Shown here: piece by piece, positions 1-51,547 of the stretch | How the letters are laid out: every line of letters begins with the position of its first letter | How positions within the stretch are numbered: the stretch's first letter is position 1 | Source: Candidatus Kaiserbacteria bacterium | GTDB lineage: Bacteria > Patescibacteriota > Minisyncoccia > Phycocordibacterales > JABAAK01 | DNA length: 51,547 nucleotides | Direction of reading: 5' to 3' | Assembly: GCA_026713605.1 (NCBI GenBank) | Contig: JAPOOC010000006.1 | Span: forward strand, 1-51,547 | Program-made: the position numbers and the translations under genes | Notes under the pieces: model-generated | The model's database searches: none | What the model was told of the DNA's origin: nothing | The model's input: the letters and a program-made list of their open reading frames with translations, nothing else

Positions 1-140
1 AAATATCCTTTATCTATAGGATATTTTCTTTCTTTGCCTGAAAAATAGGTAAAAGTGTTACATGCCACTTACATCAAATATCCTTTATCTATAGGATATT
101 TTCTTTCTTTGCCTGAAAAATAGGTAAAAGTGTTACATGC
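1..140. repeat. Two copies of a 65-bp direct repeat (1-65 and 76-140) separated by 10 bp; each contains a 9-bp inverted repeat AAATATCCT...AGGATATTT
   Basis: Direct reading: aaatatcctttatctataggatattttctttctttgcctgaaaaataggtaaaagtgttacatgc occurs twice, identical, period 75 bp; the first copy begins at base 1 of the window. Confidence 0.95.
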
Positions 141-146
141 TGCTCA

Positions 147-1595
147 TTATCCCCAGAAAGGAACATATTCCCTGACCTTTCCAGACATCTTGATTTTTCC
201 CTTTTTTATCGTTTCGTTTATAATTCTTGTTGCCATAGGATAATTCTTTCTTTCAATTCCTAGCCGTTTTCGCAAGGATGCATTTGTCATCCTTTCTCCC
301 CGAACATATAGAAGGACGCAATGTTGATAGCATGCTCGAATTCTTTCTTCTTTGCTCATACCTTTCAGATTTCTATGGGCATATAGGGTTATTCGTGTGA
401 AATCATCAAATGCCTCAAACTTTGGTGCCGGGAGTTGGTAGATTTCAATAGCAGTAAGTGCTCGATCAATCCCTGTGCCTGATTCCTCACAAATACCGAT
501 TTCTCGCATAAAAGCAGCCATACTCTCATTGTGTGAACGCGCCGGATGATCAATAAATCTATCAATGTCAATCAAAGGTTTACCCGGATTAGTTATTTCA
601 ATACGCTTATCAAAAATTTCCACCATCGGACTGGTGCCAGTTAATGCTAAGTCCTGATGGATCAATGCATTAGCAACGAATTCTCGGATGGCGACATCGG
701 GATACATTTTATGTTCCTTGCGAAGTGATTTGGAGATTTCTTCATTAACCGGTAGTTTTTCATGTATGTATTCAAGCACTTTTTTAAATGCTGTGGCGTA
801 ACCGAGTTGCTCTTCATGCTCTCGCTCCCTTTTTTCTTTTGTGTTTCCTCTGTAAGTGATAATCCGTATTTTTTTCCGTGTAACAGATTGAAAATCTGCG
901 AGATCTTTTGCAAACAAGATTGCGCCGAGGTTTAATATGTCATACTTCTCTGTTCCGGTTGTTTTTTTTACCAAGTTATGTTGCGCCATTTTCTCAACGA
1001 ATTCGGTTGTTTGTGAGGGTGTTTTTTGTTTAGTGAGAGTGAAGTATGCAGAGTGGTCAAGCAAGTTAAGAATCTCTGAAATTGCTACATGCTCTTTCGC
1101 CGTGTTCTTCTCAAAACTGTTTTTGCTGACATTTATCCATATCTTGCGTTCTTTCTCCACATGATTTTTCAGTTCCGTTGTGGAACTGCCGATACGGATA
1201 TATGAGGTGCCCGAGAAATTAATCGGTCTTGTTGTGGCTGGAGGGATTTTGAATAAAACAATAGGTTTTCCCTCGTAGACAAAATCGTGTATTGAAAAAT
1301 CAACCTTCGGATTGATTCGTTGATTAAGCCAGAGCTCAAGTTCTGTGGAGCCAACTTTTTCTTGTTTTGGATTGTAGGATGTACCCACAATTTTATGTGT
1401 CTCATCTTGTATGCCGAAAACCAAATAAGCAAATTTTTCCCCTTTGAGATTGGCGGAATTTGATAAAGCTGATATGTCTCGACCTATTCTTTTCTTGTCG
1501 GAATTACTTTCTTTAAACTCAACTGTTTCGGTTTCTTTTGGGAAGGAGGTGATATCTCGGATGAGTTTCTGAAGTTCTTCATGGTTCATACGCAC
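147..1595 (-). CDS. Schlafen/AlbA_2-domain putative ATP-binding/transcriptional regulator-like protein
   Basis: N-terminal ETVEFKES...DISALSNSANLKGEKFAYLVFGIQDETHKIVGT resembles AlbA_2; C-terminal REFVANALIHQDLALTG...EITNPGKPL resembles the associated ATP-binding/wHTH part. Confidence 0.75.
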   Translation of the reverse strand: MRMNHEELQKLIRDITSFPKETETVEFKESNSDKKRIGRDISALSNSANLKGEKFAYLVFGIQDETHKIVGTSYNPKQEKVGSTELELWLNQRINPKVDFSIHDFVYEGKPIVLFKIPPATTRPINFSGTSYIRIGSSTTELKNHVEKERKIWINVSKNSFEKNTAKEHVAISEILNLLDHSAYFTLTKQKTPSQTTEFVEKMAQHNLVKKTTGTEKYDILNLGAILFAKDLADFQSVTRKKIRIITYRGNTKEKREREHEEQLGYATAFKKVLEYIHEKLPVNEEISKSLRKEHKMYPDVAIREFVANALIHQDLALTGTSPMVEIFDKRIEITNPGKPLIDIDRFIDHPARSHNESMAAFMREIGICEESGTGIDRALTAIEIYQLPAPKFEAFDDFTRITLYAHRNLKGMSKEERIRACYQHCVLLYVRGERMTNASLRKRLGIERKNYPMATRIINETIKKGKIKMSGKVREYVPFWG

Positions 1596-1748
1596 AGTAT
1601 ACCTGCATCTTCCTCACTTCTCCTTGGATAGTGTTGTGTGGTGCTTGTGGTGGTGTTGGTTGGTAGCGATGCTGCTTTAGTAGTAATTAGTTTAGTCAGA
1701 GGTGCATATTTGTTGTTTGGTGGTTGTGTTGCTGTATTATGGTTGTAT

Positions 1749-2480
1749 ATGGAGCCGGCGGTGCTGTATGAGGATGACTATATTGTGGCTATTAACAAGC
1801 CGTCTGGATTGGTAGTACATCAAGGGGTGGGGACTGATGAGACGCTGGTTGATTGGATACTTGCGCGGTATCCTGAGATGCGAGGGGTGGGAGAGCAGGA
1901 CTGTCAACTGTTGCGGCCAGGGATGGTGCATCGGCTTGATAGGGATACCTCAGGGGTAATGGTGCTGGCAAAGCAGCAGCAGGCATTTTCTGCGTTGAAG
2001 AAACATTTTCAGAAAGGGAAAGTTGAGAAGGAGTATCATTCGTTTGTGTACGGGAAGCCGCGGGAGGCACGGGGGACGGTGACTCTGTCTATTGGGAAGA
2101 GTCGGTCTGACTTTCGGCGATTTGCCACACGCCATACCCGTGGGGAGTTGCGGACGGCACGGACGGAGTATGTAGTGGTTGGGTCGTGTACGGAGGCAGC
2201 GTCGTTTGTGCGGTTCTATCCGAAAACTGGTCGGACCCATCAGATTCGGGTGCATGCGCAGTCAATGTATACCCCCATCGTTTGTGATCCGCTGTATGCG
2301 ACTTCTCAGGAGCCGATGCTCGGCTTTTCTCGGCTGGCGCTACATTCTCGGCGACTGTCGTTGCGAGCGCATTGGCACACTGAAACGCTACACCTCGTTG
2401 CACCGCATCCCGCTGATTTTTTAGCAGCATTTTCTTCTTGTGATACTGTTGTGCAGGAAGCGGTTTTGTTCTCATCGTAA
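1749..2480 (+). CDS. RluA-family ribosomal large subunit pseudouridine synthase
   Basis: MVHRLDRDTSGVMVLAK and KTGRTHQIRVHAQ motifs; start chosen at MEPAVLYEDDYIVAINKPSG. Confidence 0.9.
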   Translation: MEPAVLYEDDYIVAINKPSGLVVHQGVGTDETLVDWILARYPEMRGVGEQDCQLLRPGMVHRLDRDTSGVMVLAKQQQAFSALKKHFQKGKVEKEYHSFVYGKPREARGTVTLSIGKSRSDFRRFATRHTRGELRTARTEYVVVGSCTEAASFVRFYPKTGRTHQIRVHAQSMYTPIVCDPLYATSQEPMLGFSRLALHSRRLSLRAHWHTETLHLVAPHPADFLAAFSSCDTVVQEAVLFSS

Positions 2481-2497
2481 TGGTATACTGTTGTTGT

Positions 2498-2776
2498 ATG
2501 GGCATTGACACCTCAGTTATCATTCTTTCCGTTCTCCCCGGTGCGATTGGGGGGTTGGTGCGAGGGTTGGTGGGTATTTTTAAGCATGTGGTGCGGGACA
2601 AGGAGCCGTTTCAACTCTCTAAGTTGCTGTTCTCCTTGTTGTTGGCGGTGCTTGTCGGCTGTGTGGTTGGCGTGCTGACTGATGGTGACTGGCGAGTGTC
2701 ACTTCTTGCTGGATTTGCCGGGTCTGATTTGCTGGAGTCGCTTGCCAAATCACGACAGTTTGGCGTTTCTTCGTAA
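2498..2776 (+). CDS. Small predicted membrane protein
   Basis: MGIDTSVIILSVLPGAIGGLVRGLVG...; hydrophobic segments; extended -10 TGGTATACT 8 nt before ATG. Confidence 0.6.
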   Translation: MGIDTSVIILSVLPGAIGGLVRGLVGIFKHVVRDKEPFQLSKLLFSLLLAVLVGCVVGVLTDGDWRVSLLAGFAGSDLLESLAKSRQFGVSS

Positions 2777-2832
2777 TTTGTTTCATTTTTGTGGTATAGT
2801 TTTATCGGATTCTTCGCACAGGAGGTGTGGTT

Positions 2833-2919
2833 ATGAAAGAAGTTTTTGTCGGTGCTCTCGCTGCGTTTTCGTTTATCATGCTTCTGTACTCTTGTTCCTC
2901 ATTCTTTTTTAAAAAATGA
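2833..2919 (+). CDS. 28-aa small lipoprotein-like peptide (MKEVFVGALAAFSFIMLLYSCSSFFFKK)
   Basis: AGGAGG Shine-Dalgarno upstream, hydrophobic segment followed by LLYSC lipobox-like motif, terminator just downstream; below the ORF track length cutoff. Confidence 0.45.
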   Translation: MKEVFVGALAAFSFIMLLYSCSSFFFKK

Positions 2920-2942
2920 GAGGAGGTGGTCTCACCATCTTG

Positions 2943-2973
2943 AAAGGCGACTCTTTTGAGCCGCCTTTTATTT
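2943..2973 (+). terminator. Rho-independent terminator-like hairpin
   Basis: AAAGGCGaCTC TTTT GAGcCGCCTTTTATTT. Confidence 0.65.
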
Positions 2974-3005
2974 GGACTTGTGTGTTTAAAAACAATACAA
3001 AGTGA

Positions 3006-3036
3006 AAAGGGCTCACCTTTGGTGAGCCCTTTCTTT
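3006..3036. terminator. 12-bp perfect hairpin, bidirectional terminator
   Basis: AAAGGGCTCACC TTT GGTGAGCCCTTT. Confidence 0.8.
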
Positions 3037-3601
3037 ACATGAGGAAGGGTGGTGCGAGGCGCACCTTGCCTTCCTTGACAGATTTTTTGTATCTTTCAAG
3101 CACCTCTTCTTTGGATTCCTCGGGGTGCTCGAATGATAGGCGTAGGTACTCCCTGATCGCATAGTCGTGCAGACTGTAGTATGCGATTACCCCTTCTAAA
3201 CTGATGAGCCATGGTTTTTCCTCAGCCCACTTCCTTACCTTGTTTCGTGCTCTGAGGTCATCCTTATGCATGTCCTCATCTTCTAGTGGCTCTATATGCT
3301 CATCTAAGATTTGTGCAATGCTCACGAAAGTTTCTGGGTGCATCTTGAGTATTTCCTGCATTGCTCTAGCGATGTCAGGGATGTCCACCATTCCCTTCGC
3401 CTTGAATATCCTCTCTCTTTCTTCCTGAAATTGCTTCAGGAGACCTTCCGCCTTTTCTGCCGGCGATTTGGATTTTAGTTGTGGTGTTAGGGTTGCGGTT
3501 GCGCCGATGTCATCATCAGGGGTCTGCTCGTCTATTTTGCCGCAGCTTGCTATGACACACAGCATCATTAGTATGACTGCGACGGCAGCATATTTATTCA
3601 T
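3035..3601 (-). CDS. Hypothetical lipoprotein
   Basis: MNKYAAVAVILMMLCVIASCGK lipoprotein signal; AAGGAGA Shine-Dalgarno before the internal ATG. Confidence 0.7.
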   Translation of the reverse strand: MNKYAAVAVILMMLCVIASCGKIDEQTPDDDIGATATLTPQLKSKSPAEKAEGLLKQFQEERERIFKAKGMVDIPDIARAMQEILKMHPETFVSIAQILDEHIEPLEDEDMHKDDLRARNKVRKWAEEKPWLISLEGVIAYYSLHDYAIREYLRLSFEHPEESKEEVLERYKKSVKEGKVRLAPPFLM

Positions 3602-3688
3602 GTTTCTCTCCTTTTGTTGCGAAATTCTATACAAGGACTCCACACTCTTTCTTTGCTTAGTATAGTTTTTTCTCAAGAAAAGTCAATT

Positions 3689-4165
3689 TTATTGTTGTGT
3701 TTTATCAAATTCGGCTATGTAGGTGTTTATGAGGGTGCGGGTTGACTGCTGGACTGTCATGCCGAGGTCATAGCATTTGAGTTGGCGTTCTTTGTCTTTG
3801 ATTTCTTGCTGGCTGAGGATGTTGTGCAGTTTTTCTGATGACTGCTGGAGGTTGGTGAACAGGTTGTTGACGAAAGTGGCAAAGTTTTCTTTTTCTGCGT
3901 GGAGCTCTTGGTGTTGGTTTATGTGCTTTTTTATTTTTTCTGTGAGTTGGGTTGTTTGCTCCAGTATGTTGTTGCAGCGTTGGCGGCAGCTGTTGCCGTA
4001 GGTCGTTAGTTCAAAGTCGCGAATTCTTGGATCAATGAGGAGTTCTTCGGCAAAGATGTCTTTCAGCTTGTTTAGGAAAATCACCATCTCGTCGGTGGCG
4101 GTTGGTTGCTGCGTTGCGACTGTTGCATCCTGTTTTTTTAGCTTTGCAAGTATTTTTTTGAACAT
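3689..4165 (-). CDS. Hypothetical coiled-coil-rich protein
   Basis: Open frame rich in heptad-like K/E/Q/L; GGTATACT 7 nt before ATG on the minus strand. Confidence 0.55.
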   Translation of the reverse strand: MFKKILAKLKKQDATVATQQPTATDEMVIFLNKLKDIFAEELLIDPRIRDFELTTYGNSCRQRCNNILEQTTQLTEKIKKHINQHQELHAEKENFATFVNNLFTNLQQSSEKLHNILSQQEIKDKERQLKCYDLGMTVQQSTRTLINTYIAEFDKTQQ

Positions 4166-4222
4166 TATGTATAGTATACCTTTTCAGTGAGGTGTTTGGT
4201 CGTATGGCACAATACACAGTAT

Positions 4223-6157
4223 ATGAGGTTGCGCGATGTTTCACGGTTGCTGTACTATGACACTAAAAAGAAGGCGGTTGATAAGAAGGCGACTCTTACA
4301 CAAGAAGAGGCGGATACTGATTCACAGTGGTCTGGTTCAGTTGGGCATCCGGCTCGGTCCCGCTATCTCGTGTATCTGACCATTGGTACTTTCTTGTTTT
4401 TTGTTACTGCCGTGGTGACTGCGTATTTTATTCGGTATGCCGGCATTGATCGGACTGTTTCCCCTGAGAAAATCACGATTGTGACGCAGGGTGCAACCGC
4501 AGTTGATGGTGGGGCGGCAGTGCCGCTGACGATACGGGTGGCGAATCGGAACTCGGTTGCGATAGAAGGGGTGTCCCTCTATATCACTTATCCGAAAGGT
4601 GTTTATAAACGGGAAGATGATGCTGTTTTGCCGTTGGAGAATAGTGATAAGGAATTGTTTTTGGGGGGCATAGAGCGGGGTGGTGTGTTGAATCGGCATA
4701 TCACACCGGTGTTTTATGGTGAGAGTGGTGCTATGAAGGAGTTGACCTACCTCTTGGAGTACACGATTCCTGGAGTTGCAAAGCGGCAGACACGGCGGGG
4801 GTCGCATGCGGTGTTGCTTCGCACTTCCCCGGTGTCGGTGAGCAAGCCGAAGTATGATAGTGCGGTTTCCGGGAAGGAGGTTTCGTTTTCATTTGATGTG
4901 CAGTCAAACTCTTCTGATGTTTTGCCGATGGTGTATGTGTATTTGCGGTATCCTGCTGGTTTTACTCCAAAGCGTTTTTTGCCACTTCCAGCAAATGTAA
5001 GTGGCACAGAGTGGCGGTTTCCTAATTTGCAGCCGGGTGCGCAGGCAACTATTACGATAACCGGGACGATTCGAGGTGGTGAGCAGGTGTTGCAGGCGAT
5101 TTCGGCACAAGCACGGGTTGCGCCATCAGGAGAGCAGTTTGGGGATGCTGTTGTTGTTGCGGTTGAAGAGGATGTTGTGGATGTTGGCGAGGCGTTTCTC
5201 GCTACGCAGGTACGGTTGAATGGGAGGCAGGAGGAGCGTATTGTTGTTTCTCCCGGTGATGTGGTGCGAGGTGCTCTCTATTGGGTTAATCAGGATGTGT
5301 CACGATTGCACGATCTTACTCTTACTGTTTCTCTTCGTGGGACCGGGTTGGATGAGAGTAGTATTACTCCTGAGGATGGTGGATTTTTTGATGAAGTTCG
5401 GCGGCAAGTTGTATGGGATAAGGAGGGTGATGATTCACTCTCTTCCGTGCGTGTCGGTGGTAGTGGCACCCTTTCTTTCTCTTTTCGTGTTTTGCCGGAT
5501 TTAGCTGAACTTGCTCAGACCCAGAAGTATGTGCAGGTGCGTGTAGCTGCGCAGGCACGACGAACTGATAATGGGGAGATTGAGCGGGCTGAGGATATTG
5601 CTGTTGGTCAGGTGGATGTGCGGAGTGTCTTGCAAGTTGTTGGGAGTACGCTGTATGCAACGAGTGCGGTGCGGAACTCTGGTCCGTTGCCGCCGCAAGC
5701 GGGGAGGGAGACCACCTATGCTTTGAAATATTTTTTGAAAAATAGTGGTAATGATGTGTCGCAAGTTGAGCTTGTGGTGCCACTCGGACGAGGGGTTTCG
5801 TTGACGGATGTTACTTCGGGGGTTGCGTTGAGTGAGTGGTCATACGATGCGTATGAGCATGCAGTAACCGTTCGTTTGCCGTCGCTTACTTCGAGTGGGC
5901 CTCGGTCTAGTCGGTCAATTGAGTTTCAGGTTGCGGTGAAGCCGCAAGTGCGAGATGTTGGTCAGCACCTTACTTTGGCGAAGCGGGCGACTTATCGCGC
6001 ACGAGACGCTTACACTGATGAGTTACTTGAAGGGAGTGTTGAGCAGTTAACAACGGAGATTACAGCGGAACAAGTTGGGGATACGAGGGTGGTTTCGTAT
6101 GAGCGGGAAGTTGATGCGGGTGGGCGGGTTGACATGATTGATGTTGTGTCGCCGTAG
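4223..6157 (+). CDS. Large single-pass membrane protein with repetitive extracytoplasmic beta-rich domains
   Basis: TM YLVYLTIGTFLFFVTAVVTAYFI followed by long beta-rich ectodomain (PLTIRVANRNSVAIEGVSLYITYP, ... SGNDVSQVELVVPL). Confidence 0.7.
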   Translation: MRLRDVSRLLYYDTKKKAVDKKATLTQEEADTDSQWSGSVGHPARSRYLVYLTIGTFLFFVTAVVTAYFIRYAGIDRTVSPEKITIVTQGATAVDGGAAVPLTIRVANRNSVAIEGVSLYITYPKGVYKREDDAVLPLENSDKELFLGGIERGGVLNRHITPVFYGESGAMKELTYLLEYTIPGVAKRQTRRGSHAVLLRTSPVSVSKPKYDSAVSGKEVSFSFDVQSNSSDVLPMVYVYLRYPAGFTPKRFLPLPANVSGTEWRFPNLQPGAQATITITGTIRGGEQVLQAISAQARVAPSGEQFGDAVVVAVEEDVVDVGEAFLATQVRLNGRQEERIVVSPGDVVRGALYWVNQDVSRLHDLTLTVSLRGTGLDESSITPEDGGFFDEVRRQVVWDKEGDDSLSSVRVGGSGTLSFSFRVLPDLAELAQTQKYVQVRVAAQARRTDNGEIERAEDIAVGQVDVRSVLQVVGSTLYATSAVRNSGPLPPQAGRETTYALKYFLKNSGNDVSQVELVVPLGRGVSLTDVTSGVALSEWSYDAYEHAVTVRLPSLTSSGPRSSRSIEFQVAVKPQVRDVGQHLTLAKRATYRARDAYTDELLEGSVEQLTTEITAEQVGDTRVVSYEREVDAGGRVDMIDVVSP

Positions 6158-6273
6158 CGATGCGCTGCTGGGTGCAGGTGCGACGGCAGATTTTGTGTTT
6201 TCTGAGTGTTGTGCTATACTGGTTTTACGATGTTTTAGTTCTTTTTTTTGAAGGATTTGAGGAGGATTTTACT

Positions 6274-6789
6274 ATGTTAACAACAGAAGTGTTGAAGCAT
6301 GATTTTAGTATTGGACACTGGAAGAGAACCCTGCGCATCTCTCCCGAAGAGGTTGGTATGCTTCGTTCCCTCGCAAAGAAGGTTGGGAGTTCGGTTCTTG
6401 GGTTTGAGGACTGCACAGTCGATGTTTCCACTGTTGAAAGTCGGCTGATAGATTTCTGTCAAGAGACAGAGTTGCACAATATGCTTGCCCACAGGACTGG
6501 CGACGACCTATACAAGGTCGGGTGCATTTTGGTTCCTCCGGGCAAAGATGTTTTTAAAGAAATTGACATTACTTCGGAGAAGAGTAGTACCTTACCTGGC
6601 CCAGAATTCAGTGTGGGCCTCAACCCTGATGCACTAGATGTTTTGTATGATGCCCAGCGGAATCGCCCTGACTGGAGATTGTACGCGTGGCGATGTCCTG
6701 TCAATGATACACCGTCCAGCGACACGCCGTCGCTGTGGCTGCATCCGGTTTCTTGTCAAAAGCACATGATCTGTGTTGAGAAGTTTTGA
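6274..6789 (+). CDS. Hypothetical protein
   Basis: MLTTEVLKHDFSIGHW...; GAGGAGGA Shine-Dalgarno; strong terminator just after stop. Confidence 0.6.
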   Translation: MLTTEVLKHDFSIGHWKRTLRISPEEVGMLRSLAKKVGSSVLGFEDCTVDVSTVESRLIDFCQETELHNMLAHRTGDDLYKVGCILVPPGKDVFKEIDITSEKSSTLPGPEFSVGLNPDALDVLYDAQRNRPDWRLYAWRCPVNDTPSSDTPSLWLHPVSCQKHMICVEKF

Positions 6790-6800
6790 TGGTTTTACTT

Positions 6801-6838
6801 GGTTGCGTGATTGTATTATCACGCAACCATTTTTTTTG
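6801..6838 (+). terminator. Rho-independent terminator
   Basis: GGTTGCGTGAT ... ATCACGCAACC ATTTTTTTT, 11-bp perfect stem. Confidence 0.9.
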
Positions 6839-6870
6839 CTTGTGCGGTGGGCATGGTATGCTGGAAGTGG

Positions 6871-7918
6871 TATGAAAGGTAAGGATATCACTATACAGAT
6901 TACTTCTGGCACGGTTGTTTTAGTGCTATTTTATTTGGCGGTTGCGTGGTTTTTGTACGAGATACGAGATATTCTCTTGATTGTTATTTCAGCGGTTATT
7001 TTTTCTATGGCGTTGGCGCCGGGGAAGCGGTTTTTTGCGCGGTTTAAAGTGCCGGAGCCGATTGCGGTGGTGATATTATACACAGCAGCGTTTTTGGTAC
7101 TTTCCTATTTTTTGTATTCATTATTGCCGATTGTGTTGCAGCAGTATCAGATTTTTTTGGAATCTCTGCCCAGTACAGTTGCAAAAATTAAGGGTGCGAC
7201 TGATGGGACTGTTTTTGATGGCATTATTACCACGCAGTCCATTCAGGCGTTGGTGAACTCTCCGCAGCAGATAACGGATACCGTGCAGCGGTTGCTACAG
7301 GTGGGTGGCATCGGCGTTTTTTCTTTGTTTGGCGGGTTAGTGAACATCACTTTGTTTTTCCTACTCACTTTCCTATTTGCGGTTAATCCGAAGTCGCTGG
7401 ATACTTTTTTATTCGTTATAACACCACCGAAGTATCGTGAATATGTGAAGGATTTGTGGGGTCGAGTACAGGTGAAGATGAGTCAATGGTTTCAGGGGCA
7501 GGCATTGTTGATGCTGATCATCGGTGTGCTCACCTACCTTGCGCTGGTTATCCTTGGGGTGCCGAATGCGTTGTTCCTGTCTGTGTTTGCCGGTGTGATG
7601 GAAATTATTCCTATCTTCGGACCTATTTTTGGGGCGATTCCGGCGGTGCTGATGGCGTGGACATCTGGTAGCTTGACGACGGTGTTTTTTGTCGTGGCAT
7701 TGTTTATTATTATTCAGCAACTTGAGAATAACTTGATTTATCCGTTGGTGGTGAGTAAGGTTGTTGGGGTTTCATCTATATTGATTATTCTTGCGGCAGT
7801 AGTTGGCGGTGCGATTGCTGGTTTTGTTGGTGTGGTGATTGCTGTGCCGTTGGCGGGGATTGTGCAGGAGTTTTTTGCTGATGTGCGGGATGGAACATTA
7901 GAGAAGTTGCGTGGGTAG
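6871..7918 (+). CDS. AI-2E family transporter / permease (PerM-like)
   Basis: Multi-TM with GALPAVLMAW-type region (FGPIFGAIPAVLMAW) and QQLENNLIYPLVV motif typical of the family. Confidence 0.85.
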
Positions 7919-7927
7919 GCATTAAAG

Positions 7928-7970
7928 CGAAAAAGGCCCGGATGTCCCGCAGGGTCCGGAGCCTCTTTCA
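7928..7970 (+). terminator. Imperfect terminator hairpin
   Basis: AAAAAGGCCCGGA...TCCCGCAGGG...TCCGGAGCCTCTTT. Confidence 0.45.
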
Positions 7971-8082
7971 TAGTAGTACTATACTTCGGATAAACTTTTT
8001 TGTCAGTTTGGTGTGTGGATACTACGAGAGGTTCGGTGTTCCGGCGGTTGTGTATTTTATTTGTCCTGCTATACTGTGTAGT

Positions 8083-8592
8083 ATGGCTAACAAGAGTGAG
8101 CAAAAAGTATATGAGGTGAGTTTTCACCTCGTTCCGAGCATTGATGCGGACAAGGTTTCCGTGGCGTTTGATCGGGTGAAGGGGGTTGTTTCGGAGCATG
8201 GGGAAATGCTTAGCGAAGTGTTTCCTGAGTTGTGTGACCTTGTGTACACTATTCGGCATACCGTGCGGCAGCGGGACGGGTCGTATAATCGGTATGACGA
8301 GGCGTATTTTGGATCAGTGAAGTTTCGGTCTTTGCGGGATGGTGTGAAGCAGATTGAACGGGTGCTGTATGACGATGCGGAAGTGTTGCGGTTTTTGCTG
8401 CTTGAAACAGTTGTTGATGATACACGGATTGGTGAGGTGTTGCCGGGTACTGAGGAGGAAGAGGAGGAGGTGACTGATCGCGACGATAAGAAGGCCGATA
8501 CTGCTGCCGCTTCCGGCAAGGATGGTCAGGGAGCAGGGGAGAGCGGTATTGCCGCGCAGCCGGATGAAGAGGGTGGCGCAGCGGCAGGGTGA
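8083..8592 (+). CDS. rpsF: 30S ribosomal protein S6-like, with acidic C-terminal tail
   Basis: YEVSFHLVPSI...VKGVVSEHGEML...NRYDEAYFGSVKF...ERVLYDDAEVLRFLLLETV plus synteny with ssb and rpsR. Confidence 0.75.
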   Translation: MANKSEQKVYEVSFHLVPSIDADKVSVAFDRVKGVVSEHGEMLSEVFPELCDLVYTIRHTVRQRDGSYNRYDEAYFGSVKFRSLRDGVKQIERVLYDDAEVLRFLLLETVVDDTRIGEVLPGTEEEEEEVTDRDDKKADTAAASGKDGQGAGESGIAAQPDEEGGAAAG

Positions 8593-8624
8593 GTGGTATA
8601 CTGTGATCGTATAAAGAGGAATGT

Positions 8625-9122
8625 ATGTTTATTAACAAAGTAATGGTGTACGGCAATCTTACACGGGACCCTGAACTCCGGCAGTTGCCGAGTGGCACGA
8701 ATATTGCGAATGTGGGAATTGCGACCAATCGATACTATAATAATCAGCAAGGTGAGCGGCAGGAGGAGACGGAGTTTCACAATGTCGTGCTATTCGGTCG
8801 GTTGGCGGATCTTGCCCAGCAGTATCTGACGAAAGGCGGAGGTGTTTTTATTGAGGGGCGTTTGCGTACCAGTAGTTGGGATGATAAGGAGACCGGGCAG
8901 AAACGGTACCGTACGGAGATTATTGGTGAGCAGATGCAGTTTGGGCCGCGGCGGAATGGTGGCGGCGCGACAGGGCAGGGTCAGCAGGCAGCACCATCAC
9001 CACAGCAGCAGGGATCTTCTGCGCCTGTGGCGAATGCGCCTGTGGCGAATGCGCCAGCGACACCACCAAAGACCCCGAACTATCCTGAGGCAACCATTAA
9101 TCCGGATGATATCCCCTTTTAA
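8625..9122 (+). CDS. ssb: Single-stranded DNA-binding protein
   Basis: [25 protein letters not shown]... and acidic C-terminal tip DDIPF. Confidence 0.95.
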
Positions 9123-9133
9123 TATATTTTTTT

Positions 9134-9355
9134 ATGAAGAAGAAAAAAGAAGACAATCAGCAGTGTTACTTTACGAAGCACAACATACCACATGTTGACT
9201 ATCGGGATGTGCATCTCCTTGAGCAGTTTGTTAACCCGCATGGGAAGGTGCTTTCGCGGCGGCGAAGTGGTCTTTGCGCGAAGTATCAGCGGAAAGTGAA
9301 GAGGGCGATAAAGCAGGCGCGATATATGGCACTGATGCCGTATGTTAAGCAGTAG
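9134..9355 (+). CDS. rpsR: 30S ribosomal protein S18
   Basis: [49 protein letters not shown]. Confidence 0.95.
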
Positions 9356-9410
9356 CGTTTTGTGAGAAGGTGAAGCGTTACTCGTTTTTGGTTGTGGTAT
9401 GCTATGGTTA

Positions 9411-9872
9411 ATGACAATAGGAAGTCTATTGATTGTATTAGCGTCAACATTAACACCAATGTTTGGAGGTGTTTTTTTCTGGCTATTTAATATACAAGGT
9501 AGATTGAGTAAATTAGAGGGGGTTAGGGAAGAGCAGTTGGTAGCAAAGAAGAGCCCTATGACTCTCACAGAAGCGGGTGAGAGGGTGTTGAAGGAGAGTG
9601 GAGGTGAGGTGTATCTGAAAAGCAATAAGGATCGGCTGGTTGAAAGGTTTACGATGATAAAAAATGCTTTTGATATACAGGAAAAGGCAAAGGATATTAT
9701 TCGGCAAGAGATGCAGACAGATTCTTTTGAAAAAATTAAGGAGTATTTGTTCAAGGAGGGGAAGAGTGCTGATGACATAGAGTTGGTGATGGGTTTGCGG
9801 TTGCGAGATGTGGTTTTGGAGAGTAGAGGTATTCCGGTGCAACGAATTGACTCTGACAAAAAGGATTCCTAA
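9411..9872 (+). CDS. TM-anchored protein with shared C-terminal domain (family member 1 of 3)
   Basis: N-terminal TM; SPMTLTEAGERVLKESGGEVYLKSNKDRLVERF...FDIQEKAKDIIR...LRLRDVVLESRGI aligns by eye with ORFs at 23717 and 24415. Confidence 0.75.
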   Translation: MTIGSLLIVLASTLTPMFGGVFFWLFNIQGRLSKLEGVREEQLVAKKSPMTLTEAGERVLKESGGEVYLKSNKDRLVERFTMIKNAFDIQEKAKDIIRQEMQTDSFEKIKEYLFKEGKSADDIELVMGLRLRDVVLESRGIPVQRIDSDKKDS

Positions 9873-9876
9873 AAAC

Positions 9877-9912
9877 AAAACACCCCACGAATGTTCGTGG
9901 GTGTTTTGCGGC
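9877..9912 (+). terminator. Terminator hairpin
   Basis: AAAACACCCCACGAA TG TTCGTGGGTGTTTT. Confidence 0.75.
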
Positions 9913-10032
9913 ATCCTGAGACGCCCTCCTCCTATGTAGGATTATCCTTAGTGTGCCACGGTATGTGTTGTTTGTATAGGAATGGTGGAAAATTGCATTG
10001 CTGTGTCTGGTAAAAATATATCGTTTTTACTT

Positions 10033-10605
10033 TCATCCTTTTGCTACACGCTCTGTGTATTCGCCGGTTGCGGTTTTGACGCGGATGCGATCACCTGCCT
10101 CTATGAAGAGGGGGGTGGTGATGGATGCGCCGGTTTCTACGGTTACTTTTTTGGTGCCGCCCTGTGTGGTGTTGCCACGAATAGATGGTGGTGCTTCGGT
10201 GACCGTGAGGTCAACCTTGATTGGTGGTTGTAAGGTGACGATGGTGTCGCCCTCTTGGAGTGCGGTGACTGTTGCGCCGGACGGTATGAGGTGTATGTTT
10301 TGTACGGTTTCGATGGGTATGGTTATCCGTTCTGACGGCGTATCTTTTGGGTGTATTACTGCCTCATCGTTGCGGGCGTAGACAAACTGGTACTCTCTCT
10401 TTTCGAGTATTACTTCCTCAATCTTGTCTGATGCATGGAGGGTTTTTGTGATTACCGCGCCGGTGCTGAGGTTTTTCATACGGACTTGGTTGGAACCCTT
10501 TTGACGACTTTTTTTAGAAAAAGTGGCTGCAATCACTTCGAGTATTGCACCGTCCATCTTGCAGTAGGTACCCGGCTGGATGTCTGTGTAGTCAAGGGGA
10601 GCCAT
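10033..10605 (-). CDS. efp: Translation elongation factor P
   Basis: DIQPGTYCKMDGAILEVIAATFSKKSRQKGSNQVRMKNLSTG... full three-domain length. Confidence 0.92.
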   Translation of the reverse strand: MAPLDYTDIQPGTYCKMDGAILEVIAATFSKKSRQKGSNQVRMKNLSTGAVITKTLHASDKIEEVILEKREYQFVYARNDEAVIHPKDTPSERITIPIETVQNIHLIPSGATVTALQEGDTIVTLQPPIKVDLTVTEAPPSIRGNTTQGGTKKVTVETGASITTPLFIEAGDRIRVKTATGEYTERVAKG

Positions 10606-10614
10606 ACGCTGTGT

Positions 10615-11676
10615 TTATTCGGTTTCTGTGAGCTTTGCGCACACTTCTTTCTCCAATTGTTTTGCTATCGGCTTGTTTTCCCGGAGGAAGGTGCGCGCTG
10701 CGTCATACCCTCTCCCGAGCTTGTGTTCGTTGTAGGAGTACGAGGCAGCCCTTTTTTCCACCAGATCGTATTTTTCTCCGAGAGCAAGGAGCTCGCCCTC
10801 GTGTGTGATGCCTTCGTTGTACATCAGGTCAAACTCGGCGGTACGGTACGGTGCGCCGACTTTGTTTTTCACCACCTTTACCCGTACCCTGCCACCCATT
10901 ACCTCGTCCCCCTTCTTGATTTGTTGGATGCGGCGCACATCCAGACGGACGGAGCTGTAGAACTTTAGTGCTTTGCCGCCTGGTGTCGTTTCTGGGTTGC
11001 CGAACATGACCCCGATTTGCATACGGATTTGATTGATGAAGATGACCACTGTTGACGAGCGGGAGACGATTGCTGTCAGTTTCCGTAGTGCCTGGCTCAT
11101 GAGTCGCGCCTGCCTACCGACATGGTGTTCGCCCATATCACCTTCTATTTCTGCTTTCGGGGTCAATGCCGCGACAGAATCAATCACGATGACATCCATC
11201 GTGTTTGTGCGCACGAGTGAGTCGACGATGTCCAGTGCTTGTTCGCCGGTGTCTGGTTGGGAGACCAGCAATTCGTCAAGTTGCACGCCGATCCGTTTAG
11301 CGTAGCTCGGGTCAAGTGCGTGTTCTGCATCTACGAATGCGCAAATACCGTCCTGCTTTTGTGCCTCAGCGACGATGTGTAATGCAAGGGTGGTTTTCCC
11401 GGATGACTCTGGTCCGAATATTTCAACAACTCTTCCGCGTGGCACTCCGCCGATGCCGATTGCGGTGTCCAGCCCAAGTGATCCCGTGGGGACTGTTTTT
11501 ACCTTTCTGTCGGGCTGTTCTCCCATACGCATAATGGATTCTTCACCGAATTTTGTTTTGATGTCTGTTAGCGCATTGTGGAGTGCGTTAGTGTCTTTTT
11601 TGTCGCCACTTTTTTTCTTTTTTGTCGCCACTTTCTTACTGGTTTTTTTAGTTGCTGTTTTTTTGAAGGGTGTCAT
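10615..11676 (-). CDS. recA: Recombinase RecA
   Basis: [13 protein letters not shown] Walker [51 protein letters not shown]. Confidence 0.98.
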
Positions 11677-12004
11677 AGGGTTGTATGTAGAGGGGGAGGT
11701 GGATAATCTGCTCGCGTTTTTGTCGGTTGTGCGCGTACAGCTTCACTATAGTATACCCTGCTGGTAATACCAAATCTTTTTTGAAGAATCCTTTCTTGTC
11801 GGGGTACACTCTTTGGTCGTTGATGCTGAGATAGGTGCTGTTTTCCGTGAAGCCGTGGAGAGTGAATGCATGTGGGACATGCTGTTGTGGTTCTGGGGAT
11901 AGCACGGTCAATGTCGGACCGAACAAGAGTGGCTGTGCTCGGAGAAAGGTGTAGGCACCGACAATGAGGATGAGTAGGAGTGCGACTATGGTGCTTACCC
12001 GCAT
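11648..12004 (-). CDS. Hypothetical exported protein with Ig-like fold (glucodextranase B-like)
   Basis: N-terminal [22 protein letters not shown] then [35 protein letters not shown]; overlaps the recA 5' end. Confidence 0.6.
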
Positions 12005-12007
12005 ACG

Positions 12008-14176
12008 CTATAGGTCGGTATTGCCGTAGGTGTCTGCTCCGCCGCCGATGTCGTCTGGATCGCTTTCTACTAGTATTTCACGAGGTTTTGAGCCGACCTG
12101 CGCTCCCACAATGCCGTTTTCTTCTAGCATATCAATCAGGCGGGCAGCGCGGGAGTAGCCAACCTTCAGTTTCCGTTGGAGGAGGGAGGTGGATGCTTTT
12201 TGCGCTTCTGTGACGATGCGGAGTGCTTCTGGGTAGAGCTCGTCCTCTTCATCGCCACCGCCGAAATCAGTGCTTCCCACAGATTCCTGCCCTTTTGTGA
12301 TGTCAATGATACCCTCAGCGAGACCATTATGTTTGAGGAGGTATTTTACTACCTTTTTTACCTCTGTTTCCGTTACGAACGCTGATTGCGCGCGAACTGG
12401 TTTTTTGTTTTCGGATGATGAGAATAGCAGGTCGCCCGCGCCGATAAGATTTTCTGCTCCTGTTGCGTCAAGGATGGTGCGGGAGTCAATGCTTGAGGCG
12501 ACTTGCAGGGCGATTCTTACCGGGATGTTCGCCTTTACAACACCGGTAATGATGTTGACAGACGGTCGTTGGGTTGAGATGATGAGGTGGATACCGACGG
12601 CACGACTCTTTTGGGCTATTCGGACGATGTTTGCTTCTATTTCTCGAGGGAAGCTCTGCATCAGGTCTGCCAACTCGTCAATAATCACCACCAGATAGGG
12701 CAGTCGATCCTCTTCGTTTGTAACGGTCTTATTATGCGCATTGATGTCCCGTGCTCGATGTGCCTCCAGTATTTCGTAGCGGCGTTCCATCTCTGAGACA
12801 ATCCATACGAGTGCCTGTAGCGCTTTTTTCGGTTCGGTGATTGGGTCTGTGTAAAGGTGCGGTATCCCTTTGTACGGGGTTAGTTCCACTCGTTTTGGAT
12901 CAATGAATATGAAGCGGAGGTCGCGTGGGCTGTAGTTGAAGAGGAGAGAGAGGATGAAATTGTGGATGAGGACACTTTTCCCGGAACCGGTGGTGCCGGC
13001 GACCAATATATGTGGCATTTTCTCTAAACTTTTCGCGAATATTGAACCATTGATGGTTTTTCCTATGACTAATCCCAAGGTGTTTTTCACCCGGGAAAAT
13101 TCTTTTGATTTGAGGAGTGTTTGGAGTCCGACCACTGCCCGGGTGGAGTTGGGTACCTCAATACCGATGAGCGATTGTCCCGGTATCGGTGCTTCAATGC
13201 GGACTGGGTGTGCGGCGAGTGCTAATTCAAGATTTTGCTGTAGTCCGGTGATGCGCGAGAGGCGGATACCTTCCGCTGGGCGTACTGAATAGCGGGTGAA
13301 TGACGGTCCGACGGTTACCTCCTCAACTTCCACGCGGATTTTAAAGTTTTGTAGGGTACGCTGTATGGCGAGTGCCTGCGCTTTTGTATTGTTTGCTGCT
13401 TGCCCTTTCCCTTTTTCGGTGTTGAGGAGTGATGCAGGTGGTGCAATGTAAGGCGGAATGTCTTCCTCCTCATCAGCAGGGTATTCTTCCTCTTCGTCCT
13501 CCTCCTCGTCATCACCCTCGTCCTCTTCATCATCAGCATATTCCTCTTCGTCATCATCCTCATCCTCATCTTCGTCGTCTTCCTCATCACCTTCATCATC
13601 CTCGTCATCATCATATTCCTCCTCATCCTCCTCGTCGTCCATATCAGCAAGGTCGTTTAGCCATTCCCAAATGGCGATTGGTGAGAAAATCTTTAGGATG
13701 TATAGTGCCGCAAGGAGTACGAGTGGCATCAGCACATACGAGAACACTCCCAGCACCTCTTGTAGTGTGACAAAAATAGTTGATCCGAGTGCGCCACCGG
13801 CAATTTCGTCTGCCCCTGCCGCAAAGAGGGCTGCTGTGGTGATGAGTATCAGTATGCTACCGAGGGTGAGTCGGAGATAGGCTACATGCTCTTCTGCGAG
13901 ACAGAGGTACACCCCGATGGTGGTGAGCAGGATGATGAGAATAATGAAGCTCCAGCCCAGCAGTGCGGGAGTGTTTCCAGTTGCCATAAACAGATATTCA
14001 CGGATCCATGTGCCGAATGAGCCGGCAGCATCAAAGATGACGAGGATGCAGAAGAGTGCCGCGAGCAGGCATGCGATTCCTGTGGAAATGGCGCGGAATC
14101 GTGGCGATGTATCAGCATACCACTCAGCAGGTCGTTGCAGTAAAGAGTCCTTTTCCTTTTTTTTCTTTCGTGCCAT
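12008..14176 (-). CDS. ftsK: DNA translocase FtsK/SpoIIIE
   Basis: N-terminal TMs, HILVAGTTGSGKSVLIHNFILSLL Walker A, VVIIDELADLM Walker B, C-terminal gamma wHTH (KASTSLLQRKLKVGYSRAARLIDMLEENGIVG). Confidence 0.97.
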   Translation of the reverse strand: MARKKKKEKDSLLQRPAEWYADTSPRFRAISTGIACLLAALFCILVIFDAAGSFGTWIREYLFMATGNTPALLGWSFIILIILLTTIGVYLCLAEEHVAYLRLTLGSILILITTAALFAAGADEIAGGALGSTIFVTLQEVLGVFSYVLMPLVLLAALYILKIFSPIAIWEWLNDLADMDDEEDEEEYDDDEDDEGDEEDDEDEDEDDDEEEYADDEEDEGDDEEEDEEEEYPADEEEDIPPYIAPPASLLNTEKGKGQAANNTKAQALAIQRTLQNFKIRVEVEEVTVGPSFTRYSVRPAEGIRLSRITGLQQNLELALAAHPVRIEAPIPGQSLIGIEVPNSTRAVVGLQTLLKSKEFSRVKNTLGLVIGKTINGSIFAKSLEKMPHILVAGTTGSGKSVLIHNFILSLLFNYSPRDLRFIFIDPKRVELTPYKGIPHLYTDPITEPKKALQALVWIVSEMERRYEILEAHRARDINAHNKTVTNEEDRLPYLVVIIDELADLMQSFPREIEANIVRIAQKSRAVGIHLIISTQRPSVNIITGVVKANIPVRIALQVASSIDSRTILDATGAENLIGAGDLLFSSSENKKPVRAQSAFVTETEVKKVVKYLLKHNGLAEGIIDITKGQESVGSTDFGGGDEEDELYPEALRIVTEAQKASTSLLQRKLKVGYSRAARLIDMLEENGIVGAQVGSKPREILVESDPDDIGGGADTYGNTDL

Positions 14177-14367
14177 AGGGGTTTTTGGTAGATCACACCG
14201 TGTTTACACTATTCAGTATTACATATTTTTTACTCCTTCTCTTTTTGTGTTTTACCGTGCTCAGTTTTCGGTTTTTGGTTTGCCTGCACCCATTTTTTTA
14301 GCATTGGTGGCGGTGTATTATGAAACGGATTGGACAGATTGTCTATGTCATTATCCACAACCATCTT

Positions 14368-14395
14368 TTGACAGGGGGATTCTGTCCTATACAAT
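14368..14395 (+). promoter_or_regulatory. Consensus-like sigma70 promoter TTGACA-16-TACAAT upstream of the large surface protein
   Basis: TTGACA 14368-14373 and TACAAT 14390-14395; about 100 nt to ATG 14499. Confidence 0.6.
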
Positions 14396-14498
14396 ACAAT
14401 CATCGTGCAGTGTTACACAGTGTTATGTGTTGTGTACCGCTCGTACGACACAGGAAATTATCAATTTTTTGTTAATTTAGTAAAATTCTTAATCGATT

Positions 14499-17400
14499 AT
14501 GAGTATTACAAATAAAGTAACCGTAGGGTTAGTTTCTCTTGCTTTCGTTTCTTCTCTTGTTGTCGTCAGTTCTGCAACTGCAGCAGATGACTCAGAGATA
14601 GCTGTTCTTCAGTCGCAGATTGCAAAGCTCCTTGAGCAAATCAAGGACTTGCAGTCCGGACAGACGAGCAGTAGCAGCAGTAGCAGCAGTTCTTCTGCTT
14701 CTACCGGAGGCGCTACAGCATGTTCACACACATGGACACGAAACCTTTCCACAGGATCTACTGGCGATGACGTCCGCCAGTTACAACGATTCCTCAATGG
14801 TAACCCTCAAACTCAGGTGGCTGTGTCGGGTGTTGGTTCTCCCGGCTATGAAACCACCTACTATGGACCTGCGACTGCTCGAGCAGTTAGCAAGTTCCAA
14901 GAGATGTATGCTGCACAGATCTTGACTCCGCTTGGCTTGACGAAGGGTACCGGTGGTTTTTACACCTCAACACGGACCCAATTGAATGAGTTGTGTCAAC
15001 GAGGCGGCGTATCAAATATTTCGGTCAACAGGTCCGGAATAAGATCAGCGACTGCACCTGCGGTTGTGCGGGTAACGGGTGACGCCCTTGCAGTAACGCC
15101 TGGAAATCCAATTAGTGATTCGTATGTTGTGCTCGGTGCACAACGAGCACCGTTCACCTCGGTTGTGTTGACCGCGGGGACTGATGATGTTCGCATAGAG
15201 AGTGTTCGTATCAGGCGATTTGGTCTCTCTTCATCTGACAACTTTGAAAGCATTGCCTTGGTAGATGCGAATGGTGTACAAGTTGGCTCCGCTCGTGGCC
15301 TGAATAGTCGCGATGAGGTCAGCTTGGGTAGCAACTTTGTTGTTCCGTCAAACCGTTCAGTAACGCTGGCGATTGTTGGTAATATGACCACCAATACTGA
15401 TGATTTCAGTTCAGGGTCTATTGCTGGTCTTGAAGTTGCTGAGGTGATTGCTGACACTCGGGTGCAAGGTGGGTTCCCGATTCGTGGTGCAGCACATGTT
15501 CTCTCAAACAGTGTTGACCTGCAGAAAGTGGTTATTGAGGTAGGTGGTGGTGGTGGCACCGTTGAGTTCAATGATGACACCGAAGTCGCTTCGGTGAGTA
15601 TTGACTTGAGCGCTACTTCAGTTGGTGGTGAATCCGCTGACGAGGAGGATGCGTACCTTCGGTCTATTATTCTTGAGCAGGTTGGAACTGCTGACGAGCG
15701 CGAAATCGGTGATCTCAAGGTCTATGTGGATGATGATAAAGTTGACCATGTGATCTCCGCTGACCGCGACCGCTTCATCATCAACTTTGGTGGTAAAGGT
15801 GTGTTGATTGAAGAGGGTAATGATGTAGAGATAGTGGTTGAAGCGAATACCGACCGTGGCTACAAGGAGACCATCCAGTTTGCTGTTGATGACCCGTCAG
15901 ATCTGTATATCCTTGGCGCAAGCTACGGGTATGGTCTGCCGGTCTGTTTTGCTGGTGACGATGGTTCCGGTACTGATGGTGTCGCTTGTGACGGCAAACA
16001 GACTGGTGATGAGGACTGGCAGGACACTGAAGGCAAAACCAAGACCGCGGTAGCAGAAATCTCTTCTGGAAAGGTTAGCAAAGGTGACCGATTGAAGACC
16101 TTTAAGGATGAGGTTACCTATGGTGACGATGTCATTCTTGGTGCGTACTCCGTTTCCTTTGAGGGTGAAGATGTGTTGATGGAAGACTTGACTTTCAAGG
16201 TTTCATTGAGCAGTTTCCCTTATACAGATACCGATAACAATGCGTGGAAGAGCGCAGAGGAGGAGACCATGCGATTTGATAGTGTACGGCTACGAGTAGA
16301 TGGTGAGAATGTTGCCTACGCTAATGACAGTATTGACTTTGACGAGCCGGGCTGTGAAAAGCGATATAGCACTGATGCGAATTGTGATAATACTGCCGAT
16401 GATGACGGTCGCGTGACTGTTGAATTTGGTGGTGGTTTCACGCTTGATGTTCGCAATGATCGTGAGGTTGTCTTTGAGATCGTTGCTGACCTTGATTCAG
16501 CATGGAGTCACTTTGAAGGCACCGGTGTTAAGTTCACCTTGACGGATGTTGATACTGCTGAGGGTGCGAGATCTGAGCGGGATTATCGTGCTGAAGGTGA
16601 ATACTTCGCCACTGAAAGAGAGTTTGAGGATGTGAAGATTATGGGTAATGTACTCTCCTTTGAGATCAACAATGACGGCATAGATGGTACTGAATTTGTC
16701 AAAGGTGCTGACAATGTTGTGTTTGGTACCTTTGAAGTTGATGCGAAGGATGTCATTGATGATGTTGAGGTGCGAGATCTCTATGTGAGCTTCCAGATTC
16801 CTGCAGATGATGGTACTAATGAAAAGGTTGGTGACCTGAGCCATTTGAACAGTTGTCGCATTCTTGACGAAGGTGGCGATGAAGTTGCGGACAGTCGTGG
16901 GGTAACGGGCAAGAAGGTTTCTAACGGTGACGCCTCTGATATTCTAAAATCTGATCAAGCGCGATTCCGATTTGACAACTATGTTGTTGAGGCGGGCGAT
17001 CGTGAGAAGTTGGACATTGTCTGTGATATCGACGACAGCGCATCTCCTGGTGACGAGTACCGAATTGTTGTTGATAATGGAAGCGCAGTGAGAGACCGCG
17101 TGAAGTATCGAATCGGTCGGGATGAGGATGAAAAGCTTCTTGATGGAGGCAATGATTCATCTCTTATTACCGTCGGTGATAGCGGTGTCCTCAAGATCTC
17201 AACGGATAATCCTGATGAGGATGAGACCGTTGTAGCAGTGGCAACTGGTAATAGTGGTGTTGATGATGTTGCTGTGCTTGAAATTGAGCTTGAAGCAGAG
17301 AAAGAGGATGTAGAGATCTTGGATGTCTACCTCGCTGCTGCCTTGGGTGTTGGAACGATTACAGAAGAAGAGTTGGAGAAGGTGTATGACCGCTTTACGC

Positions 17401-18269
17401 TCAAGCTCGGCAGCACGACTGCTGATGCGGATGACTATGCGGCGGACAAGACCTTTGCTAATGCTGATTACGCTAACTTGGCTTCCGATCTTGCCACCAC
17501 TCATGTGATTGCGTTTGAGGATGTGAATGAGTTCGTTCGTGATGGTGATGACAACACTGAGACTTTTGATCTAACGGTTGACTTCAACGGCATTGATGAC
17601 AATGACGGTGTTGCTGGTCAGTTCATTGAAGGATCTAAGTTGTATGTTGTGTGGGAAGGTGATGACAGTGGTTCGGTTAATATTACCGAACAAGCGATCA
17701 CCTCTGGCAACTTTACCATTGCGCGACCATTCCCAACCGTGCCGACGGTTTCAACGACTGAGACAGATCGTTCGTTGTCTGCAGGTTCGCAGAAGATTTA
17801 CGAGTTTACCGTGAATGCTGACGATGAGGGTGATGTGTATCTCGGCCAAGTTGCCCTTACTGTCGCGCTGGGTGGTTCACCTACCCTGACAGATCTTGAA
17901 ATTCACCGAGGAACCAGTAAAGGCAGTAGTCCCCGCGGTAAAAAAGCAAATGCGATTGCCGCAGGTACTCACGAAGTTGCGTTTGACACCCCTGAAAAGA
18001 TTGATGCTGGCAGTTCAAGGACATACTCGGTGTATGCCACTATAGAACTTCACGCTACGAATACTAATCAGAGCGTGAATACTAAGCTGGCTCTTGATCC
18101 TAAAGGCACACCTGCGCTTGGTCAAGTGTTTACAGCGAGTGTTGGTAACTTTGTCTGGTCGCCGAATACCCTTGATGAAGATGGAGCGACAGCTGCTTCC
18201 AATACTGACTGGTTTAACGGTTGGACAGTTCTTAAGGATTCTGACATCGATCAGTGGATACTTGATTAG
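14499..18269 (+). CDS. Large acidic secreted surface (S-layer-like) protein with coiled coil and peptidoglycan-binding-like domain
   Basis: Signal peptide ending ATAADD, coiled coil SEIAVLQSQIAKLLEQIKDLQSG, Ser-rich linker, VRQLQRFLNGNPQTQVAVSGVGSPGYETTYYGPATARAVSKFQE, then long Asp/Glu-rich beta repeats. Confidence 0.85.
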   Translation: MSITNKVTVGLVSLAFVSSLVVVSSATAADDSEIAVLQSQIAKLLEQIKDLQSGQTSSSSSSSSSSASTGGATACSHTWTRNLSTGSTGDDVRQLQRFLNGNPQTQVAVSGVGSPGYETTYYGPATARAVSKFQEMYAAQILTPLGLTKGTGGFYTSTRTQLNELCQRGGVSNISVNRSGIRSATAPAVVRVTGDALAVTPGNPISDSYVVLGAQRAPFTSVVLTAGTDDVRIESVRIRRFGLSSSDNFESIALVDANGVQVGSARGLNSRDEVSLGSNFVVPSNRSVTLAIVGNMTTNTDDFSSGSIAGLEVAEVIADTRVQGGFPIRGAAHVLSNSVDLQKVVIEVGGGGGTVEFNDDTEVASVSIDLSATSVGGESADEEDAYLRSIILEQVGTADEREIGDLKVYVDDDKVDHVISADRDRFIINFGGKGVLIEEGNDVEIVVEANTDRGYKETIQFAVDDPSDLYILGASYGYGLPVCFAGDDGSGTDGVACDGKQTGDEDWQDTEGKTKTAVAEISSGKVSKGDRLKTFKDEVTYGDDVILGAYSVSFEGEDVLMEDLTFKVSLSSFPYTDTDNNAWKSAEEETMRFDSVRLRVDGENVAYANDSIDFDEPGCEKRYSTDANCDNTADDDGRVTVEFGGGFTLDVRNDREVVFEIVADLDSAWSHFEGTGVKFTLTDVDTAEGARSERDYRAEGEYFATEREFEDVKIMGNVLSFEINNDGIDGTEFVKGADNVVFGTFEVDAKDVIDDVEVRDLYVSFQIPADDGTNEKVGDLSHLNSCRILDEGGDEVADSRGVTGKKVSNGDASDILKSDQARFRFDNYVVEAGDREKLDIVCDIDDSASPGDEYRIVVDNGSAVRDRVKYRIGRDEDEKLLDGGNDSSLITVGDSGVLKISTDNPDEDETVVAVATGNSGVDDVAVLEIELEAEKEDVEILDVYLAAALGVGTITEEELEKVYDRFTLKLGSTTADADDYAADKTFANADYANLASDLATTHVIAFEDVNEFVRDGDDNTETFDLTVDFNGIDDNDGVAGQFIEGSKLYVVWEGDDSGSVNITEQAITSGNFTIARPFPTVPTVSTTETDRSLSAGSQKIYEFTVNADDEGDVYLGQVALTVALGGSPTLTDLEIHRGTSKGSSPRGKKANAIAAGTHEVAFDTPEKIDAGSSRTYSVYATIELHATNTNQSVNTKLALDPKGTPALGQVFTASVGNFVWSPNTLDEDGATAASNTDWFNGWTVLKDSDIDQWILD

Positions 18270-18321
18270 TGACTTGATTCTGACTTGAGATTTGCCACTA
18301 CAATCTGTAACTGGCAAACCA

Positions 18322-18362
18322 AAACCAAAACCCGCCCCTCAAAAAAGGGCGGGTTTTGGTTT
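18322..18362 (+). terminator. Strong 16-bp terminator
   Basis: AAACCAAAACCCGCCC CTCAAAAAA GGGCGGGTTTTGGTTT. Confidence 0.9.
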
Positions 18363-18475
18363 GCTGTATAGATATGTTTTTTGGTGTGTATCCCGCAACT
18401 GCCTAATTTCACCCACCGACATAAATACAGTGATTGTCAAATGCAAGGTTATTCACATGGTATACTTAAGTGTCT

Positions 18476-18691
18476 ATGCCTGTTACTGTAGAAAATAAAA
18501 ATGAAAAAACCAGCACTGTTACGATTACAAACGGGCATCTTGAAGCATTGCAAGAGATAACAAATACTTTGGGTACAAAAGGTGAAGCACACACAATTGC
18601 TTTCCTTATAGAAATAATTCGTGACCAGAGATCAAAAGACATACGGATAAACAATGTACTCTATCGTCCAAGTGATGCGTTATTGAAGTGA
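18476..18691 (+). CDS. Small RHH-like protein, gene 1 of duplicated two-gene cassette (copy 1)
   Basis: STVTITNGHLEALQEITNTLGTKGEAHTIAFLIEIIRD; aligns with ORF 20697-20930; TGGTATACT 9 nt before ATG. Confidence 0.7.
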   Translation: MPVTVENKNEKTSTVTITNGHLEALQEITNTLGTKGEAHTIAFLIEIIRDQRSKDIRINNVLYRPSDALLK

Positions 18692-18693
18692 GT

Positions 18694-18933
18694 ATGAATG
18701 ACAGTTATTCAAAAGAAGAGGCGGATCGATCTTTTGTAAAGGAGGCAGATTTTACTGACAATGTGTTGAGTGTTTTACAGGAAAGCACGAGAGCTGAAGA
18801 GTGTATAGAAAGAATAGTCGGAAGATACATGAGGAGGAAATGGCATGTTTTACTTGCCGGACTTGTTATGACTGCTTTTACTATTTATGGTCTCATCACA
18901 TTCTTTATCAAAACATTTCTGCATACCCAGTGA
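18694..18933 (+). CDS. Small protein with C-terminal TM helix, gene 2 of cassette (copy 1)
   Basis: Starts 2 nt after the previous stop (or overlapping GTG at 18688); C-terminal HVLLAGLVMTAFTIYGLITFFI. Confidence 0.7.
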   Translation: MNDSYSKEEADRSFVKEADFTDNVLSVLQESTRAEECIERIVGRYMRRKWHVLLAGLVMTAFTIYGLITFFIKTFLHTQ

Positions 18934-18947
18934 TTTATTTTGTATGA

Positions 18948-19982
18948 TTAATCGCTTTCGACAGGGTCATGAACATGCACTTGAAATTCTTTGGATGACT
19001 GAATTGTTTCAAGAAATTTGCTTGGCAATCCCCTTCCTGTATTTATATACAAGTTAACTTCTTTTCTTTGTTTATCAAGTAAACTTGCTGAATCTGTAAT
19101 GAATATGCCGTGTATATACTTCATATTGTCTGAGCTGAATGAAAAGTCATAGGTGTACACATACCCATTTTCTTTTTTAATTTTTGTCTCTTCCCTTGAT
19201 ATCTGGTTGCCATTTCTTTGGGAATACAATAAATCTTCAATATTTTTATGAGAAAACCCTATTGCTCCGGTGCCCCAAAAAAGTGTTGTTAGGTCAATGA
19301 AAATAAAATTAAAACCTTTTTCATGTCCCTCTATCTTTTTCAATTGTTTTGTTTTATTCTTTAAAGCATTTGTTATTCTTAAGGCCTTTTTTTCATGCTC
19401 GACATCGCATGGTTGGCCGCTGCGTATTTGCATCTTTGAACAGTTGATGACCTGCAAGCCACTTTTTCCTCTTTGCGGGGCAACGCACTCCACCCTGTAT
19501 TTTTCATTGTTGTAGGTGAATTCAAAATCATACCCACTCTTTGGGTGTGTTACATTTTCGAATCGGTCACGCAAAAATAAATATGCCCAAACTTCAGATT
19601 GAAAAGATGTCCACTGCCTCCAGAACTCGTTAGGATCAGTGCATTTAATTAGTGCTTTTAGTTCCGAAGTGCCGCACCGCTCAATGTACTCTTCTACCTT
19701 TGGCATGACTTTTTTCTTAAATATATCAAAGTGTTTTCCTTTACCGTAGTACTCCTTGGCATACTCTTTATCTGTTGATATTTTTTCACACCTAGTTATA
19801 CGACCGTATTTATCAGCAATTGATTTTCTCCAGTTCTCACGATCACCTTTATGAAACTTCTTGTATACCCGCAAGAAATCATTTAATAGATTCTCGTGGG
19901 TATTTGCACCGCCTTCCTGCCGTATCTTGATAGATGCACCATCCTGGCGTTTTATTTTGGTTGTTTTTTTCTTTATATTCAT
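18948..19982 (-). CDS. Hypothetical protein, possible PD-(D/E)XK-type nuclease fold
   Basis: SEVWAYLFLRDRFENVTHPKSGYDFEFTYNNEKYRVECVAPQRGK resembles the E...D...E-x-P/K layout of divergent PD-(D/E)XK domains; CATACT 6 nt before ATG. Confidence 0.4.
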   Translation of the reverse strand: MNIKKKTTKIKRQDGASIKIRQEGGANTHENLLNDFLRVYKKFHKGDRENWRKSIADKYGRITRCEKISTDKEYAKEYYGKGKHFDIFKKKVMPKVEEYIERCGTSELKALIKCTDPNEFWRQWTSFQSEVWAYLFLRDRFENVTHPKSGYDFEFTYNNEKYRVECVAPQRGKSGLQVINCSKMQIRSGQPCDVEHEKKALRITNALKNKTKQLKKIEGHEKGFNFIFIDLTTLFWGTGAIGFSHKNIEDLLYSQRNGNQISREETKIKKENGYVYTYDFSFSSDNMKYIHGIFITDSASLLDKQRKEVNLYINTGRGLPSKFLETIQSSKEFQVHVHDPVESD

Positions 19983-20057
19983 ATTGTAAGTATGCCATAT
20001 TGCCAAGAACTACCCCCAAAAAAATATTTATTTTGATGGCATGGTATACTTACTTAT

Positions 20058-20219
20058 ATGACTGATAAAAGGTACCAAATAATAAGAAGGACTGACAACA
20101 GGGTTGTTGAAACCTTTGCCACAGAAAGGGAGGTGGTAGAGTATTTTTTGGATGAAGGGTTGGTGCATAAGGGTGAAAACTATATTTTGAAACGGCCGTT
20201 TGTGGTGAGTACTGGTTAG
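20058..20219 (+). CDS. 53-aa hypothetical protein (MTDKRYQIIRRTDNRVVETFATEREVVEYFLDEGLVHKGENYILKRPFVVSTG)
   Basis: TGGTATACT 7 nt before ATG; not in the ORF track because it is <60 aa. Confidence 0.55.
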   Translation: MTDKRYQIIRRTDNRVVETFATEREVVEYFLDEGLVHKGENYILKRPFVVSTG

Positions 20220-20296
20220 TGTTAAAAATCGAACCGTTGAAGGTTCTCCTCTGCGGAAAGGTTCAGGGGTATTTTTTTCTCTTGTACACTGAATGT

Positions 20297-20629
20297 ATGA
20301 AGAAAGTATTTCTTAAAACATATGGTTCTTTCTTGGTTGGTAGGACTGAGGGTGCGGAGGCGTTTACTGCGTTAAAGAAGAATATGCGGAGCATGCCCGA
20401 TGATGATGTGCTGTTTTTTGATTTCTCAGACATTGCTATCTTTGCACCGGCATGGTGTGATGAATTTTTTGGAGAGGCCACCATTAAATATCCTGGCAGG
20501 ATAGTCATTGACGCTTCAATCAACGAAGGGTTGAAAAAACCTCTTGAACATATAGCAGAGGTGAGAGGCATACCATTCACCTTTGGATCGTTTGTTGATT
20601 CCGAGAACGAACAGCCGAGCAAAGATTGA
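20297..20629 (+). CDS. STAS-like domain protein (DUF4325-like)
   Basis: DDDVLFFDFSDIAIFAPAWCDEFFGEATIKYPGRIVIDASINEGLKKPLEHI matches the STAS-like DUF4325 layout. Confidence 0.65.
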   Translation: MKKVFLKTYGSFLVGRTEGAEAFTALKKNMRSMPDDDVLFFDFSDIAIFAPAWCDEFFGEATIKYPGRIVIDASINEGLKKPLEHIAEVRGIPFTFGSFVDSENEQPSKD

Positions 20630-20696
20630 TATGATTATTATTCATGGTAATCAGTAATCAAAACGGCACTTTCTTTGGATATGGTATATTAAATAC

Positions 20697-20930
20697 ATGG
20701 CAATAGAAAACAAACACAATGAAAAAGGTGACCTTGTTCTGACAATAACTAACGGACATAAGGAAACCGTTGAAAAACTGGTTAAAGCGTACAAAATAAA
20801 AGGTGGGGATGAAGCGAAGTTGATAGCGTTTCTAACCGATGCTGTCGCCCAAGATGGAGTTATTGGTCATCCAATAGGTGCAAATGGAAAGTTTTTCTCC
20901 CCTGCAGATCATTGGGTTGAAAAAGAGTAA
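20697..20930 (+). CDS. Small RHH-like protein, gene 1 of cassette (copy 2)
   Basis: LVLTITNGHKETVEKLVKAYKIKGGDEAKLIAFLTDAV aligns with 18476-18691; TGGTATATT 6 nt before ATG. Confidence 0.7.
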   Translation: MAIENKHNEKGDLVLTITNGHKETVEKLVKAYKIKGGDEAKLIAFLTDAVAQDGVIGHPIGANGKFFSPADHWVEKE

Positions 20931-20931
20931 T

Positions 20932-21153
20932 ATGGCTGTAACTGACGAAGAAAAAGAAAGTATAAAGGCAAGTGTTTTTGCAGATTCTGAAGGATTCAGA
21001 GGAGCGTTACTTGACAGTTTGAAACATGACGATGTGCAGAAGAGCGTGTGTGCAGCGATGCTAAAAGGTGCGTGGCTCTGGGTTCTTGTATTCATTTTCC
21101 CCGCTCTTGTTTGGGTAGCAAGGTCAATTCCACCAATTGGCGATTTTTTTTGA
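20932..21153 (+). CDS. Small protein with C-terminal TM helix, gene 2 of cassette (copy 2)
   Basis: Starts 1 nt after the previous stop; C-terminal LWVLVFIFPALVWVARSI. Confidence 0.7.
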   Translation: MAVTDEEKESIKASVFADSEGFRGALLDSLKHDDVQKSVCAAMLKGAWLWVLVFIFPALVWVARSIPPIGDFF

Positions 21154-21292
21154 CCTTCATTACAATGTAAAACTGGCGATGGAGGCGGATGTTTCCTCAC
21201 TGCATAAGTTCACTTACCTGTGAGAATGATTTCATTGGAAAAACACACGGCTTTGACATCTTTTCTGAAGCAGGTAGAATGAAGGTATATCC

Positions 21293-21330
21293 TGCCCGCC
21301 CGGCTTTCGTAGTCCGGCGGGCGGAGTTTT
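21293..21330 (+). terminator. GC-rich hairpin, terminator-like
   Basis: GCCCGCCCGG CTTTCGTAGT CCGGCGGGCGGAGTTTTTT. Confidence 0.7.
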
Positions 21331-21620
21331 TTGTGCGGTATGTGTTATACCCGTTTTTTTGACAAAAAGCGGGTATAAAAATATTTGTACCCGTTTTTTG
21401 ATGTATTATAAATTTTATACCCCCAAAAAAAAGGCGGGTTTTGGTTTTGCCCTGCTTTGATTGTATTTTGTGTGTGGTAGAGTTGCGGGTTGGCATCATA
21501 GTTTTACCCCACCATCCAATACCCAATAAACCCGTAGCGTGTGGACTTTAGGGAAAAAGTCAAGTGTTATGCACTGTTGGTTTCTGTAGCATATTGTATA
21601 CTGTACCTAATTATCTAATT

Positions 21621-22130
21621 ATGGGCAACGCTACTATTAATCAAGCAAAGTATGAAAATGCCATTCTTTACTTTGTGCAACATTGCAATAATCAGTATTT
21701 AGGGGCAACTAAACTCAATAAGTTGCTCTACTATCTTGATTTTTTGAATTATCGGGATAGAGGGAAGTCAGTCACCGGAGATGAGTACTACCACATGCAG
21801 TACGGACCGATTCCTTCGTCGGTGGAAACGGTTATGAGTGCGCTCTGTGAAAGCGAAAAAATAAAGGTTACTGGTGAGCCATTTAAAGAGACAATGAGGA
21901 AAATATATAAGGCGGAGGAAAAGCCAGATGTTACTGTTTTTTCAAAAGAGGAGCAGGAGTTACTTGTTGCTATTTGTAAAGAATTTAAGGAATGTAGTAT
22001 AGATACAATAGTCGCTCAGACGCACCTTGAGGCACCATGGTTTTACTCCATGCCGCATGACAAGATTGATTATGAGTATGCACACTCAATAGAGGTGTTG
22101 GATGGGGATGAGGATGATTATTTTTCATGA
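21621..22130 (+). CDS. Panacea/SocA-type (DUF4065) domain protein, putative antitoxin
   Basis: GATKLNKLLYYLDFLNYRDRGKSVTGDEYYHMQYGPIPSSVETVM. Confidence 0.85.
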   Translation: MGNATINQAKYENAILYFVQHCNNQYLGATKLNKLLYYLDFLNYRDRGKSVTGDEYYHMQYGPIPSSVETVMSALCESEKIKVTGEPFKETMRKIYKAEEKPDVTVFSKEEQELLVAICKEFKECSIDTIVAQTHLEAPWFYSMPHDKIDYEYAHSIEVLDGDEDDYFS

Positions 22131-22341
22131 GGACAGGTGGCGTTGTGATTATCTCGCATGTTGCTGTTGCAGAAAGCAAAAAAAGCCCCTGGCGGACTTT
22201 TTTCTAAGCAACTTATGTTTCGGTGTCGGACAAACGACACTTAACCGGCATTACGCTTGGGTTTCCACATAAGATTTATGCCTGTTTTTAGTATATGCCT
22301 GATCAGAGGTTTTACACCCATGGCGTGGTATACTATCAATA

Positions 22342-22953
22342 ATGTTTACTGTTAAGAAGTATGTTAGTGGTTTTAATGGTCAGATTCTTGATCCGGATCG
22401 GATTAATGCGCTTGCCGTTAAGTTTGTTGATGCGTTTGAGAAGAGGGGTGACTCTCTGTATATCACTAAACTGTTGAAGTTGTTTTTTTATTTTGATTTT
22501 GTGTCTTATAAAAATCAAGAGAAGCCGTTTACTGGCGATATTTATTTTAAGTTGCCGTATGGTCCAATCCCCTCTTTTATCAAAGAGCAGCTTGATTTGC
22601 TTAAGAAAGAGAATGATGAGAACGAAGAATTAAAAGATTTTGAATTGAAAAGTATATTTGCGAAGTATCTTGAGACGAAAAAGGATGAGGGAACAAAGGG
22701 GCATACGCTGAAGATTCGTGAGGGTGCTGATATACCCCGGGAAAATTTTGAGGATTATTTTTCTGATGGTGACAATGAGTTGCTCTCTGCTATCGTTAAG
22801 GCATTTGACGGTAAGAATGTGAGGGAGGTTGTTGCAATGACGCATCAGGAGGTGCCATATGTAAAAGTTAAGTGGGATACTGGTATTATTGATTACCTCC
22901 TTGCGTTTGATAAGGATTTTCCGAAAGCACTTCCGAACTACCGATCTGTTTGA
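22342..22953 (+). CDS. Second Panacea/SocA-like (DUF4065) protein, putative antitoxin
   Basis: YITKLLKLFFYFDFVSYKNQEKPFTGDIYFKLPYGPIPSFIKEQL; leaderless-type promoter TGGTATACT. Confidence 0.8.
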   Translation: MFTVKKYVSGFNGQILDPDRINALAVKFVDAFEKRGDSLYITKLLKLFFYFDFVSYKNQEKPFTGDIYFKLPYGPIPSFIKEQLDLLKKENDENEELKDFELKSIFAKYLETKKDEGTKGHTLKIREGADIPRENFEDYFSDGDNELLSAIVKAFDGKNVREVVAMTHQEVPYVKVKWDTGIIDYLLAFDKDFPKALPNYRSV

Positions 22954-22964
22954 TATAGTGTGTA

Positions 22965-23453
22965 ATGATGTTGAGTCCCGGAGAGATATATTATTGCGAG
23001 AGGATTAAGGGTGATGGCACCTCAGGGCATTGGTGGGTTCTTTTGTTTGTTGATGCTAATGTGGTTCGGTATGTAACGGCAACTTCACAGATTAAACCGT
23101 TTGTTTATAGAGAGGGTTTACAAGGTTTGCAACAACCGAAAGAGCAACCCGACTCTGTTGTTTTTCTTGATACACAGAAGATTGTCGGTCAAAACAATCT
23201 CCCGATTTTTTCAAAACCAACAATTTTGAACTGTTTCCATTCTATGAGAAGTATTTCTCTGCAAGATTTTAATACACGGATTGATCGTAAGTTGTTACGG
23301 ATTGTTGGGCGATTGCCGGATCGGTATCTTGCACAGATAGTTCCATCCGCCCGTTGTTCCGGTCAGTGGTCGCGTGTTGATGTTAAGCAGGTATTGCATG
23401 CAGAGAATGGCATAGGAGGATGTGTTAATGCGTTTTATGATGGGTTGCGATAG
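22965..23453 (+). CDS. MazF/PemK-like (SH3-barrel) candidate toxin downstream of Panacea protein
   Basis: LSPGEIYYCERIKGDGTSGHWWVLLFVDANVVRYVTATSQI...DSVVFLDTQKIVGQNNLPIFSKPTIL; 11-nt gap after the upstream gene. Confidence 0.5.
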   Translation: MMLSPGEIYYCERIKGDGTSGHWWVLLFVDANVVRYVTATSQIKPFVYREGLQGLQQPKEQPDSVVFLDTQKIVGQNNLPIFSKPTILNCFHSMRSISLQDFNTRIDRKLLRIVGRLPDRYLAQIVPSARCSGQWSRVDVKQVLHAENGIGGCVNAFYDGLR

Positions 23454-23476
23454 TGGCATACTGTACTTACTTAGTT

Positions 23477-23632
23477 ATGGTTATATTGAGAAAGAAAATT
23501 AATTTTTCTAAGAGTGAGATTGATTTGTTGCGGTATTTTGTGGGTCAGGAAGTTGAAAACATCCAAGTTTTTGGTCCTGCTGATGATGCATACCAAAGAA
23601 GGATAAATAGTTTGATGCGCAAGTTGGCGTGA
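23477..23632 (+). CDS. 51-aa hypothetical protein
   Basis: MVILRKKINFSKSEIDLLRYFVGQEVENIQVFGPADDAYQRRINSLMRKLA; TGGCATACT upstream; below ORF track cutoff. Confidence 0.45.
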   Translation: MVILRKKINFSKSEIDLLRYFVGQEVENIQVFGPADDAYQRRINSLMRKLA

Positions 23633-23649
23633 GGTAAGCCAGAATATAA

Positions 23650-23716
23650 CCTTTGTGCCTGTGTGATGTTTTTCCACGGGGGTGGTTTGGTATGGGGAGT
23701 GTGGTATACTTTTGCT
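23650..23716 (+). promoter_or_regulatory. Repeated promoter module, copy 1
   Basis: GTGTGATGTTTTTCCACGGGGGTGGTTTGGTATGGGGAGTGTGGTATACTTTTGCT then ATG. Confidence 0.8.
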
Positions 23717-24334
23717 ATGAAATGTACTTCTCTTTTTTGGGGCGGTGTTTTCTTTCCAGTGTTGGCGGTGCCGTTTTTTGTGTTTGCGGAAGGGTCTGTG
23801 CCTGTGCAAGATGTGTCGCAGGGGTATTCTATCGTTGATGCTGTCGTCGTCTTCTTTAAGACATTTGGTGTTGGTTTTGGTGGTGCGTTTGGTGTGATGT
23901 GGCTGATTGTTCGTATGGTGAAAGGCGATTTGAAAGATTGTATGGAAAAAATGGAGAAAACGCTTAAAGAGAGTATTGACGATCTCAAAAAGCGATTTGA
24001 AAGAATTGAGAATTGCATTATTAAGGTGAGTGATAGTCCTATTAAGTTAACGGAGGTAGGGCAGAAGGTGTTGCGTGAGAGTGGTGGGTTGGATTATCTT
24101 GCGTCTAACAAGGATTCTTTGTTGCAAGAGTTTTTTGACACAGATGACCCGTTTGTTATACAGGAGCGGGCGGTAAAGATTATTCGTGAAAAGATGGAGG
24201 TTGGTGAGTTTGTTGCGAATACTGAGTGGCTTTACAAGAATGGTAGCACTACTGATCAGGTTGTTGATGCTGTCGGCACAGAGCTTCGCGATATGGTGTT
24301 TCGTGTTAAAGGTATAGATGTAGATACTGGGTGA
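23717..24334 (+). CDS. TM-anchored protein with shared C-terminal domain (family member 2 of 3)
   Basis: SPIKLTEVGQKVLRESGGLDYLASNKDSLLQEFF...FVIQERAVKIIREKM...ELRDMVFRVKGI. Confidence 0.75.
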   Translation: MKCTSLFWGGVFFPVLAVPFFVFAEGSVPVQDVSQGYSIVDAVVVFFKTFGVGFGGAFGVMWLIVRMVKGDLKDCMEKMEKTLKESIDDLKKRFERIENCIIKVSDSPIKLTEVGQKVLRESGGLDYLASNKDSLLQEFFDTDDPFVIQERAVKIIREKMEVGEFVANTEWLYKNGSTTDQVVDAVGTELRDMVFRVKGIDVDTG

Positions 24335-24365
24335 CATCTGTTTCTCTGTAAACTAAAGCGGCTTT

Positions 24366-24414
24366 GGTTTTCCATGGGGGTGGTTTGGTATGGGGAGCGT
24401 GGTATACTTTTGCC
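24366..24414 (+). promoter_or_regulatory. Repeated promoter module, copy 2
   Basis: GGTTTTCCATGGGGGTGGTTTGGTATGGGGAGCGTGGTATACTTTTGCC then ATG. Confidence 0.8.
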
Positions 24415-25053
24415 ATGAATTATTTTTCATGGATTCTTGAACACATCGATACGGTTGCCGCTTTCGTTGTCGTTCTTATGGCCTTGCTCGGATTTTTTTC
24501 TCTGTGTTTTCGGAAGGTTCGCGATCTCTTCAAATTTCCGAAGAAGGTTGCTGATAATTTTGAATCATTGGAGAGTGATGTGAATCTTATCGGCACCACG
24601 CTCTCCAAGATGATTTCTTACTTGTCCAGCGGAGGCGACACTGACTCATTTGGTCTTGGTCACATGCAGGGTGAGTTGGGTGGACGATTTGGCAATCTGC
24701 AATCGCAATCTCCGGTGATGCTGACTGATTTGGGTAAGAAGAAGTTAGATGATAGTGGTTTGAAAGGGGCGATGGATGACAATAAGGAGGATCTTTTTGT
24801 GTTTCTTGAAAAAATCTTGCGGAAAGGTGATACTAATTTTGATATTCAAAAAAAATCGTTTCAGGTGGTTGATCGATTTCTTACAGATACAAAGAGTGTT
24901 GAGGATCTGATAAAAGAATACGCGTTTCGTGAAGGAATACGCAATCTGAGGGAGTTTGTTGAGATTGGCGGTATTTATTTGCGGGATTTGTATTTCGCGG
25001 ACAAGGAGATTGTTACTGATTATAAGAATGAAGTGCGGGTGCGCGATGCTTGA
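24415..25053 (+). CDS. TM-anchored protein with shared C-terminal domain (family member 3 of 3)
   Basis: SPVMLTDLGKKKLDDSGLKGAMDDNKEDLFVFLEKIL...FDIQKKSFQVVDRF...GGIYLRDLYF. Confidence 0.75.
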   Translation: MNYFSWILEHIDTVAAFVVVLMALLGFFSLCFRKVRDLFKFPKKVADNFESLESDVNLIGTTLSKMISYLSSGGDTDSFGLGHMQGELGGRFGNLQSQSPVMLTDLGKKKLDDSGLKGAMDDNKEDLFVFLEKILRKGDTNFDIQKKSFQVVDRFLTDTKSVEDLIKEYAFREGIRNLREFVEIGGIYLRDLYFADKEIVTDYKNEVRVRDA

Positions 25054-25123
25054 TTGCCTTGACAAGAGAGATGGTTTTTCATAAAGAGAGTGGGTTCGGT
25101 CGGTGTTTTAGAAGATGTGTTGG

Positions 25124-25187
25124 GTGCTTGTGTGATGTTTTTCCACGGGGGTGGTTTGGTGTGGGGAGTGTGGTATACTCTTGCCAT
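25124..25187 (+). promoter_or_regulatory. Repeated promoter module, copy 3
   Basis: GTGCTTGTGTGATGTTTTTCCACGGGGGTGGTTTGGTGTGGGGAGTGTGGTATACTCTTGCCAT then ATG. Confidence 0.8.
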
Positions 25188-26336
25188 ATGGAAGGAAAAA
25201 AAGTTGGGGCAATTGTTATTATTTTACTTATATTAGGGTTGGGGTATTATTTTGTTCAGGGGTCTGCTCCTGGAGAGGGTGAGGATGCCGTTATTTCGAT
25301 CGGGTTTGTTGGTCCGTTGACGGGGGATGCGGTGAGTTATGGTGAGCCGATTAGTAATGCGGTTCGGATGGCGGTTGATACTATTAATCAAGCGGGCGGG
25401 GTGGATGGCAAGATGCTCAAGGTTATCTATGAGGATGGTCGGTGTACCAATGAAGATGCTTTGAGTGCAACGCAGAAGTTGGTGAATGTTGATGGGGTGA
25501 AGATGATAATTGGTGGTGTGTGTAGTGGGGAGACCTTTGCTATGCTTTCGGTTACTGATGCGGCTGGGGTTATTGTCATCTCACCTTCTTCGTCTAGTCC
25601 TGATTTGACTGGGGCGGGGCGCTATTTCTTCCGCAATTCTCCTTCTGATGCTGAGGGTGGTAGGCAGCTTGCGCAGATTGTTACCCAGGAGTATAAGAAG
25701 GTTGCGATTATCTCTGAGGAAACTGACTATGCACAGGGTTTTGCGAGGGTGTTTAGGGAGTATGTGCCGTTGCTTGATGGTGAGGTTGTCGCGGATGAAA
25801 ACTTTGCGCCGGAGACCTCTGATTTTAGGAGTATCTTGACGAAGATCAAGGCGGCAGAGCCGGAGGCGATATTTGTCAACCCGCAGACCGAAATAGCTGG
25901 AGGTACTATTGTTAAGCAGGCGCGAGAACTTGGTATTACGGTGCCGCTGTTTGGTTCTAATGTTACTGGTGGTACGAAGTCAGCGGAGATTGCCGGAGAC
26001 CATATAGAAGGACTTGTCTTTGTTGATGCGCCTGGGTTGCGTCCGAGTAATCCGAAAGCGAATGCGTTCCTTGAGCAGTACAATGCGCGCTATGGAGAGT
26101 CGGGGATACCGTTCTACACTGCTGCGGCACACGATATTGTTTATCTTTTTGCGCAGGCGATAGAGATGGTTGGCTCAGCGGATGACACCGAGGCACTTCG
26201 CGATTATCTCAGTACGATGGGCAACTTTGCTGGTGTTGTTGGTAGTTACCGCTTCCGACCTGATGGTGATCCTGAGGGTATCGGCTTTATCAGTAAGAAG
26301 ATTGAGAATGGGGAGATTGTGGTGGTTGAGGAGTAG
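25188..26336 (+). CDS. Membrane-anchored type 1 periplasmic-binding (LivJ-like) substrate-binding protein
   Basis: ISIGFVGPLTGDAVSYGEPISNAVRMAVDTINQAGGVDGKMLKVIYEDGRC...; N-terminal TM. Confidence 0.9.
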   Translation: MEGKKVGAIVIILLILGLGYYFVQGSAPGEGEDAVISIGFVGPLTGDAVSYGEPISNAVRMAVDTINQAGGVDGKMLKVIYEDGRCTNEDALSATQKLVNVDGVKMIIGGVCSGETFAMLSVTDAAGVIVISPSSSSPDLTGAGRYFFRNSPSDAEGGRQLAQIVTQEYKKVAIISEETDYAQGFARVFREYVPLLDGEVVADENFAPETSDFRSILTKIKAAEPEAIFVNPQTEIAGGTIVKQARELGITVPLFGSNVTGGTKSAEIAGDHIEGLVFVDAPGLRPSNPKANAFLEQYNARYGESGIPFYTAAAHDIVYLFAQAIEMVGSADDTEALRDYLSTMGNFAGVVGSYRFRPDGDPEGIGFISKKIENGEIVVVEE

Positions 26337-26360
26337 TTATTTTCTACGATCAAGACACGG

Positions 26361-26398
26361 AAAACCGTGGCAGATACCTGCCACGGTTTTTGTTTTTT
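26361..26398 (+). terminator. 13-bp terminator hairpin
   Basis: AAAACCGTGGCAG ATAC CTGCCACGGTTTT TGTTTTTT. Confidence 0.9.
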
Positions 26399-26437
26399 CG
26401 GGGTGGATTGGGTTTGTGTGGTATGCTGTTTTTGTGT

Positions 26438-29107
26438 ATGGTTGCTGCAAAAAAGAAGAAGAAAACGGTGAAAAAAAAGGTTTCTAAGAAGGTGAGTGGC
26501 GCGCGTAGTAGCGGTGTTCCTGCTGGTGATAGTGATTGGATACGGGTACGGGGTGCGTCAACGCATAACTTAAAGCATGTTGATGTTGATATTCCGCGGG
26601 GCAAGATGACGGTGTGTACTGGGTTGTCGGGGTCGGGAAAGTCATCTTTGGCGTTTGATACTATTTTTGCGGAGGGGCAGCGGCGGTATGTTGAGTCGTT
26701 GTCGGCGTATGCGCGGCAGTTTTTGCGGCAGATGCAGAAGCCGGAGGTGCGGGAGATCACTGGTCTGTCGCCTGCTATTTCTATTGATCAGAAGAGTCGT
26801 TCTAACAATCCGCGGTCTACCGTTGCGACTATTACTGAGACCTACGACTATTTGCGTGTTTTGTTTTCACGGGTTGGTGTGCCGTGTTGCCCGTCTTGTG
26901 ATACGGTGATTGAGCGGGTGTCTAAGGAGGAGATTGTCAGGCGGTTGGAGAAGAAGATACAGAAGGAAAAGTGGTTTGCAAGGAATACGAAAGTGGTTGG
27001 TGTGCCGTACAATGATCGGGCGATTGTGCTGTTTGCTCCTGTGGTGATCGGGCGGAAGGGCGAGTACTATCAATTGCTGTATGATATGTTGCGGAAAGGG
27101 TATGAGCGGGCTCGGATTGATGGAAAAGAGTATAGTTTGCGAAATCGGATTACGCTTTCCAAGCAGAAAAAACACACCATTGATATTTTTATTGACTCAT
27201 TGTATTTGAGTGATTATGCGAAGGATCCGAAGGTTTTTCGTGAGCGCTTGTCTGATGCGGTTGAGCGGTCGTTGCACGAGGCGGATGGATTGGTGCGGTT
27301 TGGGTATCCGGATGGCTCTGATGCGCTGGTGTCGTCTCGGTTCTTGTGTCCGAAGTGCGGGTTTTCATTTCCGGAAGTTGAGCCGCGGTTGTTTTCGTTT
27401 AACTCGCCATATGGGGCGTGTGAGGCGTGCAATGGATTGGGGCAGATTGATATGATTGATGATTCTGTGTGTCCGGAGTGTGCTGGTGCGCGATTGCGTC
27501 CTGAGGCACTGCATGTTTTTTTATTGAACAAGGGTGGTGAACGGTTTAATATCAATACTATTATTGGGATGGCTATCACTGATGCGTTGGCGTTTTTTGG
27601 TGGGTTGCAGGTTACCAAGCAGCAGCAGGATATTGTGGAGCCACTGTTTAATGAGATTGTTGGGCGGGTTTCTTTTTTGGCAGATGTTGGGCTTGAATAC
27701 ATGACACTGGATCGGCGGGCGAACACGCTGTCTGGCGGAGAGGCGCAGCGGATACGGCTTGCTTCACAGCTTGGGTCGGGGTTGGTTGGGGCGTTATATG
27801 TGTTAGATGAGCCGACTATCGGTTTGCATCAGCGGGATAATGATCGGCTGATACAGACGCTTACGCGGTTGCGGGATCTGGGGAACACTATTATTGTGGT
27901 TGAGCATGATGAAGACACTATTTTTGCGTCTGATTACCTTGTTGACATTGGTCCGGGGGCAGGGAAGCATGGTGGCGAGGTGGTGGCGTCTGGTTTTCTT
28001 GATTCGCTGTTGTCGGCGAAACGGAATTCGTCTGGGTCGGTAACACTGTCGTACTTGCGGGGTGAGCGGCGGATTGAGGTGCCGGAAAAGCGGCGGAGTA
28101 CCCAGAAAGGGCGGTTGGTACTTGCTGGGGCAACGGCGAATAATATAAAAAATATGACTGTTGAGATTCCATTGGGGCGGATTACGACTATTACGGGGGT
28201 GTCTGGTTCAGGGAAATCAACGCTGCTATATGAACTGGTGTACAAGAATTTGCGGCATAAATTGGATCGGCGCCTGACGGTGGCGAAGGCGTTTCACGCG
28301 AAGCGGTTTACCGGCTATGAGCATCTCAGTCGCGCGGTGCTGGTTGATCAGTCGCCGATTGGGCGGACACCGCGGTCAACTCCGGTTACCTATGTTGGGG
28401 CATTTACTCATATTCGGGATTTATTTGCGTATACCGAGGAGGCGCGGTATCGGGGGTGGAAGCCGGGACGGTTTTCATTTAATGTGGTTGGTGGGCGGTG
28501 TGAGAAGTGTCAAGGGAATGGGGCGGTTGCGGTTGAAATGCACTTCTTGCCGACGGTGTATGTTACCTGTGATGTGTGTTTTGGTAAGCGGTATAGCAAG
28601 GAGGTGTTGGATGTGTTGTATCGGGAAAAGAGTATTTATGATGTGTTGTGTATGTCGGTGGAGGAGTCCGTGCTTTTTTTTCAGGATATTCCTGCGATTC
28701 ATGATCGGTTGCGGTCACTGGAGGATGTTGGGCTTGGGTATTTGGAATTGGGGCAGCCCTCTACCACTCTGTCCGGTGGGGAGGCGCAGCGAGTGAAGAT
28801 TTCGTCTGAATTGTATCGGCCGAGCACCTACAAGACGATATATTTGTTGGATGAGCCGACGGTTGGTTTGCATTATGAAGATGTGGCGCGGTTGATAGAG
28901 ATACTCAACCGACTTGTTGACCGAGGGAACACCGTGTTGTTGATTGAGCATAATCTTGATGTGATCAAGTGTTCCGACTATGTTATTGATATTGGTCCTG
29001 AGGGTGGTTTGCAGGGTGGCACTATCGTGGCGAAAGGTACGCCGGAGCAAGTGGCGAATGTAAAGGAGAGCTACACCGGGCAGTATCTCAAAAGAGCGTT
29101 TCGTTAG
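26438..29107 (+). CDS. uvrA: Excinuclease ABC subunit A
   Basis: Two ABC ATPase halves: GLSGSGKSSLAFDTIFAEGQRRYVESLSAYARQFL, LSGGEAQRIRLASQLGSGL, GVSGSGKSTLLYE. Confidence 0.97.
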   Translation: MVAAKKKKKTVKKKVSKKVSGARSSGVPAGDSDWIRVRGASTHNLKHVDVDIPRGKMTVCTGLSGSGKSSLAFDTIFAEGQRRYVESLSAYARQFLRQMQKPEVREITGLSPAISIDQKSRSNNPRSTVATITETYDYLRVLFSRVGVPCCPSCDTVIERVSKEEIVRRLEKKIQKEKWFARNTKVVGVPYNDRAIVLFAPVVIGRKGEYYQLLYDMLRKGYERARIDGKEYSLRNRITLSKQKKHTIDIFIDSLYLSDYAKDPKVFRERLSDAVERSLHEADGLVRFGYPDGSDALVSSRFLCPKCGFSFPEVEPRLFSFNSPYGACEACNGLGQIDMIDDSVCPECAGARLRPEALHVFLLNKGGERFNINTIIGMAITDALAFFGGLQVTKQQQDIVEPLFNEIVGRVSFLADVGLEYMTLDRRANTLSGGEAQRIRLASQLGSGLVGALYVLDEPTIGLHQRDNDRLIQTLTRLRDLGNTIIVVEHDEDTIFASDYLVDIGPGAGKHGGEVVASGFLDSLLSAKRNSSGSVTLSYLRGERRIEVPEKRRSTQKGRLVLAGATANNIKNMTVEIPLGRITTITGVSGSGKSTLLYELVYKNLRHKLDRRLTVAKAFHAKRFTGYEHLSRAVLVDQSPIGRTPRSTPVTYVGAFTHIRDLFAYTEEARYRGWKPGRFSFNVVGGRCEKCQGNGAVAVEMHFLPTVYVTCDVCFGKRYSKEVLDVLYREKSIYDVLCMSVEESVLFFQDIPAIHDRLRSLEDVGLGYLELGQPSTTLSGGEAQRVKISSELYRPSTYKTIYLLDEPTVGLHYEDVARLIEILNRLVDRGNTVLLIEHNLDVIKCSDYVIDIGPEGGLQGGTIVAKGTPEQVANVKESYTGQYLKRAFR

Positions 29108-29464
29108 GTGGTCAAGAGGAGTGCTTGGCAAAGGGTGTTTATTTGTGCTATGTTGCTAGTGGTTGCTACTTTTATTCTTTGGGAGGGCTTGTTTGTGGAT
29201 GTTGATGTTGTTTATATAGAGGTTTTTTTAATAGGGGAGTTGTCTTTGAAGTTGCAGGATATTTCCCCTCGTGCCGTCCCTGATGTCATTATTTCGGCAC
29301 GAAATGCTATCCGGGAGTATGTTCAGGAGCATGATATCTCTCTTACTCCGGAGATTCAGCGGGGTATAGAGCGAAATATTGTTCTTGCCCTTATTTCTCG
29401 GTGCAGGCTTTCTCCTGCTGTTCGTAGGGTTGTTGAAGAGGCGATTGAGGTGTTTTACGCTTGA
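29108..29464 (+). CDS. Hypothetical small exported/membrane protein
   Basis: N-terminal hydrophobic segment VFICAMLLVVATFILWEGLF; follows uvrA directly. Confidence 0.55.
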   Translation: MVKRSAWQRVFICAMLLVVATFILWEGLFVDVDVVYIEVFLIGELSLKLQDISPRAVPDVIISARNAIREYVQEHDISLTPEIQRGIERNIVLALISRCRLSPAVRRVVEEAIEVFYA

Positions 29465-29477
29465 GATATATGGTTTT

Positions 29478-29518
29478 CATAGGCGACGGTACTTGTTGTG
29501 CAGCGTGCCGTCGCTTTT
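29478..29518 (+). terminator. Terminator-like hairpin
   Basis: GGCGACGGTAC...GTGCCGTCGCTTTTGT. Confidence 0.7.
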
Positions 29519-29736
29519 GTCTTGCGTGTTTTTTCTCTGTGTGTACTATTCTTGACGATGATTTATAAACAGGTTAGTATATATAGTGTCGTGTAAACGA
29601 CAGTAGTGCATGTGGCTCTTTTTTGCACATCGTCCTGTATGGTGTTGGTTGCTTGGCGGGCGGTGAGGTGGTAGTAGCGGAAGGCGAAAAATCCTTGATT
29701 GCAATAATTTTTATTCATATACAGAAAAGAAATACT

Positions 29737-30927
29737 ATGGCAGAAATGTTTGACAGAAGTAAACCCCATATTAATGTGGGAACGATTGGTCATGTTGACC
29801 ATGGAAAAACAACGCTCACGGCGGCTATTTTGAATGTGTTGGATAATGCCGAGGGGTACAGTGCGCGTGTGAAGAATATTGAAGGTATTGATAATGCCCC
29901 TGAAGAGAAGGCGCGTGGTATCACTATTGCGCTTTCGCACAATGAGTACGAAACTCCGAAGCGACACTATGCCCATGTGGATGCTCCCGGTCACGCTGAT
30001 TATATCAAGAATATGATTACTGGTGCGGCACAGATGGATGGTGCGGTTATTGTGGTTGCGGCGACTGATGGGGCGATGCCACAGACCAAAGAGCACATCT
30101 TGCTTGCGCGGCAGGTTGGCGTGCCGAATCTTATCGTCTTTATTAACAAGTGTGACATGGTTGATGATGAGGAGATTATTGAGTTGGTTGAGGCGGAGAT
30201 GCGGGAGCTGTTGACGAAGTATGAGTTTGACGGTGAGAAGACCCCGATAATCCGTGGTTCTGCGTTGAAAGCGCTTGAGGATCCGCAGGGTGAACATGGG
30301 CAGAAAGTGCTGGAGTTGGTGAATACGATGGACGAGTACTTTCCAGAGCCGAAGCGAGAGATGGACAAGCCGTTTTTGATGCCAATTGAAGATATATTCT
30401 CTATTGAGGGTCGTGGTTCTGTTGTTACTGGTAAGATTGAACGAGGTGTTGTGAAGGTGAATGAAGAGATTGAGATTGTCGGTATTAAAGAGACCGAGAA
30501 GACAATCGTTACTGGTGTGGAAATGTTTAACAAGCAGTTGGAAGAAGGGCAGGCAGGTGATAATGCCGGCATTCTTCTGCGTGGTGTGAAGAAAGAGGAT
30601 ATTCATCGCGGGCAGGTGCTTTCGAAGCCAGGAACGGTGACACCTCATAAGGAGTTTGAGGCAGAGATTTATATCCTCTCCAAAGATGAGGGAGGGCGGC
30701 ATACGCCGGTTCTGAACGGTTACAAGCCGCAGTTCTATATTAGAACAACTGATGTGACTGGTGAGTTGAAGTTGCCGGACGGCACTGAGATGGCAATGCC
30801 TGGAGACACGATTAAGACAACTATTTCGCTGATTAATGCGGTTGCGCTGGAAGAGCAGCAGCGGTTTGCTATTCGTGAGGGTGGGAGAACAGTTGGTGCG
30901 GGAGTGGTAACAAAAATACTATCCTAA
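29737..30927 (+). CDS. tuf: Elongation factor Tu
   Basis: [64 protein letters not shown]. Confidence 0.98.
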
Positions 30928-30968
30928 TAACCCTGTCCTTTTATTATTAATATAGGATTATATATAGT

Positions 30969-31313
30969 ATGGCGAATACTAAAAAGCCCGCAAAAGGGTC
31001 GCATATCAATAAGTTACGCATTCGTGTACAGGCGTACGAACCAAGGATATTGGACTCTTCCGTGAAGCAGATTATAGAGACGGCAACACGACTTGAGACG
31101 GAAATTGCTGGTCCTATTCCGCTTCCAACCAAGATCAAGAAGCACTCGGTTAATCGAGCTTCGTTCATCTTCAAATCTTCTCAGGAGCAATTTGAGATGC
31201 GTACACACACCCGCCTTATTGACATCAAGCTTCCGTCTCCGCAGGTGATAGAGGCACTCAGCAATTTATCGTTGCCGGCTGGGGTGTCTATTGAGGCGCA
31301 GATGCTTTCGTAG
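30969..31313 (+). CDS. rpsJ: 30S ribosomal protein S10
   Basis: [26 protein letters not shown]...[11 protein letters not shown]...RTHTRLIDI. Confidence 0.96.
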
Positions 31314-31350
31314 GTGGCGTGTAGCAACCATATCTTATCCATTTTACTTT

Positions 31351-31908
31351 ATGAAATTCGTATTAGGCAGAAAATTACAGATGACGCAATTGTTTGACGA
31401 GAACGGTATTGTGCGCCCGGTGACGGTTGTTGCGCTTGAGCCGTTGGAGGTTTCTTTGTGCCGGACTGATACGCGTGACGGCTATGAGGCAGTACAGGTG
31501 CAGTATGGTGACGACAAGCAGCGACGGAAGGAGTTTCGGGGTGCTGTTACAACGCATGAGGTCGGGAAGTCCATAGACAGTGCTGAGGTATTCAGCCCTG
31601 GAGATGTGGTGCGTGTGAGTGCGCGGTCAAAAGGAAAAGGATTTCAAGGGGTGGTGAAGCGGTATGGCTTTGCTGGCGGTCCGAGAACGCACGGGCAGAA
31701 GCATAATGAGCGGTCACCTGGCTCTATCGGGTCTGGTTTGCGGAATCGCGTTCCGAAAGGGACAAAAATGGGTGGGAGAATGGGTGATAATCGGGTTACT
31801 ATCCGTGGGACGCAAGTGGTTTCTGTTGATAAGGAGCGTGGGTTGTTGCTGTTGCATGGTTCTATTCCCGGTAGGCGAGGCACCCTCGTAGAAATTCAAG
31901 GCGTATGA
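31351..31908 (+). CDS. rplC: 50S ribosomal protein L3
   Basis: MKFVLGRKLQMTQLFDENG...GKGFQGVVKRYGFAGGPRTHGQKHNERSPGSIG. Confidence 0.96.
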   Translation: MKFVLGRKLQMTQLFDENGIVRPVTVVALEPLEVSLCRTDTRDGYEAVQVQYGDDKQRRKEFRGAVTTHEVGKSIDSAEVFSPGDVVRVSARSKGKGFQGVVKRYGFAGGPRTHGQKHNERSPGSIGSGLRNRVPKGTKMGGRMGDNRVTIRGTQVVSVDKERGLLLLHGSIPGRRGTLVEIQGV

Positions 31909-32609
31909 TGGAAGCACCAATCTATAAGCAGGATGGGAGTCAAGCAGGAGCAATGCAGCTTCCTGAGTATTTGTTTACGCTCCCATGGGCAGATGCGTTG
32001 GTGCATCAAGTGGTAACCAGTATCGCAAGTAATCAGCGGTCGGGAACTGCCCATGCGAAAGGGCGGTCGGAGGTGCGAGGTGGTGGGCGGAAGCCGTGGC
32101 GACAAAAAGGAACAGATCGGGCGCGCCATGGATCTATCCGATCACCGTTATGGGTTGGTGGGGGTGTTACTTTCGGTCCGAGTAATGAGAAAAAATACAC
32201 GAAATCAATTAACAAAAAAATGCGAACAAAAGCGTTTTTTACCGTGTTATCTCAAAAGATGCGTGTTGGCACTCTTGCGTTTCTCGACGGTTTTGTTTTG
32301 GAGCAGCCGTCAACAAAAACAGTGTCAGCGTGTATTGAAAAGATATACGGTGAAACGGCAGATAAGAAGAAAAACATCTGCACCGTGGTGTTGTCGGAGA
32401 ATAATGAGGCGTTGCGGAAGAGTTTCGCTAATATACAAGGTGTGGATACCGTCGCATTGGAATCTTTTAATGTCAAAGATGCTTTGCGTGCTCGGAATAT
32501 CCTTTTTTTGGATTCAGTGAGGACTATTGACTATCTGAAGCAGCGGGGTGACAAGATGCAGCAATCGGTGGGAGAGCAGCACACACAACAACCTATTACC
32601 AGCGTATGA
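31905..32609 (+). CDS. rplD: 50S ribosomal protein L4
   Basis: RSGTAHAKGRSEVRGGGRKPWRQKGTDRARHGSIRSPLWVGGGVTFGP. Confidence 0.96.
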   Translation: MMEAPIYKQDGSQAGAMQLPEYLFTLPWADALVHQVVTSIASNQRSGTAHAKGRSEVRGGGRKPWRQKGTDRARHGSIRSPLWVGGGVTFGPSNEKKYTKSINKKMRTKAFFTVLSQKMRVGTLAFLDGFVLEQPSTKTVSACIEKIYGETADKKKNICTVVLSENNEALRKSFANIQGVDTVALESFNVKDALRARNILFLDSVRTIDYLKQRGDKMQQSVGEQHTQQPITSV

Positions 32610-33154
32610 TTTTCGGTCGATTATTTAAAAAGAAGAGAGATGTAACAGCGGATCAGGCGGGTGCCCCAAATGAAGAGGCGCCGGGGGTTGCATTGCCTCA
32701 GGAATATGCCGGTAAAACCACTTCTTCCCAACAGGTTACCAAGAAGACCAAGACAGACAAGAGAAATGTTGCATTGCGCCAAGAAAAGAAGAGGCGTTCG
32801 CGGAAGGTGGTGCACACGAAGCGGTCCTTTCATCGTGGCAACCGGCAATCGGCAGAGGAGGGGGTGTATATCTACGATGTTATTGAGCGACCGGTTATTA
32901 CTGAAAAGTCAGCAAATCACTCGGAGAACGGTGTGTATACTTTTTTTGTGCGTGATACTGCAAATAAGCATACTGTTGCTGATGCTGTTGAGGCGCTGTA
33001 TGGTGTGCGACCGAAAAAGGTTCGGATATTGAAGCAGCCGTCAAAAAAGAAGCGTGTTCGTATCCCCGGCAAGGAGCGGGAATATGGTATGACAGCACGA
33101 CGAAAGAAGGCATATGTTTCTTTGCGTGAGGGTGATACTATTAAACTAACATAG
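32606..33154 (+). CDS. rplW: 50S ribosomal protein L23 with long basic N-terminal extension
   Basis: IERPVITEKSANHSENGVYTFFVRDTANKHTVADAVEALYGVRPKKV; about 85 extra residues at the N-terminus. Confidence 0.93.
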   Translation: MIFGRLFKKKRDVTADQAGAPNEEAPGVALPQEYAGKTTSSQQVTKKTKTDKRNVALRQEKKRRSRKVVHTKRSFHRGNRQSAEEGVYIYDVIERPVITEKSANHSENGVYTFFVRDTANKHTVADAVEALYGVRPKKVRILKQPSKKKRVRIPGKEREYGMTARRKKAYVSLREGDTIKLT

Positions 33155-33159
33155 TGTGT

Positions 33160-34017
33160 ATGGCAGTAAGAGTAAAAAAATATAAACCAAAAACACCAGG
33201 ACTTCGTGGTACCGTATTGCCGTTGTATCGGCGATTGTTGTCGCGTGGGAATGCGCCGCATCGCGCTCTGACTAGTGGGGTGAAGCGCGATGTGGGGAGA
33301 AATAGTGGTGGGCGTATTACCGTTCGGCATAAAGGTGGTGGGCACAAGCGGCTGTATCGCACTATTGATTTTCTGCAGGATAAGTTTTCTATTCCTGCGA
33401 CAGTTGAGTCCGTGGAGTATGATCCAAATCGCTCTTCGTTCATTTCACTTGTTTGTTATGCGGATGGCGAGCGGCGGTATATTGTTACTCCTGACGGTGT
33501 TTCAGTTGGTGATACCCTGCTTACGGCGGAGAAGGCGCCGTTGAAGCCCGGTAACAGGATGATGTTGCGCAATATTCCGGTTGGTACTGCGATTTATAAT
33601 ATTGAGATGAAGGTTCGTGGTGGCGCGAAGATTGCGCGCGCGGCAGGGAACGCAGCAACGCTACTCGGCTATGACGCTTCGTTTGCACATATTAGGATGC
33701 CTTCTCATGAGGTGCGTAAAGTGCCAGCAAACTGCTTTGCATCAATCGGTGCTGTTGGCAATAAAGAGCACCACCTGCGAGTGGTTGGAAAGGCCGGTCG
33801 AAGTCGTTGGATGGGGAAGCGGCCGACCGTTCGTGGAAGCGCCATGAATGCCGTTGATCATCCGTATGGAGGTGGTGAGGGAAAGCAAGGTCGTGGCAGG
33901 CGTCGGGCGGTGACGAAGTGGGGTAAGCCGTCTGGCAAAGGGCAAAAAACAAGGAAGCCGAAGCGGTATTCAAACCCACATATTGTGCGGAAACGGCACA
34001 TGGCAAAGCGGAAGTAA
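33160..34017 (+). CDS. rplB: 50S ribosomal protein L2
   Basis: RNSGGRITVRHKGGGHKRLYR...AMNAVDHPYGGGEGKQGRGR. Confidence 0.97.
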   Translation: MAVRVKKYKPKTPGLRGTVLPLYRRLLSRGNAPHRALTSGVKRDVGRNSGGRITVRHKGGGHKRLYRTIDFLQDKFSIPATVESVEYDPNRSSFISLVCYADGERRYIVTPDGVSVGDTLLTAEKAPLKPGNRMMLRNIPVGTAIYNIEMKVRGGAKIARAAGNAATLLGYDASFAHIRMPSHEVRKVPANCFASIGAVGNKEHHLRVVGKAGRSRWMGKRPTVRGSAMNAVDHPYGGGEGKQGRGRRRAVTKWGKPSGKGQKTRKPKRYSNPHIVRKRHMAKRK

Positions 34018-34075
34018 GTTATTTGACCAATATGAATAATATGAGTACTATATATAGTATTACTAGATATACCCT

Positions 34076-34408
34076 ATGAGATCAGTTAAGAAAGGTCCCT
34101 TTGTGGACATAACATTGTTAAAGAAGATACGCGGAAAAAAGCCGGAGGATGTCGGTGTTGTTACTACTTGGGCGCGGCAAAGTCAGATATCTCCTGAAAT
34201 GATAGGTTTTACTTTTGGTGTGCATAATGGGCGGGTACATACCGAAGTGCTTGTTACTGAGGAAATGGTCGGGCATCGTCTTGGTGAATTTGCTCCATCA
34301 AAGCGGTTTGTTCGGCACGGTGGGAGGATACAGAAAGACGCAGATGATGCGAAGCGGGATGCGGAAATTCAGGCGGCAAAGGCAGCACGGGTGGAGGCAG
34401 ATGCATAA
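34076..34408 (+). CDS. rpsS: 30S ribosomal protein S19
   Basis: [11 protein letters not shown]...[51 protein letters not shown]. Confidence 0.96.
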
Positions 34409-34752
34409 TGCATATATCGTTTATGAAAGCAACACTCAAAAATTTTAGACAACCCGCGAGAAAAGTTCTCCTTACTGCAAAAGCATTGCGTGGGAAGCCA
34501 GTTGCGCATGCATTGGCAATGTTGCAGATGCTTGACAAGAAGGTTTCTGGTCCAATGCGCAAGCTTATTCTTTCTGCGGTGCATAATGCGGAGCAAGGTG
34601 GCGCCAAGAATACAGATGCCCTGTTGATTCGAGATATTCGAGTTGATCAAGGGGTGATGTTGAAACGATGGCGACCAAGAGCGTTTGGTAGAGCGACACC
34701 GATTCGGCGGCGGTCCAGTACTATACATATAGAATTACATAATAGCGTATGA
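34408..34752 (+). CDS. rplV: 50S ribosomal protein L22
   Basis: RQPARKVLLTAKALRGKPVAHALAMLQML...DQGVMLKRWRPRAFGRATPIRRRSSTIHIEL. Confidence 0.94.
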   Translation: MHISFMKATLKNFRQPARKVLLTAKALRGKPVAHALAMLQMLDKKVSGPMRKLILSAVHNAEQGGAKNTDALLIRDIRVDQGVMLKRWRPRAFGRATPIRRRSSTIHIELHNSV

Positions 34753-35417
34753 CACATTCATCACACCCTTACGGTTTTCGATTAGGCATTACTCGCGATT
34801 GGCGCACTCAGTGGTTTGCCGCTGATCGTAAAAAGTATCGCGCATTACTGCGGGAGGATTATCATATTCGTACTTTTCTTGAGAAAGAGTTGGATAACAA
34901 GATGGTGAGTAGCATTTTGTTTGAGCGGGATCGGGATACTTTGGTAATCACTATTAAAACCGCTCGCCCCGGACTTATCATCGGACGGGAGGGTGTTGGT
35001 ATTGAAGAGTTGATACAGAAAGTGAAGCAGTTTTCTCGTAGGAATGGGTTGAATGATCTCATAAAGATACGAGTAGAGGAGGTGCGTCATGCTGAACAGG
35101 ATGCTATGTTGGTTGCTGAGTCAGTGGTGGAGTCGTTGAAACGGCATATGCATCCACGACGACTGATAAAGCACACTGTTGAAAAGGTGATGGCAAATCG
35201 GAATGTGCAAGGATGTCGGGTTACCATATCGGGACGATTGGGTGGTTCTGAAATTGCCCGAAGTGAAGAGGTCAAGAAAGGGAATATACCACTACAGACC
35301 TTGCGCGCTGATATTGATTATGCGCAAAAAGAGGCAGTCCTTCCGTATGGTACCCTTGGTATCAAGGTTTGGGTGTATAAGGGGGAGATCGAGCAAGATA
35401 ATCAAGAAAGGAGGTAG
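34749..35417 (+). CDS. rpsC: 30S ribosomal protein S3
   Basis: PYGFRLGITRDWRTQWFA...GLIIGREGVGIEELIQKV...GCRVTISGRLGGSEIARSE. Confidence 0.96.
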   Translation: MTHSSHPYGFRLGITRDWRTQWFAADRKKYRALLREDYHIRTFLEKELDNKMVSSILFERDRDTLVITIKTARPGLIIGREGVGIEELIQKVKQFSRRNGLNDLIKIRVEEVRHAEQDAMLVAESVVESLKRHMHPRRLIKHTVEKVMANRNVQGCRVTISGRLGGSEIARSEEVKKGNIPLQTLRADIDYAQKEAVLPYGTLGIKVWVYKGEIEQDNQERR

Positions 35418-35418
35418 T

Positions 35419-35844
35419 ATGTTGTTTCCTAAGAAAGTAAAATATCGGCGATTTCAGCGAATGCGGAGTACTCCTGGCAAGCGGCATGCTGGTCGAGGCA
35501 TTGCGATTAATTTTGGTTCGTATGGTATGCAGGCGATGTCTCAGAAACGGATTCGATCTGGTCAAATAGAGGCGGCTCGGAAGGTGATTGCGCGTACCCT
35601 CGGGAAGACCGGTCGGGTTTGGATTCGTATTTTTCCTGATCGACCTTGGACGCAGAAGGCGGCGGAAACTGGTATGGGAAAAGGCAAGGGGGATCCGCAG
35701 GGGTTTGAGGTTGAGGTACTCCCAGGGAGGATTTTGTTTGAGGTATCCGGTATTTCTGAAGACATTGCCCGCAACGCTGTTATTAAGGCGGGGAAGAAGC
35801 TGCCGTTGAAGGTAAAATTTGTCGTAAAAGACCAGTTTTCTTAG
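35419..35844 (+). CDS. rplP: 50S ribosomal protein L16
   Basis: MLFPKKVKYRRFQRMRSTPGKRHAGRGIAINFGSYGMQAM...RIFPDRPWTQKAAETGMGKGKGDPQGFEVEVLPGRILFEVSG. Confidence 0.96.
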   Translation: MLFPKKVKYRRFQRMRSTPGKRHAGRGIAINFGSYGMQAMSQKRIRSGQIEAARKVIARTLGKTGRVWIRIFPDRPWTQKAAETGMGKGKGDPQGFEVEVLPGRILFEVSGISEDIARNAVIKAGKKLPLKVKFVVKDQFS

Positions 35845-36019
35845 GTTTTTTAAGCCCTTTTTGTGAGATCACAGTTTTTTCAATTACTTCTACGCGTGTG
35901 AATACGCATTTATATACTTTTCACCCAGAAAAATAGAAAAATACCCCTTTTGATGGTAATGCTGCGCAAAGGGCGAGTGTTGCTTATCCTGCTGCTGTTT
36001 CGGGCTCATATGCCCGCAT

Positions 36020-36051
36020 ATCCCGCTGATTGAGCGGGGTTTTGTTTTTTT
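36020..36051 (+). terminator. Terminator after rplP
   Basis: CCCGCT GATTG AGCGGGGTTTTGTTTTTTT. Confidence 0.75.
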
Positions 36052-36126
36052 GCCTATACACCTTGTCATTACTGGATATTTTCACTGCAAATCCGCCGTG
36101 TGTCCCCGCACAGCACCCTCTTATAT

Positions 36127-36155
36127 TTGACAAAAGTATCAAATTATTATATACT
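36127..36155 (+). promoter_or_regulatory. Consensus sigma70 promoter TTGACA-17-TATACT upstream of the RadC/JAB-like gene
   Basis: TTGACA 36127-36132, TATACT 36150-36155, spacer 17 bp. Confidence 0.75.
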
Positions 36156-36167
36156 ATTTTTGATGTT

Positions 36168-36265
36168 CGGTTGGGATTTTCCAACCTCTCTCTACACCTC
36201 ATACTACCATTTTCATACGCTATTAAGCGTGGTGATGTTGTGTGTGCCGGAACATCACCACGCTT
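36168..36265 (+). promoter_or_regulatory. Structured 5' leader: hairpin GGTTGG-GATTTT-CCAACC and a perfect 15-bp hairpin AAGCGTGGTGATGTT/AACATCACCACGCTT ending at the start codon
   Basis: Large arms at 36225-36239 and 36251-36265, ATG at 36266. Confidence 0.8.
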
Positions 36266-37006
36266 ATGACTATATATACAAAAATAACGGTGGGGACCTA
36301 CCTTACCCTTGTCGCATTGGTTGCGGGGTTGTTTTTTGTTGTGCAATCACCCTATGCGGAAGATGCTGACAGCATGCCCATCGCAGATTTGGAGGTGTTG
36401 TGTGATGGTGTGTGGCTGTATCCGGTAACACAACCGACCAGTGAATCAGAGAAAAACCTTTTTTATTTAATGCTTGCTGTGGCTGATTTGTGTGATGTTG
36501 TTTTTCAGCACCCCGTCCCAACCGCACATACTATTGGATGGTATTCCCGTGGTTCCTGGCTTAAAAACGGTGCGTATGCGGATGCACAGCGAATACAATT
36601 ATTGGAACAGATTTTTTATGAAAATACTGATATACGATTTAGTGATGTGGAACATATTGCTATTTTTTTCTATGATGATGCTTTGCGTCTTGTTAGTCGG
36701 AAGATTGTGGCAACTGGTAATCATCGTAGTGTAGGTATTGCGTTGGATGTTGTGATGCGGGAAGCGCAACGACTTGGAGCGACGCGTATCGTTTTTTCGC
36801 ACAATCACCCCTATGCCGCTTGCCTGCCTTCTGAGGCGGATCTTTCCGCTGTAGATGTGGCGGAGCAATACTTTTCCCCACTTGGTATGGTGGTACATGA
36901 TTTTGTTGTCGTAACGCAGGATTGCCTGTATTCACTTGAAGCACACAAAGGACATCAAACAGTCGCGTGGGCGCGACAGCAGCTTGGTTATCATTCTGGT
37001 GAGTAG
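36266..37006 (+). CDS. Secreted/membrane-anchored RadC-like JAB (JAMM) domain protein
   Basis: N-terminal TM/signal KITVGTYLTLVALVAGLFFVVQSPYAEDADS; JAMM-type SHNHPYAACLPSEADLSAVDVAEQYFSPLGMVVHDFVVV. Confidence 0.75.
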   Translation: MTIYTKITVGTYLTLVALVAGLFFVVQSPYAEDADSMPIADLEVLCDGVWLYPVTQPTSESEKNLFYLMLAVADLCDVVFQHPVPTAHTIGWYSRGSWLKNGAYADAQRIQLLEQIFYENTDIRFSDVEHIAIFFYDDALRLVSRKIVATGNHRSVGIALDVVMREAQRLGATRIVFSHNHPYAACLPSEADLSAVDVAEQYFSPLGMVVHDFVVVTQDCLYSLEAHKGHQTVAWARQQLGYHSGE

Positions 37007-37076
37007 GTTTATATTGTGCGCTGCTATTTCAAGGACATTTTGCGTGGGAAAGGCTCAGGCAGTACCCACATAACTG

Positions 37077-37176
37077 ATTGCAGGTAACTTGTGTGGCGGT
37101 ATCCGCCCGTACGATGTGCGGTCGGGTACGGCTACATTAGCCGAATAATAACCTAAAAAATAACTATGAAAAATAA
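37077..37176 (+). repeat. 100-bp leader repeat, copy A, ending in the first codons of the downstream gene
   Basis: attgcaggtaacttgtgtggcggtatccgcccgtacgatgtgcggtcgggtacggctacattagccgaataataacctaaaaaataactatgaaaaataa. Confidence 0.95.
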
Positions 37177-37582
37177 ATCAATTGAAGATCGTATGACCAT
37201 TGCAAAGAGCCATAAAACATCAGAAGAGACCTTGGTTGAACTTGCAAATGATAATGAATGGGTGGTTCGTTGTGCAGTGTGTGAAAACATAAATACACCA
37301 AAACAGATTCTTGACAAACTGTCAGATGATAAAAATGAGGGTGTTCTTTGGTCGGTATCTCAAAATGAGAACACACCACAAGAAACACTAAAAAAACTTG
37401 CCTTTCACAAAGAAAGTTCTGTGCGTGGATTTGTGGCAAGAAATCCAAATACACCAGCAAGAACGCTTGAACGAATTGTTGTTAATGATGATGATGAACT
37501 TGTTGTTAATGATGTAGCCATGAACCCGAAAGTTACAAAAAGAATTCTTGATAAGATTGACTTACGCAATAAGGTGTCCTAA
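37166..37582 (+). CDS. LRV/HEAT-like repeat protein
   Basis: Repeats of the type VVRCAVCENINTPKQILDKLSDD / GVLWSVSQNENTPQETLKKLAFH / SVRGFVARNPNTPARTLERIVVN. Confidence 0.75.
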   Translation: MKNKSIEDRMTIAKSHKTSEETLVELANDNEWVVRCAVCENINTPKQILDKLSDDKNEGVLWSVSQNENTPQETLKKLAFHKESSVRGFVARNPNTPARTLERIVVNDDDELVVNDVAMNPKVTKRILDKIDLRNKVS

Positions 37583-37706
37583 CAGCATGATGTATACACC
37601 AGACAGTCGGGTATTCACCGAGTGCCCCTCTGCCTGCTGTTTATAGTAGGTACCGATACTGCTCCTGCAGCCTTTGGTTAGGTAATGTGGCAGTCCCAGA
37701 CAACTT

Positions 37707-37806
37707 ATTGCAGGTAACTTGTGTGGCGGTATGCGCCCGTACTATGTGCGGTCGGGTACGGCTACATCAGCCGAATAATAACCTAAAAAATAACTATGAA
37801 AAATAA
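37707..37806 (+). repeat. 100-bp leader repeat, copy B
   Basis: Same as copy A with 3 visible substitutions; offset exactly 630 bp. Confidence 0.95.
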
Positions 37807-38077
37807 CAAAAAATTATCAACAAAACAAACACTAAAAATCGCTGCTATAGGTCTGCCAGCAACACTCCTTGGAATACTGGCAATTGGCAGTAGCAACGAG
37901 ATGGCTGCATTGTTAGTGTTTGCGATTGTGTGCGCTGCATACTTTTTACCAACCATATGGGCATGCAAAGAAAACCACCACAACAAGAATTCAATAGCGG
38001 TAATAAACTTCTTCCTTGGCTGGACTTTCATTGGCTGGGTAGTTGCACTTGCGATGGCCGGCACAAAAAGCCGGTAG
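37796..38077 (+). CDS. Superinfection immunity protein-like (Imm_superinfect family) small membrane protein
   Basis: FAIVCAAYFLPTIWACKENHHNKNSIAVINFFLGWTFIGWVVALAMA matches the family signature (YFLPTI...N...LGWT.IGW..AL). Confidence 0.85.
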   Translation: MKNNKKLSTKQTLKIAAIGLPATLLGILAIGSSNEMAALLVFAIVCAAYFLPTIWACKENHHNKNSIAVINFFLGWTFIGWVVALAMAGTKSR

Positions 38078-38177
38078 TGGCAGATTGTAAGCAGGTCCGC
38101 ATACCACAACTTAATGTAGAATGCTAAACTCAAGATTCAGTTTCAGTTCGGAATAATAACAAAGGATTACCATATCC

Positions 38178-38212
38178 CGCACCCCCTACACTCTGTAGGG
38201 GGTGTGTTTTGT
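38178..38212 (+). terminator. 11-bp perfect terminator hairpin
   Basis: CACCCCCTACA CTC TGTAGGGGGTG TGTTTTG. Confidence 0.75.
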
Positions 38213-38283
38213 GCCACAGTGTAGGTATGCACGCAAAGGGCTCTGTTTCGGTGATGCAGAATATATGGTATTATGGAGTTTAT

Positions 38284-38562
38284 ATGGCAAAGAAAGATGT
38301 TCAAGTTGCGAAAAAGGCAACAGCTGATCGGTCTTCTGATGACCGTTCTAAGAAAGGGTCTGTCGCACCCGGGAAGGGGGTACGCAAGGAAGATTTGATT
38401 CAACAGATTCGGAAGCATAAGCAGGAAATACAGGAGATGCGGTTTGGGCTCTCTAAGGAGGCACAGCGGAAGGGTAGTTCTCGGAAGCGGTTGCGTCAAC
38501 AGGTTGCCCGTGCGGCGACAAAGTTGACTACTTTGCGGAAGAGTGGTGTTGTAGGTAAGTGA
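38284..38562 (+). CDS. rpmC: 50S ribosomal protein L29 with N-terminal extension
   Basis: DLIQQIRKHKQEIQEMRFGLSKEAQRKGSSRKRLRQQVARAATKLTTLR; syntenic with rpsQ. Confidence 0.75.
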   Translation: MAKKDVQVAKKATADRSSDDRSKKGSVAPGKGVRKEDLIQQIRKHKQEIQEMRFGLSKEAQRKGSSRKRLRQQVARAATKLTTLRKSGVVGK

Positions 38563-38621
38563 TGTTGTGTATCGCATAAAAATGGTATGTGTGTCATACT
38601 ATATATACTTACTGTTTTGCT

Positions 38622-38861
38622 ATGGAAGAGAAAAAAAATAAAAAGACATTGCGTGGGGTTGCGGTTTCAACGAAAATGCAGGACACTGTTGTAGTGGCGG
38701 TTGATCGGTATGTGAAGCATCCTATATACGGTAAATATCGTCGTGTTACCAAGCGGTATAAGGCACATTGTCCTGGTAACACCGTTTCAGTGGGTGATGC
38801 CGTGACGATAGAGTCCTGTCGCCCTGTTTCCAAAGAAAAGCGTTTTCAAGTAGTACTATAG
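38622..38861 (+). CDS. rpsQ: 30S ribosomal protein S17
   Basis: KTLRGVAVSTKMQDTVVVAVDRYVKHPIYGKYRRVTKRYKAHCPGNTVSVGDAVTIESCRPVSKEKRF. Confidence 0.95.
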   Translation: MEEKKNKKTLRGVAVSTKMQDTVVVAVDRYVKHPIYGKYRRVTKRYKAHCPGNTVSVGDAVTIESCRPVSKEKRFQVVL

Positions 38862-38867
38862 CCACAT

Positions 38868-39239
38868 ATGATACAGCCACAAACCGTTGTAAAAGTAACT
38901 GATAATTCGGGCGCAAAGATTGCGCGGGTGTTTAAGGTGTTGCGGGGAAGTCAGCGGCGGTATGCGTATATTGGTGATGAGGTGGTGTGTGCTGTGCAAG
39001 TTGCGGAGCCACGGAAAGAGGTGAAAAAGAAGCAGGTGATACATGCGGTGGTGGTACGGCAGAAGAAACCGTTTCGGCGGGAAGATGGATCCTATGTTTC
39101 TTTCAGCGAGAATGCGGTGGTGGTGGTTGATAGTAAAAAGAAAGAGCCGCTGTCAACCCGTATTTTTGGTCCGGTACCACGAGAGCTTGAAAAAGTTGGC
39201 TATGGCAGAATAACTTCTATGGCATCGGAGGTGGTGTAA
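38868..39239 (+). CDS. rplN: 50S ribosomal protein L14
   Basis: MIQPQTVVKVTDNSGAKIARVFKVL...RIFGPVPRELEKVGYGRITSMASEVV. Confidence 0.96.
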   Translation: MIQPQTVVKVTDNSGAKIARVFKVLRGSQRRYAYIGDEVVCAVQVAEPRKEVKKKQVIHAVVVRQKKPFRREDGSYVSFSENAVVVVDSKKKEPLSTRIFGPVPRELEKVGYGRITSMASEVV

Positions 39240-39253
39240 TACAATACTTATAT

Positions 39254-39607
39254 ATGAAAGTACATATTGGAGACACAGTAACTATTTGCAAAGGCGCTGA
39301 CCGTGGTAAGGAAGGGGTGGTATTGCGGGTGTTGCGGGAGAGTGGTAGAGTTGTGGTTGCTGGTGTGAATATTCGCACACTCCATAAAAAACCGCGAACT
39401 GGTGATGAGCAGGGGAGCATTGAGAAAAAAGAGATGCCCATTGCTTGCTCTAATGTTATGGTTGTTGATCCATCCGACAAACGGCGGACGCGGGTTGGGT
39501 ATGTCGGTTCTGGGCGGGAGAAGCAGCGGGTTGCAAAGCGTACTGGCAAGGTGCTTAAGCATACCCCGAAGAAAAAAAGTACACCTGATACTCAAGAAAA
39601 ATCGTAA
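39254..39607 (+). CDS. rplX: 50S ribosomal protein L24
   Basis: MKVHIGDTVTICKGADRGKEGVVLRVL...VAGVNIRTLHKKP. Confidence 0.93.
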   Translation: MKVHIGDTVTICKGADRGKEGVVLRVLRESGRVVVAGVNIRTLHKKPRTGDEQGSIEKKEMPIACSNVMVVDPSDKRRTRVGYVGSGREKQRVAKRTGKVLKHTPKKKSTPDTQEKS

Positions 39608-39609
39608 CT

Positions 39610-40155
39610 ATGATTACCATACAGACAAAAATTAATGGGGCTTTTGATGCGTTGAAATCTTTGTTTCAATGGAAGAATGCTTTGCAGGTTCCGCGGGTGG
39701 AAAAGATTGTCATCTCAACTGGTACTGGGCGGGTGCGTAAGGAGAAGCAGACGGTAGTATTGATACAGGATCGGTTGGCGAAGATTACTGGGCAGAAAGT
39801 GGTCCCCCGCAAGGCGAGGAAATCTATCGCCTCGTTTAAGTTGCGAGATGGCGAAACGGTTGGTTTTATGACTACCTTGCGTGGCAAAAATATGTATGCG
39901 TTTTTGGATAAACTGATCAATGTCGCCATCCCTCGGATGCGTGATTTTCGTGGTATACCACATACCTCTGTTGACGAGATGGGTAATTTGACTATCGGTG
40001 TCCCTGAACACACCATATTTCCAGAGACACCTGATGAGAACCTGCAGGACATTTTTGGGATGTCGGTGACTATTGTTACCACTGCGCAAAACAGAGACGA
40101 AGCATTGGCATTTTTGCGCCATATTGGGGTACCGTTTATTCGTACAGAGGGGTAG
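39610..40155 (+). CDS. rplE: 50S ribosomal protein L5
   Basis: NALQVPRVEKIVISTGTGR...ARKSIASFKLRDGETVGFMTTLRGKNMYAFLDKLINVAIPRMRDFRG. Confidence 0.95.
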   Translation: MITIQTKINGAFDALKSLFQWKNALQVPRVEKIVISTGTGRVRKEKQTVVLIQDRLAKITGQKVVPRKARKSIASFKLRDGETVGFMTTLRGKNMYAFLDKLINVAIPRMRDFRGIPHTSVDEMGNLTIGVPEHTIFPETPDENLQDIFGMSVTIVTTAQNRDEALAFLRHIGVPFIRTEG

Positions 40156-40358
40156 TGCTGACCCCCCCTTTTTTTGTTTTGCTGATTGGATAAGTTTAGG
40201 GGTGCCATTTGTTGTATTCTTGCCGCGCTTTATTTACTCTAGAAAACTTTCTTGCTCTCCACCATATTTTTTTTATTTGTCCAGTTTCCACATATTTGAT
40301 TTTGTTGTTGTTGAGTGGGCTTTTTGTGGGTTTTGGTTGTATGTATACTATAAGTATT

Positions 40359-41438
40359 ATGGGAGATATTGTGTTGCCATCGGGGTATCAATTCGGGTCA
40401 GTTTCTCCGTCTGCCGCAGGTGTTGGCGGTGCTGGTGCTTCCGACAGTGGTACTGACGAGGGGGAGCCGCTGTTGGCGGAGAACAAAGATAGGTTTGTAC
40501 TGTTTCCTATTGAGCATAATGACATTTGGGAGTTTTATCGGAATGGGGTGGCAAATTTTTGGGTGCCGGAGGAGGTGAATTTTTCTGATGATATTAGTCA
40601 TTGGCGGGATCGGCTGAATGATGACGAGCGGCACTTCGTTAAGCATATTTTGGCGTTTTTTGCGGCTTCTGACGGTATTGTGAACGAGAACCTTGCGGAG
40701 GATTTCTTGGAGCGGGTGCAGTATACAGAGGCGAAGTTTTTTTATGGGTTTCAGATCGCTGTTGAGAATATTCATTCGCACACCTATTCATTGTTTATTG
40801 ATACCTATGTTCAAGATCGGGCGGAGCAGGATCATTTACTCCATGCGGTTGAGACGGTGCCGTCGGTGAAGAAGAAAGCGGATTGGGCACTTCGTTGGAT
40901 TGAGCAGGGGAGTTTTGTGGAGCGGTTGGTTGCGTTTGCTATCGTTGAGGGAATTTTCTTTTCTGGGAGTTTTTGCTCTATTTTTTGGCTGAAGCATCGG
41001 GGGCTGATGCCGGGGCTGTCATTTGCGAACCAGCTGATTTCCCGAGATGAGGGGTTGCATCGAGATTTTGCGTGCCTTTTGTATCGTGACCATATTGTGC
41101 AGAAGTTGCCGCAGGAAAAGTTGACGGCTATTATACAGGAAGCGGTAGCTCTTGAGAAAGAATTTATCACCGAGTCGTTGCCGGTACGGTTGATTGGCAT
41201 GAATGCTGATAAAATGTCGCAGTATATTGAGTATGTGACGGATCACCTGCTTGTGGAGATGGGGTTGGAGAAGATGTTTCATGCGTCCAATCCGTTTGAT
41301 TTTATGGATATGATTTCTCTGGAAGGAAAGACGAATTTTTTTGAGCGGCGGGTGTCGGAGTATCAGAAGGCAGGTGTGGCGACTGATGGCGGTTCGGAAT
41401 CTGCTCGTCGAGATTTTGATTTAGATCAGGATTTTTAG
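40359..41438 (+). CDS. nrdB: Ribonucleoside-diphosphate reductase beta subunit (class I)
   Basis: [49 protein letters not shown] metal ligands; C-terminal DFDLDQDF. Confidence 0.94.
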
Positions 41439-41651
41439 CGTGTGTTGTAGTGGTGTGAAGTCAATAGTTATATTTCAAGCAGTTTTCCCCAGACGCGAGA
41501 ACGCTTGACTTTTCTCGTGCAACAATGGAGTAGTGGAAAATCTTGAGCCGTTTGAGCGGGATGTGTAGGAAGCGATGGATGGTACTTTGGCACACTTATA
41601 AGGTGTTGCCAATAACACTATGCCACAAGGTGCATACCACGAATAAATACC

Positions 41652-44108
41652 ATGATGTACGTCCTTAAAAGAAGTGGTGAGCGGGAGGAGGTGCGGTTTG
41701 ACGCTATTTTAGAGCGGATTTCTTCTCTTATGGATGGGTTAGATGCGCGGTTTGTTGATCCTGCGGAGGTTACCCAGCGGGTGGTTGACGGGTTGCATGA
41801 TGGGATTAAGACGACGGAATTAGATGAGTTAGCAGCGCGGGTGTGTGCATCTCTGGCAACGGTGCATTTTGATTTTGCGCGATTGGCGGCGCGAATTGCC
41901 ATCTCTAATTTGCACAAGGAGACGGATGCGTCTTTTACCGAGGTGGTGAAGAAGTTGCATGCGTATGTTGAGCCACGGACGGGATTGCACGCGCCGTTTG
42001 TGTCTGATGAGTTGCTGGAGTTGGTTACTCTCCATGGCGAGAAGATAGATGCTGCGATTGATCATGGTAGGGATTATGAGCTGTTTGACTACTTTGGTAT
42101 TAAGACCTTGGGGAAAGGGTATTTGATGTCGTTTGGTGATACGCCGGTTGAGCGGCCGCAGCACCTGTTTATGCGGGTTGCGCTCGGTATACATGGTGAT
42201 GATTTGGAGGCGGCGTTTGAGACCTATAATCACTTGTCCTTGAAGGACTTTACTCACGCGACGCCGACTCTGTTTAATGCTGGTACCCCGATTCCGCAAA
42301 TGAGTTCGTGTTTTTTGGTGGCTATGTCGGATGATAGTATTAAGGGAATTTACAAAACGCTATCTGATGTGGCATTGATTTCACAGCATGCGGGTGGATT
42401 GGGTATTAATATACATAATATTCGAGCGAAAGGGAGTTTTATTGCAGGATCACGCGGCTATTCTAATGGGTTGGTGCCAATGTTGCGGAATTTTAATGAG
42501 ACGGCGCGGTATGTTGACCAGGGCGGTGGTAAGCGAAAGGGGGCGTTTTGTGTGTACCTTGAGCCATGGCATGCGGATGTGGCAGATTTTCTTGATTTGC
42601 GAAAGAATCATGGTGCAGAGGAGATGCGAACGCGGGATTTGTTTTTGGCGCTGTGGATTCCTGATGAATTTATGCGACGGGTTGAGGCAGGTAGTGATTG
42701 GACGCTGATGTGTCCGAAGGAGTGCCCAGGACTCTACACTTCGCATGGAGAAGATTTTGAATCGCTGTATCGGCAATATGAACAAGAGGGGCGAGGGAGA
42801 AAGACGATACAGGCGCGAGATTTGTGGCATCAGATCATTGAGTCGCAGATTGAGACCGGCACACCGTTTATGTTGTATAAGGATTCGGCGAACCGTAAGT
42901 CAAACCAGAAAAACCTGGGGACGATTCGTAGTAGTAATTTGTGTACCGAGGTTGTGCAATATTCTGATGAGAAAGAGACCGCAATGTGTAATTTGGCCTC
43001 TATTTGTGTGAATAAATTTGTTCGGGATGATGGGTCTTATGATTTTGAGCGGTTGCATCATATTGCAAAGGTGGTGTGTCGTAATTTGAATAAGGTGATT
43101 GATCGGAATTACTATGTGGTTCCAGAGTCGTCATACTCTAATTTACGGCACCGTCCTATTGGTATTGGGGTACAGGGGTTGGCTGATGCGTTTGCGCTTT
43201 TGCGGTATTCGTTTGATGAGCCGCGGGCACGAGAATTGAATAAGAATATCTTTGAAACCATTTATCACGGAGCGGTTGAGGCGTCTATTGAGTTGGCGAA
43301 GCGGGATGGAGCATATGAAACTTTCAAAGGGTCGCCGGCATCTGAAGGGAAATTTCAGTTTGATCTGTGGGGGGTGATACCTGACTCTGGGTTGTGGGAT
43401 TGGGAGGTGACTCGGCAGGATATGCTTGCGCACGGACTGCGGAATTCGCTCTTTTTGGCGCCGATGCCGACGGCGACGACGGCGCAGATATTTAGTAACA
43501 ACGAATCGGTTGAGCCGTTTACCTCTAATCTCTATGTGCGGCGTGTCTTGTCGGGTGAATTTATTGTGATTAATAAACATCTGTTACGGGATTTGCAGGA
43601 GTTGGGGATTTGGAGTGATGCTATGCGACAGCAGTTGATAGCGGCGCGTGGGTCGGTGCAGGAGATTATGGAGATTCCTGAGGAGGTGCGGCAACGGTAT
43701 CGTACTGTGTGGGAGATTCCGCAGCGACACATTGTTGATATGGCGGCTGATAGGGGTCCGTATATTTGCCAGAGTATGAGTTTGAATGTTCATATGCGAG
43801 ATGCGACTGCAGGGAAGTTGACTGCGTTACATTTTCACACATGGAAGCGAGGATTGAAAACAGGGATGTACTATCTGCGCAACACACCGGCGGTTGAAGC
43901 AGTGCAGTTTACCGTGGATAAGACGAAGATGGGGAGTGTTTCTTCAGGGAAGCCCGTTTCGGCAGGGCATGTGCCGTCCGTTGTGCAGGATGTGCCGCAG
44001 CAGCATGCTCCGCAGGTGAAGGAGGAAGTTGCTGTTTCGGTGACAACCTCTCCGAACCCTTCTATGCTTGATGAGGAGGTGGGCAAGTGTGATTCTTGCG
44101 GGTCTTGA
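41652..44108 (+). CDS. nrdA: Ribonucleoside-diphosphate reductase alpha subunit with ATP-cone
   Basis: N-terminal ATP-cone; [48 protein letters not shown]-terminal CDSC. Confidence 0.96.
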
Positions 44109-44345
44109 CTTCGGGTGACTGTGAGTGTAGTATTTTACCGTTTTTAGGCACTATTGTTTCGTTGATTTGTACTTGCTTGGCACTTTTCTTGTTCAGGTCT
44201 TTTGGGTGTGTACAGTTGTTTTGTTCCCTGTTTTTTAGTGGTAGTATGGTTATGTAGGGTCTTATCCAGTACTCTACAATAGTTTTTTACGAGAGGCGGT
44301 TTTTTGGTGCTTTATGGTGTAGGCACTTATACTACCTTGCCTCAA

Positions 44346-44384
44346 CAGAAGAGAGCTCTCCCGAGCTCTCTTCTGCATTTTTTA
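44346..44384. terminator. 13-bp perfect hairpin terminator downstream of nrdA and recG (convergent)
   Basis: CAGAAGAGAGCTC TCCC GAGCTCTCTTCTG CATTTTTT. Confidence 0.85.
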
Positions 44385-44387
44385 CAA

Positions 44388-46541
44388 TTATTCATTATGA
44401 ATTTTTTTGTAGGTGAGGTGGCGTTTAAGCGGTTGATGTTGTTTGTGTTTGAGCGTTGGGTCGGCTTTGGTGATACTTGCGGCTTCTTGTCGAGCAAGGG
44501 CGGTGAGCTTTTGGTTTTTGAGTGCTTCCATAATGAGGTCGGGTATGCCGGATTGACGGATGCCGGCGAGTTCGCCACCACCACGGGTCTCCAGGTCTTT
44601 TTGGGCTAGCGTGAAGCCGTTGTGGGTGCTTTCAAAGGTTTTGAGACGGCTTAGGGTTTGTTCGTTTTTGCTGTCAGTGACGGCGTAGCAGTAAGGTTGG
44701 TGGTTGCTGCGGATGACCCGTCCGCGGAGTTGGTGTAGTTGTGCAAGTCCGAAGCGTTCGGCGTGGAGTATGGTGATGATGGTGGCGTTTGGGATGTTCA
44801 TTCCCACCTCCACAACTGTGGTGCAGACCAGGATGTCAGTGGTGCCGTCGCTGAATTGCTCCATCACTTCTTGTTTCTCGTTTGCTTTCATTTTGCCGTG
44901 TAGGACATCAATAGTGAGGTCAGGGAATATGTTTCTTGCGAGGTGTTTGTACTCTTCTTCCACCGATCGGAGCGGGGAATCTTCATCTTCATAGACGCGA
45001 GGACAGAGGATGTATGCCTGGCGCCCTTTTTCCACCTCTTCGTGTATATGTTCATATGCTTTTTGGATTTTTTTTGTCGTTATGAGTTTTGTTTTGACTG
45101 GCTTGCGTCCTTTTGGCATCTCTTCAATGATGCTGATGTCCAGGTCGCCGTAGATGGTGAGAGCAAGTGTGCGAGGGATAGGGGTTGCAGTCATGGAGAG
45201 GAGGTGGGGTGTGTGGGTGTCAGCAGCGTTGGCGAGTGTTTGTCGTTGCGCGATGCCAAAGCGGTGTTGCTCGTCTATGATGACGAGCGCGAGGCGTTTG
45301 AATTGTATGTTTTTCTGTATAATTGCGTGTGTGCCGACGATAATGGCGATTTCTCCGGATGCTATCCATTTTTTTAACTGTGTTTTTGCTACTTTGGTTG
45401 GTTCTTTAGGGTTTACTTTTGACGGATATTTGAGGCATTCTTTACCACTCATGAAGCCGATGTGTAGCGGGAGGTGCTTGAAGAGGTGTATGAGGGTTTT
45501 GAACTGCTGTTTTGCGAGGATTTCTGTTGGGGCGAGGTAGGCACATTGGGGTTTACCGCTTGTACTCTCTTCAGGGGTTGCGGTTACTATTCCATGCATG
45601 ACTGCTGCGGCGACTGCCGTTTTCCCTGAGCCGACATCACCTTCTAATATTCGGGACATCGGTTTGTTGCTGTGTATGTCTTTAAGGATTTCGGTTACTA
45701 CTTTTTTCTGATCTTTCGTTGGGGTGAATTCAAAATGATTTTTCATAAAGGTGTCGGTTTCTTTCTGGTCTACTGATAGGTTGTATGCTTGCGAGGTGAG
45801 GCGAGTGTTTTTTGCGATGTGTTGGGTAACCTGTAATGCGAGAGTTTGCTCAAATGAGAAGTGTTTTTTGGCTGCTTCATATTCTCCCTGCGTTGTTGGC
45901 TTGTGGATGTAAATAAGAGCATCATAGCGGTTTGGGAGGTTGAGGCGGTTGCGGGTATCTTCAGGTATCAGATCGTCTATTTTTTTAATAGTATTTTCAG
46001 CGAGGATTTTTTCTATGGTGGCGCGGAACCAGCGTGACGATATACCTTTCGTCTCAGGGTAGACGGCGATCAGTTCTCTTCGAGTGCCCGTGTCTTCATC
46101 GCTGTCGTTTGCGGTGAAGATGTTTTCTGGTTGTTTTGTGGCGTGTTTGATGGTTGGGTTGGTGAAGTACGGTTTCTCTTTTCCGGCAATTTTTCCGGTT
46201 ATTTCCACGGTGTCTCCTTGGGTGTATTGCTTTGCGATGTAGGGTTGGTTGAACCAGACAGCACGAATCTTTTCACCGTTTGTCAGGAGTGTCGCTTCAG
46301 CTATCATCATTCTTCTCTTGCCGCCGGTGCGACGCATATTGATTTTTTCTACTGTGCCGGTGAAGGCAACCTCTTTCCCTTTTTCTGCTGTGCCGGTGAA
46401 CTCTTGTGCCGCTTCGGTGTAGCGATTGGGGAAGTGGTAGAGGATATCGTGAATGGTTTCTATGTTTAGTTTTTTGAGGGCGGTTAGGTGTGTTTTCTTC
46501 ATGGATGGGATATAGTGTGCTATTAGCGTTGACTCTTCCAT
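44388..46541 (-). CDS. recG: ATP-dependent DNA helicase RecG
   Basis: LEGDVGSGKTAVAAAVMHG, IIDEQHRFGIAQRQ, MTATPIPRTLALTIYGDLDISIIEEMPKGRKPV, LHQLRGRVIRS. Confidence 0.97.
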   Translation of the reverse strand: MEESTLIAHYIPSMKKTHLTALKKLNIETIHDILYHFPNRYTEAAQEFTGTAEKGKEVAFTGTVEKINMRRTGGKRRMMIAEATLLTNGEKIRAVWFNQPYIAKQYTQGDTVEITGKIAGKEKPYFTNPTIKHATKQPENIFTANDSDEDTGTRRELIAVYPETKGISSRWFRATIEKILAENTIKKIDDLIPEDTRNRLNLPNRYDALIYIHKPTTQGEYEAAKKHFSFEQTLALQVTQHIAKNTRLTSQAYNLSVDQKETDTFMKNHFEFTPTKDQKKVVTEILKDIHSNKPMSRILEGDVGSGKTAVAAAVMHGIVTATPEESTSGKPQCAYLAPTEILAKQQFKTLIHLFKHLPLHIGFMSGKECLKYPSKVNPKEPTKVAKTQLKKWIASGEIAIIVGTHAIIQKNIQFKRLALVIIDEQHRFGIAQRQTLANAADTHTPHLLSMTATPIPRTLALTIYGDLDISIIEEMPKGRKPVKTKLITTKKIQKAYEHIHEEVEKGRQAYILCPRVYEDEDSPLRSVEEEYKHLARNIFPDLTIDVLHGKMKANEKQEVMEQFSDGTTDILVCTTVVEVGMNIPNATIITILHAERFGLAQLHQLRGRVIRSNHQPYCYAVTDSKNEQTLSRLKTFESTHNGFTLAQKDLETRGGGELAGIRQSGIPDLIMEALKNQKLTALARQEAASITKADPTLKHKQHQPLKRHLTYKKIHNE

Positions 46542-46714
46542 ACTGGTATTAGTATACTTTGTGTTGCACTACCCTGTTTTCCGTGATGTAGTTTTATCAG
46601 GTAGTGTCTATTCTGTCAACCCCTTGTTTTTATTAGGTTTTTAGGTGATACTGGTGGTGTTTGAGCGTGTTTATAATCCTTTAAAACACTTTAAAATAGA
46701 AGGAGGTGCATACA

Positions 46715-47221
46715 ATGCGTATTTTCTTTACGCTTTTAGTGCTGGTTTTGGTGTGGACTTTTGTTGGCTGTGGGGATATGAATAATCCCATCCAGCCAAA
46801 TACTTCCCCTCTTCCGCCAGACGGAACAATCGTTCCCACTGTTGAGGGGGATGATGGAACTATCATTTTTAACGATCGTATTCGAGTCGTCTCTGCCGGC
46901 TTACCAAATCCTATCCATTGGGTAGATTCTGGTGATGGTGTGCCGTCGGAAGAGGCAGGGGAGTCCGAGGGTGAGATCTTGCCTGACGAAGTGCGTGATG
47001 GAGATGGAGACGGTGGTACTGCTGCCGATGTTTCTCCTGATGCTGTTACGGACGGCGATTCTTCAGCTGGTCCTGATGTTGTTGTAGATGATGATGGTGA
47101 TGATTCACTAGAGCCCGATGTGGTTGATGATGGCGGTGGTGTTACGGATGGCTCTACTGAAATCCCAGAATCTCCGGCAAACGAAGATGATGGTGATATT
47201 TGGGGGGAAGTTGTTGATTGA
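46715..47221 (+). CDS. Acidic low-complexity lipoprotein
   Basis: MRIFFTLLVLVLVWTFVGCGD lipobox, AGGAGG Shine-Dalgarno, Asp/Gly/Ser-rich mature region. Confidence 0.7.
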   Translation: MRIFFTLLVLVLVWTFVGCGDMNNPIQPNTSPLPPDGTIVPTVEGDDGTIIFNDRIRVVSAGLPNPIHWVDSGDGVPSEEAGESEGEILPDEVRDGDGDGGTAADVSPDAVTDGDSSAGPDVVVDDDGDDSLEPDVVDDGGGVTDGSTEIPESPANEDDGDIWGEVVD

Positions 47222-47241
47222 GTTTTTCTTGAGGAGGTTTT

Positions 47242-47388
47242 ATGGGTCGGAAAAGTTTTTCTCCGGGGAAAAGGAAGCGGGGGCGATCTCGAAATGGTCG
47301 CAAGCGTCGTCATGTTCATGTTCGGGACAGTGTTCGGGACAAAAGAAACGGTGATCGGATCACTGTCCGATCTACCGTTGATGCGTAG
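47242..47388 (+). CDS. 48-aa Arg/Lys-rich small protein
   Basis: MGRKSFSPGKRKRGRSRNGRKRRHVHVRDSVRDKRNGDRITVRSTVDA; GAGGAGG Shine-Dalgarno; terminator right after stop; not in ORF track. Confidence 0.6.
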   Translation: MGRKSFSPGKRKRGRSRNGRKRRHVHVRDSVRDKRNGDRITVRSTVDA

Positions 47389-47407
47389 CACAATACATTT
47401 TTTTATT

Positions 47408-47447
47408 ACGCCGACTATGTGAAGACATGGTCGGCGTTATTTTTTTG
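47408..47447 (+). terminator. 13-bp terminator hairpin
   Basis: ACGCCGACTATGT GAAG ACATGGTCGGCGT TATTTTTTT (one G-T wobble). Confidence 0.9.
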
Positions 47448-47451
47448 TTCA

Positions 47452-47649
47452 CTACTGATTTAGGACTCGAATGGTCTGTGAATTATTGAATATATCCTTG
47501 CTCGGTTTTTTATTACTACTGTAGGTGACCATTGAGCTGATGCTTATGAGGAGGAGTATTGTCATAATGAAGCCGATAACTATCGTTTGCAACAGGGTTA
47601 ATCGTTGCTTGCTTGCCACAATTTTACTTGACTCACTTTTTTTGCTCAT
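47452..47649 (-). CDS. Small single-pass membrane protein
   Basis: MSKKSESSKIVASKQRLTLLQTIVIGFIMTILLLISISSMV; GGTATACT upstream on minus strand. Confidence 0.5.
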   Translation of the reverse strand: MSKKSESSKIVASKQRLTLLQTIVIGFIMTILLLISISSMVTYSSNKKPSKDIFNNSQTIRVLNQ

Positions 47650-47747
47650 ACACTTCTGTTTTTTATGCACATTTGTAGTATACCGCCATCTATTTACTTT
47701 GCAATAGTAATCCACAATGGTACTATGTTCTTGTTTTACCCTTTTTT

Positions 47748-49634
47748 ATGCTTAACAAAGAACAAGAAGAAGCGGTGCGGAAGGGCGATTGCTCACTCTT
47801 GATTGTTGCGGGTGCAGGGACCGGGAAGACGCGTGTGTTGGTTGAGAAAATTGCGCACTTGTTGCGGAGTGATGTTGCTGCCCACCGCATTCTTGCGCTT
47901 ACTTTTACTAACAAGGCGGCAGATGAGATGCGTTCTCGGGTGTATGAGCGCCACCCCTCTTCGCAACCTCCTTTCGTTGGCACTTTTCATGCATACTGTG
48001 TTTCCTTGTTGCGAGAGTTTTATGCAGATGCTGGTGTTTCGGAGCGGTTTGTTATTTTTGATCGTGATGCGTGTCGGCGTGTTGTGAAGCGGTGTATGAA
48101 GCAGGAGGGCATTGTTGCCATAACGCCGAGAGTTATGCAGCACACTCTTAGTAGATTGAAGACCGGTTGCGTGTCTGGTGAGGGGGATGACCTTGTTGCT
48201 GCTGCGGAACGAGTTCTGCCGGTGTATGTGCATGCTATGGAGCAGGAGCAAGCACTTGACTTTGATGACTTGCTTTTGAAGGTGATTGCTTTGTTGCAGG
48301 AGAAACATGCTGTGCGGGAGCAGGTGCGGTTGCGCTATGCCTATATTTTAGTTGATGAGTTTCAGGATACTGATAGTGTGCAGAGCCGTTTGGTTTCCCT
48401 CCTGAAGGGTGACCAAGCCCGTGTCATCGCAGTTGGTGATACTGATCAGACCATTTATTCGTGGCGCGGTGCCAGTGTGCATAACATGCTCTCTTTTGCT
48501 GAACAGTATGATCCGGTTTCTACTATATTCCTTACGCAGAACTATCGTTCTAGTGGCAGTATCCTCGCCGCCGCCAATGCTGTTATTGCTAAAAATGTGT
48601 ACCGTCAGGATAAAGAGCTTGTTGCTACGCGAGGTGAAGGGGAACAGGTTGGCCTGCTTATTTCTGACGATGGGGAGCGTGAGGCAGTGACGATTGCTCA
48701 CACCATCACAGACCTTCATTCGCGTGGCGTTGGGTATGGCGATATTGCCATTTTGTTTCGCGCTAATTTTCAGGCACGAGCGTTTGAAACACAGATGCTT
48801 GCGCAGCAGGTGCCATACACCGTGCTCGGTACTCGTTTTTTTGAGCGTTCGGAAGTGAAGGATTTGTTGGCGTATCTCGTGTTGGTGCAGAATCCGAATT
48901 CCCGGGAGGCGTTTACCCGTGCTGTTGGTGTGCCGCGTCGTGGTATTGGTGCACGCACGCTTGAGCGAATTTTTTCTGGTGCGGAACACCTACTCTCTCC
49001 TTCTGCGCTTTCAAAAGTTGCAAATTTTCGTTCTGTTGTTTCTCATATTACTGACTTAGCCAAGATGCAGCCAGTTGCCACGGTGTTGCAGGAACTCTTG
49101 ACTGTGCTGGCATACCGTGACTATCTTACGGTTACTTATGACAACCCGGACGATCGGATGCGGGAAGTTGGAGAACTTGTTTCCTTTGCTGACCGTTTTT
49201 CACATCTTTCCGGCATTGATGGTATCGCACAGATGCTTGCGGAGGTTGCGTTGAGTAGTGAGCAGGATTCTTTGCGTGTTAGTGCGCGGGATTCGGTTCG
49301 GTTGATGACGATACATGCGGCGAAGGGTTTGGAGTTTCCATATGTGTTTATTGTCGGTATGGAGGAGGGGTTGTTTCCATTCTTTCATGATGATGGGGTG
49401 GCGCATGATGGGGAGGAAGAGCGCCGTCTTTGCTATGTCGCAATGACGCGGGCGAAGGATAAACTGTATTGTTCGTATGCTCGGAGACGGAATATTTTTG
49501 GCTCGTGGCGTAGTATGCGTCCATCTTCATTTTTATCTGATATCCCTGATCATCTTATACTACCTACCACTGATTTGGCGGATAGTGTTTACGATGGTGA
49601 TGTGCAATCGTCGGATGCGTCTATTGTGTGGTGA
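47748..49634 (+). CDS. UvrD/PcrA-family ATP-dependent DNA helicase
   Basis: LNKEQEEAVRKGDCSLLIVAGAGTGKTRVLVEKIAHLL, LVDEFQDTDSVQ, GDTDQTIYSWRGA, VRLMTIHAAKGLEFPYVFIVGMEEGLFP. Confidence 0.95.
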   Translation: MLNKEQEEAVRKGDCSLLIVAGAGTGKTRVLVEKIAHLLRSDVAAHRILALTFTNKAADEMRSRVYERHPSSQPPFVGTFHAYCVSLLREFYADAGVSERFVIFDRDACRRVVKRCMKQEGIVAITPRVMQHTLSRLKTGCVSGEGDDLVAAAERVLPVYVHAMEQEQALDFDDLLLKVIALLQEKHAVREQVRLRYAYILVDEFQDTDSVQSRLVSLLKGDQARVIAVGDTDQTIYSWRGASVHNMLSFAEQYDPVSTIFLTQNYRSSGSILAAANAVIAKNVYRQDKELVATRGEGEQVGLLISDDGEREAVTIAHTITDLHSRGVGYGDIAILFRANFQARAFETQMLAQQVPYTVLGTRFFERSEVKDLLAYLVLVQNPNSREAFTRAVGVPRRGIGARTLERIFSGAEHLLSPSALSKVANFRSVVSHITDLAKMQPVATVLQELLTVLAYRDYLTVTYDNPDDRMREVGELVSFADRFSHLSGIDGIAQMLAEVALSSEQDSLRVSARDSVRLMTIHAAKGLEFPYVFIVGMEEGLFPFFHDDGVAHDGEEERRLCYVAMTRAKDKLYCSYARRRNIFGSWRSMRPSSFLSDIPDHLILPTTDLADSVYDGDVQSSDASIVW

Positions 49635-49658
49635 TTTACTCTGTATTACAATGATGGC

Positions 49659-50423
49659 ATGCAGAAAAAACTTGGGCAGTACTTTTTGCGTTCGCGCGGT
49701 GTGTTGCGGGCGGTTGTTGCGGCGCTGGATGTTCCGAGCAGTGTGGTGGCAGTTGAGGTTGGTCCCGGGAAGGGTGCGTTGACGGAATGCATCCTTGATC
49801 GATATGATTCTGTGATCGCGATTGAGAAAGATGTTGCTCTTGTGCAGGTGTTGCAAGAGCGATTTGCTGATGTTCTTTCTGGCGGTCAGTTGACGCTTAT
49901 CACCGGAGATGTGCGGGATGGTGCATGGTTGTCCTTGGTGCAGGGTCGATCTTATGTCGTTATTGCGAATATTCCCTACTATCTCACTGGTTCACTCATA
50001 CGGAATATGTTGACTGACACACATCCGCCGGTTGCGATGTCTTTGGTGGTGCAGAAGGAGGTTGCAGAGCGAATTACCAGGCGGAAGGGGGGTAAGGAGT
50101 CGCTCTTATCGCTTTCGGTGCGACTGTTTGGTGTTGCACGCTATGTGCAGACCGTGCCACGCAAGATGTTTTCCCCGCAACCGCGGGTTGACTCAGCGAT
50201 TATTACCATTACTGCTATACAGCAGCCGTCGTTGCAGGTGCAGGACACTTTTTTTGCTATTATACGAACTGCATTTCAGGAGAAACGCAAGACGGTTTTG
50301 AAGAAGTTTGCTGATGCCCCGGATGTACATGCTGCTTTGGCGCAGTGTGGTGTTTCTTCGCGTGATCGGGCGGAAGATATATCTTTTGAAACTTGGTATC
50401 GAGTGGCATGTCTTGTTGTGTAG
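49659..50423 (+). CDS. rsmA: 16S rRNA dimethyladenosine transferase (KsgA/RsmA)
   Basis: KKLGQYFLRSRGVLRAVV..VEVGPGKGALTECIL..VIANIPYYLTGSLIRNML. Confidence 0.94.
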   Translation: MQKKLGQYFLRSRGVLRAVVAALDVPSSVVAVEVGPGKGALTECILDRYDSVIAIEKDVALVQVLQERFADVLSGGQLTLITGDVRDGAWLSLVQGRSYVVIANIPYYLTGSLIRNMLTDTHPPVAMSLVVQKEVAERITRRKGGKESLLSLSVRLFGVARYVQTVPRKMFSPQPRVDSAIITITAIQQPSLQVQDTFFAIIRTAFQEKRKTVLKKFADAPDVHAALAQCGVSSRDRAEDISFETWYRVACLVV

Positions 50424-50480
50424 TAAGGTGCCGTCTGTTGTGGTGCGAGTGTTGCTCTCGCCTTGCTATACTGTTACTAT

Positions 50481-51547
50481 ATGTCAATGTTTCGCTCTTT
50501 CCCCTTACTTTCTTTTGCCGTATTTGTTTCTGTTGCGTTTACACTTTTAAGTGGTGCACAGATCGTTGAGCGACCGTCATGGAATACTTTTTCGGAGGAG
50601 TATCGTGGTGTTGGTGTTGGGTATCGTGTAGGTGTGCAGTTCTTTCGGCATGTTGCTGCTGATCTCAAGAGTGGGTACCCGTTTCCCGAGCTCTCTGTGC
50701 AACAAGGAGATACCCTTCCGGATGGTCTTCGTTTAACTAGCTCTGGTTACCTTGTTGGCACGCCAACGGTGTCAGGATCTTTTTCCTTCACCCTTGTGGC
50801 AGTTAACCGTGCTGGTATTGCGAAGAAGCGGGTTACCCTCCACCTCCGTCCACCTTTTGGTGTTGCCTCCTACAGTGCCGGAGATCTCAACGCTGCCATC
50901 TTGGATGCGCAGGTGTTCCTCAACAGCACCTCCTGTCCAGTAGCCCAGATCGGCCTCGGCTCACCTCATCGAGAAACCCTCTCTTTCCTTCCGGCACTTG
51001 CTGATGCTATAACCTGCTATCAGCGGAAGCACGCTCTTCCTGTTACCGGCACTCTTACCTCTGACCTTCTTTCACACTTTATTGCATCGTATCATACGCG
51101 GTTCATCCCTGGGGACTTTGTCCTTCCTTCAGGTACCACTGCCTCTGGCGCACCTCAATGGCGTACCCCCACCTCCACTCGCACCCTCTTTCTCAATGAT
51201 CCTGTTGCCATAGACCTCCGAAACCTTTTGATACACCAGTATCCCTCACCCTCTTTCCGCATTCGTGCGGGCGTTCTTCCTGCTGGTCTTTCTCTGCAGG
51301 ATGACGGCACTATCACTGGTACCCCGGTTACCCTCACTTCCACAACAGTTACCGTCAGTGCGGAGAACACCTCCGGCTTCGATCTACTTTACCTCACTTT
51401 TTCAATCAACGAATCTGGTTACACCGTTTCTACCACTCACCCCACTATCAGGCAAGCACAGCGCTATCTCAATGGCACTCCCTGTCCTGTTGCACAGCAA
51501 GGTGCCGGTTCTCCTGGGCAAGAGACCTCTTATTTTGGTCAGAAGAC
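50481..51547 (+). CDS. Partial (3' truncated by window end) secreted surface protein with putative Ig/He_PIG-type modules and peptidoglycan-binding-like repeats
   Basis: No stop codon over 355 codons from ATG 50481; signal peptide MSMFRSFPLLSFAVFVSVAFTLLSGAQ; LPDGLRLTSSGYLVGTPTVSGSFSFTLVAVN; AQRYLNGTPCPVAQQGAGSPGQETSYFG. Confidence 0.85.
   Translation, partial: MSMFRSFPLLSFAVFVSVAFTLLSGAQIVERPSWNTFSEEYRGVGVGYRVGVQFFRHVAADLKSGYPFPELSVQQGDTLPDGLRLTSSGYLVGTPTVSGSFSFTLVAVNRAGIAKKRVTLHLRPPFGVASYSAGDLNAAILDAQVFLNSTSCPVAQIGLGSPHRETLSFLPALADAITCYQRKHALPVTGTLTSDLLSHFIASYHTRFIPGDFVLPSGTTASGAPQWRTPTSTRTLFLNDPVAIDLRNLLIHQYPSPSFRIRAGVLPAGLSLQDDGTITGTPVTLTSTTVTVSAENTSGFDLLYLTFSINESGYTVSTTHPTIRQAQRYLNGTPCPVAQQGAGSPGQETSYFGQK

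Follow-up and report, generated by a model that had tools for sequence, protein, structure and literature searches.

The window, the whole 51,547-nucleotide stretch of DNA analyzed here, is an entire contig of the 594-kb, 11-contig genome of a Candidatus Kaiserbacteria bacterium. Within it, an insert separates rpL16 from rpL29, a position at which seven of seven family relatives have no accessory gene between L16 and L29/S17; the spacing of two of these, G005 and G004, was also checked. In its size, gene content and relatives, the genome agrees with a CPR (Patescibacteria) affiliation. The insertion is lineage-specific. Its encoded proteins are a RadC-like protein, an LRV repeat protein and an Imm_superinfect-domain protein only, with no transfer machinery of its own. 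The features of the locus, in window coordinates, are as follows.

36020-36040, forward strand: intrinsic-terminator-like hairpin after rpL16, at the left edge of the insert (8 pairs, T-rich tail).
36127-36155, forward strand: sigma-70-like promoter, TTGACA-N17-TATACT, upstream of the RadC-like gene (11 of 12 positions; consensus match only).
36224-36267, forward strand: hairpin of about 16 bp adjoining the ATG of the RadC-like gene (z -5.2).
36269-37006, forward strand: RadC-like JAB-domain protein with a probable signal peptide (PF04002, 5.9e-17).
37058-37176, forward strand: leader repeat copy A, containing the LRV start codon (blastn and alignment).
37091-37137, forward strand: long imperfect hairpin in copy A (predicted fold).
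37166-37582, forward strand: LRV repeat protein, the bracketed insert (PF01816, 7.9e-12; GC 0.36, the 3.5th percentile of genes).
37689-37806, forward strand: leader repeat copy B, containing the Imm_superinfect start codon (blastn and alignment).
37721-37767, forward strand: counterpart in copy B of the copy A hairpin, with one pair broken (predicted fold).
37796-38077, forward strand: Imm_superinfect-domain small membrane protein (PF14373, 3.2e-16).
38106-38161, forward strand: candidate third, decayed leader remnant, ACAACTTAATGTAG ... GGAATAATAAC (weak, post hoc).
38178-38206, forward strand: intrinsic-terminator-like hairpin at the right edge of the insert, before rpL29 (13 pairs).

With a near-consensus promoter-like site behind a terminator-like hairpin at its start and a strong terminator-like hairpin at its end, the insert looks, from its sequence, like a self-contained small operon, and RadC, LRV and Imm are presumably co-transcribed. 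The bodies of the LRV and Imm genes differ in composition, with GC of 0.36 vs 0.43. No PADLOC model matched the LRV, RadC-like or Imm protein of the locus. The RadC-type JAB domain is found with an apparent signal peptide, and a strong 16-bp hairpin adjoins its ATG (36224-37006). In the same-genus relative G005, LRV and related repeat proteins form very large arrays (L140-L143, L206-L213), and dozens of matches to the window's LRV gene were seen there. Two further repeats were observed elsewhere in the window: an exact 65-bp direct repeat at the contig end (1-65 and 76-140), and a 64-bp promoter-like leader, with TATACT near the gene start, before three successive genes (23655-23718, 24353-24416 and 25124-25187).

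By within-genome blastn, leader copies A and B are 94.1% identical over 119 bp (E about 2e-44), a repetition that far exceeds chance expectation. The original prediction of a near-identical repeat at this position was confirmed: the core is 97% identical, and across the 92 columns that align 37077-37168 with 37707-37798, mismatches occur only at 37103 (C/G), 37113 (G/T) and 37138 (T/C). Weaker similarity 5' of the core, also anticipated, is present at about four differences per 27 columns. Each copy reaches the predicted shared end, ATGAAAAATAA, which falls within the beginning of the downstream ORF, and the proteins that follow, LRV and Imm_superinfect, are unrelated as claimed, the body-to-body alignment score being at background. 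A decayed third leader may be present after Imm. This remnant was picked up by a gapped pattern with three matches genome-wide; its alignment score is non-significant, equalled by 21 of 500 shuffles and by 176 of 3000 genomic segments.

The start region shared by LRV and Imm fits the start context of the genome at large. Among 273 ATG starts, the sequence is A-rich upstream, has T at -1 in 63% of cases, and is A-rich after the ATG, with a Shine-Dalgarno-like motif at only 20 starts. In searches for further copies of the leader, blastn of the same genome with a 112-bp query returned copies A and B only, and blastn of 8 genomes from the family, 399 from the order and 392 from the class returned just the A-rich tail or short fragments. 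Nearly all matches in other CPR genomes are to this A-rich tail with ATGAAAAATA, which recurs because it is the general start context of the group; the few that fall elsewhere in the element are short pieces, about 20-31 bp in length (L007, L014, L031). A covariance model of hairpin plus tail, run over 299 genomes of the order, recovered only copies A and B. Two parts of the element, searched as exact 20-mers, had no match in the GTDB collection, exact 20-mers and a 27-mer of the tail had none in IMG/VR, and the element was not found in phage and plasmid collections; the genome containing the window may be missing from these collections. Among the collections searched, the leader element is confined to the RadC-LRV-Imm locus. 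The proposal that it belongs to a mobile cassette-leader family, recognizable in blastn and covariance-model searches by many copies before different accessory genes, is not supported: no copy lies outside the locus in any collection, about 790 relatives having been covered by blastn, and what was found is a duplication at this locus only, with no covariation and no other copies.

The predicted fold of the leader is a single long hairpin of 20 pairs, with two 1x1 mismatches and a 3-nt loop, at folding energies of -33.7 and -29.7 kcal/mol and shuffle z scores of -4.0 and -2.4 for the two copies. Three small alternative hairpins had been described; they are not predicted as separate folds, but survive as pieces of, or alternatives to, the one long stem. 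Compared with 300 gene leaders from the same genome and corrected for GC, both leaders fall within the top 2-3% for stability. One substitution breaks a stem pair, another falls in the loop, and the third lies outside the main stem. Covariation between copies A and B is zero, in a test that has little power with two near-identical copies, and Rfam searches at gathering and relaxed thresholds gave no relevant match for the leader. The suggestion of a structured regulatory RNA is not upheld, given zero covariation and a substitution that disrupts the stem, although the hairpin is nonetheless unusually stable. Such predicted strong folding is compatible with a function and also with chance and base composition; a regulatory role for the hairpin would be conjectural. 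A riboswitch or conserved regulatory RNA family was considered and is not supported, in the absence of covariation, of homologues in the genomes searched, and of any Rfam match.

The genome was scanned for direct repeats 40-260 bp long, with identity of 85% or more and a spacing of 0.2-4 kb. Twelve direct-repeat loci were found and no inverted ones; the twelve include some tandem gene duplications plus a tRNA repeat. The same scan found no direct-repeat locus in 400 kb sampled from other CPR families, a small control. GC between the repeats averages 0.412, versus 0.458 +/- 0.011 for random segments, and none of 400 simulations gave a value as low. At one of these sites (L177:17543-19829, G000 contig C7), a PD-Lambda-5 A+B pair is flanked by 81-bp direct repeats that correspond to the last 81 bp of an upstream 297-aa gene, recurring after the insert. 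At another (L177:11704-13843), three copies of the 3' end of an M16-peptidase-like gene (68 bp, 100% identical) lie around two inserts, one of which carries a second Imm_superinfect gene. At both sites the repeat is plainly of resident origin, since it consists of a resident gene's 3' end. Between aspS and scpA, a DUF3800 gene was also observed, flanked by a 121-bp repeat (L156:11138-12167) that contains a strong terminator-like hairpin as well as a consensus-like promoter; this repeat could be a duplicated small-RNA gene. In G007, from the same family, a TraG-like gene has had its 5' part duplicated together with the start codon (221 bp, 100%; L262:5919-10273), the duplicated start being joined to an internal fragment by deletion and followed by two genes without a Pfam match. 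The DNA between repeats is AT-rich in the present genome (G000) and in G007 but not in G005 or G004. The repeat-bracketed, AT-rich pattern is not uniform among relatives, since G005 and G004 lack it, and for that reason the idea that AT-rich inserts are a genus-wide trait was dropped.

The 119-bp repeat is probably the scar of an insertion-duplication, in which the AT-rich LRV gene inserted beside the Imm leader and that leader became duplicated. This reading is also favored by the lineage-specific insertion, the confinement of the element to one locus, the other repeat-bracketed inserts of the genome with their AT-rich interiors, the TraG-like duplication in G007, and the agreement of the shared start with the genome's general start context. 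LRV is read as foreign and the repeat as resident because GC is 0.36 for LRV, vs 0.45 for the repeat, which approximates the 0.458 of the genome; direct repeats, resident by composition, flank DNA of foreign composition, the arrangement that defines an insertion-duplication. Composition is the basis for calling the leader resident: the closest relatives, which are diverged, lack the insert entirely, and no strain with a single leader before Imm was found. The description of the element as mobile or recombinogenic divides into a part without support, mobility, and a part that stands in a general sense, since a gene of foreign composition is bracketed, the insert is missing in seven relatives, and other bracketed inserts occur.

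As we envisage the event, the leader and translation start would have belonged originally to the Imm_superinfect gene, with Imm present first and LRV arriving second. Incoming DNA would have recombined at the Imm leader, probably by homologous recombination, and left a leader copy on either side of the AT-rich LRV gene; either a single crossover or repair with template switching could have produced the duplication. The LRV body would then begin at the duplicated start motif, while the Imm gene would retain its own copy. In a RadC-LRV-Imm transcript, each copy would give a strong hairpin, perhaps with a stabilizing role, followed by a start region that is A-rich and has no Shine-Dalgarno motif. 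LRV and Imm have the same hairpin and start region because the leader is duplicated. The genome encodes ComEC; natural transformation has been demonstrated in Saccharibacteria, and conservation of com genes throughout the CPR phyla has been described (PMC10633639). Common horizontal gain has been reported for groundwater Patescibacteria (PMC12455944). Several points count against the insertion-duplication reading: the search found no strain with a single leader before Imm, G005 and G004 lack AT-rich DNA between their repeats, the control sample covers only 400 kb, and tandem duplications and a tRNA repeat are counted among the twelve loci. In addition, the lower similarity of the 27 bp 5' of the core is not what a single clean duplication predicts, unless the core has been constrained or converted.

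The same two leaders could have arisen by tandem duplication of a leader-gene unit, after which one body was replaced or diverged fully, so that only the leaders stay alike. Tandem arrays in G005 do keep start regions alike while bodies differ, as where a 393-bp repeat, 99.7% identical, runs across the starts of two genes with largely different bodies. We nevertheless think this origin unlikely, as LRV and Imm show no residual similarity, their bodies have unequal GC (0.36 vs 0.43), and divergence to zero conflicts with leader cores that are 97% alike, unless a body was swapped. The hairpin bears on another explanation, that the leader is functional and structured, a post-transcriptional regulator or an mRNA-stabilizing hairpin, with two copies selected for co-regulation. 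Placement of the leaders in the top 2-3% of 300 for GC-corrected stability, a similarly strong hairpin adjoining the ATG of the RadC gene in the same insert, and better conservation of the core than of the sequence upstream would all suit such a role. Covariation is absent, however, a stem pair has been lost to one of the three substitutions, and there is neither a homologue by sequence or covariance model nor an Rfam match, which makes selection for co-regulation distinctly improbable.

An integron-like cassette array, in which attC-like hairpins lie between promoterless genes, deserves almost no credence. An imperfect hairpin does separate successive small genes, with a possible decayed third copy after Imm, but inspection showed RYYYAAC/GTTRRRY boxes to be absent from both strands of the element, and the genome contains no further copies. 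The sole Phage_integrase protein found, in a genome that is about 92% complete, is of the Xer type, scoring 142 bits to TIGR02249 against a cut-off of 265. With core boxes and integron integrase both missing, the attC reading of the leader was rejected.

Little is known about single-gene gain in streamlined CPR bacteria. Repeat-bracketed, AT-rich inserts without a recombinase, some of them with defense genes, would offer a readable footprint of gene gain, even within a ribosomal-protein operon, and would suggest a route by which a new gene may borrow a resident leader and leave its neighbor unbroken. It is conceivable, though we hold it doubtful, that this family gains single genes recurrently and recombinase-free, with about 60-130 bp of resident sequence per site, often a leader with its start codon or the 3' end of a gene, duplicated around an AT-rich newcomer; resident genes would stay intact, and the newcomer would receive a ready-made start or terminator. 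The leader as such is only modestly interesting; the recurrence in this genome of AT-rich single-gene inserts flanked by repeats may merit attention.

Among known systems, integron cassettes with attC sites likewise have a hairpin-forming repeat between unrelated small genes, but this locus has no consensus boxes, integron integrase, or array of copies. Anti-phage defense islands come to mind because another bracketed insert in the genome is PD-Lambda-5 A+B and because Imm_superinfect is also a phage-exclusion type of domain, whereas the LRV, RadC-like and Imm proteins have no PADLOC match. Campbell-type (single-crossover) insertion-duplication also places inserted DNA between direct copies of a resident sequence that differs from site to site; here, in contrast, the repeat measures just 119 bp, around an insert of about 0.5 kb. 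The minimal mobile element (Saunders and Snyder 2002, as defined in PMC8627216) comprises one or more accessory genes flanked by conserved ones, has no transfer mechanism, and is consistent with movement through homologous recombination. The present insert lies in just this way between L16 and L29, a site that is empty in seven relatives, and lacks transfer machinery, but its LRV gene is in addition bracketed by a direct repeat of the neighboring leader, which the definition does not require. The leader element is thus ordinary in kind, resembling a minimal mobile element plus a flanking duplication.
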